Source of the DNA: an uncultured Bacteroidia bacterium
GTDB lineage: Bacteria; Bacteroidota; Bacteroidia; Bacteroidales; Prolixibacteraceae
NCBI GenBank assembly: GCA_903907075.1
Contig: CAIVMQ010000054.1
Location: 1-64,000 of the forward strand
Length of the DNA stretch: 64,000 bases
Direction of reading: 5' to 3'
The position numbers and the translations under genes are program-made. Of this stretch, positions 1-64,000 are shown one piece after another. Positions within the stretch are counted from its first letter, which is position 1. Every line of letters starts with the position of its first letter. The notes beneath the pieces were generated by a model, which saw only the letters and a program-made list of their open reading frames with translations, was not told the DNA's origin and searched no databases.

Positions 1-548
1 AAAAATTGTCTTCAAGAAAAGAACAAGGGAGATAAAAATAAATACAATTTAGGAAACTCAAAGAAACATGAAGAGATTAAAAACCGAGATATACCGAAAA
101 AATAAGATTAAACAATAGAAAATACAAGGGTCTAGGCAACATAAATAATCTCAGGTATAAAATCTAAAAAAACACAATCAACTTTTTCAAAGCTACTATC
201 AATTTGAAATATGGATCTGGTTAAGACTATTGAATTTTTGATCTCTGACAATTAGCTCCTTACTTTCTTGGACTTGTATCTCAGATTCCATCTCAATATG
301 AAAAAAGGGCCATCTCTGACACATGTATGAATAATAATTTTCAATCTTGGATGGATGATATAATAAAAATGCGATATGGTAATCAAATGCCCACCTCGTT
401 TTATTCGAAACTCTTTTTATAATCTTAACCATTTTAGAATAATTAAATAAGTGTAAGCTTATATCGGCAATAAGCTAATAAGATTAACCAATGAAAAAAG
501 CTTGATGACTCTTTATTTTTATTGTTAAATTTAATACAATTCCATCCC

Positions 549-600
549 AATTAAAAGAGCCACGATACACATAAAGATGTGTATCGTGGCTCTTTTAATT
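549..600. terminator. Perfect 22-bp inverted repeat with 8-nt loop, likely bidirectional terminator downstream of the 645-1478 gene
   Basis: aattaaaagagccacgatacac (549-570), loop ataaagat, gtgtatcgtggctcttttaatt (579-600); A/T-rich flanks. Confidence 0.85.
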
Positions 601-644
601 GCACCTAAAATCGAGATTAGATGTATAATTACGCGTAAAAATAT

Positions 645-1478
645 TTAATTTCCGGACAGAAACTGTCTAACTACAACCATTTTGCCTTGAAGAACCTGAT
701 TTCTCCACCTCATTGTATAAGGATAAATACCTGACTTTAGCATTTGGGGGTACACAATAGTTTGAGTTAGTCCACCCTCAACATCCTGATTAAAGATCGT
801 AGCAATACGTTGACCGGACATTGAAGAAAGCTCAATTTTTACGTGTGCATTTTCGCTTATTTGAAATTTGAATGTTGCTGGTCCTGCCACAGGATTTGGA
901 TACAATCCTATTTCACCTTGAGGCTTAGGGAGTTCTAGCGACTCATCTCTATATAAATTCTGTGGATCTATCACTTTCTTACTGGATTCTGTGACTCCAG
1001 CTCCAGATATTCCAATCATACTTTCATCTGGCGGCACAATAGTATATCCTGATGGTGAAGTATCGGAGCCTAGTGGAGCGCGCACAATCTTCAGATGAAT
1101 CAATGCCACATCCTGAGATATAGCATTCTGAACATAAACATGTGAATTTGTACTTTCACCAATAATCAGTGTATCGGCAAGAGCAGAAGCATCGATGGTA
1201 ACTCCTTTATCGATAAGCAATGAACCACTTATAAGATTTATCGAAGACCCATTCAATGCATTATCGAACGTAATTATTCCATTTTCACACACATCATTAA
1301 GGGCCTGACGTAACGATCCGGAACCGGAGTCATTTGAATTCAATACGCGAAGTGAATAGGAGCAAGATGGAGAGAAAAGCCGCAGATCATCTCCATGCCC
1401 ATTACCACCGGTATATTGCGCTATAGCAGCCATAGGGAATAGGACCAGCAGCAGGAATAAAGTTCTAAGTGTTTTCAT
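645..1478 (-). CDS. T9SS type A sorting domain-containing protein with short beta-helix-like N-terminal region
   Basis: Signal peptide; NSNDSGSGSLRQALND motif; C-terminal GLYPNPVAGPATFKF...GIYPYTMRW.NQVLQGKMVVVR typical of T9SS CTD. Confidence 0.75.
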   Translation of the reverse strand: MKTLRTLFLLLVLFPMAAIAQYTGGNGHGDDLRLFSPSCSYSLRVLNSNDSGSGSLRQALNDVCENGIITFDNALNGSSINLISGSLLIDKGVTIDASALADTLIIGESTNSHVYVQNAISQDVALIHLKIVRAPLGSDTSPSGYTIVPPDESMIGISGAGVTESSKKVIDPQNLYRDESLELPKPQGEIGLYPNPVAGPATFKFQISENAHVKIELSSMSGQRIATIFNQDVEGGLTQTIVYPQMLKSGIYPYTMRWRNQVLQGKMVVVRQFLSGN

Positions 1479-1497
1479 CTTGAATCCTTTGTGCTGA

Positions 1498-3450
1498 TTA
1501 ATTTTTCAGAAGTGTTGTCCCAAAGGCAGTTCGATAGATTGCCATATTACCTCCCGTATCTTTTACGATCACATTAAAATAGTAAGTAGACAACTGATCT
1601 AATCCGCGTATATCTTGAGAGACAGAATTCAACGCATAGGGTTCGAACGGGGTGCCATTATTTTCACAATCTGCCACAGTCTGAATCGAATTAGTTTTTG
1701 AATAATATACCTGATAGCAAAGATCTTGAGGATTAGATAAATTATCGGATGCCGCTTTCCATGATAGTGTAACACTAGCCGAAGTTATATTAGAAGTAAC
1801 GATAGATCCTCCGTTTGCAGGAAGTGGAGGGGTCATGTCAAGAGTTACTCCACGCACACCACGACCACCATATTCAGAAGATCTGTTGCCGTCTGTTAAG
1901 GACGCACTCGAACGATCAGATATCCGCAAAGCCGACTGCTCTCTATTCCAGTTTCCACCACGAATACCAGTGCCTCGGGCTGAAAAATCTGGCCAGTCGG
2001 AGACGGCACTATTTCCTGATTCATCTAAATTTCCGCTACCATATGAGCCATTGAAGTTGCGTCCAATACCACTACTCACATTCACAATTCGTTCTGCCAC
2101 ATTTCCGCTCATCTCAAGAATTCCATAAAATGTTGCACCACAAGAGCTCCGACTTGATGATTGTGTAGACAGTGCACCAATACGCAAGGGTCCCGGATAG
2201 ATGGAGCTGCTACCATAGGTGCAATTCCCATTCCCCAAAACCGTTTCATTATTTGCTCCGGGATTTAATATTCCATTATTTTGGTAAACCGTAGTTGTAC
2301 CCCAACTATATTCACCTGCAATTGGATCAAGGTTACCTCGGCATGATTTTTCAAATTCCAATTCAGACATTGGTCTTAAGCCACTCCATGCAAGATAAGA
2401 GGAGAGGTCGTTCCAACTCAAAAAATTGCAGGTAATATCGGCTCCGTCGTTCGATTCACCCCCTTTGCCATTCCCATTTAAATCACAATAAAAGGAAATT
2501 GGCTCTGTGGCTGAAACGCTAAGATCGCAGCTTATCCCATTTCTAAACTGCGGGGTATTCGTATTCGAAAGCACATACCGATTCGAAATATTTTGAATCC
2601 CTTGCGATATTGTTGTAGCAACATGGGCAGACTGTTGAACACGTGACAGGTTATTTAGAAAATTTACATATCCTTGCTGGCTAATCTCATATTTCATTGC
2701 AGCAAAAGCATTAAATCCTTTGGGATATGCTTCAGGAAGGGCACCCGGCTCTAAACTGGACTTATTACCGGAAGATGAGATATTCCATAAGCAACCAACG
2801 GCAGGCGAAATTGAGAGCTCTTTCTCCGAAGAGATTGATAAGGGAACTGAATTCCCTGCAATCCAGGATCCATTGGTAAAACTAGCAGTTTCTGAACCTC
2901 CGCTTCCTAAAGAAAATGAGCCCGTGGGTACATAAACCATCTCAATGGCAAAAACTTCTAGCTCCACAAATGCCGTGTCTTCGACTCCATTTGCTCCATA
3001 ATTCCATAGCAACTCCAATCCCGAGAGTGAGAAGGATCCCTTGCCATTAGACTCCCGATAAATAAGCACCCCTAATGCCGGGTTCGTAGCTTCATTAAAC
3101 GGAGAATTTGGATCAAGCAATCCGGCAGTAATTAGCGCACCTGCTGGGGCACTATGACCACTATTATTAAACCGAACATGCCTCCATAAGCCATCTCCGC
3201 CATCGGATACTGGAGTTCTATACTTGGCAAATACCCAGGCAGCATCGCAGTTATTTGGTGCACTTGAGGTTCTCCATGAGTTTTCCCATGAGAGATCAAA
3301 CTGAATAAATTCAGAATGTGATGATCTATTTTTCCCGGTTGTGCTAAGATTATGAATGGAGATATTATTGGCAAGAAGATTGCCGGCAAGCGCAATCAAG
3401 AGAGCGATGAGGGTGCTTCGATGGTTAAAAAATGTACTATTGAAATGCAT
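1498..3450 (-). CDS. Secreted SUMF1/FGE-fold domain protein with C-terminal fibronectin type III-like domain
   Basis: Signal peptide; AMKYEISQQGYVNFLN, LRPMSELEFEKSCRG, YGGRGVRGV (SUMF1 family); SATLSWKAASDN...YYFNVIVKD FN3-like tail. Confidence 0.75.
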   Translation of the reverse strand: MHFNSTFFNHRSTLIALLIALAGNLLANNISIHNLSTTGKNRSSHSEFIQFDLSWENSWRTSSAPNNCDAAWVFAKYRTPVSDGGDGLWRHVRFNNSGHSAPAGALITAGLLDPNSPFNEATNPALGVLIYRESNGKGSFSLSGLELLWNYGANGVEDTAFVELEVFAIEMVYVPTGSFSLGSGGSETASFTNGSWIAGNSVPLSISSEKELSISPAVGCLWNISSSGNKSSLEPGALPEAYPKGFNAFAAMKYEISQQGYVNFLNNLSRVQQSAHVATTISQGIQNISNRYVLSNTNTPQFRNGISCDLSVSATEPISFYCDLNGNGKGGESNDGADITCNFLSWNDLSSYLAWSGLRPMSELEFEKSCRGNLDPIAGEYSWGTTTVYQNNGILNPGANNETVLGNGNCTYGSSSIYPGPLRIGALSTQSSSRSSCGATFYGILEMSGNVAERIVNVSSGIGRNFNGSYGSGNLDESGNSAVSDWPDFSARGTGIRGGNWNREQSALRISDRSSASLTDGNRSSEYGGRGVRGVTLDMTPPLPANGGSIVTSNITSASVTLSWKAASDNLSNPQDLCYQVYYSKTNSIQTVADCENNGTPFEPYALNSVSQDIRGLDQLSTYYFNVIVKDTGGNMAIYRTAFGTTLLKN

Positions 3451-3478
3451 TGATACTAAACGATTTACTTCGAGGCCG

Positions 3479-3509
3479 CAAAACTATGTAAATCAGCACT
3501 TTCTTGCAA
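3479..3509 (-). promoter_or_regulatory. Bacteroidetes-type promoter for the 1498-3450 gene
   Basis: Minus strand TTG (3507-3509), 20 bp, TAGTTTTG (3479-3486), matching the TAnnTTTG -7 consensus and spacing. Confidence 0.5.
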
Positions 3510-3577
3510 CTATTTAGCTACGCATAATGATGTGTATCAGCGATTTTAATTTAAACGGGATCATTAAAATGTTAAAA

Positions 3578-3614
3578 AACCAATGGGGGAGCTTTAGAAG
3601 CTCCCCCATTGGTT
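3578..3614. terminator. Stem-loop terminator downstream of the carboxylase operon
   Basis: aaccaatgggggagctt / aagctcccccattggtt, 17-bp perfect stem, 3-nt loop. Confidence 0.85.
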
Positions 3615-3636
3615 AGATTATTGTAATTCGGCTGAA

Positions 3637-5175
3637 TTACAGTGGAATATTTCCATGCTTTTTGAGTGGATTTGACTTGTGTTTATTCGAAGTCATCTCA
3701 AGAGCTTGAATCAGTTTAAACCGTGTTTGTGATGGGATAATGATCTCATCAATATATCCAAGTTCTGCGGCTTTATATGGATTGGAGAATTTTTCGCGAT
3801 AATCCTCAATTTTTTGTGCCAATTCTTCCTCGTTCATCTTCTCGCGATGGATAATCTTAACTGCACCTTCAGCACCCATTACAGCAATCTCGGCTGTTGG
3901 ATAGGCAAAGTTAACATCGCCACCAATATGTTTGCTGCTCATAACATCATAGGCACCACCATAGGCCTTACGAGTAATCAAGGTAATTTTTGGAACAGTT
4001 GCCTCAGCATAGGCATATAATAGCTTAGCACCATGTCGGATAATACCACCATATTCCTGTGAAGTTCCGGGAAGAAATCCGGGTACGTCGACAATAGTGA
4101 CAAGTGGGATATTAAATGCATCGCAGAAGCGAACAAACCGAGCACTCTTAACCGATGAATTGATATCGAGAACTCCGGCAAGACTAGCCGGTTGATTTGC
4201 GACAATCCCGACACTACGTCCAGCGAGACGAGCAAAGCCGATAAGCATATTAGGTGCAAATGCAGGTTGTATTTCAAAGAAGCTGTGGTCATCAGCAATG
4301 GTGCTGATAAGCTCTTTCATATCATATGCTTTATTTGGATCGTCGGGAATAAGGGTGTCAAGCGACTTATCTTCGCGATGAATGTCATCCTTAAATTCAA
4401 TAGCATGTGGCTCTTCGAGGTTATTAGAAGGGAGATATCCAATAAGCTCACGAATCATAAGCAAGGCATGTTCCTCACTATCCGCTGTAAGATGTGCCAC
4501 CCCACTAACAGAATGGTGTGTCGAAGCACCTCCAAGTTCTTCTTTTGTTACATCTTCATGTGTTACAGCCTTGACCACATCAGGACCTGTTACGAACATG
4601 TAACTAGTATCTTTTACCATCACAATAAAGTCAGTAATTGCGGGAGAGTAAACTGCTCCTCCAGCGCAAGGGCCGAGGATAGCGCTGATCTGTGGGATCA
4701 CTCCTGAAGCCATAACATTGCGGTAGAAGATATCGGCGTATCCGGCTAGACTCTCGATTCCCTCTTGAATTCGGGCACCACCAGAATCGTTTAAGCCAAT
4801 CAGCGGGGCTCCCATTTTCATGGCAAGATCCATAATTTTCATGATCTTATCAGCATTTGAACGACTCATAGAGCCGCCAAAGACTGTAAAGTCCTGTGCG
4901 AAAGTATAGACAAGCCTACCATCGATTTTTCCGTAACCTGTCACTACTCCATCACCGGGGAAATGACTCTCTTCCATTCCAAAATTATGGGAACGATGAA
5001 CAACAAATTTGTCCAATTCGACAAATGTTCCCGGATCAATTAAGATAGCAATCCGTTCGCGAGCCGTTTTTCGCCCTGCAGCATGTTGACGATCAATACG
5101 ATCCTGTCCTCCACCCAATTCGGCTTCCACGTTTCGCTCATTGAGCCTTTCAAATTTATCCTGCTGTGATGACAT
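3637..5175 (-). CDS. Acyl-CoA carboxylase carboxyltransferase subunit (propionyl/methylmalonyl-CoA type)
   Basis: [52 protein letters not shown]; start moved to [11 protein letters not shown]. Confidence 0.92.
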
Positions 5176-5236
5176 AATTCTATATTTTTGAATGAAAAAT
5201 TTTAAATAAGGGTTGAGTTCAAACGTAAGGAACGAC

Positions 5237-5764
5237 TTATGCTTCCTCTTGCTCCTCGTCAATAACGACAAGTAACTGATTATTATCTACAGTATCGCCC
5301 TCTTTAACAGGAACTTCGCGCACAATACCGCGACTACCTGCTTTAAATTCGCTCTCCATCTTCATCGCCGAAAGGACAATTAATGGCTGGCCTGCCTCAA
5401 CATGATCTCCCGGCTTAACAAATACCTTGACAACTTTTCCGGGCATAGGCGATTTAATCGTATTGTCGCTCTGTACAGCACCTCCCTGCATTCTATTCTG
5501 ACGATAACGAGACTCATTATCAATAACTTCAATATCAAATTTAAAGTTTAACGCATTTACATTGTAATGCTTTGGCTTTTCATTTTCAACCACTTCGATA
5601 TTGTAAGATTGTCCTTTATGGATAAGTGAAAACTCTTGACTTCTCACCTTAACGATATCTACTTCATAAATTTCATCATCAACAGATAGGGTCAAAATAT
5701 TTCCTTCCCGCTTAATCTCCTTTACAATCGCACTTCGCTTATTAACTTTAAATTCTAGTTCCAT
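5237..5764 (-). CDS. Biotin carboxyl carrier protein (biotin/lipoyl domain)
   Basis: C-terminal [12 protein letters not shown] biotinylation motif; between the two carboxylase subunits. Confidence 0.9.
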
Positions 5765-5865
5765 AAGATATAATTTATCTGAAAAAGACACTTTAATTTT
5801 ATAAATACGGATATTTAATTCTTGTGAATATAAATCTTAACAACCGTTTAAAAGAAGGTTATCAA

Positions 5866-7449
5866 TTATATTCTTGATGTAAATTTCCTAATTTGCCGTT
5901 TCCAGTTGGTCTCCTTTTTTACTGAAGGGGTTGAATTGGTTATCTTACTCTCCTCAAAGCGAGTGTAATATTCGGCAAATGTTGCAATCATCGCAATATC
6001 CTCTATTTGTTTTTCACAAATCCCGTCTGCATGGAGGAAGGCACTGTTTTTTTCTATAAAATGGGTATTGTATTTTCCACTTCTGAAATCTTCCGACTCC
6101 ATGATCCGTTCAAGAAAGCGAATCGTCGTTTTAACACCCGTGATTTTATATTCAGACAGAGCACGACGCATCCGCTCAATCGCTTCCTCACGCGTGCGAC
6201 CCCACACGATTAACTTACTAATCAGCGAATCGTAATGAATAGGAATGGTATAACCCTCATATACATAACTATCGCATCTCACCCCAAATCCAAAAGGCTC
6301 CGTGATATGAGTAATCGTACCCGGATTTGGCATGAAATTATTATCGGTATCCTCAGCAATAATACGACATTCAATTGAGTGACCGTTTTGTTTGAGATCT
6401 TCTTGTTTAAATGGAAGAGGCTTACCCTCAGCAATATGTATTTGCTCTTTTACTAAATCGACACCAACTACCCGTTCTGTTATCGGATGTTCAACCTGAA
6501 GTCGGGTATTCATCTCGAGAAAATAGAAGTTGCGTTGATCATCCATAATAAACTCTATTGTTCCAGCGCCTGAATAATTACAGGCGTTTGCTGCTGCAGC
6601 GGCACATTCACCCATACGAGATCTCACCTCTGGGTTGAGTAGTGGAGAGGGTGTCTCTTCTACAACTTTCTGATGCCTGCGCTGAACGGAACATTCGCGT
6701 TCAAAGAGATGTACCGTGTTGCCGTGTTTATCTGAAAGGATTTGAAATTCAACGTGGTGAGGTGAGTCAACATATTTCTCAATATATACCGCATCATCCC
6801 CAAAGGCAGTCTTGGCTTCTGATCGGGCAGAGCGAAGCAAACTGGCGATTTCGGATTCTTTATGTACCAGACGCATTCCTCTTCCACCTCCACCTGCCGA
6901 AGCTTTGATCATTACCGGAAGCCCTATCTCCTTGATCTGTCTGATTGCCTCAGCCTCATCGGTAACCCTGTCGGTAGTACCCGGAACGACAGGCACTCCT
7001 GCAGCGATCATTCGTTTACGGGCACTGATTTTATCACCCATCATCTCAATAGACTCGGGTGAGGGACCTATAAACGTGATCCCCTCCTCGCGGCAACGAC
7101 GCGAGAATGTTGCATTTTCAGACAAGAACCCGTACCCGGGATGGATAGCATCGGCTCCAGATTTTTTTGCCGTTCCTATGATTTTATCGATATTTAGATA
7201 ACTCTCTGATGAAGGTGCCGGACCAATATGATAAGCTTCATCGGCATACCTCACATGCATTGCTGTTCGGTCGGCCTCGCTAAAAACAGCCACAGTGCGA
7301 ATACCCATCTCACGACACGTGCGCATAATCCTGATTGCTATCTCTCCACGGTTGGCGATTAATACTTTTCTTATTGGCTTATGTTCCATCGCTTTTCCCA
7401 TATTCATCTGTTTTCGATATAAATAAACTAAATTATAAAATACATCCAC
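5866..7449 (-). CDS. accC: Acetyl/propionyl-CoA carboxylase biotin carboxylase subunit
   Basis: KVLIANRGEIAIRIMRTCREMGI; ATP-grasp KASAGGGGRGMR; EMNTRLQVEHPITE; true start probably the internal Met near 7404-7390. Confidence 0.92.
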   Translation of the reverse strand: MDVFYNLVYLYRKQMNMGKAMEHKPIRKVLIANRGEIAIRIMRTCREMGIRTVAVFSEADRTAMHVRYADEAYHIGPAPSSESYLNIDKIIGTAKKSGADAIHPGYGFLSENATFSRRCREEGITFIGPSPESIEMMGDKISARKRMIAAGVPVVPGTTDRVTDEAEAIRQIKEIGLPVMIKASAGGGGRGMRLVHKESEIASLLRSARSEAKTAFGDDAVYIEKYVDSPHHVEFQILSDKHGNTVHLFERECSVQRRHQKVVEETPSPLLNPEVRSRMGECAAAAANACNYSGAGTIEFIMDDQRNFYFLEMNTRLQVEHPITERVVGVDLVKEQIHIAEGKPLPFKQEDLKQNGHSIECRIIAEDTDNNFMPNPGTITHITEPFGFGVRCDSYVYEGYTIPIHYDSLISKLIVWGRTREEAIERMRRALSEYKITGVKTTIRFLERIMESEDFRSGKYNTHFIEKNSAFLHADGICEKQIEDIAMIATFAEYYTRFEESKITNSTPSVKKETNWKRQIRKFTSRI

Positions 7450-7551
7450 TCATAACTTCCTGATTTCAGAAAATGTTTTGAATATTCTGAACTGTATTTT
7501 TCTTTCCCGCAGGTTTTTTTGCTTATTTGCAGTGGCAAAATTAATATTTTT

Positions 7552-8262
7552 ATGAAACTTCTCCTCATTAGCAACTCAACAATGCCCGGCGAGCCATATC
7601 TCGATTATCCCAAAAAGGAAATTCGAAAGTTTATAGGTGAAAAAGAGCGTGTTGCACTTTTTATCCCCTATGCTGCAATAACCTTTTCATACGACGAGTA
7701 TGAGTCCCAAGTGGAAGAACGGTTTGCCGAAATAGGCCACCACGTTCGCTCAATTCACCATTTTTCAGACCCTATAAAGGCGGTTCACGATGCACAGGTT
7801 ATTGTAATTGGAGGGGGTAACACTTGGCAATTGGTCCGTTTACTTCACGAAAACCTCCTTATGGAAGCGATTCGGGAAAAAATAATGGAGGGAACACCCT
7901 ATATCGGATGGAGTGCCGGAGCAAATGTGGCTTGCCCAACATTACGTACAACGAACGATATGCCGGTGGTCGATCCTAAAGGTTTTGACTGCCTCAATCT
8001 GGTCCCATTCCAAATAAATCCGCATTACCTCGACCATAACCCGCCAGGGCATGGAGGCGAAACTCGCGAACAGCGTATTCAAGAATTCATTACCGTTAAT
8101 CGGGAAATTACTGTTGCCGGACTCCGCGAAGGGACCATGTTTAAATACGAGAACAACTCCCTTTCCCTAATTGGGAATCATCCAGTCCGTATTTTCAAAT
8201 ATGGGCAAGCGGCCAAAGAACTTAATAATACAGCTGATTTTAATTTCCTCATGCCGTCCTAG
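7552..8262 (+). CDS. pepE: Dipeptidase E (S51 family peptidase)
   Basis: KLLLISNSTMPGEPYL; VIGGGNTWQL; IGWSAGANVACPT nucleophile motif. Confidence 0.88.
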   Translation: MKLLLISNSTMPGEPYLDYPKKEIRKFIGEKERVALFIPYAAITFSYDEYESQVEERFAEIGHHVRSIHHFSDPIKAVHDAQVIVIGGGNTWQLVRLLHENLLMEAIREKIMEGTPYIGWSAGANVACPTLRTTNDMPVVDPKGFDCLNLVPFQINPHYLDHNPPGHGGETREQRIQEFITVNREITVAGLREGTMFKYENNSLSLIGNHPVRIFKYGQAAKELNNTADFNFLMPS

Positions 8263-8373
8263 ACAGAAACAAAAATTCAAGAAATTGCGATAGTGCCTGG
8301 CCCAGTTAAAAATAAATCCTAAACGATATAGGGAAATTAGAAGAAAATGCTTTTCAAGCACTCGTGCTCGTAC

Positions 8374-8598
8374 CTATTTTTCAAAATCGATTCTCAACTG
8401 CGGATCTTTTTTCACTGTTGATTGGTAAGCTTCAACGATAGCATCTATCTCTCTCACACATCGCGTACATCCTGTTCCGGCCGCAGTGAACTTCTGAACA
8501 TCGGCAGTATTTAAAGCTCCTGCTCGCAATATCCCCAGAATCTCCTCTGCAGTAACATGATTACATAGACATACTAATCGGGTTTTTGTTAAAGCCAT
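8374..8598 (-). CDS. BFD-like [2Fe-2S]-binding protein
   Basis: LVCLCNHVTAEEI...AAGTGCTRCVREI four-Cys pattern. Confidence 0.8.
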   Translation of the reverse strand: MALTKTRLVCLCNHVTAEEILGILRAGALNTADVQKFTAAGTGCTRCVREIDAIVEAYQSTVKKDPQLRIDFEK

Positions 8599-8699
8599 TT
8601 TATCTTTCTCTTTGGCAAGACCATTATCTTAGTTGAAATAAACCCTTAAAATAATAAAAATTCCTCTTATTCTAAGGGTTCAAATTTAAAGAACTATTT

Positions 8700-8707
8700 T
8701 AACTTTG
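8700..8707 (+). promoter_or_regulatory. Putative -7 element TAACTTTG upstream of the GNAT gene
   Basis: Matches TAnnTTTG, 25 nt before ATG. Confidence 0.45.
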
Positions 8708-8732
8708 ATAAATCTGATTTTCAAATTTTGCT

Positions 8733-9575
8733 ATGAGACTTTTAAAGAAAGAGGAATATTCAATAGTCGTGGGTCACCTAAACAAGGTATCGGTTAACCA
8801 TTATTTTGCCCGTGATGTGATCACCCATAAAGTTAACGGTATTGTCTATTCCGACAAGGGTGAATCTCCAACCACTTTTTATATCATACATCCCTATGGT
8901 GTCTCTCTGCTCTTAGGCGATTATCAAAATGATGAGTTCAATCAACAACTCCGTCAATCGCTGTTAAACAAAGATAATCTTCGCAGTCAGATCGAATGGA
9001 TGCAAGTATATCCTCTGGCGTGGAACGACAAGCTACCGGAGCTCCTTGGTGATCATCTTCTTACCAAAAACCGCAGAGAAAGTGGAGTTGTTTTTAACTC
9101 CGATGTAATTCAAATTGTAGAAGAGACCAGGGTTAATTTTCGTTTTAATCGGGAGAAATACGATGCATTCAGAGCTAAATATCCGAAAAGACGAACAGAT
9201 AGTTTTCGGACAGGAGCCTTGGAATTTGAAACGATGCCGGGAAGTGTAGTTCCTCGGTTTTTTTGGCGCGACTACACTCTTTTTGAGGAGCAAGGTATTG
9301 GATTTAGTCTGCGCATTAATGGGGAATTAGCTTCTACCGCCTTTTCTGCATATCTCGATGATCATTATCTGGAATTTGGCATCGAATCGGCTCCCCAGTT
9401 TCGGGGAATGGGATTGGCAAAAGAGACCTGTATTGCCTTAATTGATTATTGTCTGGCGAATAATACGGTACCGGGATGGGCATGCAGGGGAGAAAATACC
9501 AGCTCATTTCTATTGGCACAACAACTTGGATTTGAACCAATATCCTATCACCCATATTATAAAATTAATATCTAA
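8733..9575 (+). CDS. GNAT family N-acetyltransferase
   Basis: C-terminal FRGMGLAKETCIALIDYCLANNTVPGWACRGENTSSFLLAQQLGFE. Confidence 0.8.
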   Translation: MRLLKKEEYSIVVGHLNKVSVNHYFARDVITHKVNGIVYSDKGESPTTFYIIHPYGVSLLLGDYQNDEFNQQLRQSLLNKDNLRSQIEWMQVYPLAWNDKLPELLGDHLLTKNRRESGVVFNSDVIQIVEETRVNFRFNREKYDAFRAKYPKRRTDSFRTGALEFETMPGSVVPRFFWRDYTLFEEQGIGFSLRINGELASTAFSAYLDDHYLEFGIESAPQFRGMGLAKETCIALIDYCLANNTVPGWACRGENTSSFLLAQQLGFEPISYHPYYKINI

Positions 9576-9653
9576 AGTGCTACTTAAACGGGTTTAATCG
9601 ATTAAGAACACTTGTAAAAAGCCTCTTGATTTCTGCCTAAAATAGCAGGAAGA

Positions 9654-10811
9654 CTATATCGGATCGACAAAGGTGATATTAAAGACGACTACTTCAGGGG
9701 TATTTCCAATCCGCACAGGAGGGCCCCATGATCCAAATCCAGAAGATACATAGAAATTAGTATTCCCTTTTTTCAAGAATCCCCAGCTAAGTTCAAAAAC
9801 TGCCTTCGTAATAAAATTAAGAGGCCAGAGTTGTCCGTGGTGAGTATGTCCTGAAAGATGGAGATCTACATCTTCGACAACGGCTTCGTCGAGATCAAAA
9901 GGTTGATGATTCATCACAACAACAGGAAAACTCTTGTCGACACCCGCCATAAGTTCATTTAATGTTTTTCTTCTGTTCTCCTCTCCCATCTGACGGTTGT
10001 CACGGTCATCACGCCCCACGAGTTGGATACCATTTGGAAGGACAAGAACCTTATCGCGCAACAGATTTATCTTTATCTTCTCAAGATAAGGGAGTGTTTT
10101 GGTAATACCACCAATATATTCGTGGTTACCGGGGATTGCATAAACACCCATTACCGACTGAATCTCCTGAAGATGTTTACCCAGATTTTTGCGAAGCACA
10201 GGAGCGATATCGCCGTCGACAAGATCGCCGCAGAGCAATACTAAATCGGGTTTTTGGTTATTTATGATCCTAACTAATTTCGCCTCACGGTTCTCTCCTA
10301 TCAACGCTCCGAGATGAATATCAGAGGCCATAACAATTTTCATAGTGTGTTTACCGACAACCTTTTTAGGAATCACAAGGGTAATCTCATGGATTTGCGT
10401 ATTTAAGGCATTTAAGTGCCCTACGACAACAACCACTGTAACAAAAGCTACAGTCCCTAATCCGATTCTGAAACGGAGGTTCTGTGTCATTTCAGGGAGG
10501 AAATGGAAAAAATTATCGACCAGACGGATCAGATCGAAGAGCAAAAGAGTTAAGGCAAAGTAGAGCATAAAAGCGAGCCAGAATGCCCCCACACGATATA
10601 TCCATTCACTCACGAGTGATGATCGGGTATGCTCAAGAATCTCACCCACTACAAAACACGAAACAACAACCCAGAAAATTACAATATACGCTCTTCGCCA
10701 TGCCGGAGTGATTGAAAAAGCCTGTAGCCCTTTCGTAAAGACTAAAAAATTAAGTGAAAAATAGACCACTAAAACTGTTCCGAAGAAAATAAGAAAGGTG
10801 GTTAGACGCAT
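9654..10811 (-). CDS. Membrane-anchored calcineurin-like metallophosphoesterase
   Basis: N-terminal TM helices; MASDIHLG, GDLVDG, GNHEY, GHTHHGQ metal-binding motifs. Confidence 0.9.
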   Translation of the reverse strand: MRLTTFLIFFGTVLVVYFSLNFLVFTKGLQAFSITPAWRRAYIVIFWVVVSCFVVGEILEHTRSSLVSEWIYRVGAFWLAFMLYFALTLLLFDLIRLVDNFFHFLPEMTQNLRFRIGLGTVAFVTVVVVVGHLNALNTQIHEITLVIPKKVVGKHTMKIVMASDIHLGALIGENREAKLVRIINNQKPDLVLLCGDLVDGDIAPVLRKNLGKHLQEIQSVMGVYAIPGNHEYIGGITKTLPYLEKIKINLLRDKVLVLPNGIQLVGRDDRDNRQMGEENRRKTLNELMAGVDKSFPVVVMNHQPFDLDEAVVEDVDLHLSGHTHHGQLWPLNFITKAVFELSWGFLKKGNTNFYVSSGFGSWGPPVRIGNTPEVVVFNITFVDPI

Positions 10812-10829
10812 AGTTTAATAAATATCATC

Positions 10830-10837
10830 CAAAAATA
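10830..10837 (-). promoter_or_regulatory. Putative -7 element TATTTTTG for the metallophosphoesterase gene
   Basis: Matches TAnnTTTG on the minus strand just upstream of 10811. Confidence 0.4.
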
Positions 10838-11030
10838 TATAAGCTAAACACATTTAATAGCCATTTGTTCAGCCATAAAGAATTGTTATGTGGGTAACCA
10901 ATAGCTTCCCAAAAGGGCAATGATGTTCGAAATATTCCATCTGCAGACTAAAGATATACCCATTTATATCAATTACAGAGGAGAATTCGCCCCCGCAAAA
11001 CCGTTAAGTTCTATATTCCGTTCATTTTTT

Positions 11031-11038
11031 TATCTTTG
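11031..11038 (+). promoter_or_regulatory. Putative -7 element TATCTTTG upstream of 11064
   Basis: Exact TAnnTTTG match 25 nt before ATG. Confidence 0.5.
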
Positions 11039-11063
11039 TCAATTTACTAATTTAATCCGCTGA

Positions 11064-11549
11064 ATGAGATTTTATCTGATCGTAATTTCACTGCTACTCT
11101 TTAGCCTTGGGTCGTGTAATGACGGAAACCGATGTTACGAATCGGTGGATACCTTTATGATCAGCTCCTTCTCAATCGATGGATTCAAAAACATCAAAAC
11201 ATTAATTATCAAAGGAATAAACAAGAACGATGTCGGTGACACCCTCGTTAATGATGATCAAACAACCTTAACAAAAAGATATCCACTTCCACTCTCATTA
11301 TCGGCAGATTCAACGGGTTTTGTTCTTACAGCCAACGGAAAAACCGACACCCTTTTTGTACGTCACAAGATGGTTATTAAGTTAATATCCGAATTTTGCG
11401 GTTTCGCACCTAATTATACGCTTTCCGGTTCCAGTTATACCTTGGGTATCGATTCAGTACGAATCACAGACTCAAAGGTTAATCCACAATCCATAGCCAA
11501 AACAACGAATGATCAGAATATTCGCATTTATTTTAACGCTGCTCATTAG
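11064..11549 (+). CDS. Small lipoprotein, DUF6452-like
   Basis: LLLFSLGSCNDGNRC lipobox; paired with a downstream outer-membrane-like DUF6048-type gene. Confidence 0.6.
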   Translation: MRFYLIVISLLLFSLGSCNDGNRCYESVDTFMISSFSIDGFKNIKTLIIKGINKNDVGDTLVNDDQTTLTKRYPLPLSLSADSTGFVLTANGKTDTLFVRHKMVIKLISEFCGFAPNYTLSGSSYTLGIDSVRITDSKVNPQSIAKTTNDQNIRIYFNAAH

Positions 11550-12339
11550 CACACTTCCGGTTTCATCGCAGACTAAAGCAAGTCCCTGGCGGTATGAAGG
11601 TCCACGCGTGGGGATGGATCTTTCGCGTTACTTGTTGCCCTATATGTCGAGTGCCAAACGAAACGGATGGGAGATCCAGGCCGACTTCCCCTACAAAGGA
11701 AACTTCTTCCCAACCGTTGAGACCGGGATGCAATGGTTCGATGACACGCACAGCACCTTCCGCTATAAGAATAATGGTGCTTACGCACGTGTGGGAATCG
11801 ACATGAACATCTCAAAATTTGAATCGTTAAAAGATCACGATTTTGTCTTCGTAGGATTCCGATATGGCTACTCCATATTTAGCCAGCAATCGGAAAACAT
11901 TACCAATTCAAATTATTGGGAATCAATAAACACCAATTTACCGAGTCATTTGATGAATGCCCATTGGGGAGAGCTGGTATTTGGGATGAAAGGAGAACTT
12001 CTCCCTAATTTCTTCTTCGGATGGTCACTACGTGCCAAATTTCCCATTGCAGTTACAAAGGATGTCAATATCCATCCCTATATAATTCCGGGAATTGGCA
12101 AGACTGGCGGTGGAACTCCATTTGATTTTTCTGTTGGCGTGTATTACCGCTTCCCTATTTTCAGAAGTAAGACAATCCCAAAGGTTCTAAAAATGGGTGG
12201 AGCAAAACATCCGGGTCTTAATGATGGAATGGATCAAGAGGGCCAAGGCTATGGCGGTCAACGATCAGGAGGCAGCGGATCAGGCAGCAGTGGCGGGGGA
12301 GGCAACAGAGGCGGTGGAGGCAGCAGAAGCGGCCGATAA
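11509..12339 (+). CDS. Outer-membrane-like protein, DUF6048-like, with Gly/Ser-rich tail
   Basis: Signal peptide; beta-rich body; tail GGSGSGSSGGGGNRGGGGSRSGR; overlaps preceding gene by 41 bp. Confidence 0.6.
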   Translation: MIRIFAFILTLLISTLPVSSQTKASPWRYEGPRVGMDLSRYLLPYMSSAKRNGWEIQADFPYKGNFFPTVETGMQWFDDTHSTFRYKNNGAYARVGIDMNISKFESLKDHDFVFVGFRYGYSIFSQQSENITNSNYWESINTNLPSHLMNAHWGELVFGMKGELLPNFFFGWSLRAKFPIAVTKDVNIHPYIIPGIGKTGGGTPFDFSVGVYYRFPIFRSKTIPKVLKMGGAKHPGLNDGMDQEGQGYGGQRSGGSGSGSSGGGGNRGGGGSRSGR

Positions 12340-12808
12340 TTACCAACGGGCATCCCATAGTATTTAGCCTTAATTCTATTAAAAAAGGTTAACTCAGTTT
12401 CTAAATATTTCACTTGATCTAACTATGGAGAGGTAATTTTCAGCAGTACACAAGTCAACAATTTGAAATCGAACCTATTTTTGAGAGTTGTCGAAGAGGC
12501 AAACAACTAACAACATTTGACTATACTCCTAATTATTAATTTCATCTCATATAATCTAAAGTTCCTTTAGTTGATCTTTTCAAGAACTGGAGAATACTTA
12601 GCACTTGGATAGATACTTGCATTGCTTTGATTTCTAAAAAATAAGTTATACTTTTCCGGCCGAAATAATTATCTGCTAACCAAGATAATTATCGATTAAC
12701 TAACTGAATACAAATACATAAAATAATAAACAAGCTGAGAAGCGAGGTGCATTGCATCCATGTAATCAACCCTTTAAGGCGTAATTTAATAACCCAAGAA
12801 ATCTATTT

Positions 12809-14596
12809 ATGAATAGTAAATCAACAAAAGGGATCTGGAAAGTCATTACAGCATCCTCCCTTGGAACAATGATTGAATGGTATGACTTTTATATTTTTGG
12901 AAGTTTAGCCGTTGTGTTATCCACAAAATTTTTTCCGACCGACAATCCAACAGCCGCATTCTTATCTACCCTTGCTACGTTTGCAGCCGGGTTTGTCGTT
13001 CGCCCTTTTGGGGCTCTGTTCTTTGGACGATTAGGAGACTTGATTGGAAGAAAATATACCTTTATGGTAACCTTGTTAATCATGGGAGGTGCCACATTTT
13101 TGATTGGCTGTATTCCAAGTTATCAAACCATAGGCTATCTGGCTCCATTATTGGTTCTGATCTTAAGATTACTTCAAGGTCTAGCCTTAGGGGGAGAATA
13201 TGGTGGAGCTGCAACTTATGTGGCAGAGCACGCTCCCAATAACCAAAAAGGATATTGGACTTCATGGATACAAATTACCGCAACAGCCGGACTGTTCCTC
13301 TCGTTATTGGTGATTCTTTTAACCAAGGGGATCTTATCCAAGGAGGCTTTCGAAGAGTGGGGATGGAGAGCACCCTTTTGGGTCTCCATATTCCTGGTAA
13401 TCATCTCCTATATAATTCGCAAAAACATGGATGAATCGCCTGTTTTTGCGAAGGCTAAGCTAGAGGGAAAAACATCTCTAAATCCCTTAAAAGAGAGTTT
13501 CAATAATCGTTTCAACTTAAAATTTATTTTATTGGCCCTATTTGGAGCCACAATGGGGCAAGGGGTTGTGTGGTACACCGGACAGTTTTATGCCATGAGT
13601 TTTATGAAAACTGTCCAAAATATCGATTCTTCACAAGTTGATACGTTATTAGTTTTTGCATTGTTAATGGGCACCCCATTCTTCGTTTTATTCGGTTGGC
13701 TAAGTGATAAGATCGGTCGAAAATCAATAATGATGACAGGCCTGTTTTTAGCCATTTTCCTCTATCGCCCAATATACCGAGAGATGTATAAACTGACTGA
13801 TACCAAAGCAATGAAGGGATCAGGAAACAATCTGGTTATGGAGAGTTGCAAAGTAACTGAAACACCTGTTGCTTCAATTCTAACTGAACCGGATAAAGCA
13901 GACCCAACACTTAAAAATTCGAGAGTATTTATAGTCACAAAAACAGATTCTCTATTCTCAAGCGGGGCAGTTTTTCATTATACGAAAACGGATACCTTAT
14001 TCTTAGCCCAACCTTTAGCTTTCGACGCTAAGAAAAATGCACTTAATGAAGTTTGGTTAAACTACGACACCAATAATTCATCCGGCGCGATCGTTCACCA
14101 TAGTGTGAAACTTAAAAACAGTATACAGCAAGGGGGGACTCCTGCACGTTTAGATACAATACAAACGGGACTACTTAAGCAGTTTCCTGATGCGATGACA
14201 ATACATAAATCGCACGAGCATGGGATCAGTGCGAAAGGGAATATTAGCGTATCGAAGAATATTACGAGCACCGTAAAATTCTATTTAATATTCTTAGTCT
14301 TTATTCAGGTCCTATTTGCAACGATGGTTTATGGTCCAATTGCAGCATTCTTAGTTGAGATGTTCCCAGTAAAAATACGTTATACATCGATGTCGTTGCC
14401 CTATCACGTTGGGAATGGAATATTTGGCGGGTTATTACCTGCTATCTCTACCTATTTTGTGATAACAGCCAAAAATATTGGAAATCCTGAATTCTACTTA
14501 GAAGGACTATGGTATCCAATAGGAATTGCAGCCGTTTGCTTTGTTATTGGAATGATTTATATAGATCGTAAAATCAATACACTTCACGATAAATAG
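12809..14596 (+). CDS. MFS transporter, metabolite:H+ symporter type, with large insertion
   Basis: ASSLGTMIEWYDFYIFG; FGRLGDLIGRKYTF; GLALGGEYGGAATYVAEHAP; GWLSDKIGRKS. Confidence 0.88.
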   Translation: MNSKSTKGIWKVITASSLGTMIEWYDFYIFGSLAVVLSTKFFPTDNPTAAFLSTLATFAAGFVVRPFGALFFGRLGDLIGRKYTFMVTLLIMGGATFLIGCIPSYQTIGYLAPLLVLILRLLQGLALGGEYGGAATYVAEHAPNNQKGYWTSWIQITATAGLFLSLLVILLTKGILSKEAFEEWGWRAPFWVSIFLVIISYIIRKNMDESPVFAKAKLEGKTSLNPLKESFNNRFNLKFILLALFGATMGQGVVWYTGQFYAMSFMKTVQNIDSSQVDTLLVFALLMGTPFFVLFGWLSDKIGRKSIMMTGLFLAIFLYRPIYREMYKLTDTKAMKGSGNNLVMESCKVTETPVASILTEPDKADPTLKNSRVFIVTKTDSLFSSGAVFHYTKTDTLFLAQPLAFDAKKNALNEVWLNYDTNNSSGAIVHHSVKLKNSIQQGGTPARLDTIQTGLLKQFPDAMTIHKSHEHGISAKGNISVSKNITSTVKFYLIFLVFIQVLFATMVYGPIAAFLVEMFPVKIRYTSMSLPYHVGNGIFGGLLPAISTYFVITAKNIGNPEFYLEGLWYPIGIAAVCFVIGMIYIDRKINTLHDK

Positions 14597-14604
14597 TTAA
14601 GAAA

Positions 14605-14820
14605 ATGAATACATTTAAAAAATATCTCGGAATAGTCTGGATTATTCTGGCTATGGCCATCTCCTACTACTTTATCGGAATCTTTGGCAGTAAATTAACA
14701 TCTGGCAAACAGGATGATCTGGTATTTGGAATTATCATCTTCTTTATTCTACTCCCGCTGATTGTAACAGGACTGGCGATATTTGGCTGGTATGCGTTAA
14801 CAGATGAATACGAGGATTAG
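14605..14820 (+). CDS. Small two-TM membrane protein
   Basis: 71 aa with two hydrophobic segments; 8 bp after the MFS gene. Confidence 0.6.
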   Translation: MNTFKKYLGIVWIILAMAISYYFIGIFGSKLTSGKQDDLVFGIIIFFILLPLIVTGLAIFGWYALTDEYED

Positions 14821-14876
14821 AGATTTAATGTTGTTTCATGATTTAGAGTGGTATACACGCGAATAATTTACTATCG

Positions 14877-16373
14877 ATGAACCATTTTATCCTGGCTTTC
14901 GATCAGGGCACGACTAGTTCAAGGGCAATTCTTATTGGGCACAATGGGCACATTGTGTCAATGGCTCAAAAAGAGTTCACTCAGATTTATCCCTTTCCGG
15001 GATGGGTTGAGCACGATCCCGAAGAGATATGGTCGACTCAGGCCGGTGTTGCTGGAGAAGCAATTGCCAAAGCCGGAGTTGCCAATAATACGATTGCCGC
15101 TATTGGAATCACGAACCAACGTGAGACAACAGTGGTGTGGAACCGAAAAACAGGAAAACCAATCTACAATGCCATCGTCTGGCAAGACAGACGTACCTCT
15201 GATTATTGCAATCAACTAAAGAATAACGGACAAAGCGATTGTATCCTCGATAAAACAGGACTTATTATTGATGCCTATTTCTCTGCGACAAAAATAAAGT
15301 GGATTCTTGACAATGTAAAAGGGGCCAGAAAGCAGGCAGAAAATGGAGAGTTGGCATTTGGAACAATCGATTCATGGCTAGTCTGGAAGCTTACCCGTGG
15401 AGCCCTCCATATTACGGATGTTTCAAATGCATCACGAACGATGTTATTTAATATCCACACACTCGAGTGGGATATCGAATTATTGAGCCTCTTCGATGTG
15501 CCACAAAGTATGCTCCCTCAGGTAAGGTCATCAAGTGAGAATTATGGCGTAACATCAATCGACCAACTACCTGGAATTCCCATTGCCGGTATTGCCGGTG
15601 ATCAGCAGGCATCCCTATTCGGACAGATGTGCATCGAGCCGGGAATGGTAAAAAACACCTATGGAACAGGTTGTTTTATGATGATGAACATTGGAAATAA
15701 ACCCATTGTTTCAAAAAGCAAACTGCTAACAACAATCGCCTGGAAAATTGGAGAACAGACCCAGTATGCCCTTGAGGGGAGCATATTTATTGCCGGAGCG
15801 GTGGTTCAGTGGCTTCGCGATGGATTAGCAATTATCAAAGAATCACAGGATATCGAACGATTGGCAGCTACGGTGAAGAGTAGCGAGGGGGTCTATTTCG
15901 TTCCGGCATTTGCCGGACTTGGAGCTCCTCATTGGAACCAAGAGGCACGAGGTATGCTGGTTGGAATTACCAGAGGTACAAAAGCGGCCCATATTGCCCA
16001 TGCAGCACTCGACAGCATTGCCTATCAAACATTAGAAGTCTTAATAGCCATGCAAAAAGACTCGGGCATCGACATTCGTGAATTACGCGTTGACGGTGGT
16101 GCCACAGTTAACAATGCATTGATGCAATTTCAGAGCGACCTGCTGCAGGCTGATGTAATACGTCCTAAAATAACCGAAACAACAGCTATGGGGGCAGCAT
16201 ACCTGGCCGGATTAGCGGTGAAGTTCTGGAGCGACATCCCTGATCTAAAACACCATTGGCAAGTCGACAGGGTTTTTGCACCCAAGATTGAACCCGAAAA
16301 AAACCATCAACTAATAAAAGGGTGGCACCGCGCTGTGAATGCTTCAAAAGCCTGGGCAAATGACTCCGAATAA
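14877..16373 (+). CDS. glpK: Glycerol kinase
   Basis: [52 protein letters not shown]. Confidence 0.96.
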
Positions 16374-16405
16374 CCGATAAAATAATCCAATTAAGACCTG
16401 CTGTT

Positions 16406-17125
16406 ATGACACCTTTCTTTGCTGAATTTATTGGCACCGCTGTAATTATCATCTTTGGAGGTGGCGTTGTCGCAAATGTTTCACTCAGCCGTACCTATGG
16501 AAATAAGAGTGGCTGGATGGTAATTACCTCCGGATGGGCGGTAGGAGTCTTTACTGGAGTATCCATTGCCGCTCCCCATAGCGGCGCACATTTAAATCCC
16601 GCTATTACCCTGGCCCTGGTTTTGGCCCATAAATTCTCCCCCACATTAGCCCCGGCATATGTTACAGCACAGCTGCTCGGAGCTATGTTCGGATCCCTAT
16701 TGGTCTGGCTGGCCTATAAAAAACATTTTGATTCAACAGAGGACGGAGATTCAAAATTGGCCGTATTCTGTACCGCACCAAGTATCCGAAGTTTCTGGCA
16801 TAACATCATGACAGAGGCAATTGGTGCCTTCGTCCTTTCAATAGCAGTGCTTGATATGGCAAAAGCTGAAGTAGGACTTGGCTCTCTAAATGCTGTGCCT
16901 GTAGCCCTGGTAGTACTTGGACTTGGCCTTTCACTTGGCGGCCCAACAGGTTACGCCATTAATCCGGCCCGTGACCTAGGTCCTCGAATCTTACATTCAC
17001 TGCTACCTATCCCTTTAAAACGTGACAGCGATTGGAAATATGCCTGGGTCCCAATTGTTGGTCCATTACTCGGTGCCGCTGCGGCAGCTCTACTGTTCCT
17101 GTTGATGGGTGGCGATGGATTATAA
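16406..17125 (+). CDS. glpF: Glycerol uptake facilitator (MIP/aquaporin family)
   Basis: Two NPA motifs: SGAHLNPAITLAL and GYAINPARDLGPR (Asp after NPAR typical of glyceroporins); next to glpK. Confidence 0.93.
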   Translation: MTPFFAEFIGTAVIIIFGGGVVANVSLSRTYGNKSGWMVITSGWAVGVFTGVSIAAPHSGAHLNPAITLALVLAHKFSPTLAPAYVTAQLLGAMFGSLLVWLAYKKHFDSTEDGDSKLAVFCTAPSIRSFWHNIMTEAIGAFVLSIAVLDMAKAEVGLGSLNAVPVALVVLGLGLSLGGPTGYAINPARDLGPRILHSLLPIPLKRDSDWKYAWVPIVGPLLGAAAAALLFLLMGGDGL

Positions 17126-17147
17126 CAAAAAAAGACGGACCAAAGAG

Positions 17148-17615
17148 CTATCCCCTGATCTTATCCAACAGATGATTTAATTGCATGACCTCCTCCTCTG
17201 AGAGGTTTATCAACATGGTGTCAACTTTCTGATTGCAGTCATCCATCTTCTCCAAAAAATCTAATCCCTTAGGTGTAATCCAGACCTGCTTCTGCCTGCG
17301 ATCTCCCAGGTTCTCTGTCCGCTCTACTAATCCTTTGAGATGTAACTTCTCAACAATGCGGCTTACATCGGAATTCCTATCTAACATCCGATCTTTTAAA
17401 AACCCAATAGATACAGCGCCTTCAGAACGAAAACCACGCAATACCCTTAATACATTGTACTGAGGCTCTGTCAATCCATGCTTCTTCAAAGATTGCAAAA
17501 ACTCATAGCTTAATTGCTTAAAAGTATAACTCAGGTTGATTAAACCTTTGTGGTATTCGTTCCGAAAACGGCCCTTTAATTCATCTTCTATGCTCACGCT
17601 TTTTTGCAATTGCAA
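17148..17615 (-). CDS. MarR family transcriptional regulator
   Basis: LTEPQYNVLRVLRGF...RMLDRNSDVSRIVEKLHLKGLVERTENLGDRRQKQVWITPKG. Confidence 0.9.
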   Translation of the reverse strand: MQLQKSVSIEDELKGRFRNEYHKGLINLSYTFKQLSYEFLQSLKKHGLTEPQYNVLRVLRGFRSEGAVSIGFLKDRMLDRNSDVSRIVEKLHLKGLVERTENLGDRRQKQVWITPKGLDFLEKMDDCNQKVDTMLINLSEEEVMQLNHLLDKIRG

Positions 17616-17959
17616 TTACAGATTCCCGGATTTCTTAAATAACCTACAGCCCAAACTAATAAAAGAACTGCGGTTGGCATCACGATACTTTGAGCCGTTG
17701 TCATATGGATAATAATGGCGCCTCCCATGTACGAAGTCAATAAAAATGTTCCATAGATGTTAGTCCGTGGATACAGGAATAATAAGGCTGAAACAATCTC
17801 CCCAATGGCAATAATTACCCGCCAGTCGCCTAAGTGAATTCCTTCTAATTGCTCTGGATGTAAAAATTTTCCTGAAGCACTAAATAAAAATAACGCTGTT
17901 AATAACCCCGCGATCACCCATGCGGCAATCTTCTTGTTCTTTGAAATCTCTGTAGTCAT
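17594..17959 (-). CDS. DoxX family membrane protein
   Basis: ALFLFSASGKFLHPEQ...IAIGEIVSALLFLYPRTNIYGTFLLTSYMGGAIIIHM; overlaps marR by 22 bp. Confidence 0.8.
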   Translation of the reverse strand: MTTEISKNKKIAAWVIAGLLTALFLFSASGKFLHPEQLEGIHLGDWRVIIAIGEIVSALLFLYPRTNIYGTFLLTSYMGGAIIIHMTTAQSIVMPTAVLLLVWAVGYLRNPGICNCNCKKA

Positions 17960-17997
17960 TTTATAGTGATTAAATGATTAAAAATTAATATCGGACA

Positions 17998-18005
17998 CAA
18001 ATATA
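17998..18005 (-). promoter_or_regulatory. -7 element TATATTTG of the doxX-marR operon
   Basis: Exact TAnnTTTG; 20 bp from TTG inside the palindrome at 18015-18036. Confidence 0.6.
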
Positions 18006-18014
18006 GGTTAAAAC

Positions 18015-18036
18015 ATTATATGTTGCAACATATAAT
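18015..18036. promoter_or_regulatory. Perfect 22-bp palindrome, candidate MarR operator
   Basis: ATTATATGTTGCAACATATAAT is its own reverse complement; contains the -33 TTG. Confidence 0.75.
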
Positions 18037-18202
18037 TTATGGAAATTTTAATTTGAATGGCAAAATCTAATCTATAACGCTATAAAATAAGGATAAATTT
18101 AGAATTCAGTTTTTTTGGTTAAGTGTCCATGTGTCTATATTTTCGCGAAAAATTACTTATTTAGCATCTTTTATTACCTAAGATGAACCAACTAAGTATC
18201 CT

Positions 18203-19351
18203 ATGAAGAAACTGCTACTTACCTTTTGGATTTTTACCCTACTTGCCACTTCAGTCACCTCTCTGTATGCCCAATCGGGAGAGGCTGTGATTAAGAATGT
18301 TAAGGTCTATTATGAAAAAGGGATGTTTGGTGGGTGGCCCGCAAATTTTGGAATTTGGAACTGGGGGGATGAGATATTGGTAGGCTTTGCACAGGGGAGC
18401 TATAAAGACTTGGGGCCAAAGATTCATAACATTGACCGGCAAAAGGAGGAACGTCATCTACTTGCCCGGTCATTAGATGGAGGCGAAACCTGGAATATTG
18501 AGGATCCCGGGAAAACGGGTAACGGCAGTTTGTTTGTACCGAATCGCGGAAGTTATCACGGTATTGAACGAACGGACATTAAGATTGAGCAATTAGTTGA
18601 ATGTAAAGGGATAAATTTTTTAAATCCTAATCTGGCCTTTACCTTACGGATGACCAACTCTGATGGTGGGGAATCGCGTTTCTGGTACTCGTACGACAGG
18701 GGACATAGCTGGAGTAAGCCAAGTAAATTACCAGATTTTAATACGCTAGGGACTTCGGCACGTACTGATTATATCGTTGATGGGGAGAGAGAGTGCCTTC
18801 TTTTTGTCACCGCAGCAAAAACGAATGGGAAGGAGGGGCGTATCATGTGTGTTAAAACGACTGATGGAGGAATAAGCTGGAACTTTGTTTCTTGGGTTGC
18901 CCCGGAGCCTAAGGAGGGTTATGATATTATGCCGGCATCCGTAAGATTATCTAAGGATGAAGTTTTTGTTGCGATACGGAAGAAGACCTCCATTGGGGGG
19001 TATCTCTCGAGTGATAATTGCAAAACATGGATTCGCCTCACAGATCCGGTTGAAGATACCGGCGAAGGTAATCCTCCGGCTATTGTAAAAATAAGAGATG
19101 GCCGGATTTGCCTGCTCTATGGAAGCCGCAAGGAGCCATTTAGCATCTGTGCCAGGATTAGCAGTGATAAAGGGAGATCCTGGAGTACCGTCTATACGCT
19201 GCGCAACGACGGTGCAGGCCGAGACATGGGCTATCCGAGAGCGGTACAGCGATCAGATGGCAAGATCGTGGTTATCTATTATTTTCAGGATAAACAAACA
19301 GGACCCGAACGATATATCGGATGCACACTATGGAGTCCTCCCTCAAGATGA
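18203..19351 (+). CDS. Secreted sialidase-superfamily (BNR/Asp-box) protein
   Basis: Five Asp-boxes: SLDGGETWN, SYDRGHSWS, TTDGGISWN, SSDNCKTWI, SSDKGRSWS; signal peptide. Confidence 0.8.
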   Translation: MKKLLLTFWIFTLLATSVTSLYAQSGEAVIKNVKVYYEKGMFGGWPANFGIWNWGDEILVGFAQGSYKDLGPKIHNIDRQKEERHLLARSLDGGETWNIEDPGKTGNGSLFVPNRGSYHGIERTDIKIEQLVECKGINFLNPNLAFTLRMTNSDGGESRFWYSYDRGHSWSKPSKLPDFNTLGTSARTDYIVDGERECLLFVTAAKTNGKEGRIMCVKTTDGGISWNFVSWVAPEPKEGYDIMPASVRLSKDEVFVAIRKKTSIGGYLSSDNCKTWIRLTDPVEDTGEGNPPAIVKIRDGRICLLYGSRKEPFSICARISSDKGRSWSTVYTLRNDGAGRDMGYPRAVQRSDGKIVVIYYFQDKQTGPERYIGCTLWSPPSR

Positions 19352-19470
19352 TTGAAAACTACAAACCATTTTTAAAAGGTAACTTAGAGCCTTTAAAAAG
19401 GCGTACCCTAAATCCATTTTCTCCTATTTACGATTGATCCCGTGCCTTGGCTCATGAAAAAGCCTAAAAA

Positions 19471-21930
19471 CTAGTCGTTATCCGAATCGTTTGCGGCATT
19501 AAAAAATGCAGCGTGAACAGGAGGCGGACATATCGAGTTCAGTCCGTGAACGGCACCCCAAAGAACCTCATTAAAACGGGCATCTGGAACCAAATCTTCT
19601 TTGTCGAAATCAAATTTCTCACTCAACTTCGAGAGTTTATTGACTGCCGTATTTTTGAGGTTTAGATCGACGCGACATGGAAGCATTTGAAATGGAGGAT
19701 GGGTAGCCGTTTTATCAAAACATCGCCACAGAGGCTCCGCGGCAGCATCGTATTGACTCATTGGAGGTAATCCCAGAATTAATTCCATCGTGCGTAAAAG
19801 AGATGTAGTTGAATACATCGTATGATCGACATAGCCCTGTTTCACATAACCACCAGCAATATAAGCAGGGGAACGGTGAGCATCGACATGGTCGGGCCCA
19901 TTTTGAGCATCATCCTCCACGATAAGAACAACACTCTGATTCCAAATCGAGGAGTGACTCAGGTAGTCCACAAATAATCCGACAGCGAGATCATTATCTG
20001 CTACATGGGCGAAAGGTGTTGGACTTCCTTTACTTAAACCTTCGGTATGGTCATTCCCAAAACGGATAGTATTAAACTGTGGAACGCTATCTTTGGCTAG
20101 TAAGCGATCAAAATCACGTTTCCATTGATAAAACCGGGAGGTGTCTCGAACGGATAAATCCCATTTTGCATACTCAGGACAGAAATGACCTATCAAGGAA
20201 GGGAGTGCCGGCTCACCATTTTCTAAAATAAATTCGGCATAGGTCCGATAAGAAACCCCATTATTTTTGCAAAAATCCCATATAAATCCACTCTTATTGT
20301 TCGCAATCTTTCGAGACCCTTCTCCATCATACTCCCCTCCTCTTCCACCGTAGCTGGTAGGCCAATTCTTTTCGAGATAATCTGTTGCATAGCCGCCCAT
20401 CGTCCAACTATGCCCATCCGCACTCACCTCTCCATTGACATAAAAATTATCGAGCAACACAAATTGTCGTGCCAATGCATGTTGATTCGGGGTTATATTC
20501 TCCCCAAAAAGCACCAAGGTACTATCGCCATTACCTTGAGGAAGATCCCCCAATACCTGATCATAGGTTCGGTTTTCTTTTACTATATAAAAAACATGCT
20601 TGATTGGAGACTGTTCTCCCACTTTCTGCGGTATAGGATTACCCGATTCACCTGACGAACTTATATCGTTAGCCTTTGAATAAGGGGTATTTTGATAAAC
20701 AGACTGTGAGTAAATTTTCAACTGATCGTCTGATGGCACGTCAATGGTCTGGAGAGTCCCAGTGAATAAACCTCCGATATATTGAACCTTAACTCGCTTC
20801 TTTGTCCCTTTTTGGTAAATCACATCATCTCTTTTACTCATTGGATTTGGACCATTGGGATTTGCTTTTGAGGTTAATCCCTTGCCGTTTGCGACCAGGA
20901 TTTTATTTTTAAGGACCCTTACAGATGTCGGGTACCACCCGGTAGGTATAAACCCTTTACTCTTGCTGTTTCCAGGATTGCTAACATCAAAAACAGCTAA
21001 ACAGTTATTATCTGCATTGGCAATATAAAGCGTCTTCTCGTCGCCGCTAAGCGCAAGGCTATTGGGCGTCGATCCGGTTGGAGCATCAGGGAATAATGCG
21101 GTGTTTAAAATTTCGATCTCTTTATTTTTTTCGAGTGAAACGACCGACACCGAATTATCATTTCCATTTGCAACAAATAAATAGTTCTGATTTTCAGTCA
21201 GGCACAGATCATTTGGATTGTCACCAACCGCAATAGAGTGTTTGATTTGGAGTGCTTTGGTATCAACGACAACGATTTTATTACATCCCCAACAAGAGAT
21301 ATACAAGGTCTGACCATCATTAGACAATAAACAGGTATACCCTTCACCTTCAAGGGGAATTTGTTTCTTTATCTTTTTCAATTTTAAATCATACACATAA
21401 AGGGAGTTATTCTCTTTGGTAACGGCATAAAGCAGCTGTTTCTGATCATCAACGGCAATTCCGGCAATTGAAATAAGATTCGGCCAACCTTTGCCAATGA
21501 CCAGTGTATCTGAAGGGATTAATCGCCTCTCTTTGATCTGATATTTTAGAATCCAGTTATCATTTCCTCCCGATGCGTAGATAGACTTATCATCTTTGGA
21601 GAAGGTTAACCCAAGCCATCCTTTAGCCAGGACAACAGAATCGAGCAGTACTATTTTTTCAGCATCAAAAAGCTGGATGCTTTGCAAACTCTGTCCATTG
21701 TTTGTAACTGCGACCATTTTCCCTGAGTGAGAAACAGCAATATTGAGAGGTAGATCACCCACTGGAAGCATCTTTCCAACAGGAGATAACTTCCATCCGT
21801 TAGGCAATAGTACCCGATTTGACGCTATGGGATTAAGATATTGTCCACTGACCTGCATAAATAAACAAGAGAGAACAAGTACACAAATCAATTTATTTAC
21901 ACTTTTAAATAGTAGTGTTTCCATACGCAT
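19471..21930 (-). CDS. Bifunctional YncE-like beta-propeller / alkaline phosphatase-superfamily phosphoesterase
   Basis: YVTN-type repeats (SHSGKMVAVTNNGQ, LFVANGNDNSVSV) followed by YIVKENRTYDQVLGDLPQGNGD and VLIVEDDAQNGPDHVDAHRSPA. Confidence 0.85.
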   Translation of the reverse strand: MRMETLLFKSVNKLICVLVLSCLFMQVSGQYLNPIASNRVLLPNGWKLSPVGKMLPVGDLPLNIAVSHSGKMVAVTNNGQSLQSIQLFDAEKIVLLDSVVLAKGWLGLTFSKDDKSIYASGGNDNWILKYQIKERRLIPSDTLVIGKGWPNLISIAGIAVDDQKQLLYAVTKENNSLYVYDLKLKKIKKQIPLEGEGYTCLLSNDGQTLYISCWGCNKIVVVDTKALQIKHSIAVGDNPNDLCLTENQNYLFVANGNDNSVSVVSLEKNKEIEILNTALFPDAPTGSTPNSLALSGDEKTLYIANADNNCLAVFDVSNPGNSKSKGFIPTGWYPTSVRVLKNKILVANGKGLTSKANPNGPNPMSKRDDVIYQKGTKKRVKVQYIGGLFTGTLQTIDVPSDDQLKIYSQSVYQNTPYSKANDISSSGESGNPIPQKVGEQSPIKHVFYIVKENRTYDQVLGDLPQGNGDSTLVLFGENITPNQHALARQFVLLDNFYVNGEVSADGHSWTMGGYATDYLEKNWPTSYGGRGGEYDGEGSRKIANNKSGFIWDFCKNNGVSYRTYAEFILENGEPALPSLIGHFCPEYAKWDLSVRDTSRFYQWKRDFDRLLAKDSVPQFNTIRFGNDHTEGLSKGSPTPFAHVADNDLAVGLFVDYLSHSSIWNQSVVLIVEDDAQNGPDHVDAHRSPAYIAGGYVKQGYVDHTMYSTTSLLRTMELILGLPPMSQYDAAAEPLWRCFDKTATHPPFQMLPCRVDLNLKNTAVNKLSKLSEKFDFDKEDLVPDARFNEVLWGAVHGLNSICPPPVHAAFFNAANDSDND

Positions 21931-22140
21931 ATAGCCTTAAATTATTTTTTGAGATTATGAAGATTGAATCATTATTTTGCAATACTAATTTATTATTTCT
22001 TTTAAACCGGATTTGCAATCAAAATGTAACAACCAGCTACGGATAAAAACATCAATTCGTAGAATTAAAGTCACAAAACGCAGCTTGCGCTGAGTACAAA
22101 TTTACAGTAGCATTCTATCGAGCACCTTTACAATTTACTA

Positions 22141-23808
22141 TTAATAAATAAAACTACTCCCGCCTAAAAATTCACGAAGAACCGATGTTGGCGGAATCTC
22201 CTCTTCCGGAATAGACTCAAAATAGGATATAAAGATGAGTAGTCTCACAGCTTCCGAATATTCGGGGGTATTCTCTTTTACTTGTTTAAGCAGAGGACTG
22301 GCATACTTTTTAAGAACTGCGAGTTCATAAATAAGTGCTGAATTGAACATGATATCAGCATTTTCCTGAAACGGAAATATATGCTTCTCCTCACCTCGCC
22401 GGACACTTGGCCATCGCTGTATTGTGGTATAGGCATCGTATCCCCGGTATTTGCTGTCGCGGATAATCCGTCTCAGCAGCCGGTTGTCTGTGGTTGGGAT
22501 ATAGGTATGTTCGTCGATGGAGATCTGAGTTAAAGCAGAAACGAAAATGCGGTAAGTCTTTCCTGAATCAATTAAAGGCGTTAGTTTGGGATTCAAACCA
22601 TGAATACCCTCAATGATTAAGATGCTGTTTTTCTCCATCTTCATCGTCTTCCCATTAAACTTACGCTGTCCTGTTTGAAAATCGAAACGTGGTACCGACA
22701 TCTCTTCACCTGCAATAAGCCTTAGAAGGAAATCATTAAAATAGGGTATATCAATAGCTTCTAAAGATTCAAAATCGAGATTGCCACCCTCATCCAAGGG
22801 AGTAAACTCTCTGTTGACGAAAAAATTATCTACAGAAACTTCTATCGCATGCAGCCCATTAACAGCAAGCTGTATACCTAATTTACGACTAAAAGTAGTC
22901 TTTCCCGAACTCGAAGGACCTGCAATTAAAATAATGGTAATTTGATCTGTACGCTGCGATATCGCAGTAGCTATTTCAGCAATTTTCTTTTCATGTAAAG
23001 CCTCCGATATTTTAATCAGATCGCTATGTCGATTCTCTCGCCTTAAAGTATTCAATCTTGGAATATCCTCTACGCCCAAGATCTCAGCCCATTTCTTATG
23101 CTCCCTAAAGATCCCGAAGAGCTTATCCTGGTTTATTGCAGGCTGGGCTATTTGTAAATCACCAGGAATGGGGAATCGCATTAAAAATCCATCATAATAT
23201 TTAACAATGTCAAAATTGGTGATGCATCCTGTCGAGGTAAGCATATGACCGTAGAAAAAATTAATATGTTTTCCGAGGAAGAATAGCGGGGCATAAAGCC
23301 TTCCATAACCCCGATAAAGTTCCGCTTTACGGCCTAATCCATGCGCTTCGAGAAGAGATATCGCGGTGCCAGTAAGGATCATCTTTCGTTCAACAGCAAT
23401 ATCACTGTCGATTATCGACTGCATCTCTGCCTTAATCAACTGAACATCAGATTCCATAAAAGTCCGGTCGAGATTCTCCAGTTCACAATAGTATCCCTTT
23501 GAGATTGGATGATCAATTTTCAGGCTCACCTCAGGCCATAGATTCCGTATTGCCGCAAAAAGAATAAATGAAAGAGTCCTTAGATACATGCGTTGTCCAT
23601 CACGACACGAATAATCGATAAATTCGATTAACCGGGGCTTTACCATCTCATAGTCGAGTGGCTTAGGACGATGATTCACATAAGCCCCTAAGATAGGATT
23701 TGTCGTCTGTACAGCGAATAACTGGGCTATCTCAGCTAATGTCGTTCCGAGCGGAAATTCACCTTCACTATCCGAATTAACACACCTGATTGCAATTTTC
23801 TTTACCAT
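22141..23808 (-). CDS. Nucleoside kinase (TGS/SAD-like N-terminus fused to uridine kinase/phosphoribulokinase domain)
   Basis: EFPLGTTLAEIAQLF TGS-like; IILIAGPSSSGKTTFSRKL P-loop; VSVDNFFVNREFTPLDEGGNLDFE. Confidence 0.88.
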   Translation of the reverse strand: MVKKIAIRCVNSDSEGEFPLGTTLAEIAQLFAVQTTNPILGAYVNHRPKPLDYEMVKPRLIEFIDYSCRDGQRMYLRTLSFILFAAIRNLWPEVSLKIDHPISKGYYCELENLDRTFMESDVQLIKAEMQSIIDSDIAVERKMILTGTAISLLEAHGLGRKAELYRGYGRLYAPLFFLGKHINFFYGHMLTSTGCITNFDIVKYYDGFLMRFPIPGDLQIAQPAINQDKLFGIFREHKKWAEILGVEDIPRLNTLRRENRHSDLIKISEALHEKKIAEIATAISQRTDQITIILIAGPSSSGKTTFSRKLGIQLAVNGLHAIEVSVDNFFVNREFTPLDEGGNLDFESLEAIDIPYFNDFLLRLIAGEEMSVPRFDFQTGQRKFNGKTMKMEKNSILIIEGIHGLNPKLTPLIDSGKTYRIFVSALTQISIDEHTYIPTTDNRLLRRIIRDSKYRGYDAYTTIQRWPSVRRGEEKHIFPFQENADIMFNSALIYELAVLKKYASPLLKQVKENTPEYSEAVRLLIFISYFESIPEEEIPPTSVLREFLGGSSFIY

Positions 23809-24040
23809 AACGGATCAATTACTTATCAAAAGAAATCACAAGATAACTTTTTTGCGCGACAAGTGAATCAAAACAATGGAGAATATTAAAGACACGGGAA
23901 GCAATAGTTTTCCTTCACGACAAAGGCTAAATGGAATAGATTAGATTCCTCGTTCTGCTAAGTTTAATTGAAAACCGAATTCCTTATTTTATTGTCGATT
24001 ATCATACGAATAGAACTTTCTTACTCAACAGTCTCTGTTT

Positions 24041-24439
24041 CTAAAGGACCTTAGCTGACTTTGACTCCAAATTTTGCAAAGCCAACAAGATAGCCTTCGG
24101 ATTATGATCCACTATCGATCCTCCTAAAGCCACCACCGAAGCAGCCACATCAATAGCATATTGTATCTCATTCAGACTATTCAAAGTCGCTTTTATTTGC
24201 TCTGTGACACGTCCTAGAGCGATCAGAGAACGATCTGCATCCTCCATTATCAATTGTGAAGACCACGTAAAATTATCGTTTGCATAATTTAATATCTTCG
24301 AGCACATCTGCTCAAGGGCCTTATTTTGAGATGGCGCTAGCTGAGAATAATTCTCACGCCTAAATTGCCCCAATAAGCTACCTAGAATTAAAAATCGGTT
24401 AGCTAACTCATTCATTTTTTCTGCAGTTATCCGTTCCAT
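24041..24439 (-). CDS. Hypothetical helical protein
   Basis: 132 aa ORF; starts 1 nt after stop of the upstream lipoprotein gene. Confidence 0.6.
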   Translation of the reverse strand: MERITAEKMNELANRFLILGSLLGQFRRENYSQLAPSQNKALEQMCSKILNYANDNFTWSSQLIMEDADRSLIALGRVTEQIKATLNSLNEIQYAIDVAASVVALGGSIVDHNPKAILLALQNLESKSAKVL

Positions 24440-24440
24440 C

Positions 24441-25298
24441 TTACTGAATCGTTAGTTTATTAAAATTGTCTATTAACTGCTGCAACTCACTCACAAACAG
24501 GTTAAGTTGTGCTTTACTCTCCTGATCGCCGGGTTTATCAATTGCCTCAGCCAAATTCACCTCTCCTTGACCAATTTTCTGTAGTGTCTTGGAATAGGAA
24601 AGAAGCTGTTTTTTTATTAATTCGATTTGATCTCGCTTTTTATAATAGGTCTCTACTGCCTCTCTCCTCTCCCATGTTGTGAGTGTTGTATCTTTTAGTA
24701 GAACGAAATAGTACTCCTTAAGGATCTCTTTCTGAACAGATAACTTACCAGATAAATTTTCGGAGAGATTGAACTTCAGGCATGCGATTAAAACCTGAAA
24801 AGGCTCATTGCCGGCCACAAGATAGTCCCGAAGTTGATGTTTTCTGTATTTATCGGTAACAGATCGCAGTAAAATCCTTGAAATTGTACCATAAGCTTCT
24901 ACCTGGCTTTTCTCGATCTTCAAAGAGGGATTTTCTATTTTTTTTAATTCATCCGATAATGACTCTAAGTTATAAGCGGTGAGTTTATTATTCGATAATT
25001 TTGTCAGACCATCGAGATACCCTCTCACCGCTTTATAAATCGCTAAGGTTACCTGATCACCTTTTTTATCTTCCGCACAATTACATGGTGGAGACTCAAG
25101 ATTTAACTCGGCTATTGTTTTGGAATAACAATTTTCAAGGCAATTTTTCTCAAATCCATAATCGATCTCCTCGAATTTTTGAATTCCCTTGAATGCAGAG
25201 GCGGAGAAATCAGAGGTGTTTTTGAGACTCGAGCAACCTATTAGAAGACTAGCCGTTAACAGAGTAACCATTAAAGCATGTAATAATGAGCACCTCAT
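24441..25298 (-). CDS. Hypothetical helical lipoprotein
   Basis: MRCSLLHALMVTLLTASLLIGCSSLKN lipobox (start moved from 25388). Confidence 0.65.
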   Translation of the reverse strand: MRCSLLHALMVTLLTASLLIGCSSLKNTSDFSASAFKGIQKFEEIDYGFEKNCLENCYSKTIAELNLESPPCNCAEDKKGDQVTLAIYKAVRGYLDGLTKLSNNKLTAYNLESLSDELKKIENPSLKIEKSQVEAYGTISRILLRSVTDKYRKHQLRDYLVAGNEPFQVLIACLKFNLSENLSGKLSVQKEILKEYYFVLLKDTTLTTWERREAVETYYKKRDQIELIKKQLLSYSKTLQKIGQGEVNLAEAIDKPGDQESKAQLNLFVSELQQLIDNFNKLTIQ

Positions 25299-25461
25299 TT
25301 GATAATTTATAAGATTGCAATCATTCGCGATCTGTTTTTGATCAGGGTAATCTAATTGCCCCTTTAAATTGTTAATACGGTAGTGCATACAAAAAGTTAC
25401 AACAACACGACTGGAGGTTAGTATAAAATCAACGGCTATTCCTCTTTAATCTGAATTAGAC

Positions 25462-25469
25462 TAAATTTG
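25462..25469 (+). promoter_or_regulatory. Putative -7 element TAAATTTG upstream of rdgB
   Basis: Exact TAnnTTTG, 21 nt before ATG. Confidence 0.5.
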
Positions 25470-25490
25470 CAACAAATCACCCTATACGTC

Positions 25491-26072
25491 ATGAGGAAAC
25501 TGGTATTTGCAACCAATAACGATCACAAGCTGAAAGAAATAACTCAGTTAATGCCAATGTATTTTGAACTTCTTAGCCTCAAAGATATCGGATGTTCCGA
25601 AGATATTCCCGAGACCGGTCCTACCTTGGAGGTTAATGCAGCTCAAAAATCATTTTACATCTGGGAGAAATACCGAATGAACTGCTTTGCTGATGATACC
25701 GGCCTTGAGATAGAGGCATTAGCTAATGAGCCTGGGGTTTATTCGGCACGCTATGCCGGAGAAGAGAAAAGTGCATCGGCAAACATGGATATGGTGCTCG
25801 AAAAAATGGCTGGAATAACTAATCGAAGAGCCCGTTTCAGATGTGTAATCTCCTTAATATTAGAGGGGATGGAGATTCAGTTCGAGGGAGTTGTTCTGGG
25901 TGAGATCCTTCCGCAAAGAGCAGGGGAAGCCGGATTTGGTTATGATCCAATTTTTAGACCTGAAGGATATTCAAAATCATTTGCTCAAATGTCTGAAATT
26001 GAAAAAAATAGCGTAAGTCATCGGGGACGGGCGGCAGAAAAGCTCATAGAATATCTGACAAAGCTGCACTAA
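25491..26072 (+). CDS. rdgB: RdgB/HAM1 family non-canonical purine NTP pyrophosphatase
   Basis: MRKLVFATNNDHKLKEI; CFADDTGLEIEAL; GFGYDPIFRPEG; SHRGRA. Confidence 0.92.
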   Translation: MRKLVFATNNDHKLKEITQLMPMYFELLSLKDIGCSEDIPETGPTLEVNAAQKSFYIWEKYRMNCFADDTGLEIEALANEPGVYSARYAGEEKSASANMDMVLEKMAGITNRRARFRCVISLILEGMEIQFEGVVLGEILPQRAGEAGFGYDPIFRPEGYSKSFAQMSEIEKNSVSHRGRAAEKLIEYLTKLH

Positions 26073-26119
26073 TCTCAACCCCTTATCTCGTTTTAACCTA
26101 TCGCCTAAAGTCGATTTGC

Positions 26120-28432
26120 ATGATGCGTGTCAGATTACAACTTTGGTTATTCCTTATTACCGGCAATCTCCTTTCATTTCAGATGCAGGCAAACAACTGG
26201 CATTCATATTTGTCATATTACCAAACTTTTGCCATTGTTCAAGGAGACCAGCAGATTTTTGCCGCAAACCAATCGGGATTATTTGCCTATCATCTTACTG
26301 ATAAAAGTTTTACTACAGCCTCTACTGTCGAAGGGCTTTCCGATAGTGGGATATCTTCAATTTGTTACTCCTCTTCAATCAAAGGGGTGCTCATTGGTTA
26401 TGAAAATGGGAATCTTGACATCCTCTCTGGAAAGCGTGTTCGCAATCTGCCATACATTAAAATCAAAACTTCAATAGCGAAGAAATCAATTAATAATATC
26501 CTTAGTGACGGTGATTTTGCCTGGTTAAGTTGTGATTTCGGTATAGTCAAAATAAATCTCAGAAAATGGGAGGTCGCCGAGACATGGATAATCGGTGCGC
26601 AGGCAAGTACAATTGCAGTAAAAGATCTTACGGCTGATGATTCCTATTTCTGGGCTGCAACCGAGGTCGGATTATATAAAGCAGCAAAGAATAATCCCAA
26701 TCTTCAGGATTTTCAAAGCTGGGAACTCCAAGATGATCCGTTGCTTTTGAATAAATCATTCAGCTCAATTGCGGTATACCAGGGAAGAATATTTGTGACC
26801 GATAGTGATGGTCGTTGTTATTCCTATTTAGGGGGAGTTTGGAAGCAGGTCTATTCAGAGATTACAGGGATTCACAAAATAAAAGCATCAAGCTCTGGCG
26901 TGATGGTGATTAGTGATTCCCGTGTCGATGTGATTTCATTAAATAGTCAACGAACTATAACGAACTATGGAAATTTAACACCTCAAAACGTTAAGATATC
27001 GCCTCAGGATCTACTCATTGCAGATTCTGGAGAGCTTTGGATTGGAGATCATATCTTTGGATTAATCAATCAGACACAATCCGGCATGTTTAACTTAGTG
27101 GTCCCGGCAAGTCCGGCTGACAATAATGCTTCAAAATTAAGAATAACAGAAACAGGGCTCTATGTGGCAACGGCCTCAACTGATCCTGAGGTGGAGGATA
27201 TACCTGCGGCAATTCATCGCCTGCAACAACAGCAGTGGTTTTCGCTAAATGAATACACCCAGTCCAATTTGAGCGGGTTTAAAAATATCACGCAGGTGGT
27301 TCCCTCACCATCTAATGGCGAACATTTTTGGGCCTCAACACGAGGAGATGGGCTGCTTGAATTCGAGGGTCTTAAGATGGTTAAAAATTATAATTCAACA
27401 AATTCAACCCTTGCATCCTTTAATGGCAAGTGCCAAACCGGAGGGCTTGCAGTAGATAAAAGCGGCAACCTATGGGTTACAAACCCTTTTGTTCAAAATC
27501 AGTTACATCTTTTAAAACCGGATGGCACATTCAAATCGCTTCATTACCCTGGCATTGACAATCAATCTGAGGCTGCCGGAGAGCTAATTATTTCCCAAAA
27601 AGATACAAAATGGATTATTGTAAATAATTCAGATCTTTTTGCCCTGAAAACAGGTGCTACTCCCGATAATATGATGGATGATCAATATCGAAAAACAGCT
27701 GTAAGAAGTCGATTTTCGAATAGTGAAACAACCATTATTAAAGGGCACAACCAGCTTAATGCTTTGGTGGAGGATCACAATGGTTATTTATGGGCTGGGA
27801 CAGAAAATGGTGTCGTTCTCTATTCTGATCCGGAGTCGCTGTTTAAGGATACCGATTTTTATGGCATTCAACCCAGCGTAGATTTAGGAGATGACTTATT
27901 TCATCCTCTACTTGAAAATATGACTATTAATACTATAGCTATCGACGGAGGTAACCGAAAATGGTTTGGAACGACTAATTCAGGTGTTTACCTTTACTCC
28001 GAAGATGGATCAAGGATGTTAACCCATTTTGACACAGAAAATTCGCCACTATTTTCTAATCATATTAACAATATTGCGATTGACAACCGCACGGGGGAAG
28101 TATTTTTCGCCACCGATCAAGGGCTGTTATCGTACAATGGTGATGCTACCTTAGGGGAAAAAACGTTTAATCATCTTTATGTTTGGCCAAATCCTGTTAG
28201 GGAGACTTTTCATGGTGATATTACGATCGATGGTTTAACTGCCGAATCGGATATTAAAATTACAGATATCACCGGTAAGTTAATTTACAAGACCACTTCC
28301 AATGGAGGGCGAGCGACATGGAATGGGAGAGCTCGAAACGGAGACCGGGCAAATACCGGTGTTTACCTCATATTTTGCAGCAGTAGCGATGGAGCACAAT
28401 CGCGGGTAATCAAATTATTACTAATTCATTAA
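26120..28432 (+). CDS. porZ: PorZ-like two-beta-propeller T9SS protein with C-terminal sorting-like domain
   Basis: NNWHSYLSYYQTFAIVQGDQQIFAANQSGLFAYHLTDKSFTTASTVEGLSDSGIS; propeller repeats; LYVWPNPVRETFHGDITIDGL tail; upstream of recO. Confidence 0.82.
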   Translation: MMRVRLQLWLFLITGNLLSFQMQANNWHSYLSYYQTFAIVQGDQQIFAANQSGLFAYHLTDKSFTTASTVEGLSDSGISSICYSSSIKGVLIGYENGNLDILSGKRVRNLPYIKIKTSIAKKSINNILSDGDFAWLSCDFGIVKINLRKWEVAETWIIGAQASTIAVKDLTADDSYFWAATEVGLYKAAKNNPNLQDFQSWELQDDPLLLNKSFSSIAVYQGRIFVTDSDGRCYSYLGGVWKQVYSEITGIHKIKASSSGVMVISDSRVDVISLNSQRTITNYGNLTPQNVKISPQDLLIADSGELWIGDHIFGLINQTQSGMFNLVVPASPADNNASKLRITETGLYVATASTDPEVEDIPAAIHRLQQQQWFSLNEYTQSNLSGFKNITQVVPSPSNGEHFWASTRGDGLLEFEGLKMVKNYNSTNSTLASFNGKCQTGGLAVDKSGNLWVTNPFVQNQLHLLKPDGTFKSLHYPGIDNQSEAAGELIISQKDTKWIIVNNSDLFALKTGATPDNMMDDQYRKTAVRSRFSNSETTIIKGHNQLNALVEDHNGYLWAGTENGVVLYSDPESLFKDTDFYGIQPSVDLGDDLFHPLLENMTINTIAIDGGNRKWFGTTNSGVYLYSEDGSRMLTHFDTENSPLFSNHINNIAIDNRTGEVFFATDQGLLSYNGDATLGEKTFNHLYVWPNPVRETFHGDITIDGLTAESDIKITDITGKLIYKTTSNGGRATWNGRARNGDRANTGVYLIFCSSSDGAQSRVIKLLLIH

Positions 28433-28435
28433 CCA

Positions 28436-29161
28436 ATGCATCAAAAGACACGTGGAATAGTTTTACACAGCATAAAATATGGGGAGAGGGGGTTAATTAC
28501 GACCATCTACACCGAGTCATTTGGCAGAATGTCGTTTATTATGCAGGGCATTCACAGTAAAAAATCGGTTGTAAAAGCCAATCTTTTGAGGCAGCTATCT
28601 CTCTTGGAGATGGAGGTTGATTTTAGGCATGGGCACGAATTACAGCGCGTAAGAGAGATTAAAAATAGCTCTCCATTTAGCACAATACCTTATGAGATTA
28701 CAAAATCAACTCAAGCTCTTTTTCTCGCTGAGCTGTTATTTAAAGTCCTTCGCGAGGAAGAATCCCGACCTGAGTTATTCGCATTTCTATACGGATCGAT
28801 TCAGTTCCTTGACTTAATGGAGGAGGGAATTTCAAATTTTCACCTGCTATTTTTGATTCAGCTATCCCGATATTTGGGCTTTGCCCCGACAAACAACTAT
28901 TCGGCATCAGAGCCCTATTTTGATCTTATTGCCGGTAAATTTGCGATTAGCCCACCCGATCACCCATGGCATTTGAAGGAATCAGAAAGCGAAATCCTTT
29001 CTAAATTACTTGAAATGAACTACCAAGACGCTCTTTTTTTCAAACCGGATCAAGCAATTAGGCAAACTTTTATCTCTTTTATCCTTGAATATTATGGTCT
29101 TCACTTGGGGAATAAACTTCAGATAAAGTCACTCGATATACTCAAGCAACTTTTTCATTAA
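28436..29161 (+). CDS. recO: DNA repair protein RecO
   Basis: KTRGIVLHSIKYGERGLITTIYTESFGRMSFIMQG. Confidence 0.88.
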   Translation: MHQKTRGIVLHSIKYGERGLITTIYTESFGRMSFIMQGIHSKKSVVKANLLRQLSLLEMEVDFRHGHELQRVREIKNSSPFSTIPYEITKSTQALFLAELLFKVLREEESRPELFAFLYGSIQFLDLMEEGISNFHLLFLIQLSRYLGFAPTNNYSASEPYFDLIAGKFAISPPDHPWHLKESESEILSKLLEMNYQDALFFKPDQAIRQTFISFILEYYGLHLGNKLQIKSLDILKQLFH

Positions 29162-29248
29162 TAACCAATTAAACTTTTAAAAAGATCTAAAACTGTTTAA
29201 TTGTAACTTACGCAGCTATCGATTAGCCTTCAAGATTAAAAAAAATAC

Positions 29249-29256
29249 TATTTTTG
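29249..29256 (+). promoter_or_regulatory. Putative -7 element TATTTTTG upstream of 29280
   Basis: Exact TAnnTTTG, 23 nt before ATG. Confidence 0.45.
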
Positions 29257-29279
29257 TGGTAGTAATTTTTTAGAATAAA

Positions 29280-30437
29280 ATGGGTTCATCAAAAATACCA
29301 ATGCCGAAGAAAAATTCCCTTACGACAATTCTTGAAGTTGCGGAAGGGAAGAACGCTATCGACCTGGCTGTACCGATGTCGAATTTGAATTGTCCGGATA
29401 AATTAATTGATCTGGTTAGTAAGAATATGAGATTAGGGAATAATGACTATTCGCCTGTGGAAGGGGTAGGTCTATTAAGGGAGCAAATCATTAGTCTGGT
29501 AAATGCACAGAATAACACATCCTTTAATCCAGATAAAGAGATAACCATAACGGCAGGTCCAGCGCAAGCTATGACCACTGCCATCAGCACCTTTATCAAG
29601 GAGGGTGATGAAGTAATTATTTTCGAACCTGTTCAGGAGTCCTACGCCCCTTTTATTGAATTAAATGGTGGAAGGCCGATTTTTGTAACCTTAAAACTTC
29701 CAGATTTCCGTATCGACTGGGAAGAGGTAAAAAAACTCGTCACCTCAAAGACTCGAATGATCATTATCAATAATCCGCAAAATCCAATTGGCAGAATTTT
29801 TAGTGAGGAAGATATTGACCAGCTCAAGCGGTTAACCAATGGAACACGGCTGGTTATTTTAAGCAATGAGGTATTTGACAATATCGTTTTTGACAACCTT
29901 AAATTTCGCAGCCTTGCTTCGGTGCCTGATTTAGCGGCTAAATCACTTATCGTATCAAGCTTTGGACCGGTATTCAATATTACAGGATGGGGCATTGGTT
30001 ATGTCTTTGGTCCAGAGAAGTTAATGAGTGAGTTTCGAAAGATTCAGCAATTCCAAGGGTTTAGCGTAAATACTCCCGCTCAATTTGCACTTGCTGAGTT
30101 TTTGCAGGATGAGCCTGATTTCGATGCAATATGTAAAAGCTATCATACCAAACGCGATTTGTTCATTTCGTTGTTAAAAGGATCTAAATTCGATCTTGTC
30201 CCTACCCAATCGACATTTTATCAGATTTTAGATTACAGCAAAATATCGGATGAGTCAGATGTTGACTTCGCCTTGCGCCTGATTACGGATTATGGTATTT
30301 CAACAGTGCCATTTTCTGCATTTCAGCATGAAAAGACTAAATATCAACTTATTCGAGTATGCTTTGCTAAACCCGATGAACTATTAGTGCAGGCTGCAAA
30401 GAAGCTAAAAGCCATTCCTTTAAAATCTCGTCATTAA
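29280..30437 (+). CDS. Aminotransferase class I/II fold protein lacking the PLP lysine (putative pseudoenzyme)
   Basis: ITAGPAQAMTTAI, NNPQNPIGRIF, LSNEVFDNIVFD, SSFGPVFNITGWGIGY, LIRVCFAKPDE align by eye to KAT/methionine aminotransferase-like proteins; SFGK is SFGP. Confidence 0.85.
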   Translation: MGSSKIPMPKKNSLTTILEVAEGKNAIDLAVPMSNLNCPDKLIDLVSKNMRLGNNDYSPVEGVGLLREQIISLVNAQNNTSFNPDKEITITAGPAQAMTTAISTFIKEGDEVIIFEPVQESYAPFIELNGGRPIFVTLKLPDFRIDWEEVKKLVTSKTRMIIINNPQNPIGRIFSEEDIDQLKRLTNGTRLVILSNEVFDNIVFDNLKFRSLASVPDLAAKSLIVSSFGPVFNITGWGIGYVFGPEKLMSEFRKIQQFQGFSVNTPAQFALAEFLQDEPDFDAICKSYHTKRDLFISLLKGSKFDLVPTQSTFYQILDYSKISDESDVDFALRLITDYGISTVPFSAFQHEKTKYQLIRVCFAKPDELLVQAAKKLKAIPLKSRH

Positions 30438-30511
30438 TAGCTCACTTGCCTGAAGAAATTTGCTGTGCACCCATTCGGGAAAAAGTAATCTGGCATAGCT
30501 AAAAATATCTG

Positions 30512-30582
30512 GCCTCATAGTTCAAGGGATAGAATAGAAGTTTCCTAAACTTTAGATTCGCGTTCGAGTCGCGGTGAGGCTA
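30512..30582 (+). tRNA. tRNA-Arg (anticodon CCT)
   Basis: Cloverleaf by eye: acceptor ggcctca/tgaggct, D-stem gttc/gaat, anticodon stem gaagt/acttt with loop ttCCTaa, T-arm tcgcg ttcgagt cgcgg; CCA not encoded. Confidence 0.85.
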
Positions 30583-30589
30583 CACAGAG

Positions 30590-30622
30590 AATCCCAACCA
30601 TTTTCATCGCATGGTTGGGATT
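30590..30622 (+). terminator. Rho-independent-like terminator after tRNA-Arg
   Basis: aatcccaaccat / atggttgggatt 12-bp stem, 9-nt loop, followed by tctgttttt. Confidence 0.75.
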
Positions 30623-30740
30623 TCTGTTTTTGATAATTCAGGGACTAAGCTCATGAACCTTTGAAATTTTAATTGAGGGGCTAAAAAATTATATCTTTAT
30701 CTTGTAATCTAAAATTAATCTAAATTAAATATTTTACCAT

Positions 30741-30812
30741 AATTTTACGCGACATAACTTCGCCTATCCAACAACTCCTGAGGATATCCAGGAAGGCTTG
30801 ATTGATCTATAG
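30741..30812 (+). pseudogene. Possible C-terminal remnant of a PLP-dependent aminotransferase/MocR-type gene
   Basis: Frame reads NFTRHNFAYPTTPEDIQEGLIDL*, no start; resembles fold-type I C-termini (RLNF..P...I.EGI..L). Confidence 0.3.
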
Positions 30813-30890
30813 AAACGTTATAGCTAATAGCATGAAACTATATACCACTAAATAATAATTTTGATTTAACACTTTAAATTAAATTCCAAG

Positions 30891-31163
30891 ATGAAAAAAT
30901 TTATGCTTAATATCCAATTGGAAGGATTGGATGTCGAAACAAGAATGAAACTACTTCCACGAGAACAGGAGGTTGTAAAAGAGTTGGAACAAAATGGGAC
31001 TATTGTAGATACCTTTATTAAACTTGATATGTCAGGAATTTTTATTGTAATGATGGCGAACGATTTTGAGGATGTTCATACAAAACTTTCCACTTTACCA
31101 TATTACCCTTATATGAAAATTGAAATTATTCCAGTGAGGGTGGTTAACAGTATAAAAGAATAA
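30891..31163 (+). CDS. Small ferredoxin-like fold protein, muconolactone isomerase-like
   Basis: 90 aa; KFMLNIQLEG...LLPREQEVVKELEQNGTI...GIFIVMMANDFEDVHTKLSTLPYYPYMKIEIIPV. Confidence 0.55.
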   Translation: MKKFMLNIQLEGLDVETRMKLLPREQEVVKELEQNGTIVDTFIKLDMSGIFIVMMANDFEDVHTKLSTLPYYPYMKIEIIPVRVVNSIKE

Positions 31164-31290
31164 CTGAAGCTTTAACTGCGTGAAGCATTATAGTCCTGCA
31201 GCAAGCACAACCTAAGACTACATCACCTACATGCAAACCGTTAGATTTAGCCCGATCTGACGACCAATCAACATTAAACTAAAGGGGATA

Positions 31291-32601
31291 ATGGAGAAAC
31301 CAACGTTCAAGGAAGCATTAAAATTTTGGACTAAACTTGGGTTTATAAGTTTTGGGGGACCTGCAGGACAAGTTGCTATCATGCACGAGTTCTTAGTGGA
31401 CAAAAAGAAATGGATTAGCGAAAGTAAATTTCTACATGCATTAAACTATTGTATGGTTTTGCCAGGACCTGAAGCACAACAGCTGGCAACATATATCGGT
31501 TGGATGCTTCACGGCAATTTGGGTGGGCTTGCAGCAGGAATATTGTTTGTGCTACCTTCGATGTTCATTCTTCTTGGACTAAGTGCAATTTATGTTTCAT
31601 TCGGAAACTTACCCTGGATTTTTGCACTTTTTAGCGGACTAAAGCCTGCCATAATCGCCATTGTTATTCTTGCATTAATCAAAATAGGGAGAAAATCGCT
31701 CCTAAGTCCATTTCATTATTTTATAGCTTTAGCCGCATTCGTTTGCATCTTCTTTTTTAATATCCAGTTTCCATTAATTATTGTATGCGCACTTATTACA
31801 GCAACAATTTGCCGACAGTTTTTCCCAACATTCTTTGAAGCAACCAACAAAAAGACAATCCAAAAAGAGTTGGACGAAAAGGAATTTTACATAAATAAAC
31901 ACACCATAACACCCAATATCGGCTTCAAACCAATGCGATTCTGGAAACAAGTGAGCGTGGGCGTTTTACTTTGGACAATTCCTTTGGTTGCATTTTACAA
32001 TCTCACAAGTGACTTTGAATTTTGGAAAAAACTTTCCTTGTTCTTTACGCAAGCAGCATTTGTAACATTTGGCGGAGCTTATGCCGTTTTACCTTACGTG
32101 GCTCAAGTAAGTGTTGAGAAATTTAACTGGTTAACCAACCTACAAATGATAGATGGCCTTGCTCTCGGAGAGACAACGCCCGGCCCTTTAATTATGGTGC
32201 TTGTTTTCGTTGGATTTATGGCAGGACATAATCATTTTGGCGGTTCTCTGGCTATGGGAACACTTGGTCTTGTAACGACAACATTTTATACATTTCTTCC
32301 CTGCTTCCTTTTCATCCTTGTCGGAGCCCCAATCATTGAGCGAACACAAGAAAACAAACGAGTAAAAGAAATTCTGTCGTTTGTTACAGCAGCAGTAGTT
32401 GGGGTTATTCTTAACCTGACAATTTATCTAGGTAAAGCAGTAATTTTTCCTGCAAACATTTCATTTGCCGGACTTGACTCTATAACCCTTGGCTGGACAA
32501 TCGTTTCATTTATTGCAATGTATCGCTTTAAAATTGGAATGATAACTTGGATCGGTGCCAGTGCAGTTTTTGGACTTGTTTATTATATGATAACTCATTG
32601 A
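31291..32601 (+). CDS. chrA: Chromate efflux transporter, two-domain (CHR family)
   Basis: FWTKLGFISFGGPAGQVAIMH and ALNYCMVLPGPEAQQLATYIGW, repeated in the second half as FFTQAAFVTFGGAYAVLPYVAQ and DGLALGETTPGPLIMVLVFVGF. Confidence 0.92.
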   Translation: MEKPTFKEALKFWTKLGFISFGGPAGQVAIMHEFLVDKKKWISESKFLHALNYCMVLPGPEAQQLATYIGWMLHGNLGGLAAGILFVLPSMFILLGLSAIYVSFGNLPWIFALFSGLKPAIIAIVILALIKIGRKSLLSPFHYFIALAAFVCIFFFNIQFPLIIVCALITATICRQFFPTFFEATNKKTIQKELDEKEFYINKHTITPNIGFKPMRFWKQVSVGVLLWTIPLVAFYNLTSDFEFWKKLSLFFTQAAFVTFGGAYAVLPYVAQVSVEKFNWLTNLQMIDGLALGETTPGPLIMVLVFVGFMAGHNHFGGSLAMGTLGLVTTTFYTFLPCFLFILVGAPIIERTQENKRVKEILSFVTAAVVGVILNLTIYLGKAVIFPANISFAGLDSITLGWTIVSFIAMYRFKIGMITWIGASAVFGLVYYMITH

Positions 32602-32679
32602 TTAGCTATAACACATTGAATAACTGAATAGTAGTGCTTGTATTTCAACTCACAAAAAAGATTTTACAACTGATAAAAG

Positions 32680-33051
32680 ATGAGAAAAGAAAAAATAATA
32701 TTTTGGACAGCGACAACAATCATCGCTTTATTTGAAGGAGTAATGCCAGCATTAACTTCACAAACAGAATTGGCAAAAGAAGGAATTAGACATTTGGGAT
32801 ATCCAGAATACTTTGGAAACGCGTTAGTTGTTTTTAAAGTATTAGGAGTGCTTGCAATAGTTATTCCACAAATTCCTAAACGAGTAAAAGAATGGGCATA
32901 TGCAGGTTTTGCATTTGACTTTATATTTGCAACAATTAGCCATGGTTCAGTTGACGGAATAAATGGACAAACATTCTTCCCATTGGTTGTATTTGGAATA
33001 TTAGCCGTTTCATACATTTACTATCACAAATTAATCTTAAACAAGATCTAA
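32680..33051 (+). CDS. DoxX-like family membrane protein
   Basis: Four TM segments; ALFEGVMPALTSQTELAKEGIRHLGYPEYFGNALVVFKVLGVLAIVIP. Confidence 0.75.
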   Translation: MRKEKIIFWTATTIIALFEGVMPALTSQTELAKEGIRHLGYPEYFGNALVVFKVLGVLAIVIPQIPKRVKEWAYAGFAFDFIFATISHGSVDGINGQTFFPLVVFGILAVSYIYYHKLILNKI

Positions 33052-33057
33052 ATCGAT

Positions 33058-33276
33058 AGGTCGTTTCAAGTAGTTATCGACAACATAAAAGCCAAGTCAG
33101 GCAAACATCCTGACGACTTCAAAAAACGTGCTGTAGAAAAAGGATTTTTGAAAGATGGACAACTTGTAAAAACGGTGAAGGCATCCAAAATTACAAATTG
33201 GCTGAAAGAAGCATCTGAATTGGGGCACGGACATGCAATGGCCATTTACGCAACATTCAAAGGGAAAACAGATTAA
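33058..33276 (+). pseudogene. DUF4287-like open frame without an initiation codon
   Basis: RSFQVVIDNIKAKSGKHPDDFKKRAVEKGFLKDGQLVKTVKASKITNWLKEASELGHGHAMAIYATFKGKTD*; expected ATG position is AGG. Confidence 0.65.
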
Positions 33277-33350
33277 CGATGTGACGAGCCCTAGCGAATA
33301 AAGGCTACAGGAAAATTCTTAAATTGATCAATCTAACCTAAGGAGAAACA

Positions 33351-34823
33351 ATGAATAATAAGAGCGGTAATTTTTTTGACAAATCTTTGATGATGGGTTG
33401 GGTTAGGAGTATGTCCAGTTTTGGTCCTAGAAGAGCAGGTAGTCCAGCTGGGCTCATGAACGAAGATTTCCTGATGGAGCAATTAAGTAATTTCGGTCTT
33501 GAAAATGTACATAAAGAACCTATTCCTATTGTTTACAGAGAATCTCAGAAAGCTGTTCTTGAGCTTGACGAAGGTGAAGGATTTAATCCATTAAATGCAC
33601 AGTGGATACCATACACAGCCTATACTTCGGAGCGGGGCATAGAAGGAGAGCTTGTTTATGCTGATCCCAAAAAACTCTTTCAAGGTGGTGACTGGAAGGG
33701 TAAGATTGTATTGACAGATATTTCATTTCCGAATCTTAACATTAAGCAAATAGCAAAATTCTCATTGGGCATGTACGATCCTGAGGGCACATTGCTAAAT
33801 GTTAATCATCCGGCTACGTGGGTAAGAATAAACTGGCATATTTATAAAAAGGCTTTTAAAAAAGGAGCTATCGGTTTTATTGGAATTATTAAAGATCAGC
33901 CAGGTGGTTCATATCGGATGTATGCACCTTACGGTTTCAAAGAAAAAGATATTCTAGACAAACCACTACCGGGTTTCTGGGTAAGCAAAAATGATGGCCC
34001 CAAACTACGTGAGTTAGCAAAAAAAGGGAATAATCGCATAAAGATGACCCATACCGGAATTCATGAATTAGGCACTACTGCAAATATAGTTGGGGAAATA
34101 CCCGGTAAAAGTGATGAAATAATAATTCTCCATTGCCATCATGACTCCCCCTTTAAATCTCCTGTCGAAGATGCATCAGGATGTGCTGTTATTCTTGCTT
34201 TGGCAAAACATTTTGCAGAACAGAGAGATAACACTAGAAAAATAATGGTCTTATTTACAGCAGGTCACTTTTATGGTTCGATAGGAACCCGCACGTTCAT
34301 CAAGAATCACCTGAAAGATATTGTACCCAAAGTGGCACTTGAGATAACTGTCGAGCATATTGCAAAAGAAGCAATTGAAGATGCGGAAGGAAATCTAGTT
34401 TATAGTGGACAGCCAGAAGGGACCGGGATATTTGTCCCCTTCAATAAGGCAATGGTTGATATTGTATTAAATAGTGTTAAAAAAAATTCTGTAGACCGAG
34501 TATTTTTACTGCCTCCTGAGGGGCCATTAGGAGATTATCCTCCAACTGATGGTGGGGATTGGTATGAAATAGGTGTGCCATTAATAAATATTATTTCCAA
34601 TCCGGTTTACCTGCTCAACGAAGAGGATGATTTAGAATGGGTCATGGAAGATAGGCTCCCAAAAGTAGCCGGAGCCTTTGCAGATATCGTGCGCAAAACA
34701 GATGCGTTGAGTAAAAAAGAAATTGGTGAAGTAGAGTTTTCTGGCTTCAAGTTAAAAATGAAATTCATCAAACAATTGGTAAAAATAAAAACAACCAAAT
34801 TCGGTACACGTCCTGTATATTAG
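33351..34823 (+). CDS. M28-like peptidase-family protein with PA-like insert, divergent metal site
   Basis: IILHCHHDSPFKSPVEDASGCAVILALAKHF...KIMVLFTAGHFYGSIGT; no signal peptide. Confidence 0.7.
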   Translation: MNNKSGNFFDKSLMMGWVRSMSSFGPRRAGSPAGLMNEDFLMEQLSNFGLENVHKEPIPIVYRESQKAVLELDEGEGFNPLNAQWIPYTAYTSERGIEGELVYADPKKLFQGGDWKGKIVLTDISFPNLNIKQIAKFSLGMYDPEGTLLNVNHPATWVRINWHIYKKAFKKGAIGFIGIIKDQPGGSYRMYAPYGFKEKDILDKPLPGFWVSKNDGPKLRELAKKGNNRIKMTHTGIHELGTTANIVGEIPGKSDEIIILHCHHDSPFKSPVEDASGCAVILALAKHFAEQRDNTRKIMVLFTAGHFYGSIGTRTFIKNHLKDIVPKVALEITVEHIAKEAIEDAEGNLVYSGQPEGTGIFVPFNKAMVDIVLNSVKKNSVDRVFLLPPEGPLGDYPPTDGGDWYEIGVPLINIISNPVYLLNEEDDLEWVMEDRLPKVAGAFADIVRKTDALSKKEIGEVEFSGFKLKMKFIKQLVKIKTTKFGTRPVY

Positions 34824-35247
34824 GACTATTTAGTTCAATAATATTGGGCTTGAAAAACATTAAATATGCCGAAGGTTTAATCGTGTAGTTATATACAATA
34901 ATTATTTCCCATAACATCGAATATCGTGCATGCGGGTTTTCGCGAATTTGCAGCATCTAAAAAAGTGGAGATAACCTGAATTAAAGTCGCTTCAGAATTC
35001 CGCACGATAATTTGCTGTGAAACTATTAATTTTCAACCTAGCCGACGGTTCAGTCTTTTTCACCGTCTAAATTTTTATTGGATTAACAATAACATAAGAG
35101 ACAAGAATCTGCTATTTTTCTAGTTGATGAATTTGAGTAACTTGCCAATATAAATCTGCTGTGATTCTCATGGTATTGAGATACACGAATAATGGGGTTC
35201 AACTGAAGAAAGAGATTAGTCGTCAATTTAGAAATAACCAAAAAACT

Positions 35248-35586
35248 ATGAAAAAAACTATCTGTATTTTATTCCTATCGTTCACGAGTGTTATGGCTTT
35301 TGGAACCTGGCTTAATACCAGTCACTCAAATATTCATCATGGTGGAAATGCAACGTATAAGCCAAATGGGGTGCTTACTTTAACTTTTAGCCAACAACAA
35401 TTTGATGCTGCGGATAAAAAAGCATTTGACTCGGGATTTTTTATTACTGATACAGATATACTACTCACCGATGCAGAGTGCAAATCCCTTAATGCTCCAA
35501 CAGGAACTAGAATACCAAAAGGGAAACGAAAAATAGAATCCCAAAATAATGATGGGATCGTAATTATAGATGTAAGGACGAAATAA
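35248..35586 (+). CDS. Hypothetical secreted protein
   Basis: MKKTICILFLSFTSVMAFGTW signal peptide (start moved from 35161). Confidence 0.5.
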   Translation: MKKTICILFLSFTSVMAFGTWLNTSHSNIHHGGNATYKPNGVLTLTFSQQQFDAADKKAFDSGFFITDTDILLTDAECKSLNAPTGTRIPKGKRKIESQNNDGIVIIDVRTK

Positions 35587-35627
35587 GCTTAGCATTGAAT
35601 ATTGGCATAGCGAGTATGCATAATTCC

Positions 35628-36398
35628 CTATTTCTTTTTTGTATCCTGCTCGATAATGCCCGCTTCGATGCCTGGGCGTAAAACAACAGGATTATGTTTC
35701 TTCTGAATCCGCATATTGATCATCTCAACAATCAGTGAGAAGAATACCGCAAAGTAGATATACCCTTTGGGAACTTCAAAATGAAATCCCTCCAATACTA
35801 ACATAAATCCAATAAGGATTAGAAAAGATAGTGCAAGAATCTCTATTGTGGGATGCTTTGCAATAAATTTGCTGATCTTACCGGCAAAGAAAATCATGAT
35901 AAACAAAGAGATTACCACCGCAATAATCATGATAGAGAGCTCATTGGTAAGTCCTACGGCGGTAAGAATTGAATCGAAAGAAAATACAATATCGAGTAAA
36001 ATAATCTGAATGATCACCTTGGATAATACCGAGCCGCCATCTTTGTGCTCTGAATGGGTTAGATTCTCCATCTTGGCATGGATTTCGGAGGTGCTCTTCG
36101 CCAAAAGAAAGAGTCCGCCGGCCAATAAAATAAGATCACGGATGCTGAATCCAAAACTAAAGATCGTAAGGATCGGTTCAATCATACTCTTTGTCATCCA
36201 GGAGATGATAATAAGGAGAAAAATCCTAAATATCAAAGCGATACTCAATCCCAGACGCCGGGCATAATGCTGTTTCTCGTGGGGAAGCCTATTGGTTACG
36301 ATTGAAATAAAGATCACATTATCAACCCCCAGGACAATCTCCAGAAAGGTTAGCATGAGTAAGGCAATCCATGCCTCAATGGTAAGAAAGATCTCCAT
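35628..36398 (-). CDS. TerC family integral membrane protein
   Basis: LTFLEIVLGVDNVIFISIVTNRLP; LLDIVFSFDSILTAVGL. Confidence 0.9.
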   Translation of the reverse strand: MEIFLTIEAWIALLMLTFLEIVLGVDNVIFISIVTNRLPHEKQHYARRLGLSIALIFRIFLLIIISWMTKSMIEPILTIFSFGFSIRDLILLAGGLFLLAKSTSEIHAKMENLTHSEHKDGGSVLSKVIIQIILLDIVFSFDSILTAVGLTNELSIMIIAVVISLFIMIFFAGKISKFIAKHPTIEILALSFLILIGFMLVLEGFHFEVPKGYIYFAVFFSLIVEMINMRIQKKHNPVVLRPGIEAGIIEQDTKKK

Positions 36399-36472
36399 AA
36401 TAAGGTAAAAAAAGTGGTAATTCCATTAATCTTAATAGCGGTAAAAAGTGCCGGCTATCAATTGAAATCTTG

Positions 36473-36480
36473 CAAATATA
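36473..36480 (-). promoter_or_regulatory. Putative -7 element TATATTTG upstream of the terC-family gene
   Basis: Exact TAnnTTTG on minus strand. Confidence 0.45.
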
Positions 36481-36620
36481 AAATATAATCCGCTGAATAA
36501 AGAGTCATCAACCAATCAATAGCCCTTTCGCTTCTGAATATGGCTGTTTTGAAGCAAAGGTCAAATGAATGGGGTGATAAAAGATACTCAAACGAACCTT
36601 ATTTAAATTGCCTAAAATCA

Positions 36621-37274
36621 TTAAACTGTTGATAAGGGTTCAAAATCATCTCTGAGAAAAAACCTGGCCCCACTCTCGGTTATCTCCATTCCTACAACAC
36701 CAATAACAATAAGTTTAACCAATAAACGCTCTCCTTTGATTCTGGGCAGTTTAGCAAGTCGTGAAAATTGATTTAGCGAGAGTCGTTGTGTTGAGTCGAG
36801 TAATGAAAGCATTGTTTTCTCCTGCTCTGAGAATCGAATAAATACGCCGCGTGGGTTCTTTTGCTGTTCCCATACTTTGAGCAGTATTCCTGGTGCGACG
36901 ATATTCTGATCCTCTTTACGAATATAAACGCGCCAGTCGCCAGACTCATTCTGAGCAGAATGGGGAATCTCGCTACGCGGAGGAATCTTGATCTCCAATA
37001 CACTCTTTCCTTCGATTTGCCATTGTTGGGTTTGAAAAGTGATCGGTGGCTTACTATATAATTTTGCAGCAGCTTCGGCCATATAGTACTCTTCGTCAGA
37101 CTTCACTCCGGCAACAGAACCATTATCTCTGACTCCCAATAACAATCGGCCTCCGTCAGTATTAGCAAAGGCAACCATTGAACGGGCAATTTTGCGCGAA
37201 TCATTAATACAATATTTAAAATCTTGCCGCTGATGCTCCCCTTCGGCAATCATCCTAAAAAACTTTGTGCTCAT
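36621..37274 (-). CDS. AlbA_2/Schlafen-type putative DNA-binding (ATP-binding) domain protein
   Basis: GEHQRQDFKYCINDSRKIARSMVAFANTDGGRLLLGVRDNGSVAGV. Confidence 0.82.
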   Translation of the reverse strand: MSTKFFRMIAEGEHQRQDFKYCINDSRKIARSMVAFANTDGGRLLLGVRDNGSVAGVKSDEEYYMAEAAAKLYSKPPITFQTQQWQIEGKSVLEIKIPPRSEIPHSAQNESGDWRVYIRKEDQNIVAPGILLKVWEQQKNPRGVFIRFSEQEKTMLSLLDSTQRLSLNQFSRLAKLPRIKGERLLVKLIVIGVVGMEITESGARFFLRDDFEPLSTV

Positions 37275-37624
37275 CTGTTTTGTGAAGAAAATTCAAACTA
37301 TCAATATAACAACTAAGGCTCAAAAAGTTCTCTCTATTGACATCAAAAATCGAAATTCAAATACGTTTGTCATTTTACCTTATATGTTAAACCCTAATTA
37401 ACAAAAGATGGCCAATGTAATAGATTATCGTGTCTATGCTAAAATATCGATAAAGTTATCACCAATTTTATAGCCGCAAAAGTAAATATCTAAACTAATG
37501 ATTCCGAAATTAATAGCTGCTAAAAATAGTTTACCCTAAGTAGGCTTTCAAGAATGTATAAACCCAAAGTTAATAAACAATTTAAATTCCTTTTCTCCCT
37601 TTTTTTAGGCCGGTTGAAAATCTG

Positions 37625-37632
37625 TATATTTG
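37625..37632 (+). promoter_or_regulatory. Putative -7 element TATATTTG, about 190 nt upstream of the SPOR gene
   Basis: Exact TAnnTTTG. Confidence 0.45.
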
Positions 37633-37823
37633 CAATGCAAAAATACGCAAGATTACATCGAGGCACTTAAGAAAGATTCGTGTTATGACTATTCGGTGTT
37701 CAAAGCAGGGAAGCTAATCGTCCGACTTAATCTTGCGCTAAAACGAATTTAACTAATCGATTGTATTAGTTCTGATTTCTACGGAATCGATCACTATCAA
37801 ACAGTTAACTAAATGCTTTCTAA

Positions 37824-38297
37824 GTGAAACAAACGGTCATCTCTCTTTTAATGCTGATACTCTGCACGGGATTTACATCCCTTCGTATAAGCAGAATACA
37901 AGAAGATCGTTTGGTTTCGCCAGATTCACTTTCTATTTGGGAGAAGTTAGACATTCAATGTGATGAAAAGCTAAATGAGCTTTTAAAGCTGCAAGCCGAG
38001 CAGAATAAAAAAAATGGAACAATGAGTGGATTCAGGCTTCAGATATATTTTGGATCGGGTGAGAATGCCCACGGTCAGGCGATCCGAACGAAGACCGAAT
38101 TTCTATCTTCAAACCCAGATATCAAGACTTATTTAATTTTTAAATCGCCTGATTTTATTGTGCGGGTTGGGAATTTCAGAACCAAGAGTGAAGCCTTAAA
38201 AATACAAAAGACACTGAGCTATAAATTTCCGAATTCATTTATAGTTGCCGATGAGATTGCCTTGCCGGAGCTATCAAAACTTACGACAATTAACTAA
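37824..38297 (+). CDS. SPOR domain-containing protein
   Basis: GFRLQIYFGSGENAHGQAIRTKTEFLSS...FIVRVGNFRTKSEALKIQKTL. Confidence 0.75.
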   Translation: MKQTVISLLMLILCTGFTSLRISRIQEDRLVSPDSLSIWEKLDIQCDEKLNELLKLQAEQNKKNGTMSGFRLQIYFGSGENAHGQAIRTKTEFLSSNPDIKTYLIFKSPDFIVRVGNFRTKSEALKIQKTLSYKFPNSFIVADEIALPELSKLTTIN

Positions 38298-38312
38298 TCA
38301 GGATTATCCGGG

Positions 38313-40214
38313 ATGAGCGAACAAATTAAACACGAGTGTGGAATTGCTTTAATCAGATTGCTAAAACCACTGGAATACTACCGTTTAAAGTATGGCACGT
38401 GGCAATACGGGGTTAATAAACTCTATTTGTTAATGGAGAAACAGCACAATCGTGGGCAGGATGGGGCTGGTACAGTAGGGGTAAAGATTAATGTCCCTCC
38501 GGGACAGGAATATATTTTTCGACACAGATCTGTAGATGCAAATCCTATTAAAGATGTCTTTGGGAAAATATACAAAGAATTTAATGCAGCAGCAACACAA
38601 TTCCCTCAGAGTTTCCATGATCCAGTATGGGCTAAAGAGAACCTTCCTTTTGCAGGTGAAGTTTATTTAGGACATCTGCGCTATGGAACATTTGGACGCA
38701 ATAGCGTCGAGTATACCCATCCGGTAATGCGACTTAACAATTGGAGATCCCGGAGTCTTGTATTAGCAGGAAATTTCAATCTTACTAATGTCGATGAGCT
38801 CTTTGATCTCTTAGTCGGATTAGGCCAACACCCTAAAGGATTTACCGATACCGTTACAATTCTCGAAAAGATCGGCCATTTTATTGATGAAGAGAATGAA
38901 CAATTATTTCGAAAATATAAGAACAAAGGGCTATCCAATAAAGAGATCACATGCCAAATAGAGGAGAAGCTTGATATTCGAAAAATCCTTGAACGGGCAA
39001 GCCGTGATTGGGATGGAGGTTATACCATCGGAGGCGTTGTGGGGCATGGTGATGCTTTTGTTGTTCGCGATCCCTGGGGAATACGACCCGCATTCTACTA
39101 TGCCGATGATGAGATTGTTGTTGTTGCATCCGAAAGACCGGTTATTCAAACGGTGCTAAATGTGGGATGGAAACAGATTAACGAGATTCAACCGGGAAAT
39201 GCCCTGATCATAAAATCAAATGGTACCATATCGCACGAACAGGTTCGCAAACCTGAGATTCGTAAATCGTGCTCCTTCGAACGAATCTATTTCTCAAGAG
39301 GGTCAGACCGTGACATATACCTTGAGCGCAAGAAACTTGGTTTTTTATTAGCCCCTACTATTCTTCAAAAAATCAATCACGACCTTAAAAATACCGTCTT
39401 CTCCTATATTCCAAACACAGCCGAGACAGCCTTTCTGGGGATGATGGAGGGGATACGATCTGAACAAACAATCTGGAAGAAAGAGAAGATTCGTGAATTA
39501 GGTGCTGCCATAACAGATGCTGAGTTGACAGAGATCATCTCTCAACAGCCTCGCATGGAGAAGATTGCAATTAAAGATGTGAAGATGCGTACTTTTATTG
39601 CAGATGATTCTAGTCGCGATGATCTTGTGGGTCATGTCTATGATGTGACCTACGGAATTGTGGATAATCATAACGATACTTTAGTCGTTCTTGACGACTC
39701 TATTGTTCGGGGAACGACATTAAAACAGAGTATTCTTAAGATTCTTGATCGGTTAAAGCCCAAGAAAATTATTATTATCTCTTCGGCGCCTCAGATTCGT
39801 TATCCCGATTGCTATGGAATTGACATGGCTATTCTTGCTAAGTTTGTCGCATTCGAAGCAGCCATAGCTTTGCTTAAGGAGACTGGCCAATCAAAAATTA
39901 TCGATGGCGTTTATCGCAAGTGCAAGGAACAGCAATACCTCCCCAAGGAAGAGATGGTGAATCACCTGATTGATATTTACAAACCATTTAGTGATGAACA
40001 GATCTCCGCAAAAATTGCGCAGTTACTCAAGCCTGCGGAGTGCAAAGCCGAGGTTGAAATTGTTTATCAGAGTGTTGAGAATCTCCATCTGGCCTGTCCA
40101 AATGATTTAGGCGACTGGTATTTCACGGGCAATTACCCAACTCCTGGAGGAAATAAGGTTGTCAATACCGCCTTTATTAACTTTATCGAGGGGATAAAAG
40201 GGAGGGCTTATTAA
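38313..40214 (+). CDS. purF: Amidophosphoribosyltransferase
   Basis: ECGIALIRLL class II glutaminase start; LMEKQHNRGQDGAG; PRPP motif VVLDDSIVRGTTLKQS. Confidence 0.85.
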   Translation: MSEQIKHECGIALIRLLKPLEYYRLKYGTWQYGVNKLYLLMEKQHNRGQDGAGTVGVKINVPPGQEYIFRHRSVDANPIKDVFGKIYKEFNAAATQFPQSFHDPVWAKENLPFAGEVYLGHLRYGTFGRNSVEYTHPVMRLNNWRSRSLVLAGNFNLTNVDELFDLLVGLGQHPKGFTDTVTILEKIGHFIDEENEQLFRKYKNKGLSNKEITCQIEEKLDIRKILERASRDWDGGYTIGGVVGHGDAFVVRDPWGIRPAFYYADDEIVVVASERPVIQTVLNVGWKQINEIQPGNALIIKSNGTISHEQVRKPEIRKSCSFERIYFSRGSDRDIYLERKKLGFLLAPTILQKINHDLKNTVFSYIPNTAETAFLGMMEGIRSEQTIWKKEKIRELGAAITDAELTEIISQQPRMEKIAIKDVKMRTFIADDSSRDDLVGHVYDVTYGIVDNHNDTLVVLDDSIVRGTTLKQSILKILDRLKPKKIIIISSAPQIRYPDCYGIDMAILAKFVAFEAAIALLKETGQSKIIDGVYRKCKEQQYLPKEEMVNHLIDIYKPFSDEQISAKIAQLLKPAECKAEVEIVYQSVENLHLACPNDLGDWYFTGNYPTPGGNKVVNTAFINFIEGIKGRAY

Positions 40215-40314
40215 AGGTCAAAGTGCAAAATTCAACGTTTTAAAATGCAACTAATCTTGACTGATAAGAGCTTGCTCTATCTAAGACAGGGTTAAAATTT
40301 CAACTTCTCTTTAA

Positions 40315-41640
40315 TTATCTCCCTTTTCGTCTCCCTTTATTTTTGGTCTCGCGAAGCTGAGTGCTTTTCTGGTTAAAGCTAAACGCGTTTTTTGCCTGAC
40401 GGGACTTCTTCTCGTGGAAAGCTCCCTTAAATTCAGGATCTGCCAATCGCTTTTGGCGGTCAATCTCGCGATCAATAACCTGTTTCTCGGGCTTACTAAG
40501 CGGAATAACATCGATAGTCTCGGGCAACTTGCGCTCCTCAATCTTCATACGGATTAGCTCCTCGATATTCTCAAGATGATAATCTTCCTCCGGACCGATG
40601 AATGAGATTGCGACCCCCTCTGTATTAGCACGGGCCGTGCGACCAATGCGGTGAATATAATCCTCATAACGCGGGGGAAGGTCAAAATTAATAACATGAG
40701 ATATCATACTCACATCAATTCCACGAGCGGAAATATCAGTAGATACCAATACCCGTACCGTTCCTGATTTAAAAGCTTCAATAGCGTTAATCCGAGAGCT
40801 CTGTGCCTTATTGGAATGGAGAATCCGCACCTCCCCTTCGGTCTTCTTTTTAATCACTTTATACACATCCTCAGCATTCTCTTTCGTCCTGCAAAAGATA
40901 ATTACCCGTTTAAACTCCTCTTCATCCAGTAAGAGATAATTGATGAAATTGAGTTTGGTTTTAAAATTAGGTACCTTATAATAATATTGTTTTACCTTTT
41001 CAACCGGAGTAGCCGAAGGAGCTACCTCAACACGTTCGGGGAAGGCAAGAAATTCATTACTCATCATCTCGATACTCTCAGAGAATGTCGCGGAAAAAAG
41101 GAGGTTTTGGCGACGTGGAGGGATCACCTCAAACAACTTATTTAATTGTGGCATAAATCCCATGTCGAGCATCCGATCTGCCTCATCAACGACAAGTGTC
41201 TTAACGCTCTTCATACCAAATGCCCCGGCACGATAGAGCTCCCATAAACGACCCGGTGTAGCCACCAGAATATCGACTCCCGGTTCGAGAAGCGCCGCAT
41301 GCTTAGTCCAGCCGATACCTCCATAAACAGCAGCATGTCTGATATTCGTGTATTGCGAAAGCTCTGCAATATCCTCACCCACCTGAATTGAAAGCTCACG
41401 TGTGGGCACTAAAACGATTGCCCGAGGATCTGTCCCCTCTGCCTTAACGAGTTTCATCAACAACGGAATCACATAAGCTGCGGTTTTCCCTGTCCCGGTC
41501 TGAGCAATACCCAATACATCCTTTCCAGATTTAATAACAGGAATAGCCTGCTCCTGAATTGGAGTTGGGGTTGTAAATCCAATCTCATCCAATGCTTTTA
41601 AAACCGATTTACTAATCCCAAATCCTTCAAATGTTGTCAT
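40315..41640 (-). CDS. DEAD/DEAH box RNA helicase, RhlE-like
   Basis: TFEGFGISKSVLKALDEIGFTTPTPIQEQAIP; AQTGTGKT; VVDEADRMLDMGF; STDISARGIDV; HRIGRTAR. Confidence 0.94.
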   Translation of the reverse strand: MTTFEGFGISKSVLKALDEIGFTTPTPIQEQAIPVIKSGKDVLGIAQTGTGKTAAYVIPLLMKLVKAEGTDPRAIVLVPTRELSIQVGEDIAELSQYTNIRHAAVYGGIGWTKHAALLEPGVDILVATPGRLWELYRAGAFGMKSVKTLVVDEADRMLDMGFMPQLNKLFEVIPPRRQNLLFSATFSESIEMMSNEFLAFPERVEVAPSATPVEKVKQYYYKVPNFKTKLNFINYLLLDEEEFKRVIIFCRTKENAEDVYKVIKKKTEGEVRILHSNKAQSSRINAIEAFKSGTVRVLVSTDISARGIDVSMISHVINFDLPPRYEDYIHRIGRTARANTEGVAISFIGPEEDYHLENIEELIRMKIEERKLPETIDVIPLSKPEKQVIDREIDRQKRLADPEFKGAFHEKKSRQAKNAFSFNQKSTQLRETKNKGRRKGR

Positions 41641-41662
41641 TCTGAATTCCATTAATAGAGGA

Positions 41663-41670
41663 CAAAGTTA
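41663..41670 (-). promoter_or_regulatory. Putative -7 element TAACTTTG upstream of the DEAD helicase gene
   Basis: Exact TAnnTTTG on minus strand; CAA (TTG) 18 bp further upstream. Confidence 0.45.
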
Positions 41671-41831
41671 ACTTTTCTTTTTCAGGTTCAATATATTGAG
41701 AATAACCAATTGAATATCTGATACATATATTAAGATGCAGATTCTTCCAGACACTTTTACTTAAAAAATAAACCTTTGATTATTGATTAGCCGAGAGAGC
41801 TAATTTGACCAGATAAAGGTTGTCGGGTAAT

Positions 41832-42941
41832 TCAGATGACCTTAAATACCTTTCCCGGTAGACCTTTAACGATTCCGGCAAATTCGAGGTTAAGCAGAAG
41901 TGGAGAAACTTTATTCATTGGGAGTAAAGTCTTGATACAAATCAAGTCAATGGCTGTATCTCCATCGGCCCGAAGGAGGTCTACGATAAGTTTCTCCTCA
42001 GGGGTAAAATCATAAAACAGAGATTTTTGTATCGCGTCCGGCACACTTTGAACTGCACTCCAGTTCATCACATATTCAAGATCAGCGACCGATTCAATCA
42101 GAGCAGCACGATTTGATTTAATTAAGAAGTGGCACCCTTCAGAATAGATATCCCCCACCCTTCCAGGGAAGGCAAAAACATCGCGATAATAGGAATTTGC
42201 AATGTCGGCGGTCACCAGTGCTCCCCCTTTCTTGGCCGATTCAATGACCAATGTAGCATCTGATAATCCGGCAATAATTCGGTTTCGGCGCAAAAAATTA
42301 GTCCTGTCAATCGACGAATAGCTTATGAAATCAGATACCAGCCCGCCATTATTTTCAACCATTTCTCTGGCTGTGGAGGTATGCAATGAGGGGTAAACAG
42401 TCTCCAATCCATGTCCTAAAACGGCTACTGTAGGCAAGCCGTTACGAAGGGCCGATTTATGTGCCTGAATATCGATTCCATAAGCAAGGCCACTCACAAT
42501 AAGCATTCGATAGCCTCGATCTGTTAGGGCTCCGATAAACTGTTCCACCATTCGTCTTCCATATTCTGTGGCATGCCGGGTTCCAACAACACTGATAGAT
42601 TTGGAACTATTCAGAGGAGGATCACCCTTGACATAGAGAACTATTGGGGCGTCGGAACATCCGAGCAAACGCTGTGGATAATCGGGATCAAGGTAGAATA
42701 GTGCTTTTACCTGATTTTTATGAATAAACTCCAACTCCTTTCCTGCCCGAGATAAGACTTTTGACTGGATAATATTTCGTGCCAGAATGCTCCCCACCCC
42801 GGGAATTTTTCGCAGCGCTCTCTCTTTTTCTTTAAACACTTGTTCGGCAGACCCGGTGTAAGCAATCAATGATTTTGCAGTAACACTTCCTATTCCGGTT
42901 ATTAACGATAGCGCAATTTTAAAAATCAGCTCCTCTGCCAT
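41832..42941 (-). CDS. dprA: DNA-processing protein DprA
   Basis: SVVGTRHATEYGRRMVEQF; VSGLAYGIDIQAHKSAL; VIESAKKGGALVTADIA. Confidence 0.92.
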   Translation of the reverse strand: MAEELIFKIALSLITGIGSVTAKSLIAYTGSAEQVFKEKERALRKIPGVGSILARNIIQSKVLSRAGKELEFIHKNQVKALFYLDPDYPQRLLGCSDAPIVLYVKGDPPLNSSKSISVVGTRHATEYGRRMVEQFIGALTDRGYRMLIVSGLAYGIDIQAHKSALRNGLPTVAVLGHGLETVYPSLHTSTAREMVENNGGLVSDFISYSSIDRTNFLRRNRIIAGLSDATLVIESAKKGGALVTADIANSYYRDVFAFPGRVGDIYSEGCHFLIKSNRAALIESVADLEYVMNWSAVQSVPDAIQKSLFYDFTPEEKLIVDLLRADGDTAIDLICIKTLLPMNKVSPLLLNLEFAGIVKGLPGKVFKVI

Positions 42942-43015
42942 AACAGGAAATTAAAAATGATGGGAAATTAAGAATTTGTCATGCGCTCGAGAGAAGAGTC
43001 AAACGGACGAAAAAA

Positions 43016-43441
43016 TTACGATTGCTTAAAATTCCGAAGACCACTACCCCGATAGCCGTAATTTCTTCGAATATGCTCATTTTGAGAGATTGCAGCACTT
43101 GCAGTAGTGTCGCGTGTGTAGTCACGGCGACTCCAAATCTTCACTGAGTGATCGGAAAAACTTTGCGTGGAGTCAACATCATTAGAAGTGTGTGGAGTCT
43201 GCGAATTTTTCACCGTTATTGTCGCTTCCTGAAAAACCGAAGCATCCAACTCCTGAAGTGCCTCAATAGCTTCGTGATTATTTGGCATTTCAACGAAACC
43301 ATACCCCTTAGATTTACCCGTAAAATGATCGAAGATCACCTTAACTGAACTCACAAATCCATAATGGGAGAACAATTTCTGAAGATCCTTAGAGTTCGTC
43401 GACGGATTCAACTTTGCAACAAATAAGTTCATAATAACCAA
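43016..43441 (-). CDS. RNA-recognition-motif (RRM) RNA-binding protein
   Basis: NLFVAKLNPSTNSKDLQKLFSHYGFVSSVKVIFDHFTGKSKGYGFVEM (RNP1/RNP2). Confidence 0.9.
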   Translation of the reverse strand: MVIMNLFVAKLNPSTNSKDLQKLFSHYGFVSSVKVIFDHFTGKSKGYGFVEMPNNHEAIEALQELDASVFQEATITVKNSQTPHTSNDVDSTQSFSDHSVKIWSRRDYTRDTTASAAISQNEHIRRNYGYRGSGLRNFKQS

Positions 43442-43659
43442 GTGTTTAAGTTAGAATTAAAGCTAATTAAAATATCCTTATCTAATTTATTATTCCGTTT
43501 ATACGAAATAATTATCTCCGAGCTAATGTTTGTTAATCGTGCTTATCGATACTTATGGGGAAGGGTTATTCGTAAAGTTAACAAAAAAAGCGAGAAAAAG
43601 TAAGGTCATTAAATTCATTTTTTGATGAATTTTTCGGTTTCGTGGTACGCAGTTTTCAT

Positions 43660-43667
43660 TACCTTTG
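43660..43667 (+). promoter_or_regulatory. Putative -7 element TACCTTTG only 5 nt before the dnaG start codon
   Basis: Exact TAnnTTTG. Confidence 0.4.
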
Positions 43668-43672
43668 CTCGG

Positions 43673-45628
43673 ATGATTGATCAGGGAACTATACAACTAA
43701 TACTCGATTCTGCAGAAATTGCGGATGTCGTTGGTGATTTCGTTACCTTAAAGCGACGCGGCACCAGTATGATCGGTCTATGTCCCTTTCACAATGAGAA
43801 AACACCGTCGTTCAACGTATCTCAGGCCAAAGGAATATTTAAGTGTTTCGGGTGCGGCAAGGGAGGTTCATCGGTGAACTTTATTATGGAGCACGAGCAC
43901 CTTTCTTATGCTGATGCTCTCAGATGGCTTGCAGGCAAGTACAACATTGAGATCCGCGAGAAAGAAGAGAACCCTGAAGATATTAAGGAACGTAATGACC
44001 GCGAGAGCCAGTTGATTGTTTCGGAATTTGCCCAGAAATTTTTTAGTGAACAACTCTGGGAGACGAATTCAGGTCGGCTGGTAGGCCTCTCCTATCTTCG
44101 GCAGCGTGGGATGAGAGACGATATCATCAAGAAATTCGGTATCGGCTTTTGTCCCGAAGGGAAAGATACCATGACTTCAGCCGCAGTGAAAGAAGGATTC
44201 AAGATGGAATATCTCGAAAAGACCGGGCTAACCATTAAGCGTGAGGATTGGATCAGGGACCGATTCTCGGGAAGGATGATGTTTCCTATTCATGGCATCT
44301 CGGGGCGTGTGATTGGGTTTGGAGGACGAACACTATCTCAGGATAAGACTATTGCCAAATACCTCAACTCCCCAGAGTCAGATATTTACCATAAAAGCCG
44401 CGTCTTATATGGAATTTTTCAGGCTAAAAGGGCGATTATCAAGGATGATAAATGTTATCTTGTTGAGGGATATACCGATGTCACCTCATTACACCAGTCG
44501 GGGATAGAGAATGTGGTAGCTTCATCAGGCACCTCATTAACCATCGATCAGATTAGGTTAATCAGGAGGTTCACAAACAATGTAACGATTATTTACGATG
44601 GTGATCAAGCCGGCATTAAAGCCTCGATGCGCGGAATTGATATGGTTCTCGAAGAGGGGATCAATGTAAAGGTGCTGCCGCTGCCTGAAGGTGAGGATCC
44701 CGATTCGTTCTCCCGTTCGATGAGTGCCACTCAACTAACCGATTACATCAAGGCCAACGAGACCGATTTTATAAAATTCAAGACAAAATTATTACTCGCA
44801 GGGGTTGAAAATGATCCCCTTAGCCGGGCTAAGTTAATAACTGATATTGTTAGTTCTATAGCTGTTATACCCTCCGAGATTGTACGATCAGAGTATCTCA
44901 AGGAGTGCAGCAGACTTCTCGATGTGCGTGAAACAGTCCTCTATAATGAGATCCGAAAATTAAAAGTCAAGTCGGAAGACGAAATGATTAAGCATCAGGA
45001 ACGGGAGCAAATTAAAGAGGCCAATGTAAAAGTGACCCCTTCAACAGTTCCCATTCCAGCGGTCAACCCATGCGAGAATGAGGAGAAGGAGCTTCTTAAA
45101 CTATTACTCAAGTACGGGAAACATTTGATCTTTGAAGTTGAGAATCCAGATACAGGAGATGCCGATCCAATTTATGTTGCTGGTTATATCCTTTCTGAAT
45201 TAGATGCCGATCAGATGGTCTCGGTAAATCCTGTCATCAAAGCGGTATTTGATGAATATCGGTCGCATGGCGATGAAGAGAATTTTGATGCGATAAAATA
45301 TTTTGTCAACCATCCGGATCCTCTCATTAGTCAGTTGATCTCTGATATTTTATCTGAGAAAAATAAATTGAGTCAATATTGGAAAAAGAAAGGTAGTTTT
45401 ATCGAAGAGGAGCATGAGATTCTGCGTCAATTAGTCCCTAAGGTGCTACAAGAATGCAAATTGCGGTACATCACATTTTTAATTGCTCAGGCCGAGCAAG
45501 GGATACGCAAAGCATCTGACGAAAATGATGACCAGGCTGTGAATGATTTTCAAATACGGTATCAAAAACTGAAAACTGTAGAGAAGTTATTGTGTGGTCA
45601 TCTGGGTAAGAGAGCGATAACCTCGTAA
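43673..45628 (+). CDS. dnaG: DNA primase
   Basis: GLCPFHNEKTPSFNVSQAKGIFKCFGCGKGG zinc finger; GFGGRTLSQD; TOPRIM EGYTDVTSLHQSGIENVVASSGT. Confidence 0.95.
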   Translation: MIDQGTIQLILDSAEIADVVGDFVTLKRRGTSMIGLCPFHNEKTPSFNVSQAKGIFKCFGCGKGGSSVNFIMEHEHLSYADALRWLAGKYNIEIREKEENPEDIKERNDRESQLIVSEFAQKFFSEQLWETNSGRLVGLSYLRQRGMRDDIIKKFGIGFCPEGKDTMTSAAVKEGFKMEYLEKTGLTIKREDWIRDRFSGRMMFPIHGISGRVIGFGGRTLSQDKTIAKYLNSPESDIYHKSRVLYGIFQAKRAIIKDDKCYLVEGYTDVTSLHQSGIENVVASSGTSLTIDQIRLIRRFTNNVTIIYDGDQAGIKASMRGIDMVLEEGINVKVLPLPEGEDPDSFSRSMSATQLTDYIKANETDFIKFKTKLLLAGVENDPLSRAKLITDIVSSIAVIPSEIVRSEYLKECSRLLDVRETVLYNEIRKLKVKSEDEMIKHQEREQIKEANVKVTPSTVPIPAVNPCENEEKELLKLLLKYGKHLIFEVENPDTGDADPIYVAGYILSELDADQMVSVNPVIKAVFDEYRSHGDEENFDAIKYFVNHPDPLISQLISDILSEKNKLSQYWKKKGSFIEEEHEILRQLVPKVLQECKLRYITFLIAQAEQGIRKASDENDDQAVNDFQIRYQKLKTVEKLLCGHLGKRAITS

Positions 45629-45794
45629 TAGATCTGACTTATTTGTGTATTAAATCCAATTACAATCTGGAAGATCCCGAACAGTAGAATACCTAAAGCA
45701 CCTTAAATTATATATCAAAAAGTTTAGGGTAATTCCCGGAGAACACATCATCAGTATGGAATTTAATTAGAGAGAATCCAGTAACAGAAAAAAT

Positions 45795-45802
45795 TATCTT
45801 TG
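45795..45802 (+). promoter_or_regulatory. Putative -7 element TATCTTTG upstream of the fic gene
   Basis: Exact TAnnTTTG, 18 nt before ATG. Confidence 0.5.
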
Positions 45803-45820
45803 CAGTAACGACAACCTAAT

Positions 45821-46603
45821 ATGGAATTTAAAATATTGACTTCACACCTTCTTGCCGATTTCACCAAGAAATTGATTGAGTCACCTTTAGATACCTTAGG
45901 TCGGGTTGAGAAAGTCGAGATTATTGTTGACTATTTCCAATTTTACAAATCGGTTTCGTCTGTTTATTCATCCAAGATTGAGGGAGAAGATATTGACTTT
46001 GATAGCTATTTCAAGCATAAATTTCTAAACGTTAAATTCAGACCAGACTATACACGAAAAGCAGACGATTTGTATGCTGCATATGATTTTATAGACAACC
46101 ATACATTAACTCTTAATAACGTTCAAAAAGCTCATTCAATCCTTAGTTCAAAACTTCTGCCCAAAAGTCAGCAAGGCCGAATCAGGACAAATCCAATGTT
46201 TGTAATTAATAGCGACGATAAAATTGAATACGTTGCTGCAGGGCCAGAAATCGTAAAAGAAGAAATAGAAAAATTATTTGAAGATATCAACCTACTAACA
46301 AAGAAGAATTTAAGCCCATTTGAAGTTTTCTATTACGCCGCATTAATTCATTTGGTGTTTGTAAAAATACATCCATTTCAAGATGGAAATGGGAGAACAG
46401 CACGATTAATAGAGAAATGGTTTTTAGTTGAAAGGATAGGGCAAATAGCCTCTTCGGTTCAATTAGAAAAAAATTATTACACCAATATTAAACACTATTA
46501 TTCAAATATAAAAAAGCTTGGATTAGAATACACGGATTTAGATTATACTAAAAGTTTGGATTTTCTCTTGATGACAGTAAATGGCATCAAGAATGGGAAA
46601 TAG
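45821..46603 (+). CDS. Fic family protein
   Basis: Fic core HPFQDGNGRTAR; N-terminal SSKIEG inhibitory-type motif. Confidence 0.92.
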   Translation: MEFKILTSHLLADFTKKLIESPLDTLGRVEKVEIIVDYFQFYKSVSSVYSSKIEGEDIDFDSYFKHKFLNVKFRPDYTRKADDLYAAYDFIDNHTLTLNNVQKAHSILSSKLLPKSQQGRIRTNPMFVINSDDKIEYVAAGPEIVKEEIEKLFEDINLLTKKNLSPFEVFYYAALIHLVFVKIHPFQDGNGRTARLIEKWFLVERIGQIASSVQLEKNYYTNIKHYYSNIKKLGLEYTDLDYTKSLDFLLMTVNGIKNGK

Positions 46604-46823
46604 ATAGTACAAACCTAGAATATCAGCTACCCGAAAATACGGCGGCAATTTTTTCGGTATGTATCGTATCGCCGGATCAGCTTATAGGCTTGATTAGTAA
46701 GGACCCTCAATGCGCCACCTTCGGGAAGCTGCAAATCTATTGATGGACTAATTAAAATTAAAACCCAACTAAACTGTCGTTATTGCAGTTTCGATTTTTT
46801 AAATAATGACACAATTAAGGACT

Positions 46824-47852
46824 ATGATATTTGTTACAGGCGGAACAGGGATGGTTGGGGCTCACCTCATTTATGACTTGATCACGAAGGGAGAAAAGGT
46901 TCGCGCTCTTAAGCGTCGCGGTAGTTCTCTTGAACGGATTGAAAAGATATTCTCCTTTTACAGCTCAGATCCGCGCCCCTTGCTCAATGCTATTGATTGG
47001 GTTGAAGGCGACATTCTCAATAAAGAGGGATTAAAAGAGCATCTTGAAGGGATTGATCAGATCTATCATGCTGCGGCAATACTATCCTTTGATTCCAGAG
47101 AGCGGGATTTAATTGTTGCAAATAATACGGAGGGGACCGCCAATTTGGTTGACCTTGCCCTGACAATGCATATTGAAAAGTTTTGTCACATCAGCTCTAT
47201 TGCGGCTATTGGATCAGCACCCGAGGGAATCGAAGCGAATGAAGAGCATCCCTGGCGTTTCTCGAGAGAAACATCGCCCTATTCTCAAAGTAAATATCTC
47301 TCAGAGATGGAGGTTTGGCGTGCCATCTTACAAGGGTTAAATGCCGTAATTATCAATCCCGCAGTGATTATCGGACCCGGAGACTGGAAATCGGGCAGCT
47401 CGCTACTCATCTCCCGCGTTTGGAAAGGGTTTCGGTTTTACACCAAGGGGGGTACCGGCTTTGTTGATATCAAAGATGTTACTACGGCAGCGCAGTTGCT
47501 AATGGCTCAAGAAAACTGGGAATCAACAAAAAATCAACGGTTTATCCTTAACGCTGAAAATATCCGTTTCCGAGATATCTTTAATTTAATTGCGGACGAA
47601 CTTGAGGTAAAACGCCCCTCGCTCTATGCCGGCAATATCACGTTAAATATCGCCTGGCGATTGTCGGCACTGCTGCGATTACTTACCGGAATTACACCTT
47701 CAATTACGCGAGATACCGCTAGAAGCGCCAATAAACTTAGTTATTACGACGGCTCAAAAATTTGCCGCACGGTAGAATTTATATACCTGCCTATTGCTAA
47801 GTCAGTAAAGAAGACCGTCCAAATCTTCAAAAAAGATTGTATCATACGATGA
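46824..47852 (+). CDS. NAD-dependent epimerase/dehydratase family protein
   Basis: IFVTGGTGMVGAHLIYDLITKG; YSQSKYLSE (YxxxK); INPAVIIGPGDW. Confidence 0.88.
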   Translation: MIFVTGGTGMVGAHLIYDLITKGEKVRALKRRGSSLERIEKIFSFYSSDPRPLLNAIDWVEGDILNKEGLKEHLEGIDQIYHAAAILSFDSRERDLIVANNTEGTANLVDLALTMHIEKFCHISSIAAIGSAPEGIEANEEHPWRFSRETSPYSQSKYLSEMEVWRAILQGLNAVIINPAVIIGPGDWKSGSSLLISRVWKGFRFYTKGGTGFVDIKDVTTAAQLLMAQENWESTKNQRFILNAENIRFRDIFNLIADELEVKRPSLYAGNITLNIAWRLSALLRLLTGITPSITRDTARSANKLSYYDGSKICRTVEFIYLPIAKSVKKTVQIFKKDCIIR

Positions 47853-49750
47853 AAAAACTTCGCTTAAATTTTAGATCCATGTTGCGACCAATCATTCTCT
47901 CAATCGCAATACTTTTTCTTGGCATGGGTGGCACTTCGTGCGGAAACCACTCTTCTGAGAGTAAAGAGAAACAAAAAGATCAACTCTTGTCCGATTCATT
48001 CTACGATGAGAATGAGGCCGATGATTCACATCAGGTTACGGCTATTCTTATTTCGCCCAAGGAGCCTCATCCGGGAGAGGTATTTCGGGTCATGGCTATT
48101 GGGGGCACTAACATTCGGAAAGGGCAACTCGAAGTAAAAGGCGAGGCAGGTAATTTAGATCCCCGCAAAAGCCGAATCGGGAATGGACTACCCTTTTGGC
48201 GCATCGATGAGTATGTTGCGCCCACGGCAGGAAAATTTCAGGTCTCCTTAGTTTTCGAGAATAAAAAGGTTGCCAATCATCAATTCACAGTAACAGCGAA
48301 ACCTTCTGCATCAGCTTCAAAATCGATCTGGCAGACAGAGTTATCATGGAGTGCAGAAACTGAGGCATTTTATGCCGCATGGGTAAACTCCCTATTTTAT
48401 GAGGCCGATGAGAGTGCCTCCTGGAAGGCACTTCACGAGGTGATGTATAACAAGGATCGGAACTTCCTTTACAACCATCTTGGACTCAACGAGGATAACC
48501 CTGCCGAAAAAACACGCGTCTTGATGCAACCCGATTGTGCAGACAACCCATTTTATATGAGGGCCTATTTCGCATGGAAAATAGGGCTCCCCTTTGGATA
48601 TCACGAATGTGATCGGGGCAGCCTGGGACGACCACCCAAAGCGGGCAGATGGATAACCAATGATACTCCCTCGTCAAAAACACAAGCTGTACTTGCATTT
48701 AATTCATTTATTCGAAGGGTAATGGATGGTGTTCATTCAGGGACAGCCAGAACAGCACTAAATAGTGAAGATACCGACTATTACCCTGTCGCCTTGAACA
48801 GAAAATCGTTACGGCCGGGAACAGTCTTTGCCGATCCCTATGGTCATACCCTAACGATTGTCCGATGGATTCCTCAAACATCAGGGCATCCCGGAACACT
48901 CCTTTCTGTTGATGCTCAACCCGATGGTACAGTAGCGATTAAACGATTTTGGAAAGGGAATTTTCTCTTCTCCACGACAGAGGTTATCGGAGAACCCGGA
49001 TTTAAGGCTTTTCGTCCCATCAGAATCAATAAGGGACAGCCTGACCTGCTGAGAAATTTGGAGCTAACCCCCAAATCTGGGTTTACCGGCTTCGCATTAG
49101 AGCAAAAAGGGATGTCAAGTGAAATATTCTATCATACCATGGATCGGATTATTAATCCGAAGCCTCTCGATCCTGAGATTGCTCTCCTGGACCTGATACA
49201 AGCACTTTATGAGCAGCTTTTGGTTCGGATTAATTCGGTAAGCGTAGGGGAGAATTATATGCAAACTCATCCCGGTGTTATCATTCCAATGCCTGCAAAA
49301 GTAACAGGTGTTTTTCAGGCAGGCGGACAATGGGAAGATTTCTCAACGCCAAACCGTGATCTAAGACTACTGATTGCTATTGATGCAATCCTTGAATTTC
49401 CCGACAGAGTGCGCAAGAACCCCGAAGATTTTGAAAAAACAGCGCTCCAGTCTCCCGAAAAACTACAAAAGCATCTTGAGACTATCTTATCACAAAAATT
49501 AGCCGAGTTAACCATTACCTATGTTCGTTCTAATGGGACCTCACAAACACTAGCACTCGCGGAGGTACTCAAAAGAAGGGAGGCCTTCGAGATGGGCTAT
49601 AATCCAAACGATGGAACAGAAATAAGATGGGGAGCTCCGGAAGGGAGTGAAGAGCGATCAACCTGCAAACGACATGCCCCTAATAATCAGCTCGAAACGA
49701 TGCGCTCAACTCGTAGTTGGTTCCATAAAAGATTGCATCCACCAACCTAA
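47849..49750 (+). CDS. Large lipoprotein with NlpC/P60-like Cys/His signature
   Basis: LFLGMGGTSCGNHSSES lipobox; PDCADNPFYMRAYFAWKIGLPFG and DPYGHTLTIVRW; ATGA overlap with preceding gene. Confidence 0.6.
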   Translation: MKKLRLNFRSMLRPIILSIAILFLGMGGTSCGNHSSESKEKQKDQLLSDSFYDENEADDSHQVTAILISPKEPHPGEVFRVMAIGGTNIRKGQLEVKGEAGNLDPRKSRIGNGLPFWRIDEYVAPTAGKFQVSLVFENKKVANHQFTVTAKPSASASKSIWQTELSWSAETEAFYAAWVNSLFYEADESASWKALHEVMYNKDRNFLYNHLGLNEDNPAEKTRVLMQPDCADNPFYMRAYFAWKIGLPFGYHECDRGSLGRPPKAGRWITNDTPSSKTQAVLAFNSFIRRVMDGVHSGTARTALNSEDTDYYPVALNRKSLRPGTVFADPYGHTLTIVRWIPQTSGHPGTLLSVDAQPDGTVAIKRFWKGNFLFSTTEVIGEPGFKAFRPIRINKGQPDLLRNLELTPKSGFTGFALEQKGMSSEIFYHTMDRIINPKPLDPEIALLDLIQALYEQLLVRINSVSVGENYMQTHPGVIIPMPAKVTGVFQAGGQWEDFSTPNRDLRLLIAIDAILEFPDRVRKNPEDFEKTALQSPEKLQKHLETILSQKLAELTITYVRSNGTSQTLALAEVLKRREAFEMGYNPNDGTEIRWGAPEGSEERSTCKRHAPNNQLETMRSTRSWFHKRLHPPT

Positions 49751-49975
49751 ACAGAGTCTGCAATAAAACAGATTTTACAGAATACATTTAGCAAATCGTC
49801 CTTGGGAATTCACTAAAATTCGTATTTTTACCTAAACTAACAAAGAGTACAGAGTTCCAAGCTATCAACCGCCAAGAGATCCTTTTTAAATGATCGGATT
49901 CCGACCTGCTAAAAGATCCTAGGCTAATGCGCACGTTTTGTTGCCAAAATAATTACATTTTCTAACTATTTAATA

Positions 49976-52219
49976 ATGAAGCTTATTATTCTCATTATTG
50001 CTGTTTTCTTCATTACATCGATTAATGGACAATCAGTATCTAACCTGCCAATCTGGGATAAACAACAAGCAACACTAAACGGCGATTGGCTTTTGAGCAA
50101 AAACGGATCTAAATCGGCCATCTACATAACTCAGAATAATAAGCTGGTATTCTCCAACGGCCTGGTTTCGCGTACCTTCTCTTTAGCCCCCAATGGTGCT
50201 ACGGTAGGTCTTGAACTATTAACTAACGATCAATCATTTCTGCGATCGGTAAGACCTGAAGGTGAGGTGGAGATAAATGGAATGAGATTGAATATTGGTG
50301 GGCTCACGGGTCAACCGATACAAAATTACCTTTTACCCGAATGGCTTGAAACGATGAAGAGTGATCCATCGGCCTTCCAACTGGTCAATTATGCAATGAC
50401 AGAGGTCAAAGCCCGATTCCCCTGGAAAAAACGAAAAGAGTGGATGTCGAAAGAGCTGCCGTGGCCTCTACCCGGAAAGGAGTTGGTATTTACCTACAAG
50501 CTCAACGCTGCCGCCATCACACTAATTGCAGCTAAATATTTGAAAAACGAAAACCTTGAATATCTCAAGGCCATTAGTGCCGAAGTTCATTATGAGCTGT
50601 ATGATGGGATGCCGGTATTTTCGAAATGGATACGCATCGTCAATCAATCAGCAGCCGAAATAACTATTAACACCTTTAAGAGTGAGATCCTGGCAGCTAC
50701 GGAATCTGAGAGTGCTGTCGACACGAAGAAGAAATGGGAGCTTCCAAATATCACCGTAGAATCGGATTATAATTTCGGTGGTATGACCAACGAATCTCTT
50801 TATCGCTCGAGTATTGCCTGGAATATCGACACGCTCTACAAGACGCAGGTGAGCTATGAACGGACAACTCCGTGTCTTCTTGAGGCATATCCCAAATACG
50901 GACCAGATCAGAAAATCCAAAGTGGCCAGTCGTTCGAATCGTTTCGGATATGGGAACTTATTCATTCGAGCTGGGATCGGGAGTACAAGAGCTTAGAGCA
51001 TCGTCGAATGTTGCGGGCGCTGGCTCCCTGGACGACAGAAAATCCAATCCTGATGCATGTAAGTGGCTCGCAAGATGAGCCGGTGAAAAAAGCGATCGAT
51101 CAATGTGTTGAGGTGGGCTTTGAGATGGTAATTATGACTTTTGGAAGTGGCTTTGACGTCGAGAATGAGACACCCCAGAATCTGGATCGCATGAAAAAAC
51201 TCGCCGATTATGCCCATTCTAAAGGAATTGCCTTAGGGGGATATTCGTTGCTGGCAAGCCGTCAAGTGGGAGGTGGCGATGATGTAGTCATGCCCAATGG
51301 AATGAGCCCCACATTCGGAAATTCACCCTGTTTAGAAAGTAAATGGGGAATAAATTATTTCAGACAGCTCTATAATTTCTATGAAAAAACCGGCCTCGAC
51401 ATCCTTGAACACGACGGTTCTTATCCCGGTGATATCTGTATCTCCAAAGAGCATCCGGGCCATCGCGGATTAGAAGACTCCCAATGGAATCAGTTTCAAA
51501 GGATAACGAACTTTTATAAGTGGTGTCGTGAGAAAGGGATCTATCTCAATGTTCCCGATTATTATTTCTTAAGTGGCAGCAATAAAACGGGAATGGGTTA
51601 TCGCGAAACCAATTGGTCGCTACCCCGCGCACAGCAAGAGATCATTGAGCGACAAAATATTTACGATGGCACCTGGGATAAAACACCGTCGATGGGTTGG
51701 ATGTTTGTGCCGCTCGTAGAATACCAGGGTGGCGGAGATCAGGCGACCATCGAACCACTCAAAGACCACCTACCACATTATGCTCAGCGGCTGGCCAACC
51801 TCTTTGGTGCCGGCGTGCAGGCTTGTTATCGCGGTCCACAGCTTTACGATGTTCCAGAAACAAAAGCTATCGTAGCCAAATGGGTGGCCTTCTACAAAAA
51901 ACACCGTCAGATTCTCGATGGGGATATTATCCATATCCGTCGTCCCGATGGTCGCGACTATGATGCTATTTTGCATGTCGACCCTGCTGGAACAGAAAAA
52001 GGGCTGCTGATGGTTTACAATCCATTAGACATCGCGATAACACGAACAATTAGTGTTCCTGTTTATTACACAGGAATAAAAGGAGCAGTTAAAGTTCAGG
52101 AGCAGGAGGATCAATCCAAAATTTCTACGATTCGAATAATTTCTGATGGGCTTAGCGATAAGGCAACACTAACGATCAACATCCCGGCAAAAGGGTTTAC
52201 TTATTTTATTTTAAAGTAG
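49976..52219 (+). CDS. Secreted glycoside hydrolase, GH27/GH36-like (alpha-galactosidase-type TIM barrel)
   Basis: Signal peptide; N-terminal beta-sandwich; barrel with TGLDILEHDGSYPGD and KGIYLNVPDYYF. Confidence 0.6.
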   Translation: MKLIILIIAVFFITSINGQSVSNLPIWDKQQATLNGDWLLSKNGSKSAIYITQNNKLVFSNGLVSRTFSLAPNGATVGLELLTNDQSFLRSVRPEGEVEINGMRLNIGGLTGQPIQNYLLPEWLETMKSDPSAFQLVNYAMTEVKARFPWKKRKEWMSKELPWPLPGKELVFTYKLNAAAITLIAAKYLKNENLEYLKAISAEVHYELYDGMPVFSKWIRIVNQSAAEITINTFKSEILAATESESAVDTKKKWELPNITVESDYNFGGMTNESLYRSSIAWNIDTLYKTQVSYERTTPCLLEAYPKYGPDQKIQSGQSFESFRIWELIHSSWDREYKSLEHRRMLRALAPWTTENPILMHVSGSQDEPVKKAIDQCVEVGFEMVIMTFGSGFDVENETPQNLDRMKKLADYAHSKGIALGGYSLLASRQVGGGDDVVMPNGMSPTFGNSPCLESKWGINYFRQLYNFYEKTGLDILEHDGSYPGDICISKEHPGHRGLEDSQWNQFQRITNFYKWCREKGIYLNVPDYYFLSGSNKTGMGYRETNWSLPRAQQEIIERQNIYDGTWDKTPSMGWMFVPLVEYQGGGDQATIEPLKDHLPHYAQRLANLFGAGVQACYRGPQLYDVPETKAIVAKWVAFYKKHRQILDGDIIHIRRPDGRDYDAILHVDPAGTEKGLLMVYNPLDIAITRTISVPVYYTGIKGAVKVQEQEDQSKISTIRIISDGLSDKATLTINIPAKGFTYFILK

Positions 52220-52242
52220 TAAATCAACCATTTCAAAAAAAA

Positions 52243-53541
52243 ATGAAAAGAAATATCCGCCTGGTCACGATAGTATATTTTCTGTTTATTGCATTTACGA
52301 ATAAAGCGGTGGCTGCAGAACACCTCGTTTTGCATGGTGAACCGGTGGCTAAAACGATCCTTTGGGTGTCGTGCGACCTTCCAGATTTTAACACAGACCA
52401 TCAAATCGTCTGGTCAATTTCCAATTCCCGGGATGGAAACTGGAAAGCATTGCCTGGAATAAATAGCCCTGAAATTGTATTGCTCACGGCTTATGAAGGG
52501 AAATATCTCAGATGTGATGTGAGAATACACCAAAATGATCCAAATTCTAAATTGCTTAGCGTAACTACTGACTCACCAGTTGTAATTAAAGGTAATCCCA
52601 ATACCGATTGGTTTCGGAATGCCGGTGTCGGTGTGATGCTTCATTTTCTGAAAGCCGTTTTTGCACCGAATGGAGGTTCTGCGGAGTATAATGAAGTCGT
52701 AACTAATTTTGATGTAGACCATTTTGCAGAAGACTGTAAACAAGCCGGAGCCAATTTTGTGATGTTTGCCTTGGGTCAGAACGATGGCTATTATTGTTCC
52801 CCTAATCATGCCTATGATTCAATCGTGGGTGTTGCGCCAGGCGAGCTTTGCAGTAAACGCGATTTACCTGCCGATCTGTTTAAGGCATTGGATAAACGCG
52901 GGATAAGAATGATGCTTTATCTTCCGGGTAATCCGCCAATTAAAAATAAACTCGTTGACAAAAAATTTAAATACACGTTTGGGAAGGATTCACCGACGTC
53001 CCAATTTACCCAAGCTTGTTGGGAAGCTGTTATCCGCGAATGGAGCCTGCGCTATGGGACGAACCTCTCCGGCTGGTGGTTCGATGGTTTGTACAGAGGG
53101 GGAATCATCGAAACTCGTTCAGACATGAGCCTCAAACATAATATCAGCACCCATACCCTGGCTGCGAAAGCTGGAAATCAGAACAGCATCATAACCTATA
53201 ATTATGGGGTCAATACGATTCAATCGGACTCCCCGTATGATGATTACAGTGCCGGAGAAGAGGGAAGAATTGTGCAGGTGCCTGAAAAACGTTGGGTTGT
53301 CGACGGGGTACAATGGTTCCTGTTTACCTATCTGGGTGAAAACTGGGGACAAGGGGGGATGCGGTTTCAAACCTCAGATTTAGTTAGCTGGTCTCAAAAA
53401 GTTTTTACCAACGAAGGAGTGCTTTGTTTTGATATCCAAGCAGATAAATTTGGAACGGTTAACCCTAATCATATCCAACAGGTTCAAGCAGTAAGAAAAG
53501 CATTTGATAAATCAGTATCTGAACGTCAATCAATAAAATAA
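52243..53541 (+). CDS. Secreted GH29-like (alpha-L-fucosidase-like) protein, divergent active site
   Basis: FRNAGVGVMLHFLKAVF, DHFAEDCKQAGANFVMFALGQNDGYYCSPN, LSGWWFDGLYRGG. Confidence 0.65.
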   Translation: MKRNIRLVTIVYFLFIAFTNKAVAAEHLVLHGEPVAKTILWVSCDLPDFNTDHQIVWSISNSRDGNWKALPGINSPEIVLLTAYEGKYLRCDVRIHQNDPNSKLLSVTTDSPVVIKGNPNTDWFRNAGVGVMLHFLKAVFAPNGGSAEYNEVVTNFDVDHFAEDCKQAGANFVMFALGQNDGYYCSPNHAYDSIVGVAPGELCSKRDLPADLFKALDKRGIRMMLYLPGNPPIKNKLVDKKFKYTFGKDSPTSQFTQACWEAVIREWSLRYGTNLSGWWFDGLYRGGIIETRSDMSLKHNISTHTLAAKAGNQNSIITYNYGVNTIQSDSPYDDYSAGEEGRIVQVPEKRWVVDGVQWFLFTYLGENWGQGGMRFQTSDLVSWSQKVFTNEGVLCFDIQADKFGTVNPNHIQQVQAVRKAFDKSVSERQSIK

Positions 53542-53549
53542 GTTAAACT

Positions 53550-54851
53550 ATGAATAAGACTTTAGGTCATTGGAATGGATTGGCTATAATCATATCCTTA
53601 CTATTTACCAGCTGTGTTCCGGCAACCAGAGAATCAGAAAATAGCTTTTCGATATCGAGCATTGGGGAATTTTTTAAAGCACCTCCCAAGGGTGTAAAAT
53701 CCAGGTGGATAAGTCCCGAAAATCCGACCGGAGAAAAAGGGAAAGGTGGGATCACCAATAAAGGGGCGAAAGGAAATGCCTTTTTCATCATTGCGCCCGG
53801 CGAAAAGAAAGAGCTATTTAATGTTAAAGGGGCAGGGATCATAAACAGGATGTGGTTAAGCGGCACTATTGGCATAAATGCGATTCAGCGCAGAGCCGTC
53901 CGTATCGACATGTATTGGGATGGAGTTGCCAAACCGGCAGTCTCAGCGCCGGTTGGCGATTTCTTCGGAATTGGACTTGGTATGACCGCCAACTATGACA
54001 ATGCCCTCTTCTCAAGCCCCGAAGGCCGTTCCTTTAATTTCACGATCCCAATGCCTTTTCGTACCTCGGCGTTGATCACCCTAACCAACGAGTCGACAGA
54101 GGAGGCGTGGGTATGGTACGACATTAATTATCTTGAGGTTGAGAAAATTCCTGAAGATGCTATGTATTTTCACACCTTTTGGAACCGGAACCTTAAAACC
54201 ACTCTCGGAGAGGATTATGTGATCTTACCCAAAGTTGAAGGGACAGGCAGGTACCTGGGAGCCAATATTGGTGTGATTGGAGATGCCGTTTATCGGGGAA
54301 CCTGGTTCGGCGAAGGGGAGGCAAAAATTTACCTCGACGGAGATAAGGATCATCCTTCGCTGGTTGGAACCGGAACAGAGGATTTTATTGGTTCAGGATG
54401 GGGACAGGGTGAATATGCCTCGCGTTCTTTCGGATCCCTTATTTCAGATCGTGACAGTGATATCTATGCTTTTTATCGTTACCACATTTCCGACCCGATC
54501 TATTTCCATGAGGATTGTAAAGTCACAATTCAGCAGATGGGTAGTGCAGATAAAGATAAGCTCCTTAAGATTAAAGCAAAAGGTGGGGCTTTCATTCCGG
54601 TCTGGGTATTAGGGAAAGATGGCCAAAGAACCTATCAGCGAGGGTTACTTGATGAGGCGAATCCTCCAAAACTAGAAGATTCCGAATTCCCACTTACATC
54701 AACTAATTATTACAGAAGCGATGATGTATCGGCTACAGCCTATTTCTACCTCAATAAACCGGAAAATAATCTCCCTGAACTTCCGCCTCTTGCGTTAAGA
54801 ATTCAGGATATTGATAAACGTGTGGTTAAAGTTTTACGCCCTAAGAAATAA
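53550..54851 (+). CDS. DUF2961 protein (glycoside hydrolase family 172)
   Basis: GAGIINRMWLSG, VRIDMYWDGVAKPAVSAPVGDFFGIG, PSLVGTGTEDFIGSGWG. Confidence 0.88.
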   Translation: MNKTLGHWNGLAIIISLLFTSCVPATRESENSFSISSIGEFFKAPPKGVKSRWISPENPTGEKGKGGITNKGAKGNAFFIIAPGEKKELFNVKGAGIINRMWLSGTIGINAIQRRAVRIDMYWDGVAKPAVSAPVGDFFGIGLGMTANYDNALFSSPEGRSFNFTIPMPFRTSALITLTNESTEEAWVWYDINYLEVEKIPEDAMYFHTFWNRNLKTTLGEDYVILPKVEGTGRYLGANIGVIGDAVYRGTWFGEGEAKIYLDGDKDHPSLVGTGTEDFIGSGWGQGEYASRSFGSLISDRDSDIYAFYRYHISDPIYFHEDCKVTIQQMGSADKDKLLKIKAKGGAFIPVWVLGKDGQRTYQRGLLDEANPPKLEDSEFPLTSTNYYRSDDVSATAYFYLNKPENNLPELPPLALRIQDIDKRVVKVLRPKK

Positions 54852-54860
54852 TATAACAGT

Positions 54861-56234
54861 ATGCCAAAGATTCTCACAACCCTATTACTCATAGTTTCAC
54901 TATTCGCTTTTGCTTTAGGTAAGGAGCACAACCAAGTACGCCCTTCAAAGGTTCAATTAGAATGGGCCGATTCAGAAATCGGAGCCTTAATACACTTCGA
55001 CATGCCTGTATTTGAGCCCGCTTATGACTTTCGAAAAGATTGGAACTACCATCCTGATCTTTCTATCTTTAATCCGAAGAATCTCAATACTGACCAGTGG
55101 ATAAAGGCAGCCAAATCTGCCGGTGCCACTTATGTCGTTTTAGTTGCCAAGCATTGCAGTGGCTTTAGTCTCTGGCCCACCAAAGCCCACTCCTATAGCG
55201 TAAAAAATACTCCCTGGCAGAATGGAAAGGGAGATATTGTCAAAGATTTTATCGCCTCTTGCAAAAAATTTGGTGTTAAGCCAGGAATTTATGCGAGTAC
55301 GACAGCAAACGGCTATCTCAAGGTAGATAATCCGGGCAAAGTTGTTTCGGGTGATCCGGCAGAGCAGAAAAAATACAATGCGATCGTAGAGATGCAGCTG
55401 CATGAACTCTGGGAAAATTATGGTCCACTCGCCGAAGTATGGTTCGACGGCGGTGTTTTACCTATCGAGAAAGGGGGCTTCGATGTGCTGGGGATGTTGC
55501 AGAAATATCAGCCTCAGGCGATTGCATTTCAGGGTCCTTACGGTTATGAGAATAATATCCGTTGGGTTGGAAACGAGGAGGGGGTTGCGCCATATCCCTG
55601 CTGGGCAAGGGCCGACTCAACCACTTCAGCTTCGGGAGTAATCGAAATAAAGGGCCTTAATGGTAATCCCGATGGGTTATTTTGGTGCCCCGGAGAATCC
55701 GATTTTCCACTGCGGCTGAACTCAACATTTCAAGGAGGATGGTTCTGGCATAAAGATCAGGACGATCAGTTACGCAGCCTCACAGAACTCCAGGATAAAT
55801 ACTGCAAGAGTGTTGGGAGAAACACAAATATGCTATTAGGAATTGTAGTCGATACACAGGGGCTTGTTCCTGATTCAGATGTTAAAAGGATGGGTGAATT
55901 TGGGAAGATGATTCGCCAAAGCTTCTCCAATCCTGTTGCATCGACATCGGGTGAAGGAACCTCGTTTGAGTTAAAATTAAAATCGCATCAGCAGTTATCC
56001 TCTATCGTGATTATGGAAAATATCGCCCAGGGGGAACGTGTAAGGGAATATGAACTTTATGGTAAGCAAGATGGACAATGGATATTGATCTCTGCCGGCA
56101 CCAATATTGGTCATAAACGGATTGAAAGGGTCAGTGGAGCCTATGATGCGATCAAACTTTCGATCCTTAAATCGGAGGCAACACCCATAATCCGAAAACT
56201 TACCTGCTTTGGCAATACTAAAATTCAGAACTAA
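54861..56234 (+). CDS. Alpha-L-fucosidase (GH29) with C-terminal beta-sandwich
   Basis: LEWADSEIGALIHFDM, YVVLVAKHCSGFSLWPTKAHSYSVKNTPW, LAEVWFDGG. Confidence 0.85.
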   Translation: MPKILTTLLLIVSLFAFALGKEHNQVRPSKVQLEWADSEIGALIHFDMPVFEPAYDFRKDWNYHPDLSIFNPKNLNTDQWIKAAKSAGATYVVLVAKHCSGFSLWPTKAHSYSVKNTPWQNGKGDIVKDFIASCKKFGVKPGIYASTTANGYLKVDNPGKVVSGDPAEQKKYNAIVEMQLHELWENYGPLAEVWFDGGVLPIEKGGFDVLGMLQKYQPQAIAFQGPYGYENNIRWVGNEEGVAPYPCWARADSTTSASGVIEIKGLNGNPDGLFWCPGESDFPLRLNSTFQGGWFWHKDQDDQLRSLTELQDKYCKSVGRNTNMLLGIVVDTQGLVPDSDVKRMGEFGKMIRQSFSNPVASTSGEGTSFELKLKSHQQLSSIVIMENIAQGERVREYELYGKQDGQWILISAGTNIGHKRIERVSGAYDAIKLSILKSEATPIIRKLTCFGNTKIQN

Positions 56235-56251
56235 AAACTAACGAAAAAACG

Positions 56252-57490
56252 ATGAAAATCACATTTATTCTTTCAGCCATTACCGTCATCGGTATGCTGG
56301 CCTCATGCGGTGGAAACAGTAAACAAGAGAAACAATCAACCCCATTTGAAAAAGGAACATTTGGCTACGACTTAGCATTTCTGAGTGCCAAGGATAGTGT
56401 CATTGTCCTAAAAAGCGGAGATGCACAGGTAATTATCTCGCCAAAATATCAGGGTAAAGTATTCACCAGCACCGCCAATGGATTGAATGGGAATAGTGCA
56501 GGGTGGATAAATTACAAGGCGATGAGCTCCGATACTCTTGTGCCTCATATTAATGCTTACGGTGGCGAAGACCGTATGTGGCTTGGACCGGAGGGAGGCC
56601 AATTCTCGATATTCTTTAAACCAGGCACTAAAATGGTGTTTGATAATTGGCAAACCCCATCCGGTTTAGATAGCGAGCCGTGGCAACTACTAGCTCATGA
56701 CTCAGTTACCGTGATCATGCATAAGTCACTTAACCTACAAAACTATTCTGGAACCAGATTTAATATTGAGCTTCACCGTCAGGTAAAATTAATCGGGGCA
56801 GCGGATCTGAATCTCGAACTTGGCATATCGCCCGATCCAACCACAAAATGGGTCGGATTTGAATCAGAGAATACGCTAAAAAATAGCGGCTCAGAAAAAT
56901 GGACACATGAGAATGGGACAATCAATATCTGGATGCTCGCTATGCTAACCCCTTCGCAGAGCGGCGTGGTGGCGATACCCTACATACAGGGCGATGATTC
57001 CGTTTTAGGCAAAGTAGCAACAACCAATTACTTTGGTGAGATTCCTGCTGACAGGATAAAAACCGATAACGGCATCCTCTATTTTAAAGTCGATGGGAAA
57101 CATCGCAGTAAGCTTGGGTTATCTGACAAACGAGCTACCACCTTTGCGGGGAGCTACGATGCGAATAGCCGTATGCTAACAATTCTGCAATTCACCAAAC
57201 CCACGGCCCCATCCGAATATATCAATCAACTCTGGGAGATTCAGAAGGAGCCATTTAAAGGAGATATCATTAATTCATACAATGACGGACCTCTGACTAA
57301 CGGAAGTCAGATGGGCCCTTTTTATGAGATCGAAAGCTCCTCGCCTGCGGCATTTTTAGGTCCAGGCGAAAGCCTAACTCATACCCAAAGGATTTTCCAT
57401 TTTGTAGGAGATGAGACACAGCTAAACCTTATTGCTACTAAGGTTTTAGGTGTGACTGTGACGCAAATTAAATCAGCTTTTGCTAAGTAG
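56252..57490 (+). CDS. Lipoprotein with aldose-epimerase-like beta-sandwich, DUF6786-like
   Basis: GMLASCGGNSKQEK lipobox; INAYGGEDRMWLGPEGGQFSIFFKPG. Confidence 0.6.
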   Translation: MKITFILSAITVIGMLASCGGNSKQEKQSTPFEKGTFGYDLAFLSAKDSVIVLKSGDAQVIISPKYQGKVFTSTANGLNGNSAGWINYKAMSSDTLVPHINAYGGEDRMWLGPEGGQFSIFFKPGTKMVFDNWQTPSGLDSEPWQLLAHDSVTVIMHKSLNLQNYSGTRFNIELHRQVKLIGAADLNLELGISPDPTTKWVGFESENTLKNSGSEKWTHENGTINIWMLAMLTPSQSGVVAIPYIQGDDSVLGKVATTNYFGEIPADRIKTDNGILYFKVDGKHRSKLGLSDKRATTFAGSYDANSRMLTILQFTKPTAPSEYINQLWEIQKEPFKGDIINSYNDGPLTNGSQMGPFYEIESSSPAAFLGPGESLTHTQRIFHFVGDETQLNLIATKVLGVTVTQIKSAFAK

Positions 57491-57808
57491 GCTCGAATAA
57501 ATCAAGTCTTACCGAGCGAACTGCGTACATGAAATAGCATTAAAGATCTGCTTGTCCATGTAAATGTTGAATTCCAAATAATAAAACAATCAAATACGAA
57601 TATTAACTTTAAGGTTACCAATCTGAATCTATAAACTTCAAGAATTTCCCTATTTTCGGAAGATCAAAGCATGGCGTAAAAGGTAATTAAAAGAAATGCC
57701 TCTCTGCGCGGGCCAAAAGTTGACAGAAAAGCAGTTAAGACAGAAGTAAATTGTGTTTCAACCAACGGCATACTTATTCAGAATATCTAAACTATAAAAA
57801 CGGAGCAT

Positions 57809-58744
57809 ATGAAAATTGTTGTAATCGGTGGGACGGGACATATCGGCACGTTTCTGATTCCCCGACTGGTATTGGCAGGGCACGAGGTGATCTGTGTAAG
57901 TCGGCAAAATCGCAAGCCTTATCTTGCTCATGCAGCCTGGGATTTGGTGAGAATGGTTTCCATTAACAGAGACCAGGCAGAGCAAGACACTAATTTTGGT
58001 GCCCAGATTCGTAATTTAAATCCCGATGTGGTTATCGATTTAATTTGTTTCACACGCCAGAGTGCCCAACATTTAGTCGAAGCACTGCAAGGACATATTC
58101 AACATTTTATCCATTGTGGAACAATATGGGTACATGGCCATAGCGAAGTGGTCCCAACTCACGAAAATCAGCAACGAAAACCGATTTGTGAATACGGGAA
58201 AAATAAAGCAGCCATTGAAGAATATTTACTCACGATGGCACGTAAGTCCGGATTTCCAGCTACGCTATTACATCCTGGACATATTGTCGGACCGGGATGG
58301 GTACCTGTCAACCCTATTGGAACAGAGAATCCTGAGGTATTTAAGCTTTTAGCGCAAGGGAAAGAATTGGTTTTACCTAATCTGGGAATGGAGACGCTTC
58401 ACCATGTTCATGCTGATGATGTTGCGGCAGCTTTCTGCAACGCCATGGAAAATCGTAATAATGCGATCGGCGAAAATTTTCATATCGTATCTGAGCAGGC
58501 ACTTACCCTTAGAGGTTATGCAACAGCCATTGCGGCACGATATGGCCAAGAGGCAAAACTTCGCTTCTTGCCGTGGGAAGAGTGGAAACTAACGGTTAGT
58601 GAATCTGAAGCAGAAGAGACATGGGACCATATTGCTCATAGTCCTAACTGCAGCATTGAAAAAGCGAAACGACTGATCAATTACAAGCCACGATATACAT
58701 CCCTACAAGCTATTGAAGAGGCCCTTAATCATATAATCAATTAA
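57809..58744 (+). CDS. NAD(P)-dependent epimerase/dehydratase family protein
   Basis: KIVVIGGTGHIGTFLIPRLVLAGHEV; YGKNKAAIEEYL; LHPGHIVGPGW. Confidence 0.85.
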   Translation: MKIVVIGGTGHIGTFLIPRLVLAGHEVICVSRQNRKPYLAHAAWDLVRMVSINRDQAEQDTNFGAQIRNLNPDVVIDLICFTRQSAQHLVEALQGHIQHFIHCGTIWVHGHSEVVPTHENQQRKPICEYGKNKAAIEEYLLTMARKSGFPATLLHPGHIVGPGWVPVNPIGTENPEVFKLLAQGKELVLPNLGMETLHHVHADDVAAAFCNAMENRNNAIGENFHIVSEQALTLRGYATAIAARYGQEAKLRFLPWEEWKLTVSESEAEETWDHIAHSPNCSIEKAKRLINYKPRYTSLQAIEEALNHIIN

Positions 58745-58756
58745 CATTTTTCCATT

Positions 58757-60097
58757 ATGAAAAAAGTCACCTCCATTGTCCTGGTGCTTCTAATCCATTT
58801 TAGCGTAAAAAGTCAACCAAATCAAGAACAAGGCGGCTTATTATCAAAAGAAGATTTTAATTTTCTACAAGAGATGACCAAAGATGTGGTTGAACGTTCG
58901 CGCGTCTATCCGAATCAAACAGTAACCAAAGAATTTGGAAGCAACAATAGCGGAGGTGTATTAATTAAGCCCGGAGGGAGCGAAGCTTATCCTGCCTTTT
59001 GGATCCGCGACTATGCGATGTCGATTGAGAGTGGATTTATAACCGTAAAGGAGCAAAAGCACATGCTTCTGGTTGCCTCCGCAGGGCAGTGCGATCAAAC
59101 ATGGATATCTGATGGGGGCTGTATGATTCCCATTGGGGCAATCCCAGATCATATTCGATTAGATGACAGTCGACCTATTTATTTCCCAGGGACTTACGAT
59201 TACAAAGGACAAGGAAATAAAAAGTGGGGTATGATGCCTCCCTATTGTGATCAATATTTCTTTGTTGACATGGCCTATTTTTACACCAAAAGTAGCGGCT
59301 CAACCCAGCTATTAAAAGAAAAAATAAAAGGAGTTACACTAATTGACCGGCTTGAAATGGCCTATAAAACACCTCCAACAAAACAAGACGGAGTTATGGT
59401 TTATGCAACTGAAGATTTCAGAGGTGTTGACTATGGTTTTAGAGATGTGATCACCATCACCGGAGAGCTGTGTATGCCTTCGTTACTAAAGTATAAAGCG
59501 TCACTAGAGATGGCTGAGCTTTTTACGCTACTTAAAAATAAGGATAAAGCAGAGACTTATCGCCTAAATGCCAAGCGACTTAAAGAGGAGATTCCACTCC
59601 ATTTTTCTGATTCGCGCGGCATGCTTCTTGCCTCAACGGGCAAAAGCAATCAAGCAGATATTTGGAGCACTGTTATGGCTATTTACTACGGCATTATTGA
59701 AGGGGAGCAGGCGCTCAATGCATCACGCACGATTACTGACGGCTATAAGAAAGGGCTATTGGCAAAGTCAGGAAATATCAGACACATCTTTATCGGCGAA
59801 GATTTTAGTGAAAAATCGGCATGGGAAAAAAGCCTTGTACGCAAAGGAGATTATCAAAATGGTGGTTATTGGGGAACCCCAACAGGCTGGGTTTGTTATG
59901 TGATGGCCAAAACAGATCCTGATGCAGCAAAGCAACTGGCCAAAGAATACATTGATAATTTACGTGCAGGGGATTTCCGTAAAGGGGGTAATTTTGGGGA
60001 ACCATGGGAATGCTATAATTTAGAGGCTCCGCAAAATTCTATTTACATGACAACGGTAACCTCCCCGTATACCGTATTTAAATCCGATAAAAAATAA
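58757..60097 (+). CDS. Secreted six-hairpin glycosidase-like protein
   Basis: Signal peptide; GGSEAYPAFWIRDYAMSIESG; ALNASRTITDGYKKGLL; NGGYWGTPTGWVCYVM. Confidence 0.6.
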   Translation: MKKVTSIVLVLLIHFSVKSQPNQEQGGLLSKEDFNFLQEMTKDVVERSRVYPNQTVTKEFGSNNSGGVLIKPGGSEAYPAFWIRDYAMSIESGFITVKEQKHMLLVASAGQCDQTWISDGGCMIPIGAIPDHIRLDDSRPIYFPGTYDYKGQGNKKWGMMPPYCDQYFFVDMAYFYTKSSGSTQLLKEKIKGVTLIDRLEMAYKTPPTKQDGVMVYATEDFRGVDYGFRDVITITGELCMPSLLKYKASLEMAELFTLLKNKDKAETYRLNAKRLKEEIPLHFSDSRGMLLASTGKSNQADIWSTVMAIYYGIIEGEQALNASRTITDGYKKGLLAKSGNIRHIFIGEDFSEKSAWEKSLVRKGDYQNGGYWGTPTGWVCYVMAKTDPDAAKQLAKEYIDNLRAGDFRKGGNFGEPWECYNLEAPQNSIYMTTVTSPYTVFKSDKK

Positions 60098-60204
60098 CAA
60101 GGAATTAAATATTAAACTATTTTTAGATAAAAATAATATGTTTAATTTTATTCTTACAGATCAAAGAATCTAAATCGCAGACTACTAACAATAAACTAAA
60201 ACTA

Positions 60205-61566
60205 ATGAACAAAAAAATTAAGATTGGGATGATTTTTCTCGTGCTACTGGTAACATTGGCAGTGCAAAATACTGCATCCGCACAGTTAAAAACTGAAACG
60301 GCGGAGCAGAAAAGCAAACGGATGGAGTGGTGGACCAATGCCCGTTTTGGGATGTTTATCCACTGGGGTTTGTATGCCCTTCCTGCGCGCCACGAGTGGG
60401 TGAAAAATGCGGAACGAATGACCAATGAAGAGTATCAGAAGTACTTCGAAGAGTTTAATCCTGATCTTTATAATCCTAAAGAATGGGCCAAAATGGCTAA
60501 GGAAGCAGGTATGAAGTATGTGGTGTTAACTGCAAAACATCACGAAGGATTCTGTCAGTTTGATTCGAAGTTTACCGATTACAAATCTACGAATACCCCC
60601 TTTGGCAGAGATGTTGTCAGGGAATATGTTGATGCGCTCAGGGCTGAGGGGCTAAAAGTAGGCTTCTACTATTCGCTAATCGACTGGCATCATCCTGATT
60701 ATACCATTGATTCAAATCACCCACAGCGTCAGGAATCTGATTCAGCTTATGCACGGTTAAATAAGGGACGTGACATGTCGAAATACCGCGAATATCTAAA
60801 AAACCAGGTTCGTGAGTTATTGACTAATTATGGTGAGATCAGTGTGATTTGGTTTGATTTCTCCTTTCCAGGTAAAAATGGGAAAGATCATAACGACTGG
60901 GGTTCTGAGGATCTTCTTAAAATGGTTAGAACCCTTCAACCCGGAATAATTATTGATGACCGTCTTGACCTTAAAGATCAGGATGGAGGTTGGGATTTTG
61001 AATCCCCAGAACAATACAAAGTGGAGAAATGGCCTACTCGCAACGGCAAAAAAATTGCCTGGGAAACATGCCAGACCTTCTCGGGATCATGGGGCTACTA
61101 CCGCGACGAGAATACCTGGAAAAGCACTCCACAATTACTCGAATTATTGATTGAATCGGTAAGTAAAGGGGGTAATTTATTGCTAAACGTGGGACCAACA
61201 GCGCGTGGCGTCTTTGACTTCAGAGCACAAGAAAGGCTCAAAGCTATGGGTGGCTGGATGAAATATAATAGTCGGTCTATCTATAATTGCACCGAAGCAC
61301 CGGCTGAATTCGTAGCTCCTGCCAATACCCTGTTAACCTATAATCCACAAGCAAAAAGATTGTATATCCATCTACTCAGTTATCCAATGGGTAATCTGGT
61401 TCTTAAAAATATGGGAGATAAGGTGAAATACATTCAGTTTCTGCATGATGCTTCCGAGATTAAGTTCAGCAAGGGCGATGGTGATGGCCAAAACTACCTG
61501 AATCTTGAGCTTCCTGTTCAAAAGCCACCGGTTGAAATTGCTGTACTCGAAGTGATCCTGAAATAA
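60205..61566 (+). CDS. Alpha-L-fucosidase (GH29)
   Basis: RMEWWTNARFGMFIHWGLYALPARHEW, YVVLTAKHHEGFCQFDS, SVIWFDFSFPG, GNLLLNVGPTARG. Confidence 0.94.
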   Translation: MNKKIKIGMIFLVLLVTLAVQNTASAQLKTETAEQKSKRMEWWTNARFGMFIHWGLYALPARHEWVKNAERMTNEEYQKYFEEFNPDLYNPKEWAKMAKEAGMKYVVLTAKHHEGFCQFDSKFTDYKSTNTPFGRDVVREYVDALRAEGLKVGFYYSLIDWHHPDYTIDSNHPQRQESDSAYARLNKGRDMSKYREYLKNQVRELLTNYGEISVIWFDFSFPGKNGKDHNDWGSEDLLKMVRTLQPGIIIDDRLDLKDQDGGWDFESPEQYKVEKWPTRNGKKIAWETCQTFSGSWGYYRDENTWKSTPQLLELLIESVSKGGNLLLNVGPTARGVFDFRAQERLKAMGGWMKYNSRSIYNCTEAPAEFVAPANTLLTYNPQAKRLYIHLLSYPMGNLVLKNMGDKVKYIQFLHDASEIKFSKGDGDGQNYLNLELPVQKPPVEIAVLEVILK

Positions 61567-61582
61567 AAATATCAACTATCGG

Positions 61583-62692
61583 ATGAAAAAAATGCAATTC
61601 CATCTTTTTATCCTTTTTATTTCCATTTCAATCAGTTGTTCAGATCACTCACAACGATCTGAGCAACTGATAAAAGCCTATGATATTGATTTTAACTGGG
61701 GGCCGGGAGGTATAAATGATTTTGCCAAACCGGGTCTTTGGTCAGATGCCAATCCGGCAGATCATGTAAACTGGTATGCCGATCTGGGATGCAATGTGAT
61801 TCAGTCTTTTGCTGTATCATGCAACGGTTATGCCTGGTACAAAAACGGTATCGTTCCCGAACAACCCGGATTAAAACATGATTTTCTTACCGAACAGGTG
61901 AAGCTTGCTCATAAGAAAAATATTAAAGTATTCGGTTATTTCTGTGCCGGATCGAATACCCGCTGGGGTCAGGAAAATCCTGATTTAAGTTACGGAATCC
62001 CGTCCAATCCACATATTCCCTATACAACAACGTATCTGGATTTCCTGTGTGCCTCGATTGAGGATGCAATAAAAAAGACCGGAATAGATGGTGTATTTAT
62101 CGACTGGCTTTGGAATCCAGGGGCAACGATGGAACCTTATCCCCCTTTGAAATGGCTCGAATGTGAACAGCAAATGTATGGTGAGCTCATGAGCCAATCA
62201 TTCCCCGGGAAAGATAAAATCACCCCTGAAATTGAACTTCAATTCAGACGTAAAGCCATTGACAGATGTTGGAAACGGATCAGAACTACAGTGAAAAAAA
62301 CTAATCCTGATTGCATAATCTGGCTTACATCATGTCAACTTACAAGTAAAGATATTGCAGGATCGGATATGCTCAAAGAGGTAGACTGGGTATTGAATGA
62401 AGCCGGTGATATTGCAACAACTTCAGCCGTTCGTGCTATGCTGGGACATCAAACCCGACTAATAACCTGCCTTGCCAACTGGAACGGACAGGATCCTGCA
62501 AAAGTGATCCCCGCGGCGATAAAAGAGAATGTCGGGCTTTATGGATTTACGAAACCGGTATCAGGTTCGATTATGCCTCCTGTTGATTACTATCTTTCGA
62601 AACCCGTAGATAGCCTCAAGGGTGATGAGCGCAATATTGCGGTACTTGCCAGATCTTTTAAAAATTTACCTTTTGATTTTGTGAAAAAATGA
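61583..62692 (+). CDS. Lipoprotein, putative TIM-barrel glycosidase-like protein
   Basis: ISISISCSDHSQR lipobox; KKNIKVFGYFCAGSNTRWG, GIDGVFIDWLWNPG. Confidence 0.55.
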   Translation: MKKMQFHLFILFISISISCSDHSQRSEQLIKAYDIDFNWGPGGINDFAKPGLWSDANPADHVNWYADLGCNVIQSFAVSCNGYAWYKNGIVPEQPGLKHDFLTEQVKLAHKKNIKVFGYFCAGSNTRWGQENPDLSYGIPSNPHIPYTTTYLDFLCASIEDAIKKTGIDGVFIDWLWNPGATMEPYPPLKWLECEQQMYGELMSQSFPGKDKITPEIELQFRRKAIDRCWKRIRTTVKKTNPDCIIWLTSCQLTSKDIAGSDMLKEVDWVLNEAGDIATTSAVRAMLGHQTRLITCLANWNGQDPAKVIPAAIKENVGLYGFTKPVSGSIMPPVDYYLSKPVDSLKGDERNIAVLARSFKNLPFDFVKK

Positions 62693-64000
62693 ACCTTGAA
62701 AAAATCTATGCCACCTTAATTTTGATCTTTTGTGCAATTCTATTGAATGCTCAGACCATTAATATTATCCCTCAGCCAAAACAGATCAGTATAAAAAAGG
62801 GAAGTTTTGTCTTGAATAGCCAAACAGCAATCTCTTACAATGATCCGCAGCTTAAATTTCTTGCCGATTATACCTGCGCAACCATCCAATCGCTAAATAA
62901 ACTAAAACTGACAGTTAAAAACCAAAATGGAATACAATCGAATATCCAGTCTATCAATTTAATCCTTGATGGGAAAGCAAATACCGCAAAGGAAGGATAT
63001 CTATTACGAGTAACTAATTCTGCTATAACCATAAATGGAGCAACCTCGCAGGGAATTTTTTACGGTGTACAAAGTTTGTTGCAACTGATTCCCATTCAGG
63101 GTGATTCTAACATTCAGGCTCTTGAAATTCAGGATGAGCCCCGTTTTGCATGGAGGGGATTATTGCTTGATGTGAGTCGCCATTTCTTTACTATAGATGA
63201 AGTAAAACGGCTGATTGACCAGATGGTAATTTATAAATTCAACCTACTTCATTTACACCTCTCTGACGACCAGGGCTGGCGGATCGAGATAAAAAAATTG
63301 CCTGAATTAACGAAGATTGGTGCTTGGCGCGTACCTCGCACCGGGTTGTGGTGGGACAGACAACCACCCCAAGAGGGCGAGGCAGCCACTTATGGTGGAT
63401 TTTACACCCAGGAACAGATTAAGGAGCTTGTAGTTTATGCGTCAAACCGGCATGTCAATATATTGCCTGAAATCGATGTCCCTGGTCATAGTCTGGCTGC
63501 CGTTGCTTCATACCCATATCTGTCTTCTTCCAAATCAACCTATAAAGTCAATCCGGGATCAAAGTTTTATACCATTGATGACAACACGCTGTGCGTTGGG
63601 AAAGATTCCACCTTTGAGTTTTTGGATATTGTCTTTTCCGAAATTGCTCAGTTATTCCCCTTTGAATATATTCACATTGGAGGAGATGAGTGCTACAAAG
63701 GTTTTTGGAAAAAATGTGACTTGTGTCAGAAGCGAATGAAAGATAATGGGTTAAAGGATGAGAATGAATTACAGAGCTACTTCATTCGACGACTGGAAAA
63801 AATCCTTCAGCCTAAGGGTAAAAAACTCATGGGCTGGGATGAAATACTCGAAGGTGGGCTGGCACCAAATGCCGCAGTAATGTCATGGCGTGGTATGAAT
63901 GGAGGTATTACTGCCGCAAAAGCGAATCATCAGGTCGTAATGACTCCCGCCGACTTTACCTATCTCGATCTTTACCAGGGTGATCCCGCGATTGAACCAT
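62689..64000 (+). CDS. Beta-N-acetylhexosaminidase (GH20), 3' end beyond window
   Basis: INIIPQPKQISIKKGSF; LLLDVSRHFFTIDEVKRLIDQMVIYKFNLLHLHLSDDQGWRIEIK; HIGGDECYKGFW; ATGA overlap with upstream stop; absent from ORF track because it runs off the edge. Confidence 0.93.
   Translation, partial: MNLEKIYATLILIFCAILLNAQTINIIPQPKQISIKKGSFVLNSQTAISYNDPQLKFLADYTCATIQSLNKLKLTVKNQNGIQSNIQSINLILDGKANTAKEGYLLRVTNSAITINGATSQGIFYGVQSLLQLIPIQGDSNIQALEIQDEPRFAWRGLLLDVSRHFFTIDEVKRLIDQMVIYKFNLLHLHLSDDQGWRIEIKKLPELTKIGAWRVPRTGLWWDRQPPQEGEAATYGGFYTQEQIKELVVYASNRHVNILPEIDVPGHSLAAVASYPYLSSSKSTYKVNPGSKFYTIDDNTLCVGKDSTFEFLDIVFSEIAQLFPFEYIHIGGDECYKGFWKKCDLCQKRMKDNGLKDENELQSYFIRRLEKILQPKGKKLMGWDEILEGGLAPNAAVMSWRGMNGGITAAKANHQVVMTPADFTYLDLYQGDPAIEP

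Follow-up and report, generated by a model that had tools for sequence, protein, structure and literature searches.

The window analysed here, a 64,000-nucleotide stretch of DNA from a Prolixibacteraceae bacterium, encodes a 385-residue protein with homology to methionine aminotransferases that lacks the PLP Schiff-base lysine. We are highly confident that this protein is a pseudoenzyme and not a transaminase: its catalytic residues have been lost while purifying selection persists, the combination by which a pseudoenzyme is recognized. PLP-dependent transamination is very unlikely, because no internal aldimine would be able to form and the phosphate contacts are lost. On balance, we favour a role as a PLP-independent regulator or adaptor that would act by protein contact and might be gated by a carboxylate. 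The preliminary description of this DNA had proposed a pseudoenzyme, and the lack of any orthologue with the catalytic lysine, the joint loss of PLP contacts and the strong purifying selection bear this out. Its list of possible functions (ligand binding, regulation, scaffolding or a different chemistry) holds as far as a non-transaminase role is concerned and can be narrowed to a PLP-independent adaptor or sensor.

Loss of PLP contacts in an aminotransferase fold

The gene starts with ATG and has no internal stop codon, as first described, and the landmark motifs NNPQNPIG and IRVCFAK are both present as read then (Table 1). The protein aligns over its full length with the E. coli methionine aminotransferase YbdL (1u08; 374 residues, E 1.9e-78). 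In the segment SSFGPVFNITGWGIGY, residue 230 is encoded by CCG, and the alignment places P230 on the K of the SSFGK motif, that is, on the Schiff-base lysine, which agrees with the initial reading of this codon. Only aminotransferase families were matched in Pfam, with PF00155 scoring 159.5 bits (domain at residues 51-375). The NCBIfam model NF006569 ('methionine aminotransferase'), matched by all 13 members of set A1 (best E 6.3e-142), gave 403 bits for the window protein, below its curated cut-off of 420. An AlphaFold2 model computed with the family alignment (pLDDT 84, pTM 0.84) predicts an intact aminotransferase fold, with YbdL as the nearest solved structure (TM 0.92-0.94).

Table 1. Features of the window referred to in the text. 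The names of the three genes upstream of the pseudoenzyme gene are presumptive.
Feature	Position	Strand	Remark
rdgB-like (dITP/XTP pyrophosphatase)	25467..26072	+	upstream block member
porZ-like T9SS component	26120..28432	+	upstream in most family members
recO	28436..29161	+	constant upstream neighbour; profile built from these loci
TATTTTTG	29249..29256	+	Bacteroidota-type -7 box (TAnnTTTG), 31 bases before start codon
Lys-less methionine-aminotransferase-like pseudoenzyme	29280..30437	+	385 aa
Asn168 codon	29781..29783	+	retained ligand-carboxylate Asn (human KAT-I Asn185; PMC4926479)
Asn196 codon	29865..29867	+	SDEVY Asp, pyridine N1 contact
Phe199 codon	29874..29876	+	SDEVY Tyr, O3' contact
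Pro230 codon, CCG	29967..29969	+	PLP Schiff-base lysine position
Gly238 codon	29991..29993	+	phosphate-contact Lys/Arg position (TGWK)
Glu-Lys of HEK motif	30330-30335		residues 351-352
Arg359 codon	30354..30356	+	retained ligand-carboxylate Arg (human KAT-I Arg398; PMC4926479)
tRNA-Arg (CCT)	30511-30583		directly downstream of pseudoenzyme gene

Other cofactor contacts differ as well. In the same alignment, G238 stands for the second lysine (that of TGWK), N196 and F199 for the Asp and Tyr of SDEVY, A95 for the phosphate Thr of AGAT and Q119 for the stacking Tyr/Phe. The preliminary description had counted three PLP-contact changes, among them SNEVF in place of SDEVY; all three are real, and the count was too low, since G238, A95 and Q119 are changed too. 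The contact roles given to the aligned positions are those general to the KAT/AAT family. For five residues of human KAT-I (Lys247, Asn185, Arg398, Tyr63 and Phe125), they are described in PMC4926479.

A homologue search at E <= 1e-60 gave a match in 81 of 140 genomes of the Prolixibacteraceae (a GTDB-type family), the gene being absent from several genera. Residue counts refer to the 68 distinct Prolixibacteraceae sequences that were read, which do not cover all 81 matches. Neither lysine (the equivalents of KAT-I Lys247 and Lys255) occurs in any of these 68. Position 230 is P in 57 sequences, A in 5, S in 2, T in 2, H in 1 and D in 1, and S226, G229, G236 and W237 are invariant around it. 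The O3' Tyr (KAT-I Tyr216) is lost in 66 sequences and kept in 2, and the phosphate Thr is lost in 64 and kept in 4. Position 196 (KAT-I Asp213) is still D in 35/68; the Asp-to-Asn change seen at the outset is thus present in the window protein without being family-wide, and it carries less weight than the changes at the two lysines and at the Tyr. Retention of this Asp in half of the family might weakly allow for some residual cofactor binding. A divergent additional member (L172), not beside recO, has Arg at the lysine position. The PLP lysine was present in every clearly canonical relative seen. Loss affected 4 of 7 cofactor contacts vs 13 of 66 other sites that are invariant in canonical enzymes, a marginal difference (Fisher p = 0.047).

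Sixteen other genomes of the same genus, each separately assembled (G001-G016), carry an orthologue that is 81-87% identical and has P, S or H at position 230; in a further genome of the genus (G017, 78% complete), neither the gene nor recO was detected. Because these orthologues likewise lack the lysine, a base-call error at codon 230 is excluded, and so is a pseudogene, given a dN/dS of ~0.03. The original argument against sequencing noise is thereby extended to these 16 genomes and to all 68 distinct sequences.

Part of the ligand site has been kept: Asn164 is present in 68/68 sequences, and Asn168 and Arg359 in 67/68 each. In human KAT-I, the residues equivalent to the latter two (Asn185 and Arg398) hold the carboxylates of ligands (PMC4926479), and the conservation of Asn168 and Arg359 may also have structural reasons. 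The ancestral substrate loop SQGFPDF has been rewritten (Q31, F33 and P34 each in 0/68), which indicates that the pocket has been reshaped beyond the loss of its lysine, and any retained ligand therefore need not be an amino acid. Clade-specific constraint was found at K157, Q181, N187, G188, E351 and K352. The Glu-Lys of the HEK motif is conserved at 87-97% in the family vs 13-26% in canonical relatives, Lys352 accounting for the upper values (97% vs 26%). Judging by how the strands are ordered in the fold, we infer that residues 157, 181, 187 and 188 cluster at the edge of the sheet, remote from the active site, where they would form a possible contact surface.

Selection, gene neighbourhood and alternative readings

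In unsaturated same-genus pairs, dN/dS was ~0.032 vs 0.086 for recO, and the median dN was 0.44 times that of recO; a second genus gave a dN/dS of 0.057 vs 0.082 for recO. The dN comparison is the firmer one, because most pairs have reached saturation at synonymous sites. Such strong purifying selection means that the gene is not decaying, and since position 230 varies freely under this constraint, the function under selection makes no use of it. The loss of catalytic residues and the gene's absence from several genera are what an inert relic, a dying aminotransferase gene, would leave behind. This reading is hardly credible and is refuted by the codon-level constraint: the protein evolves more slowly than recO, the frame is open in all relatives examined and the gene has its own conserved promoter-like box.

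Almost every family locus that has sufficient flanking sequence shows the order rdgB-porZ-recO-gene, with 65-219 bases between recO and the gene (311 in L193). The motif TAnnTTTG, which we take to be the Bacteroidota promoter consensus, occurs in 68 of 77 distinct recO-gene gaps, mostly 26-34 bases ahead of the start codon, vs 5.8 expected from composition-only shuffles of what are related sequences. In most family members, porZ is the second gene upstream, and this block could link the gene product, as a component, to type IX secretion (PorZ). However, porZ was undetected genome-wide in G004, G006, G016 and G035, all of which keep the gene, and in eight family genomes with porZ-recO, the 1.5 kb downstream contain nothing that resembles the gene. 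The porZ-less genomes largely refute such a partnership, which we rate as highly improbable, and together the two sets indicate that the gene probably forms an independent unit. In L036/L183 and L037, from the same genus and with genomes of 2.8-2.9 Mb, rdgB and recO no longer have porZ between them and no porZ was found in the rest of the genome, while the pseudoenzyme gene remains. A strong porZ-like ORF was also seen ~3.6 kb from a canonical aminotransferase on a Flavobacteriales contig (L080:1921-4381), with no recO detected nearby.

The main rival to a regulator or adaptor is a heterodimer in which the Lys-less chain would serve as pseudo-subunit of an active aminotransferase, in a composite active site or for regulation. 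The precedent is serine palmitoyltransferase, whose LCB1 is a Lys-less fold-type-I subunit paired with LCB2 (PMC3794620). Tyr57, the equivalent of the KAT-I Tyr63 that comes from the other subunit, is consistent with this, being Y in 47 and F in 15 of the 68 sequences. However, the next homologue in the bacterium's own genome is only 26% identical, leaving it without a close active paralogue, and among the family genomes searched, a canonical YbdL-type copy was found only in G012. We consider a heterodimer unlikely. A somewhat smaller likelihood attaches to an enzyme whose remodelled pocket performs a new chemistry, either independent of PLP or using PLP/PMP non-covalently. The well-predicted fold, the strong constraint and the retention of Asn164, Asn168, Arg359 and often Asp196 would suit such an enzyme, but the general base Lys has been replaced by the chemically unrelated P/A/S/T/H/D, so that no single new catalytic residue is found at 230. 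In addition, with neither the Lys nor the Thr left to contact the phosphate, PMP would be expected to bind poorly.

It is very improbable that the protein is still a PLP enzyme through a lysine located elsewhere. Lys352 of the clade-specific HEK motif and Lys157 are the lysine positions near fixation in the clade, and no new clade-wide lysine is known to lie in the PLP pocket; judged from the sequences, Lys352 would be the only real candidate. Yet Lys352 is in the loop before the Arg359 strand, Lys157 is placed by the fold topology before a strand away from the pocket, and the other PLP contacts have been lost as well.

Lysine losses in the wider Bacteroidales lineage

When canonical relatives were included in the trees, the Prolixibacteraceae sequences fell into a single clade (SH-aLRT 99), which adjoins other fast-evolving, often recO-adjacent Bacteroidales homologues; the branching order among these neighbouring lineages is weakly supported. 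Across this wider lineage, the lysine is kept in L193, L210, L221, L223, L224, L249 and L250. It is replaced by Glu in L053 (Marinilabiliaceae), in L214, L215 and L216 (family f30) and in L229, by Arg in L219 and L222, and by Ile in L258 and L035; L035, L258, L219, L222 and L229 are single-genome cases, among which assembly errors are possible. The Glu type of Marinilabiliaceae and related families is distinct from the Pro/Ala type of Prolixibacteraceae. Parsimony requires at least six changes at the lysine. A single Lys-less clade was rejected on a quick tree with the lysine columns left out (p-AU 7.7e-7), which rules out one ancestral loss for all Lys-less members.

No Lys-bearing copy lay beside recO among the ~70 canonical-type loci checked first; Lys-bearing, recO-adjacent copies are present in families f87, f93, f81 and f111. 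For recO adjacency and lysine loss, we claim co-occurrence only, because independent pairs are too few for contrasts. In the recO-adjacent homologues of f93 (L249, L250 and L258), the carboxylate Arg is changed to Gly, with the lysine kept in two and Ile in L258; their sequences suggest that here the pocket is decaying from its opposite side. Two genomes hold a canonical Lys-bearing and a Lys-less copy together (G012, with L170 and L022, and G226, with L230 and L229).

We see an even chance that these homologues make up an undescribed recO-linked Bacteroidales family in which a non-catalytic role arose first, catalysis then became dispensable and at least six lineages lost the lysine independently of one another. 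The closely related Lys-keeping versions in neighbouring families offer a graded series for studying the switch from enzyme to non-enzyme. If the role did precede the loss of the lysine, Lys-keeping and Lys-less orthologues would form a natural series showing an enzyme becoming a regulator.

Proposed mode of action and known systems

We propose that the protein is a fold-type-I pseudoenzyme derived from a methionine/glutamine-type aminotransferase. Any binding of PLP is improbable, since the family as a whole no longer has the Schiff-base Lys, the Lys and Thr that contact the phosphate, or the O3' Tyr. The fold, a likely dimeric state and the Asn168/Arg359 carboxylate clamp have been kept under strong purifying selection. 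The protein may act as a soluble regulator or adaptor that contacts other proteins, and the carboxylate of a small amino or keto acid in the former active-site pocket might gate it. Its mode would resemble that of MalY on MalT, independent of any enzyme activity of its own; MalY is meant as a model for the mechanism and not for membership.

Annotation models point this Lys-less family to 'methionine aminotransferase', which masks its likely non-enzymatic role, and metabolic models of Prolixibacteraceae should not count the protein as a transaminase. To our knowledge, stand-alone, family-wide fold-type I PLP pseudoenzymes are rarely documented in bacteria. Lys-less fold-type-I chains are already known; what appears new is a stand-alone bacterial family with repeated lysine loss, no Lys-less aminotransferase family of this kind having been found in the literature searched.

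With YbdL and NF006569, the protein shares full-length homology, the fold, the NNPxNPxG turn and the carboxylate Asn and Arg. Unlike them, it has no Schiff-base Lys, phosphate Lys/Thr or O3' Tyr, its substrate loop is replaced and its score falls below the model's cut-off. Human kynurenine aminotransferase I (glutamine transaminase K) likewise shares the fold (TM ~0.9) and the Asn185 and Arg398 equivalents, but is PLP-dependent and has Lys247 (PMC4926479). LCB1/SPTLC1 is also a Lys-less fold-type-I chain (PMC3794620), yet it is the obligate partner of an active paralogue, whereas the genome of the window protein has no near paralogue. E. coli MalY has the aminotransferase fold and needs no enzyme activity for the regulation (repression) of MalT (PMC11203769), but keeps PLP and C-S lyase activity. 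MocR/GabR regulators use an aminotransferase-like domain as a sensor (PMC5320631, PMC6917764); they combine it with a winged-helix DNA-binding domain and PLP binding, whereas the window protein consists of the aminotransferase domain only.
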